Part shown: positions 1 to 49,287 of the stretch, piece after piece | How the letters are laid out: each line of letters opens with the position of its first letter | Position numbering within the stretch: position 1 is the stretch's first letter | Source of the DNA: Halorussus litoreus | GTDB taxonomy: Archaea > Halobacteriota > Halobacteria > Halobacteriales > Haladaptataceae | Reading direction: 5' to 3' | Assembly (NCBI RefSeq): GCF_003382685.1 | Contig: NZ_KZ859511.1 | Location: 1-49,287, forward strand | DNA: 49,287 nucleotides | Translations under genes and position numbers: made by a program | The notes under the pieces: model-generated | Databases searched by the model: none | What the model saw: the letters and a program-made list of their open reading frames with translations, nothing else | Told to the model about the DNA's origin: nothing

Positions 1-153
1 AAACGCGCCGCGGCCCCCCGCGCGCCGAACGCTGGTCGGCCGACCGCCGACCGCTGATCACCGACCGCCGACTGGTCGACGGGCCGATCATCCTCCTCGC
101 CTCGCGATGAACGAATAGGGAGCTTCAAGGGCGTCCCGGCCCGTCCCGAACAC

Positions 154-1182
154 ATGATAGTCGAGGGAACCGTCCTCCGCGGTCCCGACTTCGAGCCGGT
201 CGAAGGCCGGGTCGTCGTGAAGGACGACGCGGAGGGCAACGGCGAGATCACCGCGGTCGAGGAGGCGTCGGTCGATTCCTCGCAGATTATCATTCCGGCG
301 TTCGTCAACGCACACACCCACATCGGCGACTCTATCGCCAAGGAAGCCGGCGGCGGGCTGAGTCTCGACGAACTCGTCGCGCCGCCGGACGGGCTCAAAC
401 ACCGGCTGCTCCGGCAGGCCTCCCGCGAGGAGAAGGTCGCGGCCATGCACCGGTCGGCGACCTTCATGCAGGAGACCGGCACTGCGTCGTTCCTCGAATT
501 CCGCGAAGGCGGCGTCGAAGGCGTGTACGCGCTCCGGGAAGCGGTCGAAGGCCTCGACGTCGAGCCCGTGATTCTGGGCCGCGAGACCGTCGAGGCGATG
601 GAGGCCAGCGAGGGGTTCGGCGCGAGCGGGGCTCGCGACGGCGAGTTCTCGCGGGAGCGCACCGCGACCGCCCGGGCGGGCAAGCTGTTCGGCATCCACG
701 CCGGCGAGCGCGACGCCATGGACATCAACCCCGCGCTCGACCTGGACCCCGACTTCCTCGTCCACGTGGTCCACCCCGAATCGCTCCACCTCGACCGCAT
801 CGAGGACAGCGAGGTCCCGGTGGCGGTCTGCCCGCGCTCGAACCTCGTGACCGGCGTGGGCGTCCCGCCCATCGCGGAACTCGTCGACCGGACCACGGTC
901 GCGCTCGGCACCGACAACGTGATGCTCAACAGCCCGTCGATGTTCCGCGAGATGGAGTTCGCGGCGAAGCTCGCCGACGTGAGCGCGACCGAGGTGCTCC
1001 GGATGGCGACCCGAAACGGGGCGAAGATCGCGGGCCTCGATTGGGGCGTGATCGAGGAGGGCCGTCCCGGCAAACTCCTCGTGCTCGACGGCGATTCGGA
1101 CAACCTCGCCGGGGCGCAGGACGCAGTCCGCGCGGTGGTCCGCCGTGCGGGCGCGAGCGACGTCGAGCGCGTGGTGCTGTGA
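154..1182 (+). CDS. Amidohydrolase family protein (ATZ/TRZ-like deaminase or hydrolase)
   Basis: A 342-residue protein of the metal-dependent amidohydrolase superfamily. Visible motifs are NAHTH (His54, His56) at the end of the first barrel strand, GIHAGE (His182), VVHP (His207) and LGTDN (Asp254), which is the usual order of metal ligands and catalytic Asp. The N-terminal 45 residues form the small beta domain typical of chlorohydrolase and cytosine-deaminase relatives, and the C-terminus (GRPGKLLVLD) closes that domain. The length is slightly short for the group (usually 380-450). The substrate cannot be read from sequence; a purine, pyrimidine or other cyclic amidine is plausible. It stands alone, 72 bases before the stress protein gene on the same strand. 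The ATG at 154 is the first good start and has no Shine-Dalgarno. The first 150 bases of the window show no gene. Confidence 0.85.
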   Translation: MIVEGTVLRGPDFEPVEGRVVVKDDAEGNGEITAVEEASVDSSQIIIPAFVNAHTHIGDSIAKEAGGGLSLDELVAPPDGLKHRLLRQASREEKVAAMHRSATFMQETGTASFLEFREGGVEGVYALREAVEGLDVEPVILGRETVEAMEASEGFGASGARDGEFSRERTATARAGKLFGIHAGERDAMDINPALDLDPDFLVHVVHPESLHLDRIEDSEVPVAVCPRSNLVTGVGVPPIAELVDRTTVALGTDNVMLNSPSMFREMEFAAKLADVSATEVLRMATRNGAKIAGLDWGVIEEGRPGKLLVLDGDSDNLAGAQDAVRAVVRRAGASDVERVVL

Positions 1183-1254
1183 CCTCCGGGGCAGACGACC
1201 GACACGTCGCAGGAAACAGTTAAGCCCCGTGGCGTGCTATCACACAACAAATAG

Positions 1255-1764
1255 ATGTACGACCGTATTCTCGTGCCGACCGACGGCTCAGCCGGGACCG
1301 AGCGAGCCGTGAGCCACGCCGCCCGACTGGCGGCCGCCCACGGCGCGGAACTCCACGCCGTCTACGTCGTCAACTCGGCGACGTTCACCGGACTGCCGAT
1401 GGAGACCTCGTGGGAGGGCGTCGGCGACGTGCTGCGCGAGGAGGGCGAGACCGCGCTCTCGCGCGTCGAGGACATCGGAGCCGAGTACGGCGTCGCGGTC
1501 GCGACCCACGTGCTGGATGGGTCGCCGAGCAGGCGCATCGTGGAGTTCGCCGAGGGCAACGATTGTGACCTCGTGGTAATGGGGACCCACGGCCGGGGCG
1601 GCATCGACCGCCTCCTCCTCGGCAGCGTGGCCGAGGGCGTGGTCCGCGCCTGTTCGGTCCCCGTCCTGACGGTGCAGGTCGACGGCGAGGACGAGGACTT
1701 CGACGGGACAGAGGCACAGTCGGAGAGCGAGTCGGCCGACGAAGGGGAAGTCGCGGTCGAGTAA
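1255..1764 (+). CDS. Universal stress protein (UspA family)
   Basis: A 169-residue single-domain UspA protein. It opens with MYDRILVPTDGS, the usual first strand and phosphate loop, and carries the ATP-binding signature G-x2-G-x9-G-S in GTHGRGGIDRLLLGS, so it is probably an ATP-binding Usp. After about residue 143 it has a highly acidic Ser/Glu tail, typical of haloarchaeal solubility adaptation. These proteins are cytoplasmic dimers linked to stress and growth arrest; the specific role is unknown. A GTTAAG-like TATA element sits about 33 bases before the ATG. Its stop codon abuts the stop codon of birA on the opposite strand, so the two genes converge with no spacer. Confidence 0.92.
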   Translation: MYDRILVPTDGSAGTERAVSHAARLAAAHGAELHAVYVVNSATFTGLPMETSWEGVGDVLREEGETALSRVEDIGAEYGVAVATHVLDGSPSRRIVEFAEGNDCDLVVMGTHGRGGIDRLLLGSVAEGVVRACSVPVLTVQVDGEDEDFDGTEAQSESESADEGEVAVE

Positions 1765-2760
1765 CTACACCGGCCGGAGATGCTCGCAGTCGCCAGCGTG
1801 GACCCGCTCGCGCCCTTCGTCGGTCTCGATGATCAGTGCGCCGGGGACCGCCACGTCCACGGCTTCGCCGACCACATCGCCGTTCTGCGTCACCACCCGC
1901 ACGCGCTGGCCGAGCGTGGCCGACCGCTCGCGCCACGCCGCGACCGTGGCCTCGGGGTCGCCGCGGAGGTCGTCGAACCGCTCCAGCAGTCGCTGGACGA
2001 AGGCCCGGCGGTCGATCTCTCCGACCTCGTTCTGTAGACTGGTCGCGTCCGCCGGGAGGGCCTCGGCCGCGACGTTGGCGTTCACCCCGATTCCGGGGAC
2101 GACCCACGAGACGCGGTCGGCCTCGCCCTCCATCTCGGTCAGGACGCCCGCGAGTTTCAGCCCGCCGCGGTCTGCGGTCTCTTCCGAGGCGTTGCTTTCG
2201 GTCTCGGCAGTCGATTCGCGCGTTGCTCCGCTCGCTTCGCTCACGAGCACGTCGTTCGGCCACTTGATCTGGGCGGGGACGCCCGCCTCGCGCGCCGCGT
2301 CCGTGACCGCCACCGCGGCCGCGAGCGTGAGCGCTGGCGCGTGGGCCGGCGGGAGGTCGGGCCGAAGTACCAGACTAAGCCAGACGCCGCCCGAGGGCGA
2401 GGACCACTCGCGGTCGAGTCGGCCCTTCCCACCGGTCTGCTCGTCGGCGAGCACCGCCACGTCCGCAGCACCGTCGCGGGCGAGTTCCCGCGCGCGGCAG
2501 TTCGTACTCGCGACCGCGTCGTGGTACTCCACCGAAAAGGGTGCGTCGAGGCCGAACTCGACCGCCGCTCCCCCGTACTCGGGGACCGATTCGAGGGCGT
2601 AGCCCGCGTCGTCGCTCGTTATCTCGAATCCGGCGTCGCGGAGCGCCTCGACGTGCTTCCACACCGCATTGCGCGAGACGCCGAGGTCGTCGGCGAGGGC
2701 GGGGCCGGGAACCGGACCGTCCGCGAGCCGGTCGAGGACGGCCCTGCGCGTGTCGTTCAT
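1765..2760 (-). CDS. birA: Biotin--[acetyl-CoA-carboxylase] ligase with N-terminal helix-turn-helix
   Basis: A 331-residue bifunctional-type BirA. Residues 1-60 form a winged helix (VSRNAVWKHVEALRDAGFEI). The catalytic domain follows, with the biotinyl-AMP loop GGKGRLDREW (110-119), KWPNDVL (166-172) and KLAGVLTE. A Ser/Glu-rich insertion lies just after KWPNDVL. It activates biotin with ATP and joins it to the carrier lysine of biotin enzymes, here most likely Lys584 of PccA, encoded just upstream on the same strand. The DNA-binding domain suggests it may also act as a biotin-sensing repressor, as in E. coli; no operator was identified. The 380-base gap to pccA holds a structured repeat, so the two genes are probably transcribed separately. 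Confidence 0.93.
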   Translation of the reverse strand: MNDTRRAVLDRLADGPVPGPALADDLGVSRNAVWKHVEALRDAGFEITSDDAGYALESVPEYGGAAVEFGLDAPFSVEYHDAVASTNCRARELARDGAADVAVLADEQTGGKGRLDREWSSPSGGVWLSLVLRPDLPPAHAPALTLAAAVAVTDAAREAGVPAQIKWPNDVLVSEASGATRESTAETESNASEETADRGGLKLAGVLTEMEGEADRVSWVVPGIGVNANVAAEALPADATSLQNEVGEIDRRAFVQRLLERFDDLRGDPEATVAAWRERSATLGQRVRVVTQNGDVVGEAVDVAVPGALIIETDEGRERVHAGDCEHLRPV

Positions 2761-2895
2761 GCGAAGGGGTACTCAGTCGAGGGAGAAGAATGGTGTGCTT
2801 GCGGGCGGGAGTAAGGCGTTTTTGTGTCTGTTTCTACGCTCGCTGCGAGTCTTTTCGCCGGCGAAGCGAACGGTTCGATGTTTTCTTTTCCGAAA

Positions 2896-3010
2896 GCCCC
2901 CGCCCACTCGCGGTCGCTGAGCGACATATCCGACGGACGTAGTTGCGTCGGATAGGGGTCGCTCAGACGACTAAAATGAACGCGAGCGGACGGCCCTTTC
3001 AGTCCCACCT
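2896..3010. repeat. Structured intergenic repeat, family A, copy 1
   Basis: This element shares long conserved blocks with 19901-20075: CCCCCGCCC, CTCGCGGTCGCT, GACTAAA and CCCTTTCAGTCCCACC. It can fold into nested stems. Stem A pairs 2907-2912 with 2981-2986 (CTCGCG/CGCGAG). Stem B pairs 2917-2925 with 2958-2966 (CTGAGCGAC/GTCGCTCAG). Stem C pairs 2928-2934 with 2947-2953 (ATCCGAC/GTCGGAT). Stem C and part of stem B differ in sequence from the second copy but still pair there. The transcribed strand is unknown; read on the minus strand it begins GGTGGGACTGAAAGGG. It fills most of the gap between birA and pccA. No protein-coding signal is convincing here. Confidence 0.7.
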
Positions 3011-3139
3011 GCGCGGCCTGTTCGGCCGGGCGATCCCGATGGACGGTCTCACCGAGTGCGTCCCGGTGGACTCGGTCCCCCAGTGCGGATTATTGGAAAA
3101 ACGAGGCGTCGGAAAACGACTACCGACGACCGACAGTCG

Positions 3140-4996
<1,857 letters not shown>

Positions 4997-5195
4997 TCTT
5001 GCCGGCAAATATTCGGGTGGGATACCTCATTCTGTCGGTTCCAGGTCGAGCCCGAGCTGGATGCGGAGTGGCCCGGACGAAGGAGGCGTCGGATGATGCG
5101 GGAGAAACGGTCTGTCGAGTGATTCAGACGTGAAGCGAAGCGTCAAGTGACTCGGAAGTGAAAAGAATAAGAGTCGTCGCAGGCGACCCGAACGT

Positions 5196-6251
5196 ATGCT
5201 TCCGTCTCGCAGGGTCGCGGCCGTCGTCGCCCTCCTCGTCGCCGGACTCGCGTTGTCGTCGCTGTTCGCCGTCCACGCCACCGAAATCGATACTACGCAG
5301 GTCGCCACTGAAGTCTCGTCGGCGGACGACTCAGACGCGATTGCGTCGCGGGTCCACGCCGTCCTCGACGCCGAGTCCTTGGTGAACGACGACCCGCCGG
5401 AGTCCCGGAGCGCGGTCGAAACTGCGTTCGAGACCGGGCGCTACGACGGCGACGACCACCCGACAGAGCTGTACGTCGCACTCGACGACACCGACTACCG
5501 GTACGCCGTCTACGAGGGGTCGTACTACCGGTGGAACGCCACGACCGGAGCGAACGACAGTTCGGTCACCATCCGAACCGAACCGGTCGCGGCCGAGACT
5601 GCGCTGTCCGAGCTAGCCGTTCCGTACGAGCAGGCTTCCCCCGCCGCACAGCGGGTCGTCGACGGAGCCGAGGTCGAGGACGACCTCGTCGTCGAGGACA
5701 GGGTCGTCGTCGACGACGGCACTTACTACGTCATCGGACTGGAGAACCCCGGGCGCACTACACTCCAGTTGTTCGCCACGCCGTTCGTCCTCGTGCTGAC
5801 GAGCGCCGGGCGGGCGTACCTCGGCGTCGCGCTCGGCCTGCTCGCGCTGCTCGCCCGCCGGGGCGACCGACCGCTGGACGGCCGGTGCGGGCTCTTAGTC
5901 GCTGGACTCGCGGTCCCGACGGCGTGGCTCGTCACGGCGACGACCGAGTCGGGGTCCCTGCTGATCAACTACGGAGTCGAACCGGCGTTCGCCCTTGCGG
6001 TTGCACTCTGGCTGGTCGCGGGCGTGGCGCTCCGCCGCAAGCGGTACGCCGCGCTCGTCGGCGGGGGCGTCGGTGTCGGCGTCCTCGCGATATTCCTCGC
6101 GAGCGTCGTCGGGAACCCTATCGTCGGCGTCCTGACGGGAGTCGCACTCCTCGCGGCTGGCCCGCTCGGGGTCGTACTGGTGCCGTACGGCTACTACCTG
6201 ACGCCAGCACGGGACGGCGACGGGGAGTCCGACGGCGAGTCGGCCGCGTAG
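5196..6251 (+). CDS. Haloarchaeal membrane protein with signal peptide, function unknown
   Basis: A 351-residue protein, not recognised. Residues 5-27 form a hydrophobic signal or first membrane segment. An acidic extracellular region of about 160 residues follows, rich in Tyr and Val near its middle (LYVALDDTDYRYAVYEGSYY). The C-terminal half has roughly five membrane segments (about 190-215, 228-248, 254-275, 283-305, 310-335). An outside domain followed by a helix bundle suggests an envelope sensor or transport accessory, but nothing identifies it. An AAAAGAATAAG element lies about 28 bases before the ATG, consistent with a leaderless mRNA. It is divergent from pccA. Confidence 0.75.
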   Translation: MLPSRRVAAVVALLVAGLALSSLFAVHATEIDTTQVATEVSSADDSDAIASRVHAVLDAESLVNDDPPESRSAVETAFETGRYDGDDHPTELYVALDDTDYRYAVYEGSYYRWNATTGANDSSVTIRTEPVAAETALSELAVPYEQASPAAQRVVDGAEVEDDLVVEDRVVVDDGTYYVIGLENPGRTTLQLFATPFVLVLTSAGRAYLGVALGLLALLARRGDRPLDGRCGLLVAGLAVPTAWLVTATTESGSLLINYGVEPAFALAVALWLVAGVALRRKRYAALVGGGVGVGVLAIFLASVVGNPIVGVLTGVALLAAGPLGVVLVPYGYYLTPARDGDGESDGESAA

Positions 6252-6318
6252 CGGAGACCTCGATACCGTGGCCCACACCACCGAGTCGCTTTTCATTGGT
6301 CTGGTAGAAACGGGACGC

Positions 6319-7158
6319 ATGGACCCCCAGACCTACTACGACGAGTTCGCCGAACGCGAGTGGAAACGCCTCGACCGCGACCCCGTGACCCGGATGGAGT
6401 TCGAGAACACGGCCGACTATCTTGCCGAACATCTGCCCGACGCTGCCGCGCGAACCGACGAGTCGGACCCTGTTCGCGTCCTCGACGCCGGCGGCGCGGC
6501 GGGCCGGTACGCCTGTTGGCTGGCCGAACGGGGCTACGACGTGACGCTCGTAGACCTCTCGGCCGAACAGGTCGAACTCGCCCGCGAGAAGGCTGCCGAG
6601 CGCGGCGTCGCCGACCGCGTCGCGGCCGAGCGAGGAGACGTTCGCGACCTCCGGTTCGCCGACGACTCGTTCGACGCGGTCTGCTGTCTCGGCGGCCCCC
6701 TCAGCCACGTCGTGGACGACGACGAGCGTGCAACGGCGACGGCCGAACTCCGGCGCGTGGCGAAGCCGCGTGCACCCGTCTTCGTCTCGGTCATCGGCCG
6801 CTTCGCCATGCTTCGGGACATCCTCAAGTTCTGCCTCGACGACGAGCACGGCCTGCTCGCACCCATCGCCGAGGACGGCGACTACACCGCCGAGCGCACG
6901 GCCGAGTACGCCGACGGCGACGGCTGGGCGGAGTGTCACGGCTTCCGCGCCGACGAGTTCGAAACCCAACTGGAAGCCGCTGGCTTCGAGGTGGAAACGC
7001 TGGTCGGTTTAGAGAACGTCGCGAACCGGATGAAACGGGAACTCGCAGAGGCCGACGAGGAGGCGGTCGAATCTGTCCGCGAGCTCGTCCGGACGCTCCG
7101 CGAGGACCGGACTGCGGTGGACTTCTCCGAGCACATGCTGGCCGTCTGTCGGGCCTGA
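6319..7158 (+). CDS. Class I SAM-dependent methyltransferase
   Basis: A 279-residue methyltransferase. Motif I is VLDAGGAAGRYACWLAERG with the acidic residue of motif II in VTLVDLSAEQV, followed by RGDVRDLRF and SFDAVCCLGGPLSHV, the usual Rossmann layout of the ubiE/UbiG-like superfamily. The substrate is unknown. A GTG at 6268 would add 17 residues, but ATG 6319 is preceded at about 30 bases by TTTTCAT, a fair TATA position, and the protein then starts MDPQTYYDEFAEREWKRLD, a common N-terminus of this haloarchaeal family. It stands alone between two membrane-protein genes. Confidence 0.9.
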   Translation: MDPQTYYDEFAEREWKRLDRDPVTRMEFENTADYLAEHLPDAAARTDESDPVRVLDAGGAAGRYACWLAERGYDVTLVDLSAEQVELAREKAAERGVADRVAAERGDVRDLRFADDSFDAVCCLGGPLSHVVDDDERATATAELRRVAKPRAPVFVSVIGRFAMLRDILKFCLDDEHGLLAPIAEDGDYTAERTAEYADGDGWAECHGFRADEFETQLEAAGFEVETLVGLENVANRMKRELAEADEEAVESVRELVRTLREDRTAVDFSEHMLAVCRA

Positions 7159-7229
7159 GAGACGACGAGGGAGCTATTTCCGTCGGATATCCCTTCTCGT
7201 CGGTCATTTGCGCGTATACCACGGCTCAC

Positions 7230-7748
7230 TCACATCCAGCCGAGAACGTACCGTCGGACCCCGAACTCGGCCAGCGCGAGCACACTACTTCCCAGAACCA
7301 CCATCGGGCCGAAGAACAGCACGTACAGCGCGAGCGGGTCGGACTCCCCGCGAACCCCGAGAAACGCGAACAGCACGAGGACGGTCGCCCCGAACAGCGC
7401 CGCGAGCGGGACGACCAGTCTCCAGCGCGCGTAGAGGTAGTACGGAATCCCAGCCTGTGCGCCGAACACGACGAGTCCGCCGAGCAGCCATCCGACGAGA
7501 GTGAGCGGATCGGCGACCATACTGGAGACGAACGCGTCGGTCGCGAGTCGCGCGCCTGCCCACGCGCCGAGACAGAGCAGGGCGTACGCCAGTCCGCCGG
7601 CGACCGCGAGCGCCGTCGGGCCGGCGCGCGACTCGCGGAGCGCGAACGACAGGAACACCGGTGCGAGCGCGACGGCCGCTCCGAGAAGGGCCGCGACGGC
7701 GACCGTGAGGAGTCGACTGCCGAGAACGGGGTCGGGCGTTCCCGGCAC
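7230..7748 (-). CDS. Small multi-pass membrane protein in the dacZ-mscS operon
   Basis: A 172-residue hydrophobic protein with four to five predicted membrane segments (about 11-34, 44-65, 81-100, 108-130, 137-158). No family was recognised. It starts with GTG at 7748, only three bases after the mscS stop (7752-7754) on the same strand, so it is very probably co-transcribed with dacZ and mscS. That placement suggests a role in osmotic or turgor response; this is inferred from context alone. Confidence 0.75.
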   Translation of the reverse strand: MPGTPDPVLGSRLLTVAVAALLGAAVALAPVFLSFALRESRAGPTALAVAGGLAYALLCLGAWAGARLATDAFVSSMVADPLTLVGWLLGGLVVFGAQAGIPYYLYARWRLVVPLAALFGATVLVLFAFLGVRGESDPLALYVLFFGPMVVLGSSVLALAEFGVRRYVLGWM

Positions 7749-7751
7749 AGT

Positions 7752-8537
7752 TCAGTCCCGGATTCGGACCACGCCGTCCTCGAACACCCGGCTGTTCGGG
7801 ACGATGTACTCTTCACCGTCGCTCTCGATGCGTGTGACGAACATGTCGACCTCCTGGACGATGCCCCGGTCCTCGCCCACGCGAACCTCGTCGCCGATGC
7901 CGTACGGCTGGTTGAGCAGGAGATAGACCCCCGCCGCCGAGGAGCGCAGGAGATCTTTGAGCGCCACCGCGGCGAAGAGGATGACCGCGAGCGCGTAGGC
8001 CGCGAGCAGGATGAGCAGCGCGGTCACCGCCACGCCGACCTGCGCGAGCGCGACCAGCGCCGCGAGGAAGACGATGGTGTACTTGACCGTCCGGGAGACG
8101 ATGCCGACCTCGGGGAGTTTGACCGACCGCAGGCGCTCGCTCACGACGAGTTCGGCCTTGTCGGCAACGACGAAGCCGACGATGAACACGAGGATGGCGA
8201 TGAACAGGTCCGGGATGAACGTGAGCACGCCGCTCCAGAACAGCCTGGCGTTCAGGAGTTCGGCCACGTTGAGCGCGATGAGCACGACCACGCCGTAGAT
8301 GAACCACGAACTCAGCCTGGCGACAAGCGTGACCGTGTCGGTGCCCAAACTTTGGGCGGTCCGCTCGAACGGCGTGCGCTCGACGGCCTCCGGCACCCCC
8401 GCCGCCGTCAGAATCCGATGGTTGAGCCGACCGATGACGTAACCCGCGATCCCGCCCGCGACGAGGATGAGCAGCGCGAGTACGAACTGGAACTCCTCGC
8501 GGAGGAGCAGGTTCCAGTCCAACTGCAGCGCCGCCAT
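7752..8537 (-). CDS. MscS-family mechanosensitive ion channel
   Basis: A 261-residue small-conductance mechanosensitive channel. Three or four membrane helices lie in residues 10-180, including an Ala/Val/Leu-rich pore-lining stretch (VALAQVGVAVTALLILLAA). The conserved MscS beta domain follows: QPYGIGDEVRVGEDRGIVQEV and YIVPNSRVFEDGVVR. Such channels open under membrane tension to release solutes after osmotic downshock. The ATG at 8537 overlaps the dacZ stop (TGATG), so translation is probably coupled. The pairing with a c-di-AMP synthase fits the known role of c-di-AMP in osmolyte control. The longer reading frame upstream of 8537 is the antisense or shifted reading of dacZ and is not used. 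Confidence 0.9.
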   Translation of the reverse strand: MAALQLDWNLLLREEFQFVLALLILVAGGIAGYVIGRLNHRILTAAGVPEAVERTPFERTAQSLGTDTVTLVARLSSWFIYGVVVLIALNVAELLNARLFWSGVLTFIPDLFIAILVFIVGFVVADKAELVVSERLRSVKLPEVGIVSRTVKYTIVFLAALVALAQVGVAVTALLILLAAYALAVILFAAVALKDLLRSSAAGVYLLLNQPYGIGDEVRVGEDRGIVQEVDMFVTRIESDGEEYIVPNSRVFEDGVVRIRD

Positions 8538-9352
8538 CAGTACTCCTCCGGATCGAGTTCGAGCACCAGTTCGCCGCCCTTGAACGCCCGGACGAGGCCG
8601 TCGCTCTCCGAGAGCACGATGGCCGTGGCGTTGGTCTCGCGGGTGACTCCCGCGGCGGCCATGTGTCGGGTGCCCAGCCCCTTCGGGATGTCGACGCCCT
8701 CGGCGGAGGGTTCGAGGTAGCGGTACGCCGAGACGATCTTGCCCGCGTCGCTGATGACGAAGGCTCCGTCGAGCCGCGAGAACTCCTTGAGCATCACGTT
8801 CACGATGGGGTCGCCGACGTGGACGTGGGACTTCTCGAACGGGTTGTAGCTCAGCGGGCGGGACTTGTTCATCACCTTGCCGGCGTCGCCGACCACGAAC
8901 AGCGCGCCGACTGGCTTGCCCTTCTGACCCTTCTTGCCGAGTTCGATTGCGACCCCGAACACGTCGCGGATGACGCTCGGGTCGGCCCGCGAGTTGGCGA
9001 ACAGGTCGTAGACCCCCGAGTGCATCGAGTCGCTCGCCCGCGCTCGCGTGACGGTGTCGGTCCCCCCCTCGAACATGCTCAGCGTGCAGACGACCACGTC
9101 GCCGTCGTCGACCAGTCCCTGCTCCATGCCCCCTTCGATGCCGAAGCGGACCCGCTCTCGGATGTCGTCGAACTGCAGGGGGAGTTCGACGAACGCGTCG
9201 GCTCCGACCGTGTTCTCGGGCGCGACCACGACGACGTTCGCGTCGGCGTCGAGGTCGGCGTACTGATCGTAGTAGGAACCGCTCGGCGAGAACAGAAAGA
9301 TCGCGTCGGGGTCGTCGGTGACATCCGTCAGGAGTTCGTCCACGTCGGCCAT
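8537..9352 (-). CDS. dacZ: Diadenylate cyclase DacZ (c-di-AMP synthase)
   Basis: A 271-residue archaeal diadenylate cyclase. The C-terminal DAC domain carries the two hallmark motifs DGA (195-197, in RLDGAFVI) and RH (GTRHMAA, 227-233). The N-terminal 140 residues form the pyruvate-kinase-like domain found in archaeal DacZ. It condenses two ATP into cyclic di-AMP, a soluble second messenger tied to osmotic balance; DacZ is reported as essential in Haloferax volcanii. It is the first gene of a three-gene operon (dacZ, mscS, small membrane protein) on the minus strand. A CCTTTTC stretch about 33 bases upstream could be the TATA element. Confidence 0.95.
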   Translation of the reverse strand: MADVDELLTDVTDDPDAIFLFSPSGSYYDQYADLDADANVVVVAPENTVGADAFVELPLQFDDIRERVRFGIEGGMEQGLVDDGDVVVCTLSMFEGGTDTVTRARASDSMHSGVYDLFANSRADPSVIRDVFGVAIELGKKGQKGKPVGALFVVGDAGKVMNKSRPLSYNPFEKSHVHVGDPIVNVMLKEFSRLDGAFVISDAGKIVSAYRYLEPSAEGVDIPKGLGTRHMAAAGVTRETNATAIVLSESDGLVRAFKGGELVLELDPEEY

Positions 9353-9540
9353 TACCCAAAACGACTCATCGGCCGGAGAAAAGGTTTGTGGGGGTACGTG
9401 TCACCGAATCGGGCGGTCACTCGCCAGCGCGACCTCGGTCGGGGCGGTGATTCGGTACCTGAGTCTGCCACCAGCTACCAGTTCGCAGAGGAGTCGGCCG
9501 AGGTCAACCACGAGTAGACCAAGGTCCATCCACCGACGAG

Positions 9541-10257
9541 TCACGACTCCTCGTCGTCGAAGAACCTCACGTCGTCGTCGGGCTCGCCGCCGTCGCCGAC
9601 CGCTGCGGCGGGCGGACCGTCCCCGCCGGTCGCTGACTCCGGCGCGGTCACCGCGCCGGAGTCGGCGACCCGGCTCGGGCTGTCGGCGACTCGGCTCCGG
9701 CCGCCAGCGACTCGCTCTGAGTCGTCGCCACCAAAGCGGCTGGCTGACGAGACGCTACCGAGTGAATCGGAGTTCCGGGACGCCGACTCCGAGCGAGTCC
9801 GGCCGGAACGGCGCGAGCCCCCACCATCCGACTCCTCGGCGTCCGCGGCGAGTCGCGCCCCGAACGCGGCGACGAGTCCGGCCGCGTAGGTGCCGAGCGC
9901 GACGGGCGACAACCGGGCGAGGTCGCCGGTCCAGCCCGCCGGGAGCGTGACCCAGAACAGTGCGAGCCCCGCGCACCCGGCCACGGCCGCCACGCCAGCG
10001 AGCGCGAGCGAGCGCGGCCCACCGGCCGCGCTCGCTCGCGCTCGCGGAACGAGGAACGCGGCCAGTGGGAGCGCGCCGCCGAGCAGTGCGGCGACCTCGA
10101 GCGCGGTCGCCGCCGGGACGCCCAGCCCCGCGATCAGGCTCGCCGCGGTGACGGTGAACCCGACCGCCGCGACGGCGCTGCCGGCGAGCAGCAGGAGGGC
10201 ACGCGTGACCGACCGCTCGCGGCTATCGCGGTCGTACGCGTCCGAGAGGCTCGACAT
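9541..10257 (-). CDS. Haloarchaeal four-helix membrane protein with disordered tail
   Basis: A 238-residue protein with an N-terminal cytoplasmic stretch and four predicted membrane segments (about 19-40, 48-66, 82-103, 113-130). A long Ser/Gly/Arg/Asp-rich tail, probably disordered, ends DDDVRFFDDEES. The function is unknown. ATG 10257 (MSSLSDAYDRDSRERS) was preferred to a start 201 bases upstream because that extension reads into the tRNA-derived repeat and is basic and atypical. The tail is built from short repeated Ser-Arg-Val-Ala-Asp-like units at the DNA level. It may belong to one of the uncharacterised haloarchaeal DUF families. Confidence 0.75.
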   Translation of the reverse strand: MSSLSDAYDRDSRERSVTRALLLLAGSAVAAVGFTVTAASLIAGLGVPAATALEVAALLGGALPLAAFLVPRARASAAGGPRSLALAGVAAVAGCAGLALFWVTLPAGWTGDLARLSPVALGTYAAGLVAAFGARLAADAEESDGGGSRRSGRTRSESASRNSDSLGSVSSASRFGGDDSERVAGGRSRVADSPSRVADSGAVTAPESATGGDGPPAAAVGDGGEPDDDVRFFDDEES

Positions 10258-10345
10258 TTCTCGACCGGTTCGGACGGCCTCTTTAAAAGGGTACCGGCTG
10301 TGAGCTGCGTGGACCGACGATATCGTCGGTAGATCGCTATTCACC

Positions 10346-10686
10346 CGAAAATTCGTTCTCCTCTGGCTAGCATTCGCAAGCGAGCGGTTCGGAGAACCCG
10401 CGCGCAGCGATTCGCCGCGAGCGAACGAACGTGAGCGAGCGGCCCAAGGGAGGACCAACGGGACGACCGCAGTGTTTTTGGTCGAGCTTTTGCCAGCGAA
10501 GGAGAGGCGAGCGAACAGCTCGCCTCGACTGAGTGCAGCAAAAGGTCGTAGTGCGCGGGACCGGATTTGAACCGGAGCAAGACGGTCCGGGATGCTCGCT
10601 TCGCTGCGCTTCCGGGCTGCGACGTGCAGGGTTCAAATCCGTCCTGCTCTCTCACTCGTTTTCTCGCTCCGCTCGAAAATTCGTTC
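10346..10686. repeat. tRNA-Leu-derived repeat element next to the tRNA gene
   Basis: This segment is bracketed by a perfect 13-base direct repeat, CGAAAATTCGTTC, at 10346-10358 and 10674-10686. Inside it, 10550-10575 copies the 3' end of the neighbouring tRNA-Leu gene (acceptor and T arm plus two flanking bases, 26 of 26 identical to 10687-10712). A second T-arm-like block (GGTTCAAATCC) lies at 10630-10640 in the other orientation. The rest is low-coding, with internal inverted repeats such as GAGGCGAGC with GCTCGCCTC around 10504-10525. The pattern looks like scars of integration at a tRNA 3' end or a tRNA-derived mobile repeat. No integrase gene is nearby. Confidence 0.65.
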
Positions 10687-10688
10687 AG

Positions 10689-10773
10689 TGCGCGGGACCG
10701 GATTTGAACCGGCGGACCCCTACGGGATAGCGTCCTAAGCGCTACGCCGTTGGCCTGGCTTGGCAACCCGCGC
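10689..10773 (-). tRNA. tRNA-Leu, anticodon UAG
   Basis: The minus strand folds as an 85-nucleotide class II tRNA. The acceptor stem is GCGCGGG/CCCGCGC with discriminator A. The anticodon stem is TAGCG/CGCTA around loop CTTAGGA (anticodon UAG, reading CUA-type Leu codons), followed by a long variable arm and T arm CCGG-TTCAAAT-CCGG. CCA is not encoded, and no intron is visible. Its 3' end is duplicated 137 bases downstream, as described for the flanking repeat. Confidence 0.95.
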
Positions 10774-10874
10774 CCACCTGCCAGTTCCGCCGAGGGCGAC
10801 AAGAAACTGTCGTTCCGACCCGACTCGCTGGGGGTCCCGCCGGGCTTAAGACGGTGCCCTCACAAGGACTCGGC

Positions 10875-11204
10875 GTGTATCGAGCCCGCGATCAGGTCGA
10901 GAACGAGCGCTGGCTCGCCGAACTCCAGCAGGCCGCCGACCGGCTGGAACTCGCGACCGAGGCCCGCTCGCGCGCGACCGACCTGTTCCTCTCGACCGTC
11001 TCGGAGTGGGACGACCCGAGCGAGCGGGACGCCGACTCCCGGTTGGCGGTCGTCGCGGCCAGCCTCTACGCCGGCGCGCTCATCGAGGGCGACCAGCGCT
11101 CCCAGAGCGAGGTCGCCGACGCGGCGGGGGTCGCGCGGTTGACGGTCCAACAGCGCTGGAAGGATCTGCTCGACGAGGCCGGGCTCGAACCGCCGTCGTG
11201 GTGA
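10875..11204 (+). CDS. TFIIB-like cyclin-fold protein
   Basis: A 109-residue protein that looks like a single cyclin repeat of transcription factor B (residues 5-100: ENERWLAELQQAADRLEL, then AASLYAGALIEGD, then VADAAGVARLTVQQRWKDLLDEAGL). The last part resembles the recognition helices of TFB. It lacks the zinc ribbon and second repeat, so it is not a full initiation factor; it could modulate transcription or be a repurposed DNA-binding protein. The GTG at 10875 was chosen because a CTTAAG TATA-like element (10846-10851) lies about 26 bases upstream. An earlier GTG at 10854 would add seven residues. Confidence 0.75.
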   Translation: MYRARDQVENERWLAELQQAADRLELATEARSRATDLFLSTVSEWDDPSERDADSRLAVVAASLYAGALIEGDQRSQSEVADAAGVARLTVQQRWKDLLDEAGLEPPSW

Positions 11205-11264
11205 CCGAGTAGTTTCCTCCGTAAGAGCTACCACGGGAGCGGTCCGTGGTTTCGACCACATCTC

Positions 11265-12179
11265 GTGCTCACGAACGCCGCGCTGCGCGCCGGCCGAGGC
11301 GTCGGAGTCACCGAACTGCTGACGAACCACGGGGAGTGGCTACTCGTCGTGCTGTTCGGGCTGGTGACCCAACTCGGCGACGTCTGGTTCCTCTTCGTCC
11401 TCGGCGGCGTGCTCTACGTCGGCGGCGAGTTCGTGCCGCGCTGGGGCGTGAGTCGGCGACAGGGCCTGTTCGTCCTCTCGCTCGTGCTCACCTACGTCGC
11501 GCTCATCGGCGTCCTCAAGCACGTCTTTCTGCTCCCGCGACCGTCCGGTGCCGGCCAAGCGCCTGCGCTGGAGGCCGTTCCCCGGGCGCTCGCGGCGCTG
11601 TTAGAGAACGCGACCACCGCGGAAGGCCCGGGCTTTCCCAGCGGTCACGCGCTCGGGACGACGATGGTGTGGGGCGGCTTCGCGCTCGTCCTCGACCGCG
11701 GGACGGCCCGCGCCCGGTTCGGCGTCGCCGCCGCGGTCGTCGCACTCGTCTCGCTCTCGCGGCTCGTCCTCGGGGTCCACTACGCGGTCGACGTTATCGT
11801 CGGCGCGGCGCTCGGCGCGGTGACCCTCCTCGCGCTCTACCGGTTCTCCGACGGCGCAACCGACCCCGGGCGCGTGCTGGGCGTCGCGGTCGCCGTCGGG
11901 CTGCTCGGACTGCTCGTGAGCCTCAGCTTCGACAGCGTGGCCGCCATCGGCGGCGCGCTCGGCGGCTGGCTCGCGTGGCGTACGGTCGGCGACGGGATTC
12001 CCGCGCAGCCGTCGAGCCACCGGGAGGTAGCGCTCGGCCTCGCCATCTTCGGAGCCGCGGGCGCGCTCTTCGCCGTGGTGTACGCGGTCGAGCCGTCCTA
12101 CCCGGCGACGTTCCTCGGCACCGCGCTCACCGGGGCTGGCGTCGTCGCCGCGCCATCGCTCGGCGAGCGATTGGGTTGA
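11265..12179 (+). CDS. PAP2-family membrane phosphatase
   Basis: A 304-residue membrane phosphatase of the PAP2 superfamily. The three active-site motifs are visible: KHVFLLPRP, PSGHA, and SRLVLGVHYAVDV with the nucleophilic His region. About eight hydrophobic helices surround them, with the active site facing outside. Likely substrates are lipid phosphates or isoprenyl diphosphates. The C-terminal 100 residues add further membrane helices beyond the core fold. The start is a GTG; a second GTG at residue 15 is a possible alternative. It ends 52 bases before the convergent coaD gene. Confidence 0.87.
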   Translation: MLTNAALRAGRGVGVTELLTNHGEWLLVVLFGLVTQLGDVWFLFVLGGVLYVGGEFVPRWGVSRRQGLFVLSLVLTYVALIGVLKHVFLLPRPSGAGQAPALEAVPRALAALLENATTAEGPGFPSGHALGTTMVWGGFALVLDRGTARARFGVAAAVVALVSLSRLVLGVHYAVDVIVGAALGAVTLLALYRFSDGATDPGRVLGVAVAVGLLGLLVSLSFDSVAAIGGALGGWLAWRTVGDGIPAQPSSHREVALGLAIFGAAGALFAVVYAVEPSYPATFLGTALTGAGVVAAPSLGERLG

Positions 12180-12231
12180 TCGGGAACGAAGTTCGACCGA
12201 GTGACGAAGTCCGACCCAATTGCGAGAACAG

Positions 12232-12765
12232 TTACGCGCGCTCGGCGTCCTGGCCGTCGCGTTCGGCGTTCTGGTCGTCACGTTCGGCGTCCCGGCCGTC
12301 ACGCTCGGGCGTGAGTCGGCCGTGTTCGTCGATCTCGCCCCGAACGATGCGGGTGCTGGAGATGATGTCGCCGTCCTCGGCGTGGACGTGCGGGACGATC
12401 TCGATTTCGAGCGGGTCGAGATCGCGGTCCGCGCGGATGTCGTTGATACGTTCCGCACCGTCTCTCGTCTCGGGCGAGACCACCAGCGCGTCGAACTGGG
12501 GCTCGGTGGCGATGCCGGTCGGTTCGGTCAGTTCGCGGACCTCGAACGCCCGGCCGTACTCGTCGGCCAAAGTCGTGAGTTCGTCTTCGAGGTCCGCCTG
12601 ACGCTCGTCGAACGGGCGGACGTACCGGTCCTCGTGGCGGGTCTTCGGCGCGAGTTCGTCGCTCGTGAGCCCGACCGTCACGTCGCCCAGCTCGAACGCA
12701 CGCTCGAACAGCGCGCGATGTCCGTCGTGGACCGGATCGAAGGTCCCGCCCAGGGCAACCTTCAT
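12232..12765 (-). CDS. coaD: Phosphopantetheine adenylyltransferase, archaeal type
   Basis: A 177-residue nucleotidyltransferase of the cytidylyltransferase-like fold. It starts MKVALGGTFDPVHDGHRALF with the ATP-binding HxGH motif (HDGH), and ends its catalytic part with DIISSTRIVRGEIDEHG, the ISSTRI signature of archaeal PPAT. It joins 4'-phosphopantetheine to ATP in coenzyme A synthesis. After about residue 150 the protein runs into a low-complexity tail of Glu-Arg-Asp repeats (units like DAERDDQN) encoded by imperfect 12-15 base repeats at about 12237-12305; this tail is probably not needed for catalysis. Confidence 0.9.
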   Translation of the reverse strand: MKVALGGTFDPVHDGHRALFERAFELGDVTVGLTSDELAPKTRHEDRYVRPFDERQADLEDELTTLADEYGRAFEVRELTEPTGIATEPQFDALVVSPETRDGAERINDIRADRDLDPLEIEIVPHVHAEDGDIISSTRIVRGEIDEHGRLTPERDGRDAERDDQNAERDGQDAERA

Positions 12766-12816
12766 ACCCCCGCGAAGGGCACCCCGAGGCTTAGTGGCTT
12801 CGGAATAGTGACCGAA

Positions 12817-13614
12817 CTACGCCCCGTCGACCGACTCGTCGTCGGCCGAATCGTCGAAGTCGCCCGGCTCGTCAACGCCGGCCGACTCGCCGCCCTCCGT
12901 CGGGTCGCGCTCCTCGTCCTCGACGCTGATGCTCACCGGTTCGGTCGACTCGCCGGAATCCTTGCCGAGTTCGCTCGTCTCGTCGGTTCCGATGTGGTCG
13001 TCGAGGTTGAACACGGTGTTGAGCTCGTCCTGGATCTGCCCAACGATGCCCGAGACGAGGTCACTCGGCGCGATGGCGGTGTACTCGTACGGGTTGTTGC
13101 CCGCGCCCTCGCTCTCGCGCTTGCGGCGCTCGACCGTCTCCTCCTCGTGGAGTTCCGCGAGCGATTCGCGGACCGTACTCGGGTAGAGGCCGGTCCCCTC
13201 GGCGATCTCCTCGCTGGTGCTGCGGGGATGCTGGCGGAGATAGACGTAGATGCGGGCCCGCGTCTCGGTGTCAAGTACCCACGACAGCAGGTCGACGATG
13301 CCGTCGTCGAACTGGTCGACCGCGCGGTCGGCCTCCTCTTCGAGGCGCTCGCGCCCCTTGGCGAGGCGTTCGGAGCCCGTCTCCTCGCCGTCTGCTTCCT
13401 CGCCGCTCGCGATTTCCTCCTCGAAGGCGACCGTCTCCTCGCCAGTCGTCTCGTCCTCGACCGTCACCTCCTCGGTCACGTCGCCCTCTTCGTCGACTTC
13501 GAGTTCCTCTTCGACTTTCACGTCGTCGTCGACGTCGTCGATCTCGGTTTCCTCGACGGCGTCCTCGTCCACGTTCACCGCTGGTCGGTCGTCGTCTGCA
13601 TTCTCCCCGGACAT
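12817..13614 (-). CDS. Winged-helix DNA-binding protein with long acidic N-terminus
   Basis: A 265-residue protein. Residues 1-95 are very acidic and probably disordered (runs of Glu/Asp/Val). Residues 105-180 form a winged helix: DTETRARIYVYLRQHPRSTSEEIAEGTGLYPSTVRESLAELHEEETVERRKR, quoted here only as a region, is arranged as helix-turn-helix plus wing. The last 70 residues are acidic again. It fits the haloarchaeal ArsR/TrmB-like single-domain regulators; the target is unknown. Next downstream is coaD. The start ATG at 13614 is the only good one. Confidence 0.75.
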   Translation of the reverse strand: MSGENADDDRPAVNVDEDAVEETEIDDVDDDVKVEEELEVDEEGDVTEEVTVEDETTGEETVAFEEEIASGEEADGEETGSERLAKGRERLEEEADRAVDQFDDGIVDLLSWVLDTETRARIYVYLRQHPRSTSEEIAEGTGLYPSTVRESLAELHEEETVERRKRESEGAGNNPYEYTAIAPSDLVSGIVGQIQDELNTVFNLDDHIGTDETSELGKDSGESTEPVSISVEDEERDPTEGGESAGVDEPGDFDDSADDESVDGA

Positions 13615-13734
13615 GTCCTTTCAACGAGGACAAAAGCCGCCGACGCGTAAAAACCTTGCTTACGGGCGGTGCTTCCCGGGTTCTCGGCGTCGGTCCGAAA
13701 TTTGTGTAACGTTCGATCCCCTGCCGCCAACTAC

Positions 13735-13856
13735 GGGGGGGGGCGCCCCCCCCCCCCCCGCGCGCCCGGCGCGCGCGCGCCGGCGCGCCCCCACGACCTG
13801 AATTCCGTCAAGCACCAGCGATTCGACCTACGTTCCGTCAAGCACCAGCGATTCGA
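13735..13856. repeat. G/C homopolymer tract followed by a duplicated gshA 3' end
   Basis: Bases 13735-13743 are nine G, and 13746-13759 are fourteen C. A CG-only tract follows to about 13792, with no A or T for more than 55 bases. Immediately after, a 24-base block TTCCGTCAAGCACCAGCGAT plus TCGA occurs twice, at 13803-13826 and 13833-13856 (period 30). The second copy encodes the last residues of GshA and the first lies beyond its stop. Either a local duplication or an assembly error at a hard-to-sequence tract could explain this. Confidence 0.7.
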
Positions 13857-14910
13857 ACAGCGCTTCGACGCCCTCCTCCTCTCGGAGTCGTCGCTGTCGG
13901 GCCGCGCCGCTCTCCGCGTCGTAGATGTCCCGGATGCCCGAGACGCCGAGGCGCTCGCACTCGCGGTCGACCACCTCGCCGAGGTCCACTTCGCCGTCGC
14001 GGTCTCGGCGGACGAAGGCGGCGTCGTGGCCGTACCGCATCGCGCGCCACTTGTTCTCGTCGAGGAGTTCCCGGCGGTGGCGATACCCGTCCTCGCTGTC
14101 CTCGTACCGCGCGGCGAGGTCCTCGACCAGTGCGTGGGCGTACTCCACGAACGCCAGCACGCGCTCGGGGTCGGCCTGTCCGTCGGGCGTTCGGACCTCG
14201 ACCGTTCCGATGCCGGTGTGGGGTCGCACGTCGTACCAGAGTTCGCCGCGGTCGTTGATGGAGTCCGAGCGGAGCATCGTCTCCTCGAACGCTGCGAACG
14301 CCTCGTAGGAGTCGAAGTCGGTCGGCATCCCGGTGTTGGGCAGCCCCTCGAATATCTTCGCGCGGGCCGACTGGAGCCCGGTGTCGAAGCCGTTCCAGTA
14401 CGGCGAGTTGGCCGACAGCGCGAGCATCACGGGGAGGTACCACCGGATCTCGTTAGCGATCCAGACGGCCTTGTCGGCGTCGTCGACGCCCACGTGGACG
14501 TGGAGCCCCGCGGTCGTGTTCCGATGCTGTGGATACTGGATGCGGTCGAGTTGGGCGCGGTAGCGTTCCTTCTCGGCGTGTTCGAGTTCGCGCCACTTCG
14601 CACCCGGATGGAGGCCCGCCGCAGCGATGCGATACCCGGCCGAACTCGCGTGGTCGGCCAACGCGTCTCTGACTGCGAGGAGTTCCTCGTTCGCGTTCCC
14701 GAGCCGGTCTATCTTCCGGGTTTGGGTCTCGATGACGCACTTGAACAGCTCGTGGTCGAGCCGCCCCTCCAGCAGTTCGGGTGGCTCGCGCTCGTAGACG
14801 AGTTCGTCGGTTCCGGACGTCGGACGGCCCCGCTCGTCCACGACGTAGAACTCCTCTTCGATGCCCAGCGTCCCCATCTCCGCGAAGCTCTCGGCGGAAC
14901 CGGAGTCCAT
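13828..14910 (-). CDS. gshA: Glutamate--cysteine ligase GshA
   Basis: A 360-residue member of the carboxylate-amine ligase (GCS2) family. It opens with [19 protein letters not shown] (residues 12-30), the Mg/ATP-binding strand with the Glu triplet, and contains [13 protein letters not shown] and [16 protein letters not shown]. It joins glutamate and cysteine with ATP to make gamma-glutamylcysteine, the main low-molecular thiol of many haloarchaea. A perfect TATA (TATAAATA read on plus, 14935-14942) lies 25-32 bases before ATG 14910, supporting that start and a leaderless mRNA. Its C-terminal codons are duplicated just beyond the stop. Confidence 0.92.
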
Positions 14911-14934
14911 TTTTCGGAGCTTCGGAACCCGCCG

Positions 14935-14942
14935 TATAAATA
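14935..14942 (-). promoter_or_regulatory. TATA box of gshA
   Basis: TATTTATA on the minus strand, centred about 28 bases before the gshA ATG at 14910. The spacing predicts transcription starting at or next to the start codon. Confidence 0.7.
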
Positions 14943-15014
14943 GTTCCGAACCCGGCGAGACCGGGCGGGAGGTCGTCGGGCAGTTGTCGGGCTGTTACGT
15001 CGACGCTTCCGGAT

Positions 15015-15650
15015 TCATCGCGGCCGAGCCACCACGCCGAGGTGGTCGTCGTGGTACGGCTCCAGCCGCCCGGTGTCCAGGATCTCGTAGGCCTCCCGGA
15101 GGTCGTCGAGCGCGTCCTCGAACACCGCCTCAGGTTCGCGGGTCACGTCCTCACTCCGGGCCTTGATAGCCGCGAGCAGCCGGCCGTCGTCGCCGAGGAA
15201 CCGTCGGTTCTCGACCGCGACGCGGGCCTGCCCTTGGGTCGCCACGTCCTGTACGATGGCGTCGACGTTCGCCTCGACCACGTGGCCGTACGTCTCGGGC
15301 TTGCGGGCGTCCTTCAGCAGAGGAATCAGATTCTCGCGTCCCGCCGCGACCCCGACCAGATCTCGGACCGGCCGGGGCGCGAACTCCACGGCGTACGTCG
15401 GCCCGGCGAAGTCCGCGACGTGGCTGACCGTCGTTCCACTCGCGGCACCGAGATAGAGGACGGTCTCGCCGCCCGAGAGCCCGAGGTCGAGGTCGTTTTC
15501 GAGCATCGCGCCGAGCTTCGACCGGCCGGCGTCCCACACTCGCCAGTCGCCGTCGGTGGGTTCGCCGTACACCGGCGTTCCTCGCGTCGCCAGTCGCTCG
15601 CTGCCGTCGAAGGTGCGGCGGGTGACGCCGTTCGGAAGTTGGTTCGTCAT
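15015..15650 (-). CDS. flpA: Fibrillarin-like rRNA/tRNA 2'-O-methyltransferase
   Basis: A 211-residue archaeal fibrillarin. Characteristic segments are the N-terminal sheet (GSERLATRGTPVYGE), WDAGRSKLGAML, motif I VLYLGAASGTTVSHVADF, YAVEFAPRPVRDL and the region DARKPETYGHVVEANVDAIVQDV. It methylates ribose 2'-OH at sites chosen by C/D box guide RNAs, together with Nop5 and L7Ae. Its ATG at 15650 overlaps the nop5 stop (ATGA), so the two subunits are translated from one message. The length is normal for the family. Confidence 0.95.
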   Translation of the reverse strand: MTNQLPNGVTRRTFDGSERLATRGTPVYGEPTDGDWRVWDAGRSKLGAMLENDLDLGLSGGETVLYLGAASGTTVSHVADFAGPTYAVEFAPRPVRDLVGVAAGRENLIPLLKDARKPETYGHVVEANVDAIVQDVATQGQARVAVENRRFLGDDGRLLAAIKARSEDVTREPEAVFEDALDDLREAYEILDTGRLEPYHDDHLGVVARPR

Positions 15651-16537
15651 TCCTCGTCACCTCCGCCGTTCGCTGTGGCTCCGTCGTCGACGGCCTCGCC
15701 TTTGGCCCGGATGCGTTCGATGCGCTCGCGCAACTCCTCGTCGAGTTCCGGCTTGCGCTCGCCGGAATAGTAGTCGATGCGCGCCGCGATGGCCAGCTTC
15801 CCGGCGAGAGTGCGAGCGGCCGATCCGCGTTTCTCCGGGCGGGTCCCGCGGACGTACTCGTGGGTGAAGATGACCCCGTGCTTGGGCGAGGGCGCGCGCC
15901 CCCGGAGGTGAGCGAACAGCGCGTCCTCCGCGCCGAGGACCTGCACGGTCCCGGAGGGCTTTTTCGCCAGTGAGTCGAGGCCGCCAGCGAGCGAGACGAG
16001 TCGTGCGGCGAGCGTCGGCCCGGCCATCGCGGCGAGGTTGGGCGCGACCTCGGGCGTCTCGCGTTCGACGAACGACCGGAGCTGGTCGGCCTCGTCGGCG
16101 AGGTTGGCGGTCCGGCGCGCGAGCGAGACGAGTCGCTCGTCGGTCGGCGATTCGGGGTCGCGCTCGGCGAGTTCCCGGGCGTAGTCGACTCCGGTTCCGG
16201 CGTCGGGGTAGCGGCTCCCGGCCCACTCGGCGACGCGCTCGGCGAGTTCGTTGGCGCGCTCGGTGAGGTCGTCCATCGCCCGGACGGCGTGGACCAGCTG
16301 CTGGTCGTCGGCCCGCTCGCGCTCGGCCGCGGCCTCGCGCGCGGCTCGGACAGCGGCGTCGTGGAGCGCAGCGTAGTAGTCGTCCTCGTCGTCGGCGAAT
16401 CCCGCCTCGACGGCCAGTCGTGGCCAGTCGTTGGGAGCGTCGGCGCGGCCCTCTCGGATCCGGCTCGCGCCCGCCTCGACGTCGTCCCGTTCGACGCCCG
16501 CGAACCAGCCGGTCGAGCGGACACCTTCGTCGGTCAT
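15647..16537 (-). CDS. Nop5/Nop56/Nop58 C/D box RNP core protein
   Basis: A 296-residue Nop5. The N-terminal domain binds fibrillarin, a Glu/Arg/Ala-rich coiled coil follows (about 75-150), and the Nop domain holds PNLAAMAGPTLAARLVSLAG and VLGAEDALFAHLRG plus PSPKHGVIFTHEYV. It is shorter than many archaeal homologues (350-420), mainly because the N-terminal domain is abbreviated, a known haloarchaeal feature. It bridges fibrillarin to the L7Ae-bound guide RNA. A GTTTAAAC TATA element sits 24-31 bases upstream of its ATG. Confidence 0.93.
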   Translation of the reverse strand: MTDEGVRSTGWFAGVERDDVEAGASRIREGRADAPNDWPRLAVEAGFADDEDDYYAALHDAAVRAAREAAAERERADDQQLVHAVRAMDDLTERANELAERVAEWAGSRYPDAGTGVDYARELAERDPESPTDERLVSLARRTANLADEADQLRSFVERETPEVAPNLAAMAGPTLAARLVSLAGGLDSLAKKPSGTVQVLGAEDALFAHLRGRAPSPKHGVIFTHEYVRGTRPEKRGSAARTLAGKLAIAARIDYYSGERKPELDEELRERIERIRAKGEAVDDGATANGGGDEE

Positions 16538-16560
16538 ACCCGGTGCTTGCGCGTCATCGC

Positions 16561-16568
16561 GTTTAAAC
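16561..16568 (-). promoter_or_regulatory. TATA box of the nop5-flpA operon
   Basis: The palindromic GTTTAAAC lies 24-31 bases before the ATG at 16537, the expected place for a leaderless haloarchaeal transcript. Confidence 0.65.
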
Positions 16569-16675
16569 CTACGTCACTGGACTCGTCGGCACGGGGTTTC
16601 GGTGGTTGGTTCGGGTCGGTGGAGCAGGGTTCACGAGTCAGTCGGCGCGCGCTAACCTTGTCCCTCCTCACGGCA

Positions 16676-16854
16676 GCACTCGCTCGTTTTCCCTTCCACC
16701 CCGGCGCGTGCTGGCGCGACCTTGTGTCGCGCCAAAACGCGCGAGGGCTGAGCATCGCAGGCCGAAGGCCGAGAAGCGCAAGCGGTTGGGGAGGACGAGG
16801 TGCGGTGCTGTGCGGACGCGGTGCGGTCTCTCATATGCCTCGGCAGTAGCTAGC
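16676..16854 (+). repeat. Interspersed repeat, family B, copy 1
   Basis: This non-coding repeat of about 180 bases ends in CAGTAGCTAGC. Relatives lie at 39201-39418 (minus), 44500-44655 (plus) and 44685-44805 (minus). Its core is a hairpin: GCGCGT (16704-16709) pairs with ACGCGC (16737-16742), and TGGCGCGAC (16712-16720) pairs with GTCGCGCCA (16726-16734). The 3' part has GGGGAGGACGAGG and GCGGTGCTGTGCGG blocks. It fills most of the gap between nop5 and the thioesterase gene. No protein is credible here. Confidence 0.7.
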
Positions 16855-16948
16855 CCCTCCGTTCGAAGTAATTCGTAGAACGTTCTCACCCTCTGGTTTC
16901 GAGGGCTCCAATTTCGAGAGATTCGTATAACCGTCAGCAAAAAAGTAT

Positions 16949-16955
16949 CCTTAAG
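16949..16955 (+). promoter_or_regulatory. TATA element of the thioesterase gene
   Basis: CCTTAAG lies 26-32 bases before ATG 16981, fitting a leaderless transcript. Confidence 0.6.
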
Positions 16956-16980
16956 CCGGTCGCAACCACAACCAGAGAGC

Positions 16981-17385
16981 ATGGACGTCGAGAGCTTCTT
17001 CGAGGAGATGCCGTTCGCCGACCTGCTCGGGGTCGAAGTGACCACCGTCGAGGACGGCCACGCCGAGGGCCGGGTCGAGATGCGCGAGGAACTGTCGTGG
17101 AACGCCGACCGCATGATGGCCCACGGCGGGGTCACGTTCACCCTCGCGGACACCGTCGGCGGTGCCGCGCTCGTCTCGCTGGTCGACCAGCCGGTGCCGA
17201 CCATCGACATGCGCATCGACTACCTCGAAGCCGGGACCGGCGATCTCCGCGCGGAGGCCGACGTCGTCCGCTGCGGGAGCGACGTGGGCGTCGTGGACGT
17301 GGATGTTTACGCCGTGGAGGATGGGGACGATGACGACGACGCTGCACAGGTCGCGGACGCCCGCGGCGTGTACAAGACGGGGTAG
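16981..17385 (+). CDS. PaaI-like hotdog thioesterase
   Basis: A 134-residue hotdog-fold protein. The catalytic signature MMAHGGVTFTLADTVGG (residues 44-60) matches the PaaI/YdiI group, with the HGG turn and the Asp of the central helix. It probably hydrolyses an acyl-CoA or aryl-CoA thioester. PaaI-type enzymes rescue CoA from dead-end phenylacetate intermediates, and paaABCD lie 3.3 kb downstream, so that role is attractive but unproven. A short acidic insertion (GDDDDD) sits near the C-terminus. Confidence 0.85.
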   Translation: MDVESFFEEMPFADLLGVEVTTVEDGHAEGRVEMREELSWNADRMMAHGGVTFTLADTVGGAALVSLVDQPVPTIDMRIDYLEAGTGDLRAEADVVRCGSDVGVVDVDVYAVEDGDDDDDAAQVADARGVYKTG

Positions 17386-17422
17386 CGAAAGTCGGGGGAG
17401 CAGGGGTTCTGGGCCGTCCCGA

Positions 17423-17680
17423 TCACTCGAACGCCCGTAAGACGGCGTTTCCGACCAGCAGGACGATTGCGCAGCCGCCGGCGATGGCACCGATGGAACC
17501 CGCACTGAGCAGGAGGACGGCGAGCAGGAGCGCGATGAGTTCGAGCGTCTGGTGGATGTTCGAGAGCTGTGTCGCGACCATATCACTGTCGGTGGCCGCG
17601 GGCTCTGCGTTCGCCAGCGCACGCCCGGAGGCCGTGGTCGACCGTTCGGCGTCGTTCGACGGGCGTTCGGAATCGGACAT
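17423..17680 (-). CDS. Small two-helix membrane protein
   Basis: An 85-residue protein, not recognised. Residues 1-45 are polar (Ser/Ala/Asp) and residues 46-82 form two adjoining hydrophobic segments (LELIALLLAVLLLSAGSIGA and IAGGCAIVLLVGNAVL). It probably sits in the cytoplasmic membrane with its N-terminus inside. It is convergent with the thioesterase gene and divergent from ahcY. The start ATG at 17680 has no obvious alternative. Confidence 0.6.
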   Translation of the reverse strand: MSDSERPSNDAERSTTASGRALANAEPAATDSDMVATQLSNIHQTLELIALLLAVLLLSAGSIGAIAGGCAIVLLVGNAVLRAFE

Positions 17681-17757
17681 ACCGTCTCCGATTCAATGCG
17701 TCCACAAATGCGGTGCGGTTCCGGACGCAGTCAGGCGAGCGGCGTTCGCACCGCAAC

Positions 17758-17815
17758 CGATAGTTCGGCAGCGCCAAGAATCGATAGCTCAGCAGCGCCA
17801 CCAACAGATAGTTCC
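17758..17815. repeat. Short tandem repeat upstream of ahcY
   Basis: Two near-identical 19-base blocks, CGATAGTTCGGCAGCGCCA (17758-17776) and CGATAGCTCAGCAGCGCCA (17782-17800), plus a third partial copy AGATAGTTCC at 17806, have a 24-base period. They lie 20-80 bases upstream of the ahcY TATA element and could be protein-binding sites. Confidence 0.6.
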
Positions 17816-17835
17816 GGGACAACCCAACGTGCAAC

Positions 17836-17841
17836 ATTTAT
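17836..17841 (+). promoter_or_regulatory. TATA box of ahcY
   Basis: ATTTAT lies 26-31 bases before ATG 17867, which supports this start over the long open extension upstream. Confidence 0.65.
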
Positions 17842-17866
17842 CCAGTTCGGCCGCAATTGCTCCGGC

Positions 17867-19147
17867 ATGACCAACGACCGCTCCGACGCGACGGACGATT
17901 CCCACGCGACCGACGCCGCCGACCCGCTGGCGTGGGCTCGCGACCATATGCCCGTGCTGGCCTCGTTCGCCGACGAGTACGGCGAGACCGAGCCGTTCGA
18001 CGGCTACACAGTCGCCGTGGCGTCGCACCTCGAATCCAACACCGGCGTCCTCATCGAGACGGTTCGCGCTGCCGGGGCGGAGGTGCTGTTCGCACCGAGC
18101 GAACCCCAGAGCACGCACGGCGACGTGGTCGAGGCGCTCGACTCGGTCGAGGGCATCACCGCGTTCGCCGAAGAGGGGATGTCAGACGAGGCGTTCGACG
18201 AGGCCCAGCACGCGCTGCTCGAACGCGAACCCGACTTCGTCCTCGACGACGGCTGTGAACTCATCGCGAAGGTACACGCCGAACATCCGGACGTGGCCGA
18301 GCAGGTGCTGGGCGGCGGCGAGCAGACCACCGCAGGTGTCACGCGCCTCGAAGCGATGGACGAGGAGGGCGTGCTGGAGTTCCCGGTGTACGGCGTCAAC
18401 GACACGCCGATGAAGCACTTCTTCGACAACGTCCACGGCACGGGTGAGTCGTCGCTGACCAACGTCGCCATCTCCACAAACAGCATCATCTCGGGGAAGA
18501 CCGTGGTCGTCGCGGGCTACGGCTACTGCGGCCGGGGCGTCGCCCGAAAGGCCCGCGGCATGGGCGCACAGACGGTCGTCACCGAGGTCGACCCCCGGCA
18601 GGCGCTGGAGGCGCACATGGACGGCCACCGCGTCACGAACATGGGCGAGGCCGCCGCGGAGGGCGACCTGTTCGTCACCACGACCGGCAACCGCGACGTG
18701 CTGCGCCGCGAGCACTTCGAGGCCATGAGTGACGGCGCGATGCTCGCCAACTCCGGGCACTTCGACGTGGAGATCGTGGTCGACGACCTCGAAGCCATGG
18801 CGGAGTCGATCTCCCACCCGAAGGAGGGAGTCACCAGATATCACTTGCCTGAGGGCCGACGGCTCGACCTGCTCGCGGAGGGGCGACTGGTGAATCTCAC
18901 CGGTCCGTACAGTCAGGGCCACCCCGCAGAGGTGATGGACACCACGTTCGCGATGATGTTCGTAGCTGCACACGACATGCTCACGGCCGACGAACGCCTC
19001 TCGCCGGGCGTCTACGCCATCCCGGACCGGCTCGACCGCGCGGTCGCCGACCGGAAGCTCGACACGCTCGACGTCACAATCGACCAACTCACGGAGCGCC
19101 AGCGCGAGTACTACGACGACTGGGAGCACGCCGACAGCAGTTTCTGA
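17867..19147 (+). CDS. ahcY: Adenosylhomocysteinase (S-adenosylhomocysteine hydrolase)
   Basis: A 426-residue SAH hydrolase that splits S-adenosylhomocysteine into adenosine and homocysteine, removing the product inhibitor of methyltransferases. Visible are GGGEQTTAGVTRL, the active-site stretch VNDTPMKHFFDN (Lys and Asp retained), GTGESSLTNVAISTN, and the NAD-binding loop VVVAGYGYCGRGVA. It has the shorter archaeal C-terminus, lacking the bacterial/eukaryotic KPDHYRY tail. The frame is open for 315 bases further upstream, but the TATA position and family start point to ATG 17867. The first 20 residues are an acidic leader. Confidence 0.95.
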   Translation: MTNDRSDATDDSHATDAADPLAWARDHMPVLASFADEYGETEPFDGYTVAVASHLESNTGVLIETVRAAGAEVLFAPSEPQSTHGDVVEALDSVEGITAFAEEGMSDEAFDEAQHALLEREPDFVLDDGCELIAKVHAEHPDVAEQVLGGGEQTTAGVTRLEAMDEEGVLEFPVYGVNDTPMKHFFDNVHGTGESSLTNVAISTNSIISGKTVVVAGYGYCGRGVARKARGMGAQTVVTEVDPRQALEAHMDGHRVTNMGEAAAEGDLFVTTTGNRDVLRREHFEAMSDGAMLANSGHFDVEIVVDDLEAMAESISHPKEGVTRYHLPEGRRLDLLAEGRLVNLTGPYSQGHPAEVMDTTFAMMFVAAHDMLTADERLSPGVYAIPDRLDRAVADRKLDTLDVTIDQLTERQREYYDDWEHADSSF

Positions 19148-19173
19148 GTCGGCTCGCCCGTCGACTCCCCGAG

Positions 19174-19818
19174 CTACGCCTGGAACATCTGTCCGAACAG
19201 CGTGGCCTGCCCGCGCCGAAGCCGCTCCAGAAACGCCGACTTGCTGATGCCGACCGCCGCGGCCACCTCGCTCGCGGTCGTCTCCCGCGGGACCGCGAAG
19301 TAGCCCATCTCCAGCGCGGTCCGGAGCGCGACCTCCTGTGCCGGCGTGAGGTCCCAGCGCTGTGCGACCGCGTCGTCGTCCTCGTCGCCGAGCGGGAAGA
19401 CCCGCTCCAGCGAGACCCCGACCGTCTCCGCCGCGGCAGCCAGCACGCCCTGCAGCACGTCGTGGCCGACGACCGCGCCGGTGTAGCGCTCTACGCCCTC
19501 GCGGTATTGGAGCGTCTCGGCCATGAATCCGGCGTCGCCGAGTTCGTGGACCACGCAGGGGTGTTTCGACAGACAGCGGAAGTTGGTCCGGCTGTCGGTC
19601 CGCGAGGCGTGGAGGTATCGCACGCGCTCGTCCGCGTCGAGAACCGCGGCGAGGTCGTCGGCACCTTCGCCCGCCGAGAATCGGAGAAGTGCGTAGCCGT
19701 CGCGGCGGAGCTGCGGCGGTCGGGCGTCGATGGTCGCGCCGGTCTCGCGGGTCGCATCTGCGAGCGGGCAGTCGTCGCCCGTGACGCTGAATTCGACGAC
19801 GAGGCATTCGTCGATCAT
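19174..19818 (-). CDS. Bat-type helix-turn-helix regulator (HTH_10)
   Basis: A 214-residue regulator of the haloarchaeal bacterio-opsin-activator-like family. Residues 1-150 form the N-terminal sensory-type domain; the C-terminus carries the HTH_10 domain: LTPAQEVALRTALEMGYFAV, then ASEVAAAVGISKSAFLERLR. Such proteins are abundant in haloarchaea and usually control nearby genes; the ligand is unknown. It is convergent with ahcY and divergent from paaA (480 bases away), so control of the paa operon is possible but unsupported by a visible operator. Confidence 0.88.
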   Translation of the reverse strand: MIDECLVVEFSVTGDDCPLADATRETGATIDARPPQLRRDGYALLRFSAGEGADDLAAVLDADERVRYLHASRTDSRTNFRCLSKHPCVVHELGDAGFMAETLQYREGVERYTGAVVGHDVLQGVLAAAAETVGVSLERVFPLGDEDDDAVAQRWDLTPAQEVALRTALEMGYFAVPRETTASEVAAAVGISKSAFLERLRRGQATLFGQMFQA

Positions 19819-19900
19819 GATGGAACGATCGAATTCGATGGTTCAGATTCGGAGCTGACCGGCAAGCGAACAGCAAAATTGTGACGAACGTATTTCACAA

Positions 19901-20075
19901 AGCCCCCGCCCGCTCGCGGTCGCTCAGCGGGATATCTGGCGCGCGCAGGACTGCGCGCGCCGTCAGAGGCAAGCTCTGACGAGCCTGCGCTCGCTTCGCT
20001 CGCGCAGACGCCAGATAGTGGCCGCGCTGAGGCGACTAAACTGGACGCGAGCGAGCGCCCCCTTTCAGTCCCACC
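19901..20075. repeat. Structured intergenic repeat, family A, copy 2
   Basis: The second copy of the element at 2896-3010. Stem A pairs 19911-19918 with 20046-20053 (CGCTCGCG/CGCGAGCG). Stem B pairs 19923-19929 with 20025-20031 (CTCAGCG/CGCTGAG). Stem C pairs 19934-19940 with 20010-20016 (ATCTGGC/GCCAGAT). In place of the simple loop of copy 1 it carries extra hairpins: GCGCGCA/TGCGCGC, GTCAGAG/CTCTGAC and CTGCGC/GCGCAG. The tail CCCTTTCAGTCCCACC is identical to copy 1. The element sits between the Bat-type regulator and paaA. Confidence 0.7.
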
Positions 20076-20298
20076 CGAGGATGGTTGGCCGAGTGGCGCG
20101 CTCCCGGTGGTCTGCTCAGCCGGAGTGCTACTGGTGGGTAGGTTAGTCGGCGCGCTCCCGATGGATTCATCGGCCGAGCGCGGGGGAGTGGCGGCAAGCC
20201 CTCGACGCGGATTCATAATCGTCTTTCACGCGCAAAGTACATAAAAGCAGTCTATGGGCGGGTGAATCGGTAAGCCGGTCGGGGACGAGTTTCCGAGC

Positions 20299-21246
20299 AT
20301 GGACATCGAAGCGGTAAAACAGCGCGCGGGACCGCGCGAGTTCAGTCCCAAAGACGACCTTCCGGAGGAGTACCGGAAGGCGGCCACGCGGATGATCCAG
20401 TTCCACGCGAACAGCGAGATCATGGGCGCGTATCTGGAACGGCCGTTCATCCGGCAAGCGCCGAGCCTCGACCGAAAGTTGGCGTTCTCGGCGAAGGTGC
20501 AGGACGAGATCGGCCACGGCCAACTGCTGTACCGGGCCGCCGAATCGCTGGGAATCAAGTCCCGCGAGCAGATGCTCGACGAACTGGCCGAAGGCGAGGG
20601 CAAGTTCCTCAACTGCTTCCACTACCCGATGGAGAGCTGGGCCGAGGTGCCGATGATCGCGTTCTTCGTCGACGGCGCGGCGATGCGCCGACAGGCCACG
20701 CTCAAACGCACGAGCTGGGAGCCGTACGCCCACGCGATGGACAAGGTGTGCTTCGAGGAGGGGTTCCACGTCAAGCACGGCGAGGACATCATGCGCGAGT
20801 TGGCGACCGGGTCGAAGAGAGAACAGGAGATGCTTCAGGACGCCTTCGACGAGTGGTGGCCCCGCATCATCCAGTTCTTCGGGCCGACCGACGATAAGTC
20901 GACCCACCACGACTTCTCGGCCGACGTGGGCCTGAAGACGATGACCAACGACGAACTGCGCAACGCCTTCCTCAACGCCTACGTGCCGAAGGCCGAGAAG
21001 TACGGGCTCGAAATCCCGGACGAACCGCGCATCCGGGACAACGGCGACGGCACCTACGAGGTCGTCGAAGAGGACCTCGACTGGGAGGAGTTCTTCACCA
21101 TCGCGAAGAACGATTCGCCGGGCAGTCACGAGCAGATCGGCAAGCGAGAGCGCACCCAGGAGGCCGTCGAGTGGGTCCGCGAGAGTCTGGACGACTGGGA
21201 GCGAGCCAGCGCCGGTGCGAACGCAACTCCGGAGGCGGCAGACTGA
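20299..21246 (+). CDS. paaA: Phenylacetyl-CoA 1,2-epoxidase catalytic subunit PaaA
   Basis: A 315-residue catalytic subunit of the ring-epoxidising multicomponent mono-oxygenase. Ferritin-like diiron ligands are visible: Glu40 (HANSEIMGAYLE), Glu70 and His73 (QDEIGHGQ), and later EEGFHVKHGED. The enzyme uses O2 to form the 1,2-epoxide of phenylacetyl-CoA, committing the aromatic ring to aerobic breakdown. It is first in a tight operon paaA-paaB-paaC-paaD-zinc ribbon with gaps of 2, -1, 10 and 23 bases. TACATAAAA about 58 bases upstream is the best TATA candidate, implying a leader of about 30 bases. Confidence 0.95.
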   Translation: MDIEAVKQRAGPREFSPKDDLPEEYRKAATRMIQFHANSEIMGAYLERPFIRQAPSLDRKLAFSAKVQDEIGHGQLLYRAAESLGIKSREQMLDELAEGEGKFLNCFHYPMESWAEVPMIAFFVDGAAMRRQATLKRTSWEPYAHAMDKVCFEEGFHVKHGEDIMRELATGSKREQEMLQDAFDEWWPRIIQFFGPTDDKSTHHDFSADVGLKTMTNDELRNAFLNAYVPKAEKYGLEIPDEPRIRDNGDGTYEVVEEDLDWEEFFTIAKNDSPGSHEQIGKRERTQEAVEWVRESLDDWERASAGANATPEAAD

Positions 21247-21248
21247 CC

Positions 21249-21581
21249 ATGATCTGGGAAGTGTTCCGACAGGAGGACGCCGGCGAGTATCACACCCACT
21301 GCGGCAACGTCCACGCGCCCGACCGGGAGATGGCCAAGCTGTTCGCCCAGATCCAGCACGGTCGCCGGAAGCCGACCAACAGCCTCTGGGTCGCGCCCAA
21401 AGAGGAGATCGGCGAGGTCGACACCGAGGACGCGAAGTTCGGCGGCACCACCGACAAGTCGTATCGGTGGGTGATGGGCTACAAGGACCTCGACGCCGCG
21501 TTCGCCGAGGAGGTCGCCGACTCCGAGAGCGAGCAGGAGGAGGCCGACGAGGCCAAGCGCGCCCGCGGAGGTGACGACTGA
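21249..21581 (+). CDS. paaB: Phenylacetyl-CoA epoxidase subunit PaaB
   Basis: A 110-residue small subunit. It begins MIWEVFRQEDAGEYHTHCGN and contains the family segment REMAKLFAQIQHGRRKPTNSLWVAP, quoted in part (QHGRRKPTNSLWV). PaaB bridges two PaaAC heterodimers and has no catalytic residues. The tail is acidic. It starts two bases after the paaA stop, and its own TGA overlaps the paaC ATG. Confidence 0.93.
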   Translation: MIWEVFRQEDAGEYHTHCGNVHAPDREMAKLFAQIQHGRRKPTNSLWVAPKEEIGEVDTEDAKFGGTTDKSYRWVMGYKDLDAAFAEEVADSESEQEEADEAKRARGGDD

Positions 21582-22468
21582 TGGCTGCCGAAGAAGCTGA
21601 ATCGACCGAACAGGCGGAGCGAACCGGTCTCGGGATGCCCGACGACCTGAGCGACGACGAGCGCGAGGCGGTCGAGACCCTCCTCTACCGGCTGGCCGAC
21701 GACGAACTCGTGATCGCCGAGCGCTACACCGAGTGGCAGGTCCGCGCGCCAACCCTCGAATCCGACCTCGCGCTCGCCAACATCGCGCAGGACGAGTTCG
21801 GTCACGCCCGGCTCTGGTACGACCTGCTGGAGGACTTCGGCGCGACCGAGGCCGACCTCATCTTCGAGCGCGACCCGGCCGACTTCCGACACGCCACGCT
21901 CGCCGAACTCCCGTTCGAGGACGGCGACTGGGCCGACGCCATCGTGCGCTCGTACCTCTACGACGAGGCCGAAGCGCTCCGGCTCGAAGCGCTCGACGGG
22001 ACTGCCTACCCGCGCATCGCCGACCGCGTCGGCAAAGTGCTCGGCGAGGAGGACTATCACCGCGAGCACGCCCAGAACTGGCTGGAGCGACTCGCCGCCG
22101 ACGAGCAGGGGCTGGCCCGCTTGCAGGACGCGGTCGACCGACTGCTCCCCGCGGCGCTCGCGCTCTGGGAACCGGTCGACGAGGACGTGGAGGCTCGCAT
22201 CGACGACCTCGGTATTCGGACCGATTCGCTCGACTCGATGCGCGAGCAGTGGTTCGACCGCGTGCTCCCGTTCCTCCGCGCGCTCGGCCTCGACACGCCG
22301 GAGGGCGTCCGCGAGGACCCCGAGTCGTTCCTGCCCGACCACCGCGGCCGCGACGGCGACCACACCGACGACTGGCCCGACCTCCACGACGAGATGACCC
22401 GCACGTACCGCGAACTCGGCCGCACCGAGGCCCACGAGATAATGCCCGACCCGGACGAGGCGGAGTGA
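21581..22468 (+). CDS. paaC: Phenylacetyl-CoA epoxidase structural subunit PaaC
   Basis: A 295-residue ferritin-like subunit that pairs with PaaA. The helix motif ANIAQDEFGHARLWY keeps the ExxH pattern (Glu72, His75), and EEDYHREHAQNW follows later. In characterised complexes PaaC is structural and does not hold the working diiron site. The N-terminus has an acidic leader of about 20 residues. The ATG overlaps the paaB stop, indicating coupled translation. Confidence 0.93.
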   Translation: MAAEEAESTEQAERTGLGMPDDLSDDEREAVETLLYRLADDELVIAERYTEWQVRAPTLESDLALANIAQDEFGHARLWYDLLEDFGATEADLIFERDPADFRHATLAELPFEDGDWADAIVRSYLYDEAEALRLEALDGTAYPRIADRVGKVLGEEDYHREHAQNWLERLAADEQGLARLQDAVDRLLPAALALWEPVDEDVEARIDDLGIRTDSLDSMREQWFDRVLPFLRALGLDTPEGVREDPESFLPDHRGRDGDHTDDWPDLHDEMTRTYRELGRTEAHEIMPDPDEAE

Positions 22469-22478
22469 CTACCGAATC

Positions 22479-22967
22479 ATGAGCTTCGACACCGACTTCG
22501 ACCCGAGCCTCGAACCGGACGGGGACTGCACCGACGTGGCGGAGATCGACCCCCTCGAAGAGCCGTCGGCCTGCGCGTACACCGACTACACCGCCGGCGG
22601 TTCGGTCGCCGACGAGGTGCCCGCGACCGGCGAGGGCGCGGAGGGCGTCGAAGCCGATATCTGGGATGCCCTTTACGAGGTGGAGGACCCCGAGATGCCC
22701 GTCTCCGTCGTGGACCTCGGACTGATATACGGAGTCGAGGCCACGGAGCGAGTCGACGAGGGACACCACGCCGAGGTCGTGATGACGCTGACCTACACCG
22801 GCTGTCCCGCGCGGGACATGCTGACCGACGAAATCGAGGCGGCCGTGTCGGGCGTCGACGGCGTCGAGTCCGTGGACCTCCGACTCGTCTGGAGCCCCGA
22901 GTGGTCGGTCGAGATGGTGACCGAGAACGGCAAGGACGACCTGCGGGAGTTCGGACTGAGCGTGTGA
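22479..22967 (+). CDS. paaD: PaaD N-terminal part: MIP18/DUF59 iron-sulfur assembly domain
   Basis: A 162-residue protein whose C-terminal two thirds form a MIP18/DUF59 domain: IWDALYEVEDPEMPVSVVDLG, the TYTGCPARDML segment with the conserved Cys, and SPEWSVEMVTENGKDDLREF. The first 55 residues are an acidic extension. In bacteria PaaD also has a C-terminal Cys4 zinc ribbon; here that part is encoded separately 23 bases downstream. PaaD is thought to help mature the epoxidase metal centre. Confidence 0.88.
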   Translation: MSFDTDFDPSLEPDGDCTDVAEIDPLEEPSACAYTDYTAGGSVADEVPATGEGAEGVEADIWDALYEVEDPEMPVSVVDLGLIYGVEATERVDEGHHAEVVMTLTYTGCPARDMLTDEIEAAVSGVDGVESVDLRLVWSPEWSVEMVTENGKDDLREFGLSV

Positions 22968-22990
22968 CTCACGATGAGAGACAACGAACC

Positions 22991-23158
22991 ATGAGAGGAC
23001 TCGACCCCAGCGTCGACACGTCGGGCGAGGAGTCGGGGGCGGAGTGTCCCTACTGCGGCTCGACCGACACCGAGCGCGAGCACCCGAAGGGGCCGTCGCT
23101 CTGTCGGTCGATGCACTACTGCAACGCCTGCGAGCAGCCGTTCGAGAAGTTCGAGTAG
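22991..23158 (+). CDS. PaaD C-terminal part: small zinc-ribbon protein
   Basis: A 55-residue protein with CPYCGSTDTEREHPKG and then CRSMHYCNACEQPF, giving a CxxC...CxxC zinc ribbon. It closely resembles the C-terminal ribbon of bacterial PaaD, including the closing FEKFE. With the preceding gene it makes up a complete PaaD in two pieces. ATG 22991 was chosen as the only start giving a domain-sized protein; a longer frame to 22901 runs through the end of paaD. Confidence 0.85.
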   Translation: MRGLDPSVDTSGEESGAECPYCGSTDTEREHPKGPSLCRSMHYCNACEQPFEKFE

Positions 23159-23171
23159 CCGCGCGGCCGTC

Positions 23172-24842
23172 CTACTCCTCGTCGTCGCCGTTCGTCCGGG
23201 AGCGGTACCACGCGGTCGCTAGGCCGACACCGGTGGCGAGGGCTCCGGTTCCGATTCCGAAGCCCGGCACGCCAGTCGCCGACTCGTCGTCCTCGTTCGA
23301 CGTCAGCGTCGGTTTCTCCGACGTGGTTTCCACCGTCGTGGTTCCGTCGGTCGTCTGGCGAGTCGTCGTCGCCGTGGTCGTGGTCCTCGTGGTCATCTCC
23401 GTGCGCGTTCCCGAGACCTTGAGCACGTAGTGATCCGAGTCCAGTTTCCGTTCGTCCGACGCCAATACGTAGAGCCCTTCGTCCGTAAGAACCGGACCGC
23501 GAATACCCAACTTGCCGAGTTCGACCTCCGACTGGACGGTTCCAGTTCGGAGGTCCGCGACGACCAACTTCCGTCCCGTACAAGCGTAGACGAAGAAGCG
23601 GTCGGCAGAGGCACACCAGACCGCTTGCTCGAAGTCCGTCTTCCACTGTAGCTCCCCCTCTCGCTTGCCGAAGCAGAGCAGACGACCGGTGACTCCCGCT
23701 TCCGACGCAACGGGGACGACCACGCGGTTCTTCGTCTGAATCGGGTCGCCGTTGAGGACGGAGTGTTCGCCCTCCCAGACCGAGAGGATGTCGTTATCGT
23801 GGAGGTCGAACTCCCACCGACGGGTGAATGGGTCGCCCGTACCGTCGGGGTCCGCGACGAAGTACGCCCTGACCACGTCCGAGCGGTTTGCCACGATAGT
23901 TCCGTCGGCGTCCACTATCTCGGTCGGGTCGTCGGGCTCTTGGGAGGGGGTCACCGACACCCGAAGGGAGACTGAACTTCGGTCGGAACTGAACGGCGCG
24001 ACGTTCACGCCTCCCGTCGGCGTGTTCATCGAGTTCGGGTTGAACTGCAGGACGCCGCGATTCCACGACCCGATGTAGGCCTTGTCCTGACCCAAGGCGG
24101 GCGAACTCGTCGCGGCGTACCCCTTCCCACCGGGTTGCTCTTTCGAGTTCCAGACTCGACTCCCGTCGTTACGATTGAAGGCCAGTAGCGGGCCGTCGAA
24201 TGGATACGACTGTCCGATGATGACCTTGTCGGGCGGTTCGCTGCGGCGGTCGCCCTGTTCGGTGTCGTACACGAGGGGTGCGCCCGCGAAGGGTGCTTCC
24301 TGACTGTCCCCCGACGCGCTCCACTTGATACGTCCGTCTGACAGGTCGACGGCATACACGCTCGCGCCAGCGTAGACCGAGGGCATGAAGGTGTACGTCG
24401 TGCGCGTCACGTAGACCGTATCGTCGACGACGGTCTGACCGAGCGTCTCTATCGTCGAGACGTTGTCGCCCTCGCTCGCGTCGCGCGCCGTCCACGCGGT
24501 CGAACCGTCCTCGCGGTCCAGCGCGGACACTACGACCGGCTCGTTTCCCGAATCCGCTTTCGAGAACCCCGGCGCAACGACGTAGTTCTCGGTGACTATC
24601 GGTTCGCGGTGGTCCTCGCTCTGGTTGCCCGGCGTCCCGATGGGCGTCTCCCATTCAACGTTCAGGTCCTGCATCGGCGGAGAGAGGTCCGGTCGGTAAC
24701 TGGTTCGCCTGTTCGACCCGCCGTGAGTCGGCCACGGATGGCGACTTCCCGATCGACTCGTCGATTCAGCCCCTGCGGCCCCCGAACCAAGACCGAGCGT
24801 CGTCGCTAGGGTTCCGACGAAGGTGCGGCGATCGAGTTTCAC
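23172..24842 (-). CDS. Tat-exported PQQ-like beta-propeller protein with PGF-type C-terminal anchor
   Basis: A 556-residue secreted protein. It begins with a Tat signal (KLDRRTFVGTLATTLGLGSG). The body has repeated blades of the PQQ-like kind (ALDREDGSTAWTA, AVDLSDGRIKWSA, AFNRNDGSRVWNS, CFGKREGELQWKT). A Thr-rich linker, probably glycosylated, follows at about 490-520, then VPGFGIGTGALATG, a hydrophobic stretch and basic YRSR, matching the PGF-CTERM plan for archaeosortase processing. The GTG at 24842 was preferred to TTG 24866 because a TTATAAAT-like TATA lies 25-32 bases upstream. Its task is unknown; it converges on the paa operon. Confidence 0.85.
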   Translation of the reverse strand: MKLDRRTFVGTLATTLGLGSGAAGAESTSRSGSRHPWPTHGGSNRRTSYRPDLSPPMQDLNVEWETPIGTPGNQSEDHREPIVTENYVVAPGFSKADSGNEPVVVSALDREDGSTAWTARDASEGDNVSTIETLGQTVVDDTVYVTRTTYTFMPSVYAGASVYAVDLSDGRIKWSASGDSQEAPFAGAPLVYDTEQGDRRSEPPDKVIIGQSYPFDGPLLAFNRNDGSRVWNSKEQPGGKGYAATSSPALGQDKAYIGSWNRGVLQFNPNSMNTPTGGVNVAPFSSDRSSVSLRVSVTPSQEPDDPTEIVDADGTIVANRSDVVRAYFVADPDGTGDPFTRRWEFDLHDNDILSVWEGEHSVLNGDPIQTKNRVVVPVASEAGVTGRLLCFGKREGELQWKTDFEQAVWCASADRFFVYACTGRKLVVADLRTGTVQSEVELGKLGIRGPVLTDEGLYVLASDERKLDSDHYVLKVSGTRTEMTTRTTTTATTTRQTTDGTTTVETTSEKPTLTSNEDDESATGVPGFGIGTGALATGVGLATAWYRSRTNGDDEE

Positions 24843-24866
24843 GTGAGACGACGTATCCGAAAACAA

Positions 24867-24874
24867 TTATAAAT
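24867..24874 (-). promoter_or_regulatory. TATA box of the beta-propeller gene
   Basis: ATTTATAA on the minus strand, 25-32 bases before the GTG at 24842. This decides between the GTG and an upstream TTG start. Confidence 0.65.
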
Positions 24875-25085
24875 CTACCGTTCAGCAGATATGTTTCCGG
24901 ATTAAATGAGAGAGAGGGCAAGGAACTCGCGGCTCAGACCGTTGCAGACGGACCGAGAGTGGATGACGGGGCCGGACGGCTGATGTGTCATGGCCTGCCA
25001 CGGCGCAACCGGTGTGACAGCACTCGTGTTTCTCGACAGTACTAGCTTAATTATTGTGGCCGAATTCCGAGTGGTTCGAAGGCCG

Positions 25086-25526
25086 TCACGAACTGCCCGG
25101 GCTGCGGTGGGCGTCGTTACGGACTTCCTCCACGACCGGCGCGCCTTCGAGCGCGAGCAGTCGCTCCTTCAGCGCGGTCCCGTCGCCCGCCGAGTAGCCG
25201 CCGAGCGAGTCGACTCCGACGACGCGGTGGCAGGGAACCACGAGCGGGACGGGATTGTTCCCGCACGCGCGGCCGACCGCGACCGGCGCGGTGTCGAGCG
25301 CGGTCGCGATTTCGCCGTAGGTTCGCGTCTCGCCGTACGGGATCGCCTGCATCTCGGCCATCACCGCGCCGGTGAACCCGTCGGGGAGCGCGACCGCGAG
25401 GTCGAACGCGCGGCGCTCGCCCGCGGCGTACTCCCGAACCTGCTCGCGGATCGACGCGTCCGACTCGGACGCGTCGAGCCGCGAGGCGTCGAGTTCGACG
25501 GTCCGACCGAACAGGTCGACGTTCAT
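25086..25526 (-). CDS. ogt: Methylated-DNA--protein-cysteine S-methyltransferase
   Basis: A 146-residue O6-alkylguanine-DNA alkyltransferase. The catalytic motif VPCHRVVG (acceptor Cys99) and the helix-turn-helix with the arginine finger (GRACGNNPVPLV) are present, as is IPYGETRTYGEIA. It removes alkyl groups from O6 of guanine in a single-use reaction. The length is that of the short C-terminal-domain form with a small N-terminal part. The gene is divergent from the isomerase gene at 25666. Confidence 0.92.
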   Translation of the reverse strand: MNVDLFGRTVELDASRLDASESDASIREQVREYAAGERRAFDLAVALPDGFTGAVMAEMQAIPYGETRTYGEIATALDTAPVAVGRACGNNPVPLVVPCHRVVGVDSLGGYSAGDGTALKERLLALEGAPVVEEVRNDAHRSPGSS

Positions 25527-25633
25527 CGGTCGAACCTCGGCGGGCGAGGACTTCGGCGTTTCGGTGGCTCGGTCGCCTGCGACATCGGCCCGTCACGTGC
25601 CGGCGACCTATCGCGCGCCACCGTCGTGAGTTA

Positions 25634-25640
25634 CCCTTAT
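25634..25640 (+). promoter_or_regulatory. TATA element of the PaaG-like gene
   Basis: CCCTTAT lies 26-32 bases before ATG 25666 and supports that start over a GTG 21 bases upstream. Confidence 0.6.
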
Positions 25641-25665
25641 CGTCGTGGCACCGGACCGTGGACGT

Positions 25666-26430
25666 ATGCACGTCACCGACGAGGACGGCGTCAGGACCGT
25701 CACCTTCGACCGGCCCGAGGTCATGAATGCGTTCACGCCCGAAATCGCCGAGGAACTCGCCGAGGTCTTCGCCGAGGCAGACCCGGACGCCCACGACGCC
25801 ATTGTCCTCACAGGCGAGGGCGCGGCGTTCAGCGCGGGCGGAGACGTTCAGTCGATGGCCGAGCGCGAGGAGACGCCCGAGGAAGCCTACGAGCGCGTGA
25901 CCGAGACGTTCGGGCGCGTGGTCGAGGAGGCGTTGTCGGCGCGGGTCCCCATCGTCGCGAAGGTGAACGGCGACGCCGTGGGCGCGGGGCTCGCAATCGC
26001 CGCGGTGTCGGACTTCGCCTACGCCGCCGAGTCCGCGTCGTTCAGCTGCGCGTTCGTCCGCGTGGGCCTGATCCCCGACACGGGCGGGAGCTTCCTGCTT
26101 CCACAGCTCGTGGGGCTCCGGACCGCCAAGCGACTCGCGTTCACCGGCGAGTTCTTCGGCGCGACCGAGGCCGCCGAGATGGGGCTCGTCAACGAGGCGG
26201 TTCCCGAAGGGGAACTCGACGAACGGGTCGCGGACCTGCTCGACACACTACGAGCGCGCCCGACGCGGACCATCGGCCTCGCCAAGCGCGCCATCCACGA
26301 GAACGCGGGCCGGGGCTGGCGCGAGGCGCTGGACTACGAGAACGTCGTCCAGTCGCAGGCGTACGCCACGCCCGAGCACGAAGAGGGCGTCGCCGCGTTC
26401 CTCGAGGGTCGGGACCCCGAGTTCGACTGA
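25666..26430 (+). CDS. Enoyl-CoA hydratase/isomerase family protein, PaaG-like
   Basis: A 254-residue crotonase. The oxyanion-hole segments are GAAFSAGGDV and NGDAVGAGLAIA. At the catalytic position it has VGLIPDTGGSFLLPQLVG, with Asp138 where hydratases usually have Glu; this matches PaaG, the 1,2-epoxyphenylacetyl-CoA isomerase, which uses Asp. It probably converts the PaaABC product to oxepin-CoA, although other isomerases share the Asp. It lies 2.5 kb after the paa operon but under its own promoter. A perfect 22-bp hairpin follows 30 bases after its stop. Confidence 0.82.
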   Translation: MHVTDEDGVRTVTFDRPEVMNAFTPEIAEELAEVFAEADPDAHDAIVLTGEGAAFSAGGDVQSMAEREETPEEAYERVTETFGRVVEEALSARVPIVAKVNGDAVGAGLAIAAVSDFAYAAESASFSCAFVRVGLIPDTGGSFLLPQLVGLRTAKRLAFTGEFFGATEAAEMGLVNEAVPEGELDERVADLLDTLRARPTRTIGLAKRAIHENAGRGWREALDYENVVQSQAYATPEHEEGVAAFLEGRDPEFD

Positions 26431-26459
26431 GGCCCGTCCGTTCTACCACACTCGGCTAC

Positions 26460-26509
26460 GGGCGGCCGCGGTGGACCGCGGCGGCTACCGCGGTCCACCG
26501 CGGCCGCCC
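26460..26509. terminator. Perfect 22-bp GC-rich inverted repeat
   Basis: Bases 26460-26481 and 26488-26509 are exact inverted copies (left arm begins GGGCGGCCGCGGTGGACCGC) around a six-base loop CGGCTA. The element lies 30 bases after the isomerase stop and 46 bases before the next start. It could end transcription or protect a 3' end; no T-run follows, so the terminator call is tentative. Confidence 0.5.
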
Positions 26510-26555
26510 GCGCTCGACGACGCCATTGAAATGTCCGTGGCGAGTAGGCGAGTGC

Positions 26556-26915
26556 GTGTCCGACCACGATTCGACTGCCGACGACGACTTCGGAGCGGCC
26601 CCGACGATAACGTGCGAGCGGTGCGACCGAGAGTGGGATCTCGCCGAGGAGGTCGCCGACCTCGGCGTCGGCAACCACGCCGTCGAGCAGTTCGCGCTCG
26701 ACCACCGCAGGCACACGGGCCACTTCCCCGACGAGGTTGCGACGTGGCGCGCGCAGTGTCGGAACTGCCCGGAGGAGGCCGAACGGCTCGCGCGCGACGC
26801 AGCGATTCGGTGGGCCGAGACTCACGTCCGACACACTCGCCACGAGGTAGCCCTTCACGACGCGCGTGACGACGGGACGACCGTCGTCGACGACGAGGGG
26901 TCGGACGGCGAGTGA
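26556..26915 (+). CDS. Small haloarchaeal Cys/His protein, probably zinc-binding
   Basis: A 119-residue protein, not recognised. It has CERCDREWDLAEEV near residues 19-32 and CRNCPEEAERL further on, so two CxxC pairs, with several His between them (HRRHTGHF) and after (HVRHTRHEV). The pairs could bind one zinc. Many haloarchaeal proteins of this size and pattern are uncharacterised. The GTG at 26556 gives a start VSDHDSTADDD that is acidic and plausible; the frame is open far upstream only because it is antisense to other genes. Confidence 0.65.
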   Translation: MSDHDSTADDDFGAAPTITCERCDREWDLAEEVADLGVGNHAVEQFALDHRRHTGHFPDEVATWRAQCRNCPEEAERLARDAAIRWAETHVRHTRHEVALHDARDDGTTVVDDEGSDGE

Positions 26916-27035
26916 GCGGAGAACGCCGAGCCAGCGCGGAAGACGAACGTGCGTGCTGATGAACGCGATTACGTGGCCGAATCGCCCACGCGATCGCACG
27001 ACGACTGAATGTTCCTGGCGAATACGGAATAGATA

Positions 27036-27042
27036 ATTTATA
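27036..27042 (+). promoter_or_regulatory. TATA box and leader of the PIT-repeat gene
   Basis: ATTTATA at 27036-27042 predicts a transcript starting near 27066. The leader of about 65 bases can form a hairpin (TTCAACA 27069-27075 with TGTTGAA 27083-27089) and ends with a GGAGG Shine-Dalgarno at 27119-27123. A structured leader is unusual in a window where most genes look leaderless. Confidence 0.6.
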
Positions 27043-27132
27043 CACTATCTTGGCCATTAAACTTATTCTTCAACAGGCCGATTGTTGAAAACAAGACGGT
27101 TCACAAACTGCCGTCCAATGGAGGAAACCCGC

Positions 27133-27471
27133 ATGAACACAACGTACAAACTCGTCCTCGCATCGACAGTAGTCGTAGTCGCGTTCGGTCTGACCGCGTC
27201 GCCCGTAACCGCGTTCGGCGCAGACGCCGCCGACCGACCCATCACGTCAGACGCACCGATCACCGGAAACGGCCCCATCACCGCCGACAACCCGATAACT
27301 GCGGACGGACCGATCACCGCTGACGGACCGATCACCGCTGACGGACCGATCACCGCTGACGGACCGATCACTGCCGACGGACCGATCACTGCCGACGGGC
27401 CGATAACGGGGAGTCCGATCACGGCGACCGGTCCGATCACGAGCAGCGACGTGGGTACCCAGAACGGTTAG
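27133..27471 (+). CDS. Secreted hexapeptide-repeat protein (GPITAD repeats)
   Basis: A 112-residue protein with a Sec-type signal (MNTTYKLVLASTVVVVAFGL, cleavage probably after VTAFGA). The mature part is almost entirely a Pro-Ile-Thr repeat: PIT occurs every six residues about eleven times, with GPITAD as the consensus. At DNA level the core is an 18-base unit, GGACCGATCACCGCTGAC, repeated with few changes at 27309-27400. No Cys, and few charges other than Asp. A Shine-Dalgarno (GGAGG) lies nine bases before ATG 27133, which decides the start. It could be a surface or matrix protein; the function is unknown. Confidence 0.75.
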   Translation: MNTTYKLVLASTVVVVAFGLTASPVTAFGADAADRPITSDAPITGNGPITADNPITADGPITADGPITADGPITADGPITADGPITADGPITGSPITATGPITSSDVGTQNG

Positions 27472-27691
27472 AACTGTGACGACCTGACCCAGCCGTTCTG
27501 TAAGTAGCGCGACGACTGATTTTTGTTTTGGACTCGCTCTGTGGGAGTAGCGATGGTCGCTAGACGTTCCGAACGGCGTTCGGGTTCACCCACAACTCCT
27601 TTATTTCTAAATCTCAGGTTATATTTTAATATTGCTAGTGAAAATACTTAAGTAAAACCCTGTCGAACGTTCTGCCGGAGGTGAGAATTAG

Positions 27692-27754
27692 ATGTTCAAG
27701 ATCAGCCTGACTCCGTTCTGTACCTGCGAGGAGTTCCCGTCCATCCCGTGCTGA
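27692..27754 (+). CDS. 20-residue cysteine peptide with perfect Shine-Dalgarno
   Basis: A mini-gene encoding MFKISLTPFCTCEEFPSIPC. It is preceded by GGAGGTGA (27677-27684), an exact match to the archaeal anti-Shine-Dalgarno, seven bases before the ATG. An ATACTTAAGTAA TATA-like element lies about 40-50 bases upstream in AT-rich DNA. Cys residues are at 10, 12 and 20, the last at the C-terminus. No modifying enzyme or transporter is adjacent. It may be a functional peptide or an unidentified precursor. The signal strength argues for expression; no family is known to me. Confidence 0.5.
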   Translation: MFKISLTPFCTCEEFPSIPC

Positions 27755-27834
27755 GGCGGACTCCGACAGTCGTACTGCCCCCAACCGATTTCTGTGACGG
27801 CTTGCCCGACACGGAGACTGCTCCATCCAGTAGC

Positions 27835-28716
27835 TTACAGTCCGAGGAACTGCTCGGCGTTCTCCCAGAGGATCTTGCGCTGGACCTCGTCCGGGAAGTC
27901 GAGTTCGGCGAACTGGTCGAGCCACGGCTCCGGGTCGATCATCGGGTAGTCGGTGCCGAACATCACCTTGTCCTGAAGTAGCGTCTTCGCGTAGTGGAGC
28001 ACCTGCTCGTCGATGTACCGGGGCATCCACCCCGAGAGGTCCATGTAGACGTTGCCCTTCTGCTGGCAGATGGCCAACTGCTCTTTCTCCCACGGGAAGG
28101 CGGGGTGGGCGAGCAGGATCTGGAGGTCGGGATGCTCGGCGGCCAGGTCGTCTACCAGCATCGGGTTCCCGTACTTGATCTTGAGCCCGCGTCCGCCCGG
28201 CGCACCCGCGCCCAGCGTGGAGTTGCCGCCGTGGAACACCACGGGGACCCCGAGGTCTTCGATGGTCGCAAACAGGTCCTCGTGTTCGGGGGCGCTCGGG
28301 TCGAAGCCCTGCGCTATCTGTTGGAATTTGAACCCCGAGAGGTCGAGGTCCTTTACCGCGCGCTCGGCCTCCTGCACGCAGTCGTCTTTCAGCGGGTCCA
28401 CGCTCGCGAACCCGACGAAGAAGTCTTCGTACTCGTCACGGACCTCGGCCACGTAGTCGTTGGGCACCGGCGGATTACCGGTGTTCGTCTCGGCGTCCCA
28501 GCCGAGCAGGATCGCCTTCCCGATCCCCACCTCGTGGTACTCCTCGATCAGGCTGTCGTAGGTGTCGGTCTCGATGCTCGCGCCGAACTTGTCCGCGGCG
28601 TCCTCCATCATCAGCCCGCCGGCGTCGTGGAGGAACTCCTCGGTCGGCTGGTGGCAGTGGGTGTCGATGATCGGGTACTCGTCGGGGTGGTCGGCGACGA
28701 CCTCGAGTTCGGTCAT
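27835..28716 (-). CDS. Amidohydrolase 2 family protein (ACMSD-like fold)
   Basis: A 293-residue metal-dependent hydrolase or decarboxylase of the amidohydrolase-2 group. The metal motif IDTHCHQPTEEF is near residue 18. Others are FHGGNS, ILLAHPAFPWEKE and the closing GTDYPMIDPEPWL with the catalytic Asp. Relatives act on aromatic carboxylates (2-amino-3-carboxymuconate-semialdehyde decarboxylase, gamma-resorcylate decarboxylase) or lactones. The substrate is unknown. It is a single gene, 96 bases from the MFS carrier gene on the same strand, which may be co-transcribed with it. Confidence 0.87.
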   Translation of the reverse strand: MTELEVVADHPDEYPIIDTHCHQPTEEFLHDAGGLMMEDAADKFGASIETDTYDSLIEEYHEVGIGKAILLGWDAETNTGNPPVPNDYVAEVRDEYEDFFVGFASVDPLKDDCVQEAERAVKDLDLSGFKFQQIAQGFDPSAPEHEDLFATIEDLGVPVVFHGGNSTLGAGAPGGRGLKIKYGNPMLVDDLAAEHPDLQILLAHPAFPWEKEQLAICQQKGNVYMDLSGWMPRYIDEQVLHYAKTLLQDKVMFGTDYPMIDPEPWLDQFAELDFPDEVQRKILWENAEQFLGL

Positions 28717-28812
28717 GCGAAACTGTTGGTGGAGTGGCGTGAAAAATAGTGCGAAGAAATCGTGCTGATCGTCGAGGGCGATACGACCGTGTCTGGTCCG
28801 AGTGTGCGTTCG

Positions 28813-30099
28813 TCACGCTCGCCTTCCAGTCGAAGGCTGGCGCGTCCGGTGAATCCACAGCGCACACGCGAGAGCGACGACGCCGGCGACCGTGGCGATA
28901 CCGAACGCGACGCGATAGCCCACGAAGGAGTAGACGGGCGTGCCGTCGACCGTCTTCCCGGTCCAGAAGGCATCGAGCGCCACGCCCATCACCGCAGGCA
29001 CGACCGCGGCACCGAAGTAGCCGACGCTGTTTATCGTCCCGCTCACCGTTCCGCTCACCTCGTCGGAGTGGCGGCGACGCCCGACGGTGAACGCGAGCGA
29101 GACCCCGCCGTTGACGAACATTGCCGCGAAGAAGAGCACGCCGACGAGGACGAGCGGTGGCGTCCCGAGGGCCGTGAGGGTGGCGAAGACGACGCTGAAC
29201 GTGAGCGTCGAGACCAACACCAGTCCGGTGTGCGCACCGATGCGGTCTGCAACCCACCCGAACAGCGGCGAGCCGACGAGGAGGCCGACGTTGCCCGCGA
29301 GGACGTACAGCGATGCGCGCGCGACGGAGAGGTCGTAGAGGTGGACGAGGTACGGGACGCCCCACAGGCCGACGACGGTGAAGTTGACGCCGAGAATCAG
29401 AAACTCGAGGACGCCGAGGACCCACACGTCCGGGCCGCCGAGGACGGACCGCAAGTCCGCGCGGAGTGACGTGGTCTCACCATCGGCGGCCAGTTCGGAC
29501 GACGCCTCGTCGACCGAATCGCCTGGTCGGTCCCGGACCGTTAGGAGGATGACGACGGCGCTGACGACGCAGAACGCCCCGACGGCGAGCATCGACGCCC
29601 GCCAGCCGACGACGGACGCAGCCACAGCGAGCGGAGTCGTCGCGACGATGCCGCCGAGGGCCGAGACGCCGATGGTCATGCCCGTCACGGTCGCGTACTC
29701 GTCGGCCCGGAACCACGTCACGGCGAACCGGAGGATAGCGAGGAAGATGACGCTCCCGCCGAGACCGACGAGCGCGCGAGAGAGAAAGCCAACGAAAAAG
29801 GAGTTGCTCGTCGCGAACGCGACGGCACCGAGACCCATGACGAACGTGCCCGCCCCAGCGACGCGGCGCGGGCCATATCGGTCCGCGAGCAATCCGGCGG
29901 GCAACTGCATCGCGGCGTACAAGTAGAAGAACGACGAGTGGAGCAGGCCGAGTTCGGTCGCCGTGATGTCGAACGCGCGGGTTAGCGACTCCGCCAGCAC
30001 CGCCGTCGAGACCCGGGTGAAGCTCATGAGCAAGTACCCGAACGCGAGAACGCCCCACATCGCCCACCGGACGCGTCGCGTGTCGAATCGCGTTAGCAT
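28813..30099 (-). CDS. Major facilitator superfamily transporter
   Basis: A 428-residue carrier with twelve predicted membrane helices and the MFS signature LLADRYGPRR between helices 2 and 3; the second-half counterpart is GWVADRIGAHTG. A central cytoplasmic loop is acidic (DSVDEASSELAADGE). It resembles the anion/organic-acid symporter branch. The start MLTRFDTRRVRW at 30099 was chosen; the frame is open 42 codons further but that extension is basic and overlaps the peroxiredoxin gene end. Downstream lies the amidohydrolase-2 gene, whose substrate it might import. Confidence 0.88.
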   Translation of the reverse strand: MLTRFDTRRVRWAMWGVLAFGYLLMSFTRVSTAVLAESLTRAFDITATELGLLHSSFFYLYAAMQLPAGLLADRYGPRRVAGAGTFVMGLGAVAFATSNSFFVGFLSRALVGLGGSVIFLAILRFAVTWFRADEYATVTGMTIGVSALGGIVATTPLAVAASVVGWRASMLAVGAFCVVSAVVILLTVRDRPGDSVDEASSELAADGETTSLRADLRSVLGGPDVWVLGVLEFLILGVNFTVVGLWGVPYLVHLYDLSVARASLYVLAGNVGLLVGSPLFGWVADRIGAHTGLVLVSTLTFSVVFATLTALGTPPLVLVGVLFFAAMFVNGGVSLAFTVGRRRHSDEVSGTVSGTINSVGYFGAAVVPAVMGVALDAFWTGKTVDGTPVYSFVGYRVAFGIATVAGVVALACALWIHRTRQPSTGRRA

Positions 30100-30133
30100 C
30101 GTCGTCTCGAAGTCGAGTCCATCACTCGTCTTC

Positions 30134-30700
30134 TCAGCGAGGATTCTCCTGTACCCACTCCAGAACCTCGCTCGCGTGTTCGTCCGGCGGGAAGATCGGA
30201 TAGAAGACGTGTTCGATACGCCCATCCGTGACGACCAGCGTCAACCGCTCCAGATAGTCGTCTCCCTCGATGGTGAACGACGGCAGGTCGAGTTCGTTCG
30301 TCAACTCCCGCTCGGCGTCGCTGAGCATCTCGAAGGGGAGGTCCAGACGGGTCCTGGCCTCGCGTTGATACTCGCTCGATTGGGTGGACAGGCCGAACAC
30401 CTCCCCGACTCCCGCATCGCGGAGCTCGTCGTAGTGACTCCGGAACCCGCGGGACTCGGGCGTACAGCCGCGGGCACCCGGCACGTCTTCCCACCCGTCC
30501 GGAATCACGTCCTCGTCCGGCCGCCCCGTCAACGGATAGACGTAGATGACTGTGCGAGCCGGCGAATCGTCGAGGGTGACGGCCGTGCCGTCCGTCGCCG
30601 GGAGTGACAGGTCCGGCAGTTCCCTCCCCCGAAGATGGTCGGCGGCTCCGTCGTCTTCAGGTACCGGCAGGTCGTCCGGGAGCGGAAAGTCCTTGGGCAT
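30134..30700 (-). CDS. Peroxiredoxin (AhpC/TSA family), one-cysteine type
   Basis: A 188-residue thioredoxin-fold protein. The segment VIYVYPLTGRPDEDVIPDGW and then GARGCTPESRGFRSHYDEL places the peroxidatic Cys in the GCTPE motif. Typical Q-type members have PGCTxEsCGF; the second Cys is replaced by Arg here, so it may need an external thiol such as gamma-glutamylcysteine. It reduces peroxides. ATG 30700 is supported by an ATCTTATCT TATA-like element 24-32 bases upstream; a longer frame to 30760 crosses that promoter. Confidence 0.85.
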   Translation of the reverse strand: MPKDFPLPDDLPVPEDDGAADHLRGRELPDLSLPATDGTAVTLDDSPARTVIYVYPLTGRPDEDVIPDGWEDVPGARGCTPESRGFRSHYDELRDAGVGEVFGLSTQSSEYQREARTRLDLPFEMLSDAERELTNELDLPSFTIEGDDYLERLTLVVTDGRIEHVFYPIFPPDEHASEVLEWVQENPR

Positions 30701-30723
30701 ACGTCGATGGACCTCGCCTACAC

Positions 30724-30731
30724 AGATAAGA
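30724..30731 (-). promoter_or_regulatory. TATA element of the peroxiredoxin gene
   Basis: TCTTATCT on the minus strand, 24-31 bases before the ATG at 30700. Confidence 0.55.
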
Positions 30732-31024
30732 TTTTGTATAATAGCAAAATAGTCAGACAATATCCGATGTATGGCCCTATTCGTAGGACTGTATTCGGTA
30801 TTCCCCGTGGGGATTGCTTACGGCTGACACGATCCCGCTCAGTCCGAGCGACCGGGGTATCACTCGGGCGTCTCGGAACCGCCAAGACTGATGCAATCGC
30901 CCGAACTGACACCGCCGAGAAGAGAGCGTTCGCGGCGACAACGACCGTCACGGTTGCAAATCAATCCCATGAGGCCCTCTATCGGAGAAATTTCATATAC
31001 CTCCCGGTCGAATGACGTGTTACT

Positions 31025-31120
31025 ATGAGAGTACCATCCCAGATCAGAACGGGTCGAACCGCAACCGACGTGAGGAACGGTCGCACGAAGCGATGGACGA
31101 CGCAGTTCGCGTTCCTGTAG
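31025..31120 (+). CDS. Possible 31-residue basic peptide
   Basis: The region 30701-31262 has no conventional gene. Within it a 31-codon frame begins MRVPSQIRTGRTATDV and ends QFAFL; it is rich in Arg and Thr with a net charge near +6, unlike the acidic proteins around it. A TTCATATA TATA box (30992-30999) lies about 29 bases before the ATG, the exact leaderless spacing. Coding by chance is possible for so short a frame, and the promoter could serve a non-coding RNA instead. Confidence 0.35.
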   Translation: MRVPSQIRTGRTATDVRNGRTKRWTTQFAFL

Positions 31121-31173
31121 TCGCGGTCGAACCGTAATCGCGGTCAAACCGCGACCCCGACTGGAGTACGGTA

Positions 31174-31207
31174 CTGACCAAATCGCAGAACTGACCAAAT
31201 CGCAGAA
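31174..31207. repeat. 17-base tandem duplication
   Basis: CTGACCAAATCGCAGAA occurs twice back to back (31174-31190, 31191-31207), just beyond the maoC stop. Nearby 31124-31160 carries related GCGGTCGAACCG and GCGGTCAAACCG blocks. The stretch looks recently rearranged and non-coding. Confidence 0.65.
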
Positions 31208-31262
31208 CCGACCGAACTACCGCAATTTCCGCGGAAATTTCTCGGTTCCCGTAGCTCCGGCG

Positions 31263-31733
31263 CTACTCGCCTTCCGCTTCCTTCTTGATGAGGAACTTCA
31301 TGTCGCCCTCGAAGACCACAGTGTCCTCTTGGTTCGTCATCGTCGTGTCGATGACGACCAACCCGGCGTCGTCTCGACTGGAAATGTCCTTGGTCTCGAT
31401 GACCTCCATGTCGAGGCTGATGGTGTCGTCCATGTGGACCGGGTTCGGGATGTCCATGTAGTTCATCCCGAGGAACGCGAGAACGGTCCGCTCCAAGATT
31501 CCGGTCCGGTAGACGAACCCCGTCGCGAGCACGAACGTCATCGGGCCGTGGGCCACGCGCTCGCCGAAGTATTCGTCTTCGGCGTACTCCTTGTTCGTGT
31601 GAAGTTCGGTCCAGTCGCCCGCGAACGCGGAGTGTTGCACGAAGTCGTACTCGGTGACGGTTCGGCCGACGCTCTCGAACGTCTGGCCCTCCTCGAAGTC
31701 CTCGAAGTGGTGGGGTCGATAGCTGTACGGCAT
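31263..31733 (-). CDS. MaoC-like acyl-CoA dehydratase
   Basis: A 156-residue hotdog protein of the MaoC/R-hydratase group. FEEGQTFESVGRTVTEYDF is the usual N-terminus, and the active-site region FAGDWTELHTNKEYAEDEYF carries Asp and His, followed by RVAHGPMTFVLATG. It probably hydrates or dehydrates a 2-enoyl or hydroxyacyl-CoA. ATG 31733 is supported by a TTTTATC TATA element about 25 bases upstream, overlapping the divergent M42 gene region. A second, less similar MaoC protein is encoded at 48404-48889. Confidence 0.88.
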   Translation of the reverse strand: MPYSYRPHHFEDFEEGQTFESVGRTVTEYDFVQHSAFAGDWTELHTNKEYAEDEYFGERVAHGPMTFVLATGFVYRTGILERTVLAFLGMNYMDIPNPVHMDDTISLDMEVIETKDISSRDDAGLVVIDTTMTNQEDTVVFEGDMKFLIKKEAEGE

Positions 31734-31754
31734 GGTTCGTCGTTCGCCGGTAGC

Positions 31755-31762
31755 CGATAAAA
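31755..31762 (-). promoter_or_regulatory. TATA box of the MaoC-like gene
   Basis: ATTTTATC on the minus strand, 22-29 bases before the ATG at 31733. Confidence 0.6.
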
Positions 31763-31850
31763 TTCTATGGTCTCGCGCGCGCCGAGAACGCATTCTAACC
31801 GCCCCTGAAGCCCCGCGAAATCCCCACCGACGACCGAGTTCGTGGGATTC

Positions 31851-31856
31851 ATTATC
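31851..31856 (+). promoter_or_regulatory. TATA element of the M42 peptidase gene
   Basis: ATTATC, 21-26 bases before ATG 31877, in the divergent promoter region shared with the MaoC-like gene. Confidence 0.5.
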
Positions 31857-31876
31857 AGTCGGCGACTCCTCCGGAT

Positions 31877-32947
31877 ATGGACGAGAACCACCGGAAGTTC
31901 CTCGAACGACTGCTGGAGACGCCGAGCCCGTCCGGGTTCGAGACGGCCGTCCAGCGTTGCTGGGTGGAGTACGTCTCCGAGTTCGCCGACGAGGTGCGGA
32001 CCGACGAGTACGGCAACGCGGTCGCGCGAATCGACGGCGGAGACGACGCCCCCGCCATCGCATTCACGGGCCACGCCGACGAGATCGGCCTGATGGTGAG
32101 TAGCGTCGACGACGACGGGTTCGTCCACCCCTCGCGGGTCGGCGGGTCGGACCGTACGGTCACGAAGGGCCAGCACGTCGAGATCCACACCGACGACGGC
32201 GTGGTCCCCGGCGTGGTCGGCCAGACCGCCATCCACCTGCGAGACACCGAGGAGGACGAGATCGAGGACGTGACCGAGCAGCACGTCGACGTGGGAGCCG
32301 AGAGCGAGGCCGAGGCCCGCGAACTCGTCGACGTGGGCGACCCCATCACCGTCGAGACCTCAATCCGCGAACTCGCCGGCAGCCGGATGGCGGCTCGCGG
32401 GATGGACAACCGCGTGGGCATTTGGGTCGCGGCGGAGGCCGCCCGCCGCGCGGCCGAGCGGGACACGGCGGCCACCGTCTACGCGGTCAGCACGGTCCAG
32501 GAGGAACTGGGCAAACAGGGCGCGAAGATGGTCGGCTTCGACCTGTCGGTCGACGCCGCGCTCGCGGTGGACGTGACCCACGCGGTCGACTCGCCGGACC
32601 TGAGCGATCAGGAGGACGAACACGGCGAGGTCGAACTCGGCGGCGGGCCTGTCGTCGCCCGCGGCTCGTCGAACCATCCCAAGGTCGTGCGCGTCGCCCG
32701 CGAGGCCGCGGACGCGGCCGGCCTCCCCGTGCAGTTGCAGGCCTCCGGCCGCGCGACCGGCACCGACGCGGACGCCTTCTACACCTCGCAGGGCGGCATC
32801 CCCTCGCTGAACGTCGGCCTGCCAAACCGTTACATGCACACGCCGGTGGAAGTAATCGACACCGAGGATCTCGACGCGGCGGCGGACCTGCTCGCCGAGT
32901 TCGCGGTCCAATCGGAGGAGCGCGAGAGCTACGCCGTGGACATCTAG
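31877..32947 (+). CDS. M42-family aminopeptidase (deblocking/TET-type)
   Basis: A 356-residue di-metal aminopeptidase. Visible ligands are FTGHADEIG (His66 and Asp68), ARGMDNRVG (bridging Asp), and VQEELGKQGA with the catalytic and metal Glu pair, followed by VDVTHAVDSP and the His-containing RYMHTPVE near the end. Family members form large tetrahedral particles that trim peptides released by the proteasome. The length and motif order are normal. It is preceded by its own promoter and has no operon partner. Confidence 0.92.
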   Translation: MDENHRKFLERLLETPSPSGFETAVQRCWVEYVSEFADEVRTDEYGNAVARIDGGDDAPAIAFTGHADEIGLMVSSVDDDGFVHPSRVGGSDRTVTKGQHVEIHTDDGVVPGVVGQTAIHLRDTEEDEIEDVTEQHVDVGAESEAEARELVDVGDPITVETSIRELAGSRMAARGMDNRVGIWVAAEAARRAAERDTAATVYAVSTVQEELGKQGAKMVGFDLSVDAALAVDVTHAVDSPDLSDQEDEHGEVELGGGPVVARGSSNHPKVVRVAREAADAAGLPVQLQASGRATGTDADAFYTSQGGIPSLNVGLPNRYMHTPVEVIDTEDLDAAADLLAEFAVQSEERESYAVDI

Positions 32948-33200
32948 GTGACCGATAGCTTTCGATAGGGAGTTTCGTCGAGGGGGTAAAGTGGCGGGGG
33001 TAGGATGCAGCTATTGGGGATCAATGGGCTCTTCGGCGACGAGAACTGCGTTCTTCGACGGCGAGAAAAATGAAGATGTCAGGTAACGGTTTCGAGGCGC
33101 AGTCCCACGTTCCCCGCCACAAGTAGAGTAATCACCGACCGGAATCGTTTCAGGGTCCGAAACGCGGCCCGCGTCGGTTTCACGGTGCAAACGCTCACCT

Positions 33201-33241
33201 GACGCCGAGCCGAGTCAGGTCCGACGCCGAGCCGAATCAGG
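33201..33241. repeat. 19-base direct repeat
   Basis: GACGCCGAGCCGAGTCAGG at 33201-33219 and GACGCCGAGCCGAATCAGG at 33223-33241, one mismatch, period 22. It covers the stop codon region of the regulator gene at 33237. The rest of 32948-33236 shows nothing recognisable. Confidence 0.6.
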
Positions 33242-34010
33242 CGTCCGTGGTCGGCTCGACGACGGCGTCGTCCCGGAACCGCTTGAACACCGACAGCGCC
33301 CACTCACGGAGATCGTCGTCGGTCGAGTGGAGACACGTTCGGAGGTGGCCCCCGTCGTCGTACCCGCCGAGGAACACGTCGTCGTCGAACACCGAGAGCC
33401 CGAAGGTGAACGTCTCGGGCGAGATGGACAGCGTCAGGCAGTCGAGCGCGCGGGCTTGCTCGAAGTCGTCGGGGTACGACTGCTGGGAGGTTTCGGCGGC
33501 CGACTCCGGGAGGACGAGTTCGACTGTGACGCCCCGTTCGACGAGGGGTTCACAGGCTCGGTTGAACGCGGGCACCACTGCCGGCAGGAGCGCGTCGAGC
33601 CGCGACGCGTCGGTCGGAACCGCCTCGATGAAGAACTCGGTCGCGGCGTGCGGGTCGGTGCGCGTCGAGGTCTCGACGCGGTAGTCGTTCAGCGGCATCG
33701 GGAGGTCGTGGGCGCGCTCGAACTCCCCGAGGAAGTCACTCAGCGATTCTACCTCGGCGACGGTGTCCCGGACCTGCTCGAACCGCCGGAGGACGATGCG
33801 GCCCGCGGCGGTCGCGCGGTAGCCGTCGTCGCCACGCCGAACCCAGCCGAACTCCTCGAACGAGTCGAGCGTCCGATGGACCGTGGCGCGCGACACGTCG
33901 TGGGCCCGACACAGGTCCGCGGGCGAGCGCGGTGCCGAGACGAGTGATCGCAGCGCCTCGGCGCGGTGTTCGGACGCGGCGAGAAACCGCACCTGTTCGA
34001 TAGCGGTCAT
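33237..34010 (-). CDS. Winged-helix transcriptional regulator with FilR1-like C-terminal domain
   Basis: A 257-residue regulator. Residues 1-75 form a winged helix (LCRAHDVSRATVHRTLDSFEEFGWV). The C-terminal 150 residues resemble the FilR1/DUF1724 effector domain, common in haloarchaea and methanogens, including PAVVPAFNRACEPLVERGV and SISPETFTFGLSVFDDDVFLG. The ligand is unknown. ATG 34010 (MTAIEQVRFLA) is preferred to a GTG 33 bases upstream. It lies 141 bases downstream of the lhr gene on the same strand. Confidence 0.85.
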   Translation of the reverse strand: MTAIEQVRFLAASEHRAEALRSLVSAPRSPADLCRAHDVSRATVHRTLDSFEEFGWVRRGDDGYRATAAGRIVLRRFEQVRDTVAEVESLSDFLGEFERAHDLPMPLNDYRVETSTRTDPHAATEFFIEAVPTDASRLDALLPAVVPAFNRACEPLVERGVTVELVLPESAAETSQQSYPDDFEQARALDCLTLSISPETFTFGLSVFDDDVFLGGYDDGGHLRTCLHSTDDDLREWALSVFKRFRDDAVVEPTTDA

Positions 34011-34151
34011 CGGTATCACGAAAACGGACCGGAAAGAAGTCACTTTCGTCAGCGAACCAGGAACGTTAGTTCGACACTCTCGGGGCTCGAAGAAGTATCG
34101 GGGCCGAGCTTCGAAGAAAGAACGAGGTCGGGCACCGAAGAGGGATTGCTA

Positions 34152-36935
34152 TCACTTCGCTACCGACGCACTGCCCGCGTCCCCGTACTCGCCGCCGATC
34201 TCGTCGAGGACGCGCTCGTGGAACTCCTGGAGCACGGCGCTCTCGTCCTCGGCCAGCACCACGTCGCTGGCCATCAGCGTGGCGAGGCCGAACGCCTTCG
34301 GAGTCGGTGTGTCGACGCGGTGCTGGACCACCGACACCTCGCCTGCCCGCACGTCGGCGAGCACGTCCTCGATGGCCGAGACGGCCAGCTTATCCTCGAT
34401 GATCTCCCGGTAAGTCTCCTCGATGACCGCGAACTCCTCCAGATCCTCGGCGAACCCGAGCAGCATCTCGCTGGAGACCTGCTGTTCGCTGGCGGACTTC
34501 TCGTAGCCCTTGTACCGCTTGAGGATCATCAGCGACCGAGTGGCGTTGATGCGGAAGTACCGCTGGAGGAGTTCGGTGCCGCCGAGCGCGGCCCGGAGGT
34601 CGCTTCGGACCTCGTCGGGAGGAACGTCGCGCAGTATCTCGGCCACGTCGACCTTCCGGTTGAGCGGCATCGACACGGTGAACCCGTGGTCGGCGACCGC
34701 GACCGAGACGTTGGTGTTGGCGGCGTTCGCACACCGGTACGCGACCACGCGCGAGAGGCCGTCGTTGAACCGCCGGCCGTAGTTCGAGTGGACGTAGTAG
34801 TGGCGCTCGTACTCGTCGCGGTCGAGTTCGACCTCGACAACGAGTCGGTCGTCGGTGCTGACGCTCTGTGGACCGGCGTACCGGCGCTGTTCGTCGAACA
34901 TCCGCGCGATGGCCCGGACGCTGTTCTCGTCAAGCGGGAACTGCCGGAGCCACACGCGGGCCGCGGGCTTGCCCCGCTTCTCGAACCGTTCGAGGAGTTC
35001 GCCCTGGAATTCGAGGATCGAGCGCCCGAGGTCGTACGAGAGGGGCAGTCGCTCGGAGAACCACGAGGGGACGGTGGGTCGAGCGCTCGTGTAGTCGACG
35101 TACACCTTCGACCCGCGCCGGTAACGGAACTCGAAGTTCTGTCCGCCGAGCACGAACACGTCGCCCTTCTCGAGGGTGTCGAGATACTCCTCGTCGAGGT
35201 TGCCGACCCACTCGTCGTCGGCGCGGGTGAACACGTCGCAGGTAAACGAGTCCGGAATCGTCCCGATGTTGGTCATGTAGATGACCCGGGCGAGTCGGCC
35301 GCGCTTGCCGATCAAAGGCTCGCCAACGTCGAACTCGGGGTAGTGGTATTCGCCGTCCGGCGGGTCGTTCTCGTCGCGCCAGATCTTGGCGTAGACGTTC
35401 TTGTCCTCAAGGCCGTCGTAGTCGGAGGTCAGATAGCGAAACAGCGTCTCGAACTGGTCGTCGGCGAAGTTCCGATAGGGGTACGCCCGCCGGAGCGTCT
35501 CGCGGACCTCGCTCTCGGGGCGCACGTCGTTTATCGCCATTCCGTAGACGTGCTGGGCCGCCACGTCGTACGCTTCCTCGGGCACGAAGACGCGGTCCAC
35601 GAACCCCTCCTCGGCCTTCTTCAGCATCACCGCGCACTCGACGAGTTCGTCGCGGTCGAGTGCCACGACCCGTCCCGTCACTGTCTCGCCGAGCTGGTGG
35701 CCCGCCCGCCCAACGCGCTGGAGCAGGGCTGCGACCGACTTGGGCGACCCGATCTGCACCACGAGGTCGACGTGGGGCATGTCGATGCCGAGTTCGAGGC
35801 TCGTGGAAGTCGTCACCACGTCGAGGCTGCCCTCCTTGAGGTCCTGCTCGATGGACTGGCGGGCGTCCTTCGAGAGGCTACCGTGGTGACAGCCGGAGTT
35901 GCCCTCGTCGTACGCACCAAAGCGCTCGCGGAGTTCGTGGAGGACGCGTTCCGCGCCAGACCGCGTGTTCGTGAAGACGAGCGTGTTGGTATGCTCGCCG
36001 ATCAGGTCGTGAAGCTGGTCGTAGAACCGGGCGTTGACCACGTCGCGGGGCGTGTCGATGAGGTCGTCGGTCGGACACTGGAGTTCGACGTCGAACTCGC
36101 GGACGAATCGGGTGTCGACGATCTCGCAGTCGCGGGGCGTCGCTCGCGGCTCCTCGTCGGCTGGCTGCTCGTCCGTCTCGCAGCCGACGAGGAACTCCGC
36201 GATCTCGTCGAGCGGTTCGACGGTCGCCGAGCAGCCGATGCGGGTCGGCGACGACTCGGCCATGTTCTCCAGTCGCTCCAGACTCACCGCGAGGTGGGTG
36301 CCGCGTTTGCCGTCCGCGAGGCTGTGGATCTCGTCGACCACGACGTACTCGACGGTCTCCAGTTTCTGCTTGAACTTCGGGGAGTTGAGCAGGATGGCCA
36401 GCGTCTCGGGCGTGGTGTTGAGGATGTGGGGCGTCTCCTCGAGCATCTTCTGGCGAGCGCTGGAGTCGGTGTCGCCGTGCCGGATGGCGTGGCGCACTTC
36501 ACCCACGTCGGCCCCGCGGGACTCGGCCTTCTCGCGGATGCCTGCCAGCGGGACCTCCAGATTCCGGTGGATGTCGTTGGCCAGCGACTTCAGCGGCGAG
36601 ACGTACAGGCAGTACACCGAGTTGTCGAGCCCGTCATCGGCCTCGCGCTCCCGGCGGAACAGCTCGTTCAGGATGGCCGTAAAGGAGGCGAGGGTCTTGC
36701 CCGAGCCCGTGGGCGACGCGACGAGCGCGTTCTCGCCGTCGCGGACGAGCGGGATGGTCTCCTTCTGCGGCGGCGTGAACAGGCCGCCGTTCTCGGGGAC
36801 GAACTCGCCGAACTGCTCGATCCACCATTCTCGGACTTCCGGCTCCAGCGACGCCAGCACGTCGGCGTCGTCGAGCGCCACCGTCTCGGCGTCGTAGTCG
36901 AACCCCCCGCGCGCCAACAGCTCGCGCGCCTCCAT
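34152..36935 (-). CDS. Lhr-family ATP-dependent helicase
   Basis: A 927-residue superfamily 2 helicase of the large-helicase-related group. Motifs in order: TPPQKETIPLV (Q-like), Walker A SPTGSGKT (74-81), VVVDEIHSLADGKRG (DEIH box), SATVEP, the second RecA domain LVFTNTRSGAERVLHEL and QRVGRAGHQ, then the winged helix and Lhr-core module (YYVHSNYGRRFNDGLSR). Lhr proteins unwind RNA:DNA hybrids and act in replication-linked repair. ATG 36935 starts MEARELLARGG; 50 extra codons upstream would cross a palindromic GGTTTATAAACC at 37022-37033. That palindrome is a promoter candidate for a transcript with a leader of about 60 bases. Confidence 0.94.
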   Translation of the reverse strand: MEARELLARGGFDYDAETVALDDADVLASLEPEVREWWIEQFGEFVPENGGLFTPPQKETIPLVRDGENALVASPTGSGKTLASFTAILNELFRREREADDGLDNSVYCLYVSPLKSLANDIHRNLEVPLAGIREKAESRGADVGEVRHAIRHGDTDSSARQKMLEETPHILNTTPETLAILLNSPKFKQKLETVEYVVVDEIHSLADGKRGTHLAVSLERLENMAESSPTRIGCSATVEPLDEIAEFLVGCETDEQPADEEPRATPRDCEIVDTRFVREFDVELQCPTDDLIDTPRDVVNARFYDQLHDLIGEHTNTLVFTNTRSGAERVLHELRERFGAYDEGNSGCHHGSLSKDARQSIEQDLKEGSLDVVTTSTSLELGIDMPHVDLVVQIGSPKSVAALLQRVGRAGHQLGETVTGRVVALDRDELVECAVMLKKAEEGFVDRVFVPEEAYDVAAQHVYGMAINDVRPESEVRETLRRAYPYRNFADDQFETLFRYLTSDYDGLEDKNVYAKIWRDENDPPDGEYHYPEFDVGEPLIGKRGRLARVIYMTNIGTIPDSFTCDVFTRADDEWVGNLDEEYLDTLEKGDVFVLGGQNFEFRYRRGSKVYVDYTSARPTVPSWFSERLPLSYDLGRSILEFQGELLERFEKRGKPAARVWLRQFPLDENSVRAIARMFDEQRRYAGPQSVSTDDRLVVEVELDRDEYERHYYVHSNYGRRFNDGLSRVVAYRCANAANTNVSVAVADHGFTVSMPLNRKVDVAEILRDVPPDEVRSDLRAALGGTELLQRYFRINATRSLMILKRYKGYEKSASEQQVSSEMLLGFAEDLEEFAVIEETYREIIEDKLAVSAIEDVLADVRAGEVSVVQHRVDTPTPKAFGLATLMASDVVLAEDESAVLQEFHERVLDEIGGEYGDAGSASVAK

Positions 36936-37178
36936 TCTTGCCGGTCGTTTGGGGCCGGGTACGTAAGACGGTTTGCCCCGCGCGGTGAAAGTGAAAACAG
37001 CAGTGTACTCTGTCCGATTTTGGTTTATAAACCTTCGCCACCCGACGGAACTGTAATCGGTAGATTCGAACCTCCTACCCCCCATAAATCGACCCCGTCA
37101 CGTAACATAGACATTTAAAGGCCAGTCCGGTTCCGTTCTGGAAACTTCCCGGCACGAACTGCCGGAGGGCGTCACTCG

Positions 37179-37186
37179 TTTATACG
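37179..37186 (+). promoter_or_regulatory. TATA box of cysK
   Basis: TTTATAC in this stretch lies 23-29 bases before ATG 37208, indicating a leaderless message. Confidence 0.65.
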
Positions 37187-37207
37187 CCGAGTGCGTAGCG
37201 AGAATCA

Positions 37208-38185
37208 ATGGACGAGTCCATCCTCGACGCGGTGGGGTCGCCCCTCGTCAGGACCGCCGCTCCGGAGGGCGCGACCGTCGCGGCCAAACTGGAGGGGTTC
37301 AACCCCGGCGGGTCCGCGAAGGACCGGCCCGCTCGGGCCATGATCGAGGCCGCCGAGCGCGAGGGAGCCATCTCGCCCGGCGACCGCCTCGTCGAACCGA
37401 CTAGCGGGAACACCGGCATCGGGCTCGCGGTGGCCGCGGCAGCGCGGGGCTACGACCTCACGATCGTGATGCCCGCCTCGAAGTCGCCCGAGCGCCGCCA
37501 ACTCCTGAAGGCCTACGGCGCGGACCTCGAACTCGTCGAGGGCGACATGGACGACGCCCGCGAGCGTGCCACCGAGATCGCGGACACCGACGGCGCGGTC
37601 CAGATGGGCCAGTTCGAGAACCCGGCGAACGCCGAGGCTCACTACCGGACTACCGCCGAGGAGATCCTCGAACAGGTCGAGGGCCGCGAGATCGACGCCG
37701 TCGTCGCGGGCGTGGGCACCGGCGGCACCATCACCGGCACCGCGAGCCGACTGCTGGAGGAGTTCCCCGAGATGGAGGTCGTCGCAGTCGAACCCGAACG
37801 GAACGCGGTCCTCTCCACGGGCGAGTCCGGCGCGGACGACTTCCAGGGGATGGGTCCGGGCTTCGTCAGCGACGTACTCGACACCGACCTGCTCACCTCG
37901 GTCGAGACGGTCGCGCTGGAGGACGCCGAGCGCGAGGCCCGGCGGCTCGCCCGCGAGGAGGGCATCCTCGTCGGCCAGTCCTCGGGCGCGGCCGCGCTCG
38001 CGGCCCAACGGGTCGCCGAGCGCATCGCCGAACCGCAGTTGAACTGCCCGGAGGCCCCCGGAGAGGTCGAGGAACTGCTGGCCTCGGACGGCGGGGAAAT
38101 CGACGGCTACGACGACTGCCCGCTCGTCGTGACCGTGTTCCCCGACAGCGGCGAGCGCTACCTCTCGACCGGGATGTTCGAGTAG
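37208..38185 (+). CDS. cysK: Cysteine synthase A (O-acetylserine sulfhydrylase)
   Basis: A 325-residue fold-type II PLP enzyme. The PLP lysine is in NPGGSAKDRPA (Lys38), the substrate loop is PTSGNTGIG, and the phosphate loop is GVGTGGTITG. C-terminal Gly-Gln-Ser-Ser-Gly (VGQSSGAAA) holds the PLP ring Ser. It makes cysteine from O-acetylserine and sulfide, which would supply GshA. A cystathionine beta-synthase role cannot be fully excluded from motifs alone. The C-terminus is longer than bacterial CysK by a short acidic stretch. Confidence 0.92.
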   Translation: MDESILDAVGSPLVRTAAPEGATVAAKLEGFNPGGSAKDRPARAMIEAAEREGAISPGDRLVEPTSGNTGIGLAVAAAARGYDLTIVMPASKSPERRQLLKAYGADLELVEGDMDDARERATEIADTDGAVQMGQFENPANAEAHYRTTAEEILEQVEGREIDAVVAGVGTGGTITGTASRLLEEFPEMEVVAVEPERNAVLSTGESGADDFQGMGPGFVSDVLDTDLLTSVETVALEDAEREARRLAREEGILVGQSSGAAALAAQRVAERIAEPQLNCPEAPGEVEELLASDGGEIDGYDDCPLVVTVFPDSGERYLSTGMFE

Positions 38186-38288
38186 CCCGGGGATACTCGA
38201 TCAGTTACAATCATCGTTCTTTTCTCCGCCAGAGCTACCAGAAAGTACTTGGTAGTCCCCGCTTCGACGTAGCCAGAGCGATATCACG

Positions 38289-38588
38289 ATGTTACTCTGG
38301 CAGACCGCGAAGCGATGGACGTACAAGGGCCGCAACTGCGAAATCCAGCGGACGAGCGTCGACGACGCGACCCAGTACCGCGGTCTCGTCGCGGTCGAGA
38401 CCGGCCTCTCGGACCGCGCGCTCGACGCCGCGCCGGTCGCCGACCCGCAACGACGCTCTCGACCGGAACGGGACGACGGCGGCGAGTACCGCGAGTGGGT
38501 CTGCTTCGGCTGCCGGGCCGAGGCAGCGTCCGAGATTCGCGAGGAAGTGAACGAACTCGCCGAGTACGTCGGCGAAGCCGAGATCTAG
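38289..38588 (+). CDS. Conserved-looking haloarchaeal small protein, function unknown
   Basis: A 99-residue protein, not recognised. It begins MLLWQTAKRWTYKGRNCEIQ, has a compact core (GLVAVETGLSD) and a CFGCRAEAASE segment with one CxxC pair, then ends with a probable helix (EIREEVNELAEYVGEAEI). No signal or membrane segment. Its stop is 14 bases from the convergent DUF5804-like gene. Composition and codon pattern match its neighbours, so it is probably a real gene. Confidence 0.6.
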   Translation: MLLWQTAKRWTYKGRNCEIQRTSVDDATQYRGLVAVETGLSDRALDAAPVADPQRRSRPERDDGGEYREWVCFGCRAEAASEIREEVNELAEYVGEAEI

Positions 38589-38602
38589 CGGTTGAGTCTG
38601 AT

Positions 38603-39058
38603 CTATCCGCCGAACTCCGACTCCGCGACGCGGACGACCACGGTGTCGGCCACCTCCCGCAGGTCGTAGTCCGGAATCTCGCCGTCCCGCCGGGTCAGGT
38701 ACATCGGTTCGACGAGTTCCCCGTCCTCGGTCAGCCCGTACACCTTGAGGTACTCGTCGGTTTCCTCGGCGTCGATTTCGCCGTCGCGGACCGCCGCCGC
38801 GAGTTCGCGCGAGAGCCACTCCGAGTCGCTCACGCTGGGTTCGCGCACGAGCGCGTCCGCGGCGAACCGCACGAGGTACCAGTTCAGGTCGTTGCACAGC
38901 GCCACCGCGGCACCGAGGCTGATGGTCTCGACCGCCACGGTGTTGCGGTACGGCTGCTGAAGATCGTAGGTCGCGAGGGCTTCGCGGGCGGTCTCCCGCG
39001 AGACGAGTTCGGCGCGAAGGTCCACATCCTCCGTGCCGACGAGACAGACCCGAGTCAC
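38603..39058 (-). CDS. DUF5804-like haloarchaeal protein
   Basis: A 151-residue protein starting MTRVCLVGTEDVDLRAELVS. It contains the pattern RETAREALATYDLQQPYRNT and LGAAVALCNDLNWYLVRF, which I recall from a haloarchaeal family named DUF5804; the assignment is from memory. No catalytic motif is obvious, and it is probably cytoplasmic. It is convergent with the preceding small gene. Confidence 0.65.
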   Translation of the reverse strand: MTRVCLVGTEDVDLRAELVSRETAREALATYDLQQPYRNTVAVETISLGAAVALCNDLNWYLVRFAADALVREPSVSDSEWLSRELAAAVRDGEIDAEETDEYLKVYGLTEDGELVEPMYLTRRDGEIPDYDLREVADTVVVRVAESEFGG

Positions 39059-39200
39059 ACCTCGTGGATGGGGGCAGTCAGGTAAAGCGATTTCGTTCTT
39101 CGGTGGGTCCTCAGGCGTCGACAGTGTAGAATCGGGACATCAGAACGAACCCAAGAAGTCTGGGGAGTGTAGCTTGTCGAACTGGGGAGGACGAGTAGAG

Positions 39201-39418
39201 CTAGCTTCTGCCTCGACCTAGGGGAGGCCGCAACTGCACTGCGCCGCACCACAACCGCACCGCGAGAGCCTCTCAGACCCCCCAGCCTCGGCGGTCGCAT
39301 GAACGCGACCGCCTCCCTCGCGCGTTTTGGCGGACCACGAGGGTCCGCCAGCACGCGCCGGGCGGAAGGTGGACCAGCTCGTACCCGGCGGAAGGGAAAC
39401 CAGCGCGCGCTGGGCCGA
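39201..39418 (-). repeat. Interspersed repeat, family B, copy 2
   Basis: The copy is on the minus strand relative to 16676-16854. It begins with GCTAGCTTCTGCCTCGAC on plus. The core hairpin is GCGCGT (39320-39325) with ACGCGC (39353-39358), and TGGCGGACC (39328-39336) with GGTCCGCCA (39342-39350). The inner stem has different bases from copy 1 but pairs as well. The element occupies the DUF5804-thiI gap, and no gene is seen in it. Confidence 0.65.
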
Positions 39419-39495
39419 AAGGCCACATCAGCGCACGCCACGGTGAAACGATGAACTACAGCGCGAGCCGCCGACCACCGACCCAGTTCGCGACC

Positions 39496-40710
39496 TCAGA
39501 AGTCGACTTTCGTCGCGTTCTCCGCGGCCTCCTTCGCGCGGTCGTACAGCTCCTCGGGCTGGGCGTTGTCGACGATCTCACGCGTCGCGTTCGTCTCCGG
39601 GTAGTCCGGCGCGATACGGTTGCAGCCCGCCGGAATCGTCGAGTCGCGGAACGTGCCGATCTCTCGCGCGCGGTCGGTGATGTCGGCCTTGTCCATCGTG
39701 AGCAGCGGTCGGTGGATCGGCAGGTCCGTGGCGACGCTCGTCGCGGCGAGGTTCCGCGTGGTCTGGGAGGACTTCTGACCGATGGCCTCGCCGGTCACGA
39801 TGCCCGTCGCGTTCTCGGCGCGGGCGACGTGCTCGGCCACGCGGTACATGAATCGCCGGTAGACCAGCATTCGCGCGGGACCGACCTCTTCGTCTAGTAG
39901 CGCCATCACGTCGCCCGCGGGCACCCGCCACAGCGGCATCTCGTAGTTCGGCGCGTAGTCGGCCAGCCGCCGGACCGTCTCGGTCGCGCGCGCCTCGTGG
40001 TCCGGGCCGCCGTAGTCGCCGAGTTCGAGGTAGACGGGGACGATGGGCGATCCGCGCTTCATGATCTCCCACGCCGCGACCGGCGAGTCGATACCGCCGC
40101 TGACCAGCGCGACGACCGTCGACTGCGTGCCCAGCGGGAGCCCGCCGGGACCGGAGCGCTGCTCGGTGAACACGTACGCCTCGTCCTCGCGACACTCCAC
40201 GTAGAATGTGGTGTCGGGGTCGTCGAGGTCGACTTCCGGGTCGTCGAGTTCCGCGAAGACGGCCGCGCCGCCCGACTCTTCGAGGTCCTTGCTCGTGAAC
40301 GGGTGAGCGTCCGCGGTCCCCGCGCGCCGGGCGTCCACCGCGAAGGTGTCGCCTGCGAAGGTATCGTCCGCGGCGTCTGCCGACTCCCCTGCACTGGCGT
40401 ACTCGCTGGCGGTCCGCGCCAGCGCCTCCACGATGGCGTCTTCCTCGGGCGGGACGACGACCGCGGGGCTGACCGACTGGACGCCGAACGCGTCGCTGGC
40501 GGCCTCGGTCGCGGCCTCGACGCCCTCCTCGTCGCTGTGGAGGAAGATGCGCGACCACCGGCGCTCGACCGTGGCGTCGACCCCGCGGTCGCGGACGATG
40601 GCTTCGATGTTGTCCCGGAGCCGACGCTCCATCTCGGTCTGGACCTTCCCGCTCTTCACGCCGACGTCGGCGTGACGAACGAGGACGGTGTCGGCTCCAG
40701 GCGGTTTCAT
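39496..40710 (-). CDS. thiI: tRNA 4-thiouridine(8) synthase ThiI
   Basis: A 404-residue sulfurtransferase. The N-terminal ferredoxin-like and THUMP domains (1-180) are followed by a PP-loop domain with SGGIDSP (204-210) and the region GEAIGQKSSQTTRNL, then IPAGCNRIAPDYP with a conserved Cys. It adenylates U8 of tRNA and inserts sulfur; in some organisms it also serves thiazole synthesis. There is no rhodanese domain, as expected for archaea, so sulfur comes from another donor. An acidic insertion lies near residues 108-120. Confidence 0.94.
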   Translation of the reverse strand: MKPPGADTVLVRHADVGVKSGKVQTEMERRLRDNIEAIVRDRGVDATVERRWSRIFLHSDEEGVEAATEAASDAFGVQSVSPAVVVPPEEDAIVEALARTASEYASAGESADAADDTFAGDTFAVDARRAGTADAHPFTSKDLEESGGAAVFAELDDPEVDLDDPDTTFYVECREDEAYVFTEQRSGPGGLPLGTQSTVVALVSGGIDSPVAAWEIMKRGSPIVPVYLELGDYGGPDHEARATETVRRLADYAPNYEMPLWRVPAGDVMALLDEEVGPARMLVYRRFMYRVAEHVARAENATGIVTGEAIGQKSSQTTRNLAATSVATDLPIHRPLLTMDKADITDRAREIGTFRDSTIPAGCNRIAPDYPETNATREIVDNAQPEELYDRAKEAAENATKVDF

Positions 40711-40829
40711 GGCCGGGGATAGACGCGAGGCAGATAAACGGGCTTCGATTCCGTAAGCGTGGAGACGGGTTCGGCTTCAGGACTGTCTTTGAGTTCTGAC
40801 TACTTCTCATCTCCTGCTACATTTTTTAT

Positions 40830-41155
40830 TTAGGCGCGCGGGAACCCGAGCCAGTACACCGGGTCGGTGTACGCCGGATTCAGGTGGTGGAAGTGCCACA
40901 GCGCCGCGAACACGACCGCCAGCACGCCCACGAGCGCACCCATCGTCAGCAGAAACGGCCGCCACCCGTTGCGTTCGGCGGTCGATTGGACGCCCAACAG
41001 GACCTACAGGCCGAAGAAGGAGGTGATGGTGTACGAGAAGAGTATCTGTCCCACGGTACCGCCCACGAACATCGCCGCGAGCATCACGAGGAGAACCCGA
41101 GCGCGGCGACGACGATTCGGTCACGTTTCAGGTTGATTGTCGTGCTACCACATAC
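40830..41155 (-). pseudogene. Decayed small membrane protein gene
   Basis: On the minus strand a coding trace runs from about 41155 (INLKRDRIVVAALG) into a second frame (LLVMLAAMFVGGTVGQILFS). It meets an in-frame TAG at 41004-41006, then continues cleanly (VLLGVQSTAERNGWRPFLL, then a membrane helix and YTDPVYWLGFPRA) to a TAA at 40830. One frameshift near 41100 and one stop codon break what would be a three-helix protein of about 105 residues. A TATA-like ATGTTATAAATA lies near 41177-41190. The family is unknown. Confidence 0.55.
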
Positions 41156-41219
41156 CAACTTGCGATACCTGATTAACGTATTTATAACATATCTTATATA
41201 TGGTATTGATACTGAATAC

Positions 41220-41227
41220 GGATATTC
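41220..41227. repeat. Left 8-bp target-site duplication
   Basis: GGATATTC directly outside the left terminal inverted repeat, identical to 41609-41616. Confidence 0.75.
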
Positions 41228-41295
41228 GGCTCTGTTGAAATCCTTCGGGAGTGATACATTCTGACCGGCTGTGGTCAGTACAGGTGAACTACCGC

Positions 41296-41499
41296 TTAGA
41301 GGAATCCTGTTAGGCCGATACACAAAAATAGCACACCTAATCCGCGATAAAGCCAAACAGGGGTGGATTCTTCAGATTTGTCGGAAGATGAACGCCGAAG
41401 GAACTCAAATCCAAACGTGTGAATTCTCTTCGGAATTATAGCGTATGTAAGGCCAAGGACGACGGCTATGATATATCCAACTTGCCACAGAGTACTCAT
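41296..41499 (-). CDS. Small two-helix membrane protein inside the MITE-like element
   Basis: A 67-residue protein: a first hydrophobic helix (VGYIIAVVLGLTYAIIP), a polar loop (RRSSSDKSEES), and a second helix (WLYRGLGVLFLCIGLTGFL). The layout recalls small DUF6199-like proteins, a tentative match. ATG 41499 is preferred over 41523 because a GATATATG TATA element at 41523-41530 lies 24-31 bases upstream. Codon use is AT-rich and unlike neighbouring genes, consistent with arrival on the element. Confidence 0.65.
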   Translation of the reverse strand: MSTLWQVGYIIAVVLGLTYAIIPKRIHTFGFEFLRRSSSDKSEESTPVWLYRGLGVLFLCIGLTGFL

Positions 41500-41522
41500 A
41501 TGTTCTTTTAAGCGAGTGAACA

Positions 41523-41530
41523 CATATATC
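41523..41530 (-). promoter_or_regulatory. TATA box inside the mobile element
   Basis: GATATATG on the minus strand, 24-31 bases before ATG 41499. The element therefore brings its own promoter for its passenger gene. Confidence 0.55.
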
Positions 41531-41608
41531 TAATGGACGATACACACTGCTCAGAGACCAGCTGTTTCAAGCGATAATATGTCTAAAGTATAGGATCTCA
41601 ACAGAGCC

Positions 41609-41616
41609 GGATATTC
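41609..41616. repeat. Right 8-bp target-site duplication
   Basis: GGATATTC directly outside the right terminal inverted repeat, identical to 41220-41227. Confidence 0.75.
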
Positions 41617-41681
41617 GATAGCTTCGAAATCGAATCGGCGCGAGGCCCGTACTTTTGCCGGTGGCGAGCGTGAGAGAGATC

Positions 41682-42119
41682 ATGCGCCCGAGCCAGCTCA
41701 CGACGCTCGTCGACGGACTGCTCCACGAGGGGACGCAGGTGACCGACCGCGGTCTCGATCTGACGGTCGCGGAAGTTCTCCGCGTCGAGACTCCCGGACG
41801 GGTCGACTTCGGCGGGGACGAACTCGAACGTCCCAACGTCTCGGCCCACGAAAAGGTGTGGCGCGACGACGAGGACGACTACCAGTGGTGGCGTCTGGAG
41901 GGCGGCCAGTACCTCGTCGAGTACAACGAGAACCTCACGGCAGATAGACCTCTTACGGTCCAAACCCGTACCGCGATGTGCGAGCGCGGCGCGTTCCACC
42001 CGACGCTGCAACTTTCGGAACTTGGTCGAATGCCTCTCTCGGTCGCTCCGGGCGGCATCCGATTGAAGGAGAACGCCCGGATCTCGACGGTGCTGCCGCC
42101 CGAGGAGGGGACGGAGTGA
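41682..42119 (+). CDS. dCTP deaminase/dUTPase-like protein
   Basis: A 145-residue protein of the trimeric dUTPase/dCTP-deaminase fold. It starts MRPSQLTTLVDGLLHEGTQV, has DRGLDLTVAEVLRV, YLVEYNEN and FHPTLQLSELGRMPLSVAPGGIRLKENARI, given here in part. It is shorter than full dCTP deaminases (about 195) and belongs to a compact haloarchaeal form whose activity I cannot confirm. A GTACTTTTG stretch lies about 30 bases upstream of ATG 41682. The mobile element has inserted only 66 bases before this start. Confidence 0.75.
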   Translation: MRPSQLTTLVDGLLHEGTQVTDRGLDLTVAEVLRVETPGRVDFGGDELERPNVSAHEKVWRDDEDDYQWWRLEGGQYLVEYNENLTADRPLTVQTRTAMCERGAFHPTLQLSELGRMPLSVAPGGIRLKENARISTVLPPEEGTE

Positions 42120-42260
42120 GGGTAGCAATCAGACGGGACGCGTTTCCTCCAACGGTTTAGACCACGACCCGCGGGAGTCGCGTACGTCTCCACCGGACCG
42201 AGGAAACTCGCCGACTCGAAGATGCGCCTCGCCGACTGGCTCGAACACCGGGGGTGGTGA
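42120..42260 (+). other. Possible C-terminal gene remnant
   Basis: After the dCTP-deaminase-like gene an open stretch reads GVAYVSTGPRKLADSKMRLA and ends DWLEHRGW at TGA 42258-42260. It reads like the tail of a basic protein but has no start or N-terminal part in the same frame. It may be a deletion scar or chance coding. Confidence 0.3.
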
Positions 42261-42296
42261 GTCGGCAGTCGCGGACCGCTCGTCTGAAAGGTCTTC

Positions 42297-43571
42297 TCAG
42301 TGCTCGATGGTCGTGATCTCCTCGACCGGCCACTGGCTCAGGATCTCGACGCCGTTCTCGCGCACGACGACCATCTCCTCGACGCGGACGCCCTGCCGGT
42401 CGGCGGGCCGCATCGTCTCGACAGCCATCGTCATCCCCTCCTCGATCTCGATGGGGTGGTCGGGCGAGAGCCCGCGCCAGATGAGTGGGACCTCGTACAG
42501 CTGGAGGCCCAGCCCGTGCGCCCAGTGGTTGGTGGTCATCTCCCAGAAGTCCTCGGCACCGTACCAGTCCATATGCTCGCCCTCCTCGTCCGGGAACCCC
42601 TGACAGATCTCGTCGGTCGTGGCCCCCGGCTCGATGCGTTCGAGCACGTCGTAGAGGTCGTCGCGGGCCTTCCGGTAGGCCTCTTGCTGGGCCTCCGTCG
42701 GTTCACCCACGCTGAACGTGCGGTAGTAACAGGAGCGATACCCCATGAAACCGATGTTGTAGAAGTCGGCGTACACGAGGTCGCCCGGCCGGATGACGCG
42801 GTCGGTGGTGTTGGCCTGATGCTTGGGCCACGTGTTCGGCCCGGAGGTGACGTATCCCCCCTGGACCATCGCGCCGAGTCGGCACAGCTCTTTGGTGGCC
42901 TCGCCCCAGACCTCCGACTCGCGCATTCCGGGCTTTGCGGTCTCCGTGATGCGCTGGAACCCGGCCTCGCAGAGCGCCGCGACCATTCGCAGGCACTCGA
43001 TCTCGTCGCGGGTCTTGACCTTCCGGGCGTCCTCCATCGCCTGGGTGCACTCGCTCGTCCGCACGTCGACGCCGCGCTCCTCGAACTTCGAGATCAGGGC
43101 CGCGTTGCCCACGTCGATGCCCATCGGCTCCTTTTGGACGCCGTACTCCTCCATCGCGTCGACCACGAGGTCGGCCATCTTGCCCTTCAGCCAACTCCGG
43201 GCCGAGTTGCTGCCCGAGGCTCGCGGGACGTTGCCGAGGCCCGGCGCGGCGTACCGAATGTCGTCGAGCCACGGGCAGTTGAATCGCTGGTTGCTCGCGT
43301 GGTCGGCGGTGTCCCAGTGGACCACGTCGCCGTCCTCGGTCAGGAGGGTGTAGTGGTCGGCACCGCTCCCGCCGGTCATCGCCAACCCGGTCACGTACCG
43401 GACGTTCGGGTCGTTGATGAGGAGCATACTTCCGAGCTCCTGCTCACGCATACGTTCGAGCGCCCGCTCCTTACGCTCGCGTCGCATGCGCTGGAAGTCG
43501 ATGCGCTCCTCCCAGTCGACGCCCATCGTGCCGCGCGTTCCCTCCATGAAGTCGCGCTGATAGAAACTCAT
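42297..43571 (-). CDS. M24-family (pita-bread fold) hydrolase with altered metal site
   Basis: A 424-residue creatinase/prolidase-like protein. The N-terminal domain (1-165) is followed by the catalytic pita-bread domain. Aligning on GY and RT anchors, Asp269 (YADFYNIGF) is kept, but the two other expected Asp positions are Tyr271 and Cys281 (GYRSCYYRTF). His352 (AHGLGLQLYE), Glu385 (MAVET) and Glu398/399 (RVEEM) remain. Loss of metal Asp residues is seen in non-peptidase members such as creatinase and ectoine hydrolase, so a C-N hydrolase role is plausible. The annotation Xaa-Pro peptidase should not be assumed. ATG 43571 gives the family-like start. Confidence 0.85.
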   Translation of the reverse strand: MSFYQRDFMEGTRGTMGVDWEERIDFQRMRRERKERALERMREQELGSMLLINDPNVRYVTGLAMTGGSGADHYTLLTEDGDVVHWDTADHASNQRFNCPWLDDIRYAAPGLGNVPRASGSNSARSWLKGKMADLVVDAMEEYGVQKEPMGIDVGNAALISKFEERGVDVRTSECTQAMEDARKVKTRDEIECLRMVAALCEAGFQRITETAKPGMRESEVWGEATKELCRLGAMVQGGYVTSGPNTWPKHQANTTDRVIRPGDLVYADFYNIGFMGYRSCYYRTFSVGEPTEAQQEAYRKARDDLYDVLERIEPGATTDEICQGFPDEEGEHMDWYGAEDFWEMTTNHWAHGLGLQLYEVPLIWRGLSPDHPIEIEEGMTMAVETMRPADRQGVRVEEMVVVRENGVEILSQWPVEEITTIEH

Positions 43572-43670
43572 GGGCGAAGGTACTTCGAGCGAGATAATGA
43601 AAGTAGGTGAAACGGCGGTCGGACGCCGGTCGAACGTCTCGGTCCGTGGAAATGACCGCGCTCCGGGTGT

Positions 43671-43676
43671 TTTATC
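43671..43676 (+). promoter_or_regulatory. TATA box of the EthD-like gene
   Basis: TTTATC, 25-30 bases before ATG 43701. Confidence 0.6.
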
Positions 43677-43700
43677 ATCGCTCGTTCCGACAGTACAACT

Positions 43701-44417
43701 ATGTACAAGCACGTCGCGCTGCTCGTCCGCAAGCAGGGGATGACCCACGAGGAGTTCGTCGACCACTGGCAGAACGAACACACCCCGATAGCGCGGGACA
43801 TCGAGGGCGTCACGCGCTACCAGACCGTGCTGCCGACCGACGCCGAGAACGCGGAGTTCGACGGGCTGGCCGAACTCTACTTCGAGAACCTCGAGGACCT
43901 CCACGACGCGCTGGGCTCGCCGGGCTCGCGAGACTACGACCCGACCAAAGAGGTCGCCGCGCAGGCCCGCGCGGACGTGGACAACTTCCTCGACATCGAC
44001 GAGCGCCCGCGATTCATCGGCGAGGAGATCGTCCAGAAGGACGAGGTCGACGGCGACACGGACGGCCTGTACAAGCACTCGGCGTTCCTCGTCCGCCAGG
44101 AGGGGATGACTCACGAGGAGTTCGTCGACTACTGGCAGACCAACCACACGCCCATCGCCCGCGAGATCGACGGCGTGGTCCGGTACGCCACGGTGCTACC
44201 GACCGACCCCGAGAACGCGGAGTTCGACGGCATCGCGGAACTCTACTTCGAGGATCTCGACAAGCTCCACGACGCGCTCGGCAGCGAGGGGTCGCGAGAC
44301 TACGACCCGGACAAGGGCAAGGCCAAGGAGGCCCGCGAGGACGTGAACAACTTCCTCGACATCGACGAGCGCCCCCGTTTCATCGGGCGCGAGACGGTCC
44401 AGAAGGACGACACCTGA
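43701..44417 (+). CDS. Tandem-duplicated EthD-domain protein
   Basis: A 238-residue protein made of two near-identical EthD/dimeric alpha-beta barrel domains, residues 1-113 and 122-235. Each has the pattern MTHEEFVD-WQ-HTPIAR, PTD-ENAEFDG-AELYFE and VNNFLDIDERPRFIG (first copy VDNFLDIDERPRFIG). The duplication is strong at DNA level as well, so it is fairly recent or kept similar by conversion. Single-domain relatives dimerise; a fused pair would make an internal dimer. EthD proteins occur with oxidative or degradative enzymes, but the reaction is unknown. It is divergent from the M24 gene. Confidence 0.88.
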   Translation: MYKHVALLVRKQGMTHEEFVDHWQNEHTPIARDIEGVTRYQTVLPTDAENAEFDGLAELYFENLEDLHDALGSPGSRDYDPTKEVAAQARADVDNFLDIDERPRFIGEEIVQKDEVDGDTDGLYKHSAFLVRQEGMTHEEFVDYWQTNHTPIAREIDGVVRYATVLPTDPENAEFDGIAELYFEDLDKLHDALGSEGSRDYDPDKGKAKEAREDVNNFLDIDERPRFIGRETVQKDDT

Positions 44418-44499
44418 GTAGTTACCGCCCGAGAGGAGTCGGCTTTTCACTCCATCCGGAGTGTACTGGTTTTGGCCGTTCTACTTCGCGTGCGCTGCT

Positions 44500-44655
44500 C
44501 CTCTATCTTGACGCGCGCTGGGTTCTCCTTCGCTTCCGGCGCGTGCTGGCGTCTTGGCGAGCGACGCGAGGACAGGCTCTGCAGAGCTTTGCTCTGCCCG
44601 TGCTGTGCGGTCGCGGTGCGGTTGCGGTCACGCCGAGGCGCAAGCAGTAGCTAGC
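44500..44655 (+). repeat. Interspersed repeat, family B, copy 3
   Basis: The copy is on the plus strand and ends CAGTAGCTAGC at 44645-44655. It has GCGCGTGCTGGCG but a shorter, less regular hairpin than copies 1 and 2, and a GCTGTGCGGTCGCGGTGCGG block. It lies head to head with copy 4, with about 30 bases between them. Confidence 0.6.
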
Positions 44656-44684
44656 CTACTCGAAGCAATGAAAATCAGCGTGAA

Positions 44685-44805
44685 GCTAGCTATTGCCGAG
44701 GTATATGAGACACCGCACAGCAGCGCATCCTCACACCTCCCCGACCTCCTGCGGTTCTCGGCCTCCACTTCGTTCCGGCCTGCGGTCCTCGTCTCGCGCG
44801 CGCCG
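44685..44805 (-). repeat. Interspersed repeat, family B, copy 4 (partial)
   Basis: On the minus strand this copy reads CGGGGAGGTGTGAGG, GCTGCTGTGCGGTG, TCTCATATACCTCGGCAATAGCTAGC, given here in blocks, closely matching the right half of copy 1 (TCTCATATGCCTCGGCAGTAGCTAGC). It is in opposite orientation to copy 3, so 44500-44805 is a large imperfect palindrome. The remainder of 44418-44951 shows no gene. Confidence 0.6.
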
Positions 44806-44951
44806 GAATCGAAAATCAACCGTTCGAGAGACGAGTTGCAAGTTCTCAACCGCACGTCGTCACGGATAACAATAGAAGTCACCCGGACGACATCAATTTC
44901 TGCCGGAGCCAAAGGGAAAACGGTTTGAAATCGCTGGACGCACTCGGGCGT

Positions 44952-46739
44952 ATGAAAGTACGCATCAGCGACGGGGCGACCGACGAGGAAGCCTCCGCCA
45001 TCGCGGAAGCGCTCGCCCAGCACGTCCGCGACGAGGTGTCGGTGTTCGTGGGCGACGCCGACTCGCCCGCCGCAGTCCGCGAATCGCCGGTCGTGCCGTC
45101 GGCGACCGGTGGCGATTCCGGAGCGTCCGCAACCGAGGGGACCGACACCACCGACGACCTCGGACCGACCGAGCGCGAGGAAGCGCTCTGGAAGGAGATC
45201 GAGGACATCGAGTTGGGCGGCCCCGAGAAGTACAAGGAGCGCCTCGAAGAGCAAGGAAAGCTGTTCGTGCGCGACCGACTGGACCTCTGGTTCGGGGAGG
45301 ACGGTCAACTGTTCGAGGACGGGAAGTTCGCCAACTTCGACGCGTGGCACCCCGACAGCCCGGAGGTCGAGGAAGGCAACGACGACCGACTGCCCGGCGA
45401 CGGCCTCCTGACCGGCGCGGCCGAGTTCGAGGGCCGTGAGGTCCACTACATGGCCAACGACTTCACCGTCAAAGCCGGGTCGATGGCCGAGAAGGGCGTC
45501 GAGAAGTTCCTCCGGATGCAACAGCGCGCGCTGAAGACCGGCAAACCCGTGCTCTACCTGATGGACTCCTCCGGGGGTCGCATCGACCAGCAGACCGGCT
45601 TCTTCGCCAACCGCGAGGGCATCGGGAAGTACTACTACAACCACTCGATGCTCTCCGGACGCGTGCCACAGATCTGCGTGCTGTACGGCCCCTGCATCGC
45701 CGGGGCGGCCTACACCCCGGTCTTCGCGGACTTCACCATCATGGTCCGGGACATGTCCGCGATGGCTATCGCCTCCCCGCGGATGGTCCAGATGGTCACA
45801 GGCGAGGATATCGAACTCGAAGAGTTGGGTGGCCCGGACGTGCACGCCCGAGAGTCGGGGAGCGCGGACCTCGTGGCCGACGACGAGGAGCACGCCCGCG
45901 AACTGGTTGCCGACCTCATCAGCTATCTGCCCGACAGCGCCGACGATACCCCTCCGAAGAGCGAGGGCAAGCCACCCGTGAAGTCCCCCGAGGGAATCGA
46001 CTCCATCGTGCCCGAGAAACCCAACAAGGGCTACGACATGACCGACCTGATAGACCGCGTGGTCGACGAGGATTCTTACTTCGAACTCAAGCCCGAGTAT
46101 GGAAAGGAGATCATCACCGCGTTCGCGCGCATCGACGGTCGGCCGGTCGGCATCGTCGCCAACCAGCCCGCTCAGCGCGCAGGGGCCATCTTCCCCGACG
46201 CCGCAGAGAAGGCTGCGGAGTTCATCTGGACCTGCGACGCCTACGAGGTCCCGCTGCTCTATCTCTGTGACACGCCTGGCTTCATGGCCGGCTCGCAGGT
46301 CGAGAAGGATGCGATTCTGGAGAAGGGCAAGAAGTTCATCTACGCAACGTCCTCCGCGACCGTGCCCAAGCAGACCGTCGTCGTCCGGAAGGCGTACGGC
46401 GCTGGCATCTACGCGATGGGCGGCCCGGCATACGACCCCGAGAGCGTGCTCGGCCTCCCCTCCGGCGAGATCGCCATCATGGGACCGGAAGCCGCCATCA
46501 ACGCAGTCTACGCCCGGAAGCTCTCGGAGATCGACGACCCCGAGGAGCGCGCGGAGATGGAGCAAGAACTTCGCGAGGAGTACCGCGAGGACATCGACGT
46601 CCATCGGATGGCCAGCGAGGTCGTCATCGACGAGATCGTGCCGCCGAGCACGCTCCGAACCGAACTGCAGAATCGGTTCGCGTTCTACGAGGGCATCGAG
46701 AAGGAACTTCCGGACAAGAAGCACGGAACGATTCTGTAA
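44952..46739 (+). CDS. pccB: Acyl-CoA carboxylase carboxyltransferase subunit with fused N-terminal epsilon/PccX-like domain
   Basis: A 595-residue protein. Residues about 75-595 form the carboxyltransferase: GGPEKYKERLEEQGKLFVRD, MDSSGGRIDQQTG, GPCIAGAAYTPVFADF, LGGPDVHARESGSADLV and the second oxyanion region YAMGGPAYDPES. It moves the carboxyl group from PccA biotin to propionyl- or acetyl-CoA. Residues 1-45 (MKVRISDGATDEEASAIAEA, LAQHVRDEVSVFVG) look like the small haloarchaeal PccX/epsilon-type subunit, joined by a 30-residue linker. A TTG at 44925 would add nine residues; ATG 44952 begins exactly at the PccX-like domain. pccA and birA are 40 kb away. Confidence 0.93.
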   Translation: MKVRISDGATDEEASAIAEALAQHVRDEVSVFVGDADSPAAVRESPVVPSATGGDSGASATEGTDTTDDLGPTEREEALWKEIEDIELGGPEKYKERLEEQGKLFVRDRLDLWFGEDGQLFEDGKFANFDAWHPDSPEVEEGNDDRLPGDGLLTGAAEFEGREVHYMANDFTVKAGSMAEKGVEKFLRMQQRALKTGKPVLYLMDSSGGRIDQQTGFFANREGIGKYYYNHSMLSGRVPQICVLYGPCIAGAAYTPVFADFTIMVRDMSAMAIASPRMVQMVTGEDIELEELGGPDVHARESGSADLVADDEEHARELVADLISYLPDSADDTPPKSEGKPPVKSPEGIDSIVPEKPNKGYDMTDLIDRVVDEDSYFELKPEYGKEIITAFARIDGRPVGIVANQPAQRAGAIFPDAAEKAAEFIWTCDAYEVPLLYLCDTPGFMAGSQVEKDAILEKGKKFIYATSSATVPKQTVVVRKAYGAGIYAMGGPAYDPESVLGLPSGEIAIMGPEAAINAVYARKLSEIDDPEERAEMEQELREEYREDIDVHRMASEVVIDEIVPPSTLRTELQNRFAFYEGIEKELPDKKHGTIL

Positions 46740-46806
46740 GCGGAGTCCGCCCGAGCGACGCGGAGTCGGGCGGCTCCGACTGTTTCGACTGAGGTGGTGC
46801 CCGGAC

Positions 46807-47103
46807 TTAGCAGTACGTACCGCACATACAGCAGTCGTAACAGTCGCTACAGCACTCGACGATCTCGCAGTCGTCCGGCGTACTCACGTACTCGTCCTCG
46901 CCGATCTCGTCCCAGAGCCGGGCGAGGTCGTCCTCGCTCGGATCCTCGACTCGCCGGACGACTTCGTCCCGACGAACGACGCGGACCGCGTCGAGGTCGG
47001 CTGCGGTTCGGCGGCTCGCTGGCCGTCGACCGGCCGCGGAACCCATGCCGACGGTCAGTGCGCTCCCTGCCGCGATACCTTTGAGGAGTTGCCTTCGTTG
47101 CAT
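46807..47103 (-). CDS. Tat-exported protein with eight-cysteine C-terminal tail (first)
   Basis: A 98-residue protein. It begins with a twin-arginine signal MQRRQLLKGIAAGSALTVGM with the RRQLLK motif. An acidic/basic middle region (about 30-76) includes VRVVRRDEVVRRVED. The last 20 residues are CEIVECCSDCYDCCMCGTYC, eight Cys (79, 84, 85, 88, 91, 92, 94, 98). A similar plan is encoded at 47891-48166. The tail could bind metal or form disulfides outside the cell; Tat export implies folding or cofactor loading before secretion. ATG 47103 is preferred to a TTG at 47118. An ATTTTATTATC promoter-like stretch lies about 30 bases upstream. Confidence 0.72.
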   Translation of the reverse strand: MQRRQLLKGIAAGSALTVGMGSAAGRRPASRRTAADLDAVRVVRRDEVVRRVEDPSEDDLARLWDEIGEDEYVSTPDDCEIVECCSDCYDCCMCGTYC

Positions 47104-47388
47104 AGCACAAAAATACAATAACTGAGAGATAATAAAATTCTAGTCTGTCGCTCAAAGCCAGTATTCTAGAGTTTCTATTGCTTTCGCGAAATAAAATAGG
47201 ACTGTGTGAGTCCGCGCGGCGGAGAGAGAGGGTCGATGCGGGCTGGCTCATCACGTCCAACCACGTCGTATGCGCCGGTAAGCCCGCGTGTCGGTCGCTA
47301 AAGAGCCGTATAACAATAGCCGGTCCCGTCGTGGTCCGGTTCGTGACGACGCGCCGCGACGGTGACCGACCGTGCGTTCTGATCCCCT

Positions 47389-47760
47389 ATGAGTTCTGAC
47401 CCACAGTATTCCTCGACGCTGACCGCCACCCGGAATCGCGCGATCACCACGCTGTCGGGCGTCGGGCGAGTCGAGCGAGCGCTCTGGCTTCTCGTCGGAG
47501 TGGGACTGCTCGCCGACCTGCTGACGACCTACTACGGCCTCCAGATCGGCCTGACGGAGTCGAACCCGGTCGCGCGAACCGCCATCCACCGGTTCGGGTT
47601 CGCGGCGATGGTCGGCATGAAGCTTGGAGCCGTCGGGGTCGGCGTCGCCTGTCGACGGCTGGTCACGGGTCGACACGCGCTGCTGGTTCCTGCGGGGCTC
47701 GCGGTGCCGTGGCTGGCGGCCGCGCTGGTGAATCTCTCGCTGTACGCGGTCGTTACCTGA
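47389..47760 (+). CDS. DUF5658-like small membrane protein
   Basis: A 123-residue protein with a polar N-terminus and three to four membrane helices (about 30-48, 62-83, 91-120). The stretch LADLLTTYYGLQIGLTESNPVART fits the haloarchaeal DUF5658 pattern, in which a D-x-x-T-T motif and ESNP follow the first helix; this assignment is from memory. The function is unknown. It lies between two genes for eight-cysteine Tat proteins, both on the opposite strand, and is divergent from the first. GTATAACAATA at 47309-47319 is a possible promoter, giving a leader of about 55 bases. Confidence 0.75.
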   Translation: MSSDPQYSSTLTATRNRAITTLSGVGRVERALWLLVGVGLLADLLTTYYGLQIGLTESNPVARTAIHRFGFAAMVGMKLGAVGVGVACRRLVTGRHALLVPAGLAVPWLAAALVNLSLYAVVT

Positions 47761-47890
47761 CAGGATTGGGAAGGGACGACGTCGCCGTGGAACACTGGAT
47801 CCGGATGTCCGTACTCTTCGCCGTACAGGCTGGCCAGTGGGTACGAAACGGAACGATTCTGCAGAGAGTCAGGCACGGGATGTTAGCAGG

Positions 47891-48166
47891 CTAATAACAC
47901 ACGCAAACGTAACAGGGCGTACACGGTAGGCCATTCACGCAGCAACAACATTGGTCACCCGGGTCGTCGGTAGTGTCGAGTTCCGATAACGACGGGGTGT
48001 CCGACCGGCGCTCGAACTCGGACTTCGGTATCACTTCCTCGCGCCCGTCCTCGAACGTCCACGCGACGTGGGTCGGTTCCGAAGACTTCGCCGAGGCGAG
48101 TCCCGATCCGCCGACGGCAGCAGCGCCGACGGTTCCGGCCCGTTTCATCAGGGTTCGTCTATCCAT
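47891..48166 (-). CDS. Tat-exported protein with eight-cysteine C-terminal tail (second)
   Basis: A 91-residue protein with the same plan as 46807-47103. The Tat signal is MDRRTLMKRAGTVGAAAVGG with RRTLMK and cleavage probably after GLASA. An acidic middle (THVAWTFEDGREEVIPKSEF) leads to the Cys tail CCCCVNGLPCTPCYVCVCY (Cys 73-76, 82, 85, 88, 90). Four consecutive Cys are rare. The leader can form GTTAG/CTAAC around AGGAG just before the ATG (48175-48189), so the Shine-Dalgarno-like AGGAG sits in a hairpin loop. Possible roles are metal binding, redox, or an antimicrobial peptide; none is shown by the sequence. Confidence 0.72.
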   Translation of the reverse strand: MDRRTLMKRAGTVGAAAVGGSGLASAKSSEPTHVAWTFEDGREEVIPKSEFERRSDTPSLSELDTTDDPGDQCCCCVNGLPCTPCYVCVCY

Positions 48167-48403
48167 ACAAGCGAGTTAGCTCCTCTAACAAGTTAATTTT
48201 TTCGCAAATTGTATGTGGGTAAATAAGGGGCGTCCGTAGCGAGGCTCGGGTCCACCAGTGACGTTCTGACCGGTCGCAGTAACGCCGTAACGACCGATTC
48301 GACTTGGAAAGGATGCGACTCGCGGCGACGGTCATCGATCTCTCGCCGTCCGCGATACTACCTCACGGTCGGTCCCGAGCAGTCGGGGAACCAGACCACA
48401 GGT

Positions 48404-48889
48404 TCACTCGGCGTGTTCGCGCTTCAGCGAGAGGACTGTCCGCTCGAACTCGCAGACCAACGTCTCGCCGTCGGCCTCGGTGCCGTCCTCGCCGCGGTTC
48501 ACCGCGAACGCCTCGACGCGCATCGTCACGACGCCGCGCTCGCCGTCGCTGGTCTCGCGCTTGTCGGTGACGGTCGACTGGGCGCGGATGGTGTCGCCGT
48601 GGAAGACCGGATTCGGGTGTTCGACGTCGTCGTAGCTCAGGTTCGCAACGATGGTGCCGTCGGTGGTCTCGGGGATCGACAGCCCCACCGCGAGGCTCAT
48701 GGTGTAGAGGCCGTTGACGAGTCGCTCGCCGAACTGGGTGTCGGCGGCGAAGTCGGCGTCGAGGTGGAGCGGCTGCTGGTTCATCGTCATGTCGCAGAAC
48801 TGCTGGTTGTCGGCCTCGCTGACGGTCCGTCGCTTCTCGTGCTCGTAGGTCTCGCCGACCTCGAACTCCTCGTAGTACAGTCCGGTCAT
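48404..48889 (-). CDS. MaoC-like dehydratase (second)
   Basis: A 161-residue hotdog protein of the MaoC family. It starts MTGLYYEEFEVGETYEHEKR, has the active-site region VSEADNQQFCDMTMNQQPLH with the Asp and His pair, and GERLVNGLYTMSLAVGL and PNPVFHGDTIRAQSTV. It probably acts as an enoyl-CoA hydratase; some relatives act in mesaconyl- or methylmalyl-CoA steps, which would connect with PccA/PccB products, but this is inference. ATG 48889 is the natural start. The 49082-49287 region downstream of its promoter carries no gene. Confidence 0.88.
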   Translation of the reverse strand: MTGLYYEEFEVGETYEHEKRRTVSEADNQQFCDMTMNQQPLHLDADFAADTQFGERLVNGLYTMSLAVGLSIPETTDGTIVANLSYDDVEHPNPVFHGDTIRAQSTVTDKRETSDGERGVVTMRVEAFAVNRGEDGTEADGETLVCEFERTVLSLKREHAE

Positions 48890-49230
48890 ACGTGGTCGGG
48901 CGGCGCGCCGCGGCAAAAATCCCCGCGATTTCGCTCGGCGGCGACGCCGGACGGGGCCACGACGAATGGCTCCGACACCGAGCGGAGCTGCGACGAATAC
49001 ACTCACAGGCGACCCCTGAAAGTGTCGTAACCGGTGCATAACCAAGGGTACGTGAGGATTAGCTCGTGGTAACGGCGTCACAGCCCAGGCTTATCATGTC
49101 GAACGACGCGTGCCGGTTCGAGTGGGCGCAACCGCGAACAGTCGAACCCGAGAGCGGGAGCATCGCCGTGGAGAACGTACGCGCAGGTCCGGCTAAGTCG
49201 GCGAATTCGGCGGGGTCGGGTCCACCGAGC

Positions 49231-49283
49231 GGTCGCGCTGACGCGAATCGGTCCGATTCGGACCGATTCGCGTCAGCGCGACC
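49231..49283. repeat. Perfect 24-bp inverted repeat
   Basis: 49231-49254 (GGTCGCGCTGACGCGAATCG plus GTCC) is the exact reverse complement of 49260-49283, separated by GATTC. Any transcript would form a very stable hairpin. It lies at the window edge; the gene it belongs to may be outside. Confidence 0.75.
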
Positions 49284-49287
49284 GTCC

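Follow-up and report, generated by a model that had tools for sequence, protein, structure and literature searches.

At the end of the window, by which we mean the whole analyzed stretch of 49,287 nucleotides from Halorussus litoreus, a carboxyl transferase gene and a MaoC gene enclose an island of three small genes (Table 1). Both minus-strand genes of the island are built as a preliminary description of this DNA had claimed, with a Tat-type start, a charged (acidic) middle and a tail of 19–20 residues containing eight cysteines. The translated ORF of the first, P0001, has the N-terminus MQRRQLLKGIAAG and the C-terminus CEIVECCSDCYDCCMCGTYC with its eight cysteines, and that of the second, P0002, starts with MDRRTLMKRAG and ends with CCCCVNGLPCTPCYVCVCY, which also contains eight cysteines. 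The twin-arginine pattern RRxLLK/RRxLMK is present in the two sequences; the signal of P0002 passed the NCBIfam model TIGR01409 (18 bits versus a cut-off of 16.7), and that of P0001 stayed below the cut-off of the Pfam family TAT_signal (PF10518; 16.3 versus 22.7 bits). The opinion that the two proteins share almost no sequence was slightly too strong, since 63 N-terminal residues could be aligned with 30% identity (E 4e-5). In addition, a homologue at G013:C1:1627512 was matched by P0001 and by P0002 as single queries, and the two types are distantly related. The gene between them had been correctly recognized as DUF5658-like, and its product passed the gathering cut-off of Pfam DUF5658 (PF18902) with 34 versus 25.2 bits.

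Table 1. Features of the Cys-tail island and the genes flanking it
Feature	Position	Strand	Basis or remark
Carboxyl transferase (acyl-CoA carboxylase type), flanking core gene at one island edge	44952..46739	+	
Cys-tail protein 1 (P0001, 98 aa)	46807..47103	-	Tat signal, predicted beta-beta-alpha-beta mini-domain, 8-Cys C-terminal tail
P0001 tail, 20 residues, all 8 Cys, last residue Cys	46810..46869	-	Sequence
P0001 middle region, residues 31-75	46879..47013	-	Predicted beta-beta-alpha-beta domain, pLDDT about 80-90
P0001 Tat-type signal, residues 1-25, RRQLLK	47029..47103	-	Sequence; PF10518 below cut-off
Promoter-like element CTAGAATTTTATTAT	47129..47143	-	40 bp upstream of P0001 start
Second CTAG upstream of P0001	47166-47169		
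DUF5658 membrane protein, between the P0001 and P0002 genes	47389..47760	+	Pfam
Cys-tail protein 2 (P0002, 91 aa)	47891..48166	-	Tat signal, acidic linker, 8-Cys tail
P0002 tail, 19 residues, all 8 Cys	47894..47950	-	Sequence
MaoC / mesaconyl-CoA hydratase-like, flanking core gene at the other island edge	48404..48889	-	Pfam

We searched 1.51 Mb of DNA surrounding the neighboring MaoC gene (80 named haloarchaeal loci) for ORFs that begin in a Tat-like manner and have six or more cysteines among the last 25 residues. Nine were found, all of them in Halorussus species or in two haloarchaeal MAGs, versus none in 4.5 Mb of random sequence generated with a Markov-3 model of equal composition. The Cys-tail ORFs are real genes because the 12 homologous pairs tested showed dN/dS values of 0.07–0.43 over the whole gene. 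Within the tails of orthologue pairs, dN/dS was at most 0.3 where it could be computed. The orthologues are under purifying selection, tails included.

Homologues that align over the full length, the Cys tail included, occupy the same locus in 10 of the 18 Halorussus genomes, and in the other eight the locus has no Cys-tail genes. The copy number there ranges from zero to about four, and gene pairs are not kept as pairs. Further members were found at unlinked loci of Halorussus genomes, in Haladaptatus and in other haloarchaea. A census covering 1.18 of the 3.84 Mb of the H. litoreus genome revealed two more members with 8 and 10 cysteines, respectively (L142:9681-9926 on contig C5 and L143:9560-9844 on contig C11); the former adjoins two genes that, read by eye, are superoxide dismutase-like. 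In an order-wide profile search of 392 genomes, strong matches were confined to Halorussus and one MAG of another family (G035), while full-length members with weaker scores were detected in Haladaptatus and further families. The Cys-tail family is multi-copy and has a patchy distribution in Halorussus and a few relatives.

The short members are 73–128 aa long, with a middle of about 45–50 aa and a tail of 17–48 residues. The preliminary description had expected homologues with a Tat signal and conserved Cys spacing in related genomes, and such a recurring class was found, each subfamily having its own conserved spacing. Several Halorussus types, for example, have the spacing CC-x3-C-x3-C...CC-x5-C, and the spacing CC-x5-C-x(1,2)-C-x-C-x-CC-x-C is common to Halorussus and the Haladaptatus genome G002. 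A tail-only profile run over the 392 genomes retrieved hardly any new subfamilies, which indicates that the tails diverge beyond the reach of profiles. Sequence searches of Pfam, NCBIfam and PDB with the Cys-tail proteins revealed nothing beyond the Tat signals.

Longer proteins of about 200–250 aa also combine a Tat start with an even-Cys C-terminal module. They are encoded at L037, L050, L053, L131 and L158 and, in the H. litoreus genome, at L289:14189-14935 on contig C5; three genes of this kind are arranged in tandem in G208. These proteins differ from the short members in having a middle domain of about 130 residues instead of about 45, and they have no Pfam or NCBIfam family either. The L037 gene shares with the short members the CTAG promoter element described below. 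Another ORF on contig C5 (L291:7654-7923) consists of a repeated GC-rich unit (CGAVRLRGCAVAGL) and probably represents tandemly repeated DNA, not a gene.

In each of the 18 Halorussus genomes, the DUF5658 gene occupies the same position, even in the eight whose locus lacks Cys-tail genes, and most members at unlinked loci have no such gene beside them. The idea that its product recurs beside Cys-tail proteins as their membrane partner was therefore abandoned: it is a core syntenic gene, present with or without them, and its closeness reflects a shared address. Outside Halorussus, three of the six member loci (L147 in G002, L146 in G298 and L141 in G035) fall within the central-carbon gene cluster that is also present in the window, which includes genes for glutamate dehydrogenase, HpcH/HpaI lyase, MaoC/mesaconyl-CoA hydratase and carboxyl transferase. 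Judging from the Pfam matches, this cluster resembles the methylaspartate-cycle neighborhood of haloarchaea. The probability of finding three of six loci in it by chance is about 2e-6 if each locus has a chance of 0.5%, though the profile had been trained mostly on members from this very locus, and common descent of location is the simple reason for the shared address. The carboxyl transferase beside the Cys-tail pair in MAG G035 (L141:10821-12508) reads as two ORFs, representing either a broken gene or an assembly error.

The 75 bp upstream of the start codons are AT-rich, and CTAG often stands just upstream of a TATA-like TTTAT. The pattern CTAG.{3,9}[AT]TTAT, which was derived from the same sequences on which it was counted, occurs in 12 of the 31 short members and in 8 of the 26 non-redundant ones; shuffled sequences gave 0.1, and of 2801 other genes only 1 had it. 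CTAG alone was present in 17 of the 26 non-redundant members, whereas among 229 AT-rich gene fronts it was seen in 24 (Fisher p 1.4e-9), and this tetranucleotide is rare in the genome (526 observed, 1285 expected). Several members have two CTAG 8 bp apart. The element is present upstream of P0001 and absent upstream of P0002. Enrichment of CTAG upstream of transcription starts, with possible methylation control, was reported for Haloferax lucertense (PMC11001535), and part of the signal may therefore be general. That Cys-tail genes share this element hints at regulation by a common factor or by methylation.

The number of cysteines is even (6, 8, 10, 12, 14 or 16) in all 31 short members, with every cysteine located in the tail; four longer proteins built to this plan have even numbers as well. 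Because members of one family do not represent independent cases, no exact probability is attached to this parity. The list of 31 and 4 members came from searches, and parity was recounted under a rule neutral to even numbers, namely a Tat-like start and at least five cysteines in the last 60 residues, applied to all DNA fetched and followed by clustering at 60% identity. The resulting clusters were even in 37 cases and odd in 4. Negative coding scores mark three of the odd clusters, and some of the even ones, as apparent shadow ORFs. The fourth odd cluster is a Rieske-type metalloprotein, so that every clearly coding Tat candidate except this Rieske protein was even. Among ORFs without a Tat start, parity was mixed (98 odd versus 45 even).

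No cysteine lies between the signal and the tail, and the terminal residue is Cys in 24 of the 31 members. Aromatics make up 61 of the 593 non-Cys residues of these tails (10%), with two Tyr each in P0001 and P0002, while only 9 of the 903 tail residues are His; the tails are acidic (153 D/E versus 32 K/R). Pairwise gain and loss of cysteines is the expectation under disulfide bonding, although even counts are common in Cys4 metal sites too. Even numbers, confinement of cysteines to the tail, terminal Cys, aromatics and rare His together favor a disulfide-stapled module over a metallothionein, and we consider it likely that the proteins form an exported class of this kind.

Structure prediction with AlphaFold from a small alignment confidently placed a strand-strand-helix-strand arrangement at residues about 39–74 of P0001 (pLDDT about 80–90), and the middle of the 14-Cys long form of Halorussus ruber had the same layout. 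No confident structure was predicted for the tail of either protein. A fold search with the P0001 model returned no Foldseek match at E <1, and the best VIA-align hit (Z 3.0) was uninformative.

The best explanation, to which we give slightly less than even weight, is that P0001 and P0002 belong to a diversified family of secreted disulfide-stapled mini-proteins that are made as precursors and whose likeliest role is microhalocin-like antagonism. The precursor plan that can be read from the proteins comprises the twin-arginine-type start, the short acidic middle and a C-terminal module of 17–48 residues with every cysteine. Such a precursor would be exported by Tat, its tail would fold through disulfide formation, and extracellular proteolysis at the linker would free the tail; the middle region could act as a pro-domain or chaperone. 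The released small peptide may act on other haloarchaea by analogy with halocin C8, while a signaling or surface role would share the same anatomy. Considered on its own, antagonism toward other haloarchaea is the likeliest single role, and we propose it tentatively. Several observations speak against the halocin-like reading. No recurring immunity, transporter or protease gene was recognized beside the members, and orthologous tails have stayed conserved, showing none of the rapid change that an arms race would leave; further counter-evidence is given below in the comparison with halocin C8.

The lack of a recognized immunity gene would suit an extracellular signaling or surface-structuring peptide, such as a covalent cell-surface cross-linker, that is not a weapon. 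Conservation of orthologues at one locus and the common promoter element, which suggests co-regulation, point in the same direction, but the patchy presence and the change of copy number between close species do not, and we regard this role as unlikely. Other readings concern the thiols themselves. Exported metallothionein-like carriers would bind Zn, Cu or Fe via the thiolates of the tail and be loaded in the cytoplasm before Tat export. Like metallothioneins, the Cys-tail proteins have a very high Cys content (about a third or more of the tail), with CC, CxC and CxxC spacings, and Tat can carry folded, cofactor-loaded proteins. The preliminary description had gone further and taken Tat export to mean a folded or metal-loaded tail, which is not safe in haloarchaea because Tat is their ordinary export route. 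The carrier hypothesis is weakened by the features distinguishing the family from metallothioneins, namely the export signals, the strictly even number of cysteines in every member, the aromatics and the scarcity of His. Furthermore, neither P0001 nor P0002 matched a metallothionein model of Pfam-A or NCBIfam (E <= 1), and no metal transporter or metalloregulator was recognized among the neighbors read by eye. The carrier hypothesis appears improbable.

We likewise attach a low probability to a cell-envelope thiol/disulfide buffer or oxidant sink, whose tail would be sacrificed or cycled under oxidative stress. The Cys-only tails, the superoxide dismutase-like neighbors of the paralogue on contig C5 and a DoxX-like gene adjoining the G298 member agree with such a function; these neighbors, however, are not constant, and the conserved subfamily-specific Cys spacing would be needless for a mere thiol sink. 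The suggestion of a secreted redox pair found no specific support, as pairs are not conserved and the copy number at the locus varies. Finally, the proteins could be precursors of ribosomally synthesized and modified peptides (RiPPs), for example lanthipeptides modified by LanM. The known archaeal lanthipeptides (PMC10105419, PMC12144867) are also small Cys-containing haloarchaeal peptides, but they need LanM and Ser/Thr, and neither fits the Cys-tail proteins. LanM-type genes do occur in 13 of the 28 family genomes, and the H. litoreus genome has two (PF13575; C15:42642-43805 and C16:76424-77530), located on other contigs away from the Cys-tail genes. On the other hand, Halorussus aquaticus (G012), whose genome is complete, carries three Cys-tail genes but lacks any LanM match, no modification enzyme was recognized in the islands, and the tails offer very little Ser/Thr to pair with Cys (one Ser and one Thr per eight cysteines in P0001, one Thr in P0002). 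With no linked LanM recognized, this very improbable route was rejected.

Among known systems, the disulfide-stapled precursors proposed here most invite comparison with halocin C8, a 283-aa precursor with a long HalI (immunity) middle that is exported by Tat and cut outside the cell into the C-terminal 76-residue peptide and the immunity part (PMC11509114). Both are haloarchaeal Tat-type precursors with a Cys-rich extreme C-terminus, and an even number of cysteines and a terminal Cys, the latter seen in most Cys-tail members, recur in the halocin C8-like protein described next. The Cys-tail proteins are much shorter in precursor and tail. The peptide of the halocin C8 family has 10 paired cysteines; P0001 and P0002 have 8 in the tail, an even number as in all members. 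Our survey also turned up a protein (L137 in G162) that looks like a halocin C8-type precursor; it has 10 cysteines in the C-terminal part, a terminal Cys and a middle of roughly 170 residues. BLASTP against it gave E 0.10 for P0001 and, over 14 signal residues only, E 0.003 for P0002, revealing no homology beyond the signal. Membership in the halocin C8 family was therefore not adopted: the architecture agrees, the sequence does not, and a long HalI-type middle is missing. The described halocins are, moreover, hydrophobic (PMC11509114), unlike the acidic Cys tails. Of the three meanings offered in the preliminary description, a halocin-like peptide with a membrane partner fared best in its first half, and the partner fell away. 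Another secreted haloarchaeal precursor processed outside the cell is HFX_0892 (HapP) of Haloferax mediterranei, from which an extracellular protease releases the active peptide (PMC12893001). There the active part is an N-terminal alpha-helical segment, and cysteines or disulfides are not mentioned in PMC12893001.

The Tat-exported Cys-rich haloarchaeal peptide precursor as a kind is already known from halocin C8. The compact form, the diversity and the even-Cys rule appear new relative to the libraries searched, and some of the genes may figure in the survey of Makarova et al. 2019. A broader generalization, which we find doubtful at this stage, is that haloarchaea possess a dedicated repertoire of secreted mini-proteins that are rich in disulfides and regulated together, much like the defensin-like peptide arsenals of other organisms. 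In such a repertoire, many independent Cys frameworks would be built on a single Tat precursor plan and switched by a common CTAG-TATA promoter element. Sequences are known for few of the peptides that archaea use as weapons or signals, and the halocin that has been described best is made as a long precursor. The Cys-tail proteins are short, exist in several copies, lack annotation in Pfam and NCBIfam, and can easily be expressed. Provided that their tails are secreted and disulfide-stapled, they would offer a tractable system for studying how dense disulfides form in extremely halophilic archaea and could show whether Tat exports such tails oxidized or reduced and what roles these peptides play between cells. 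The shared promoter element makes the regulation of Cys-tail genes directly testable.

Two minor observations were made in other genomes. In two unrelated genomes, a Cys-tail gene was found close to a thermosome-like subunit gene (L080:9211-9489 and L145:9964-10311), and L130 (G176) encodes a hydrophobic 10-Cys C-terminal region resembling the halocin C8 type.
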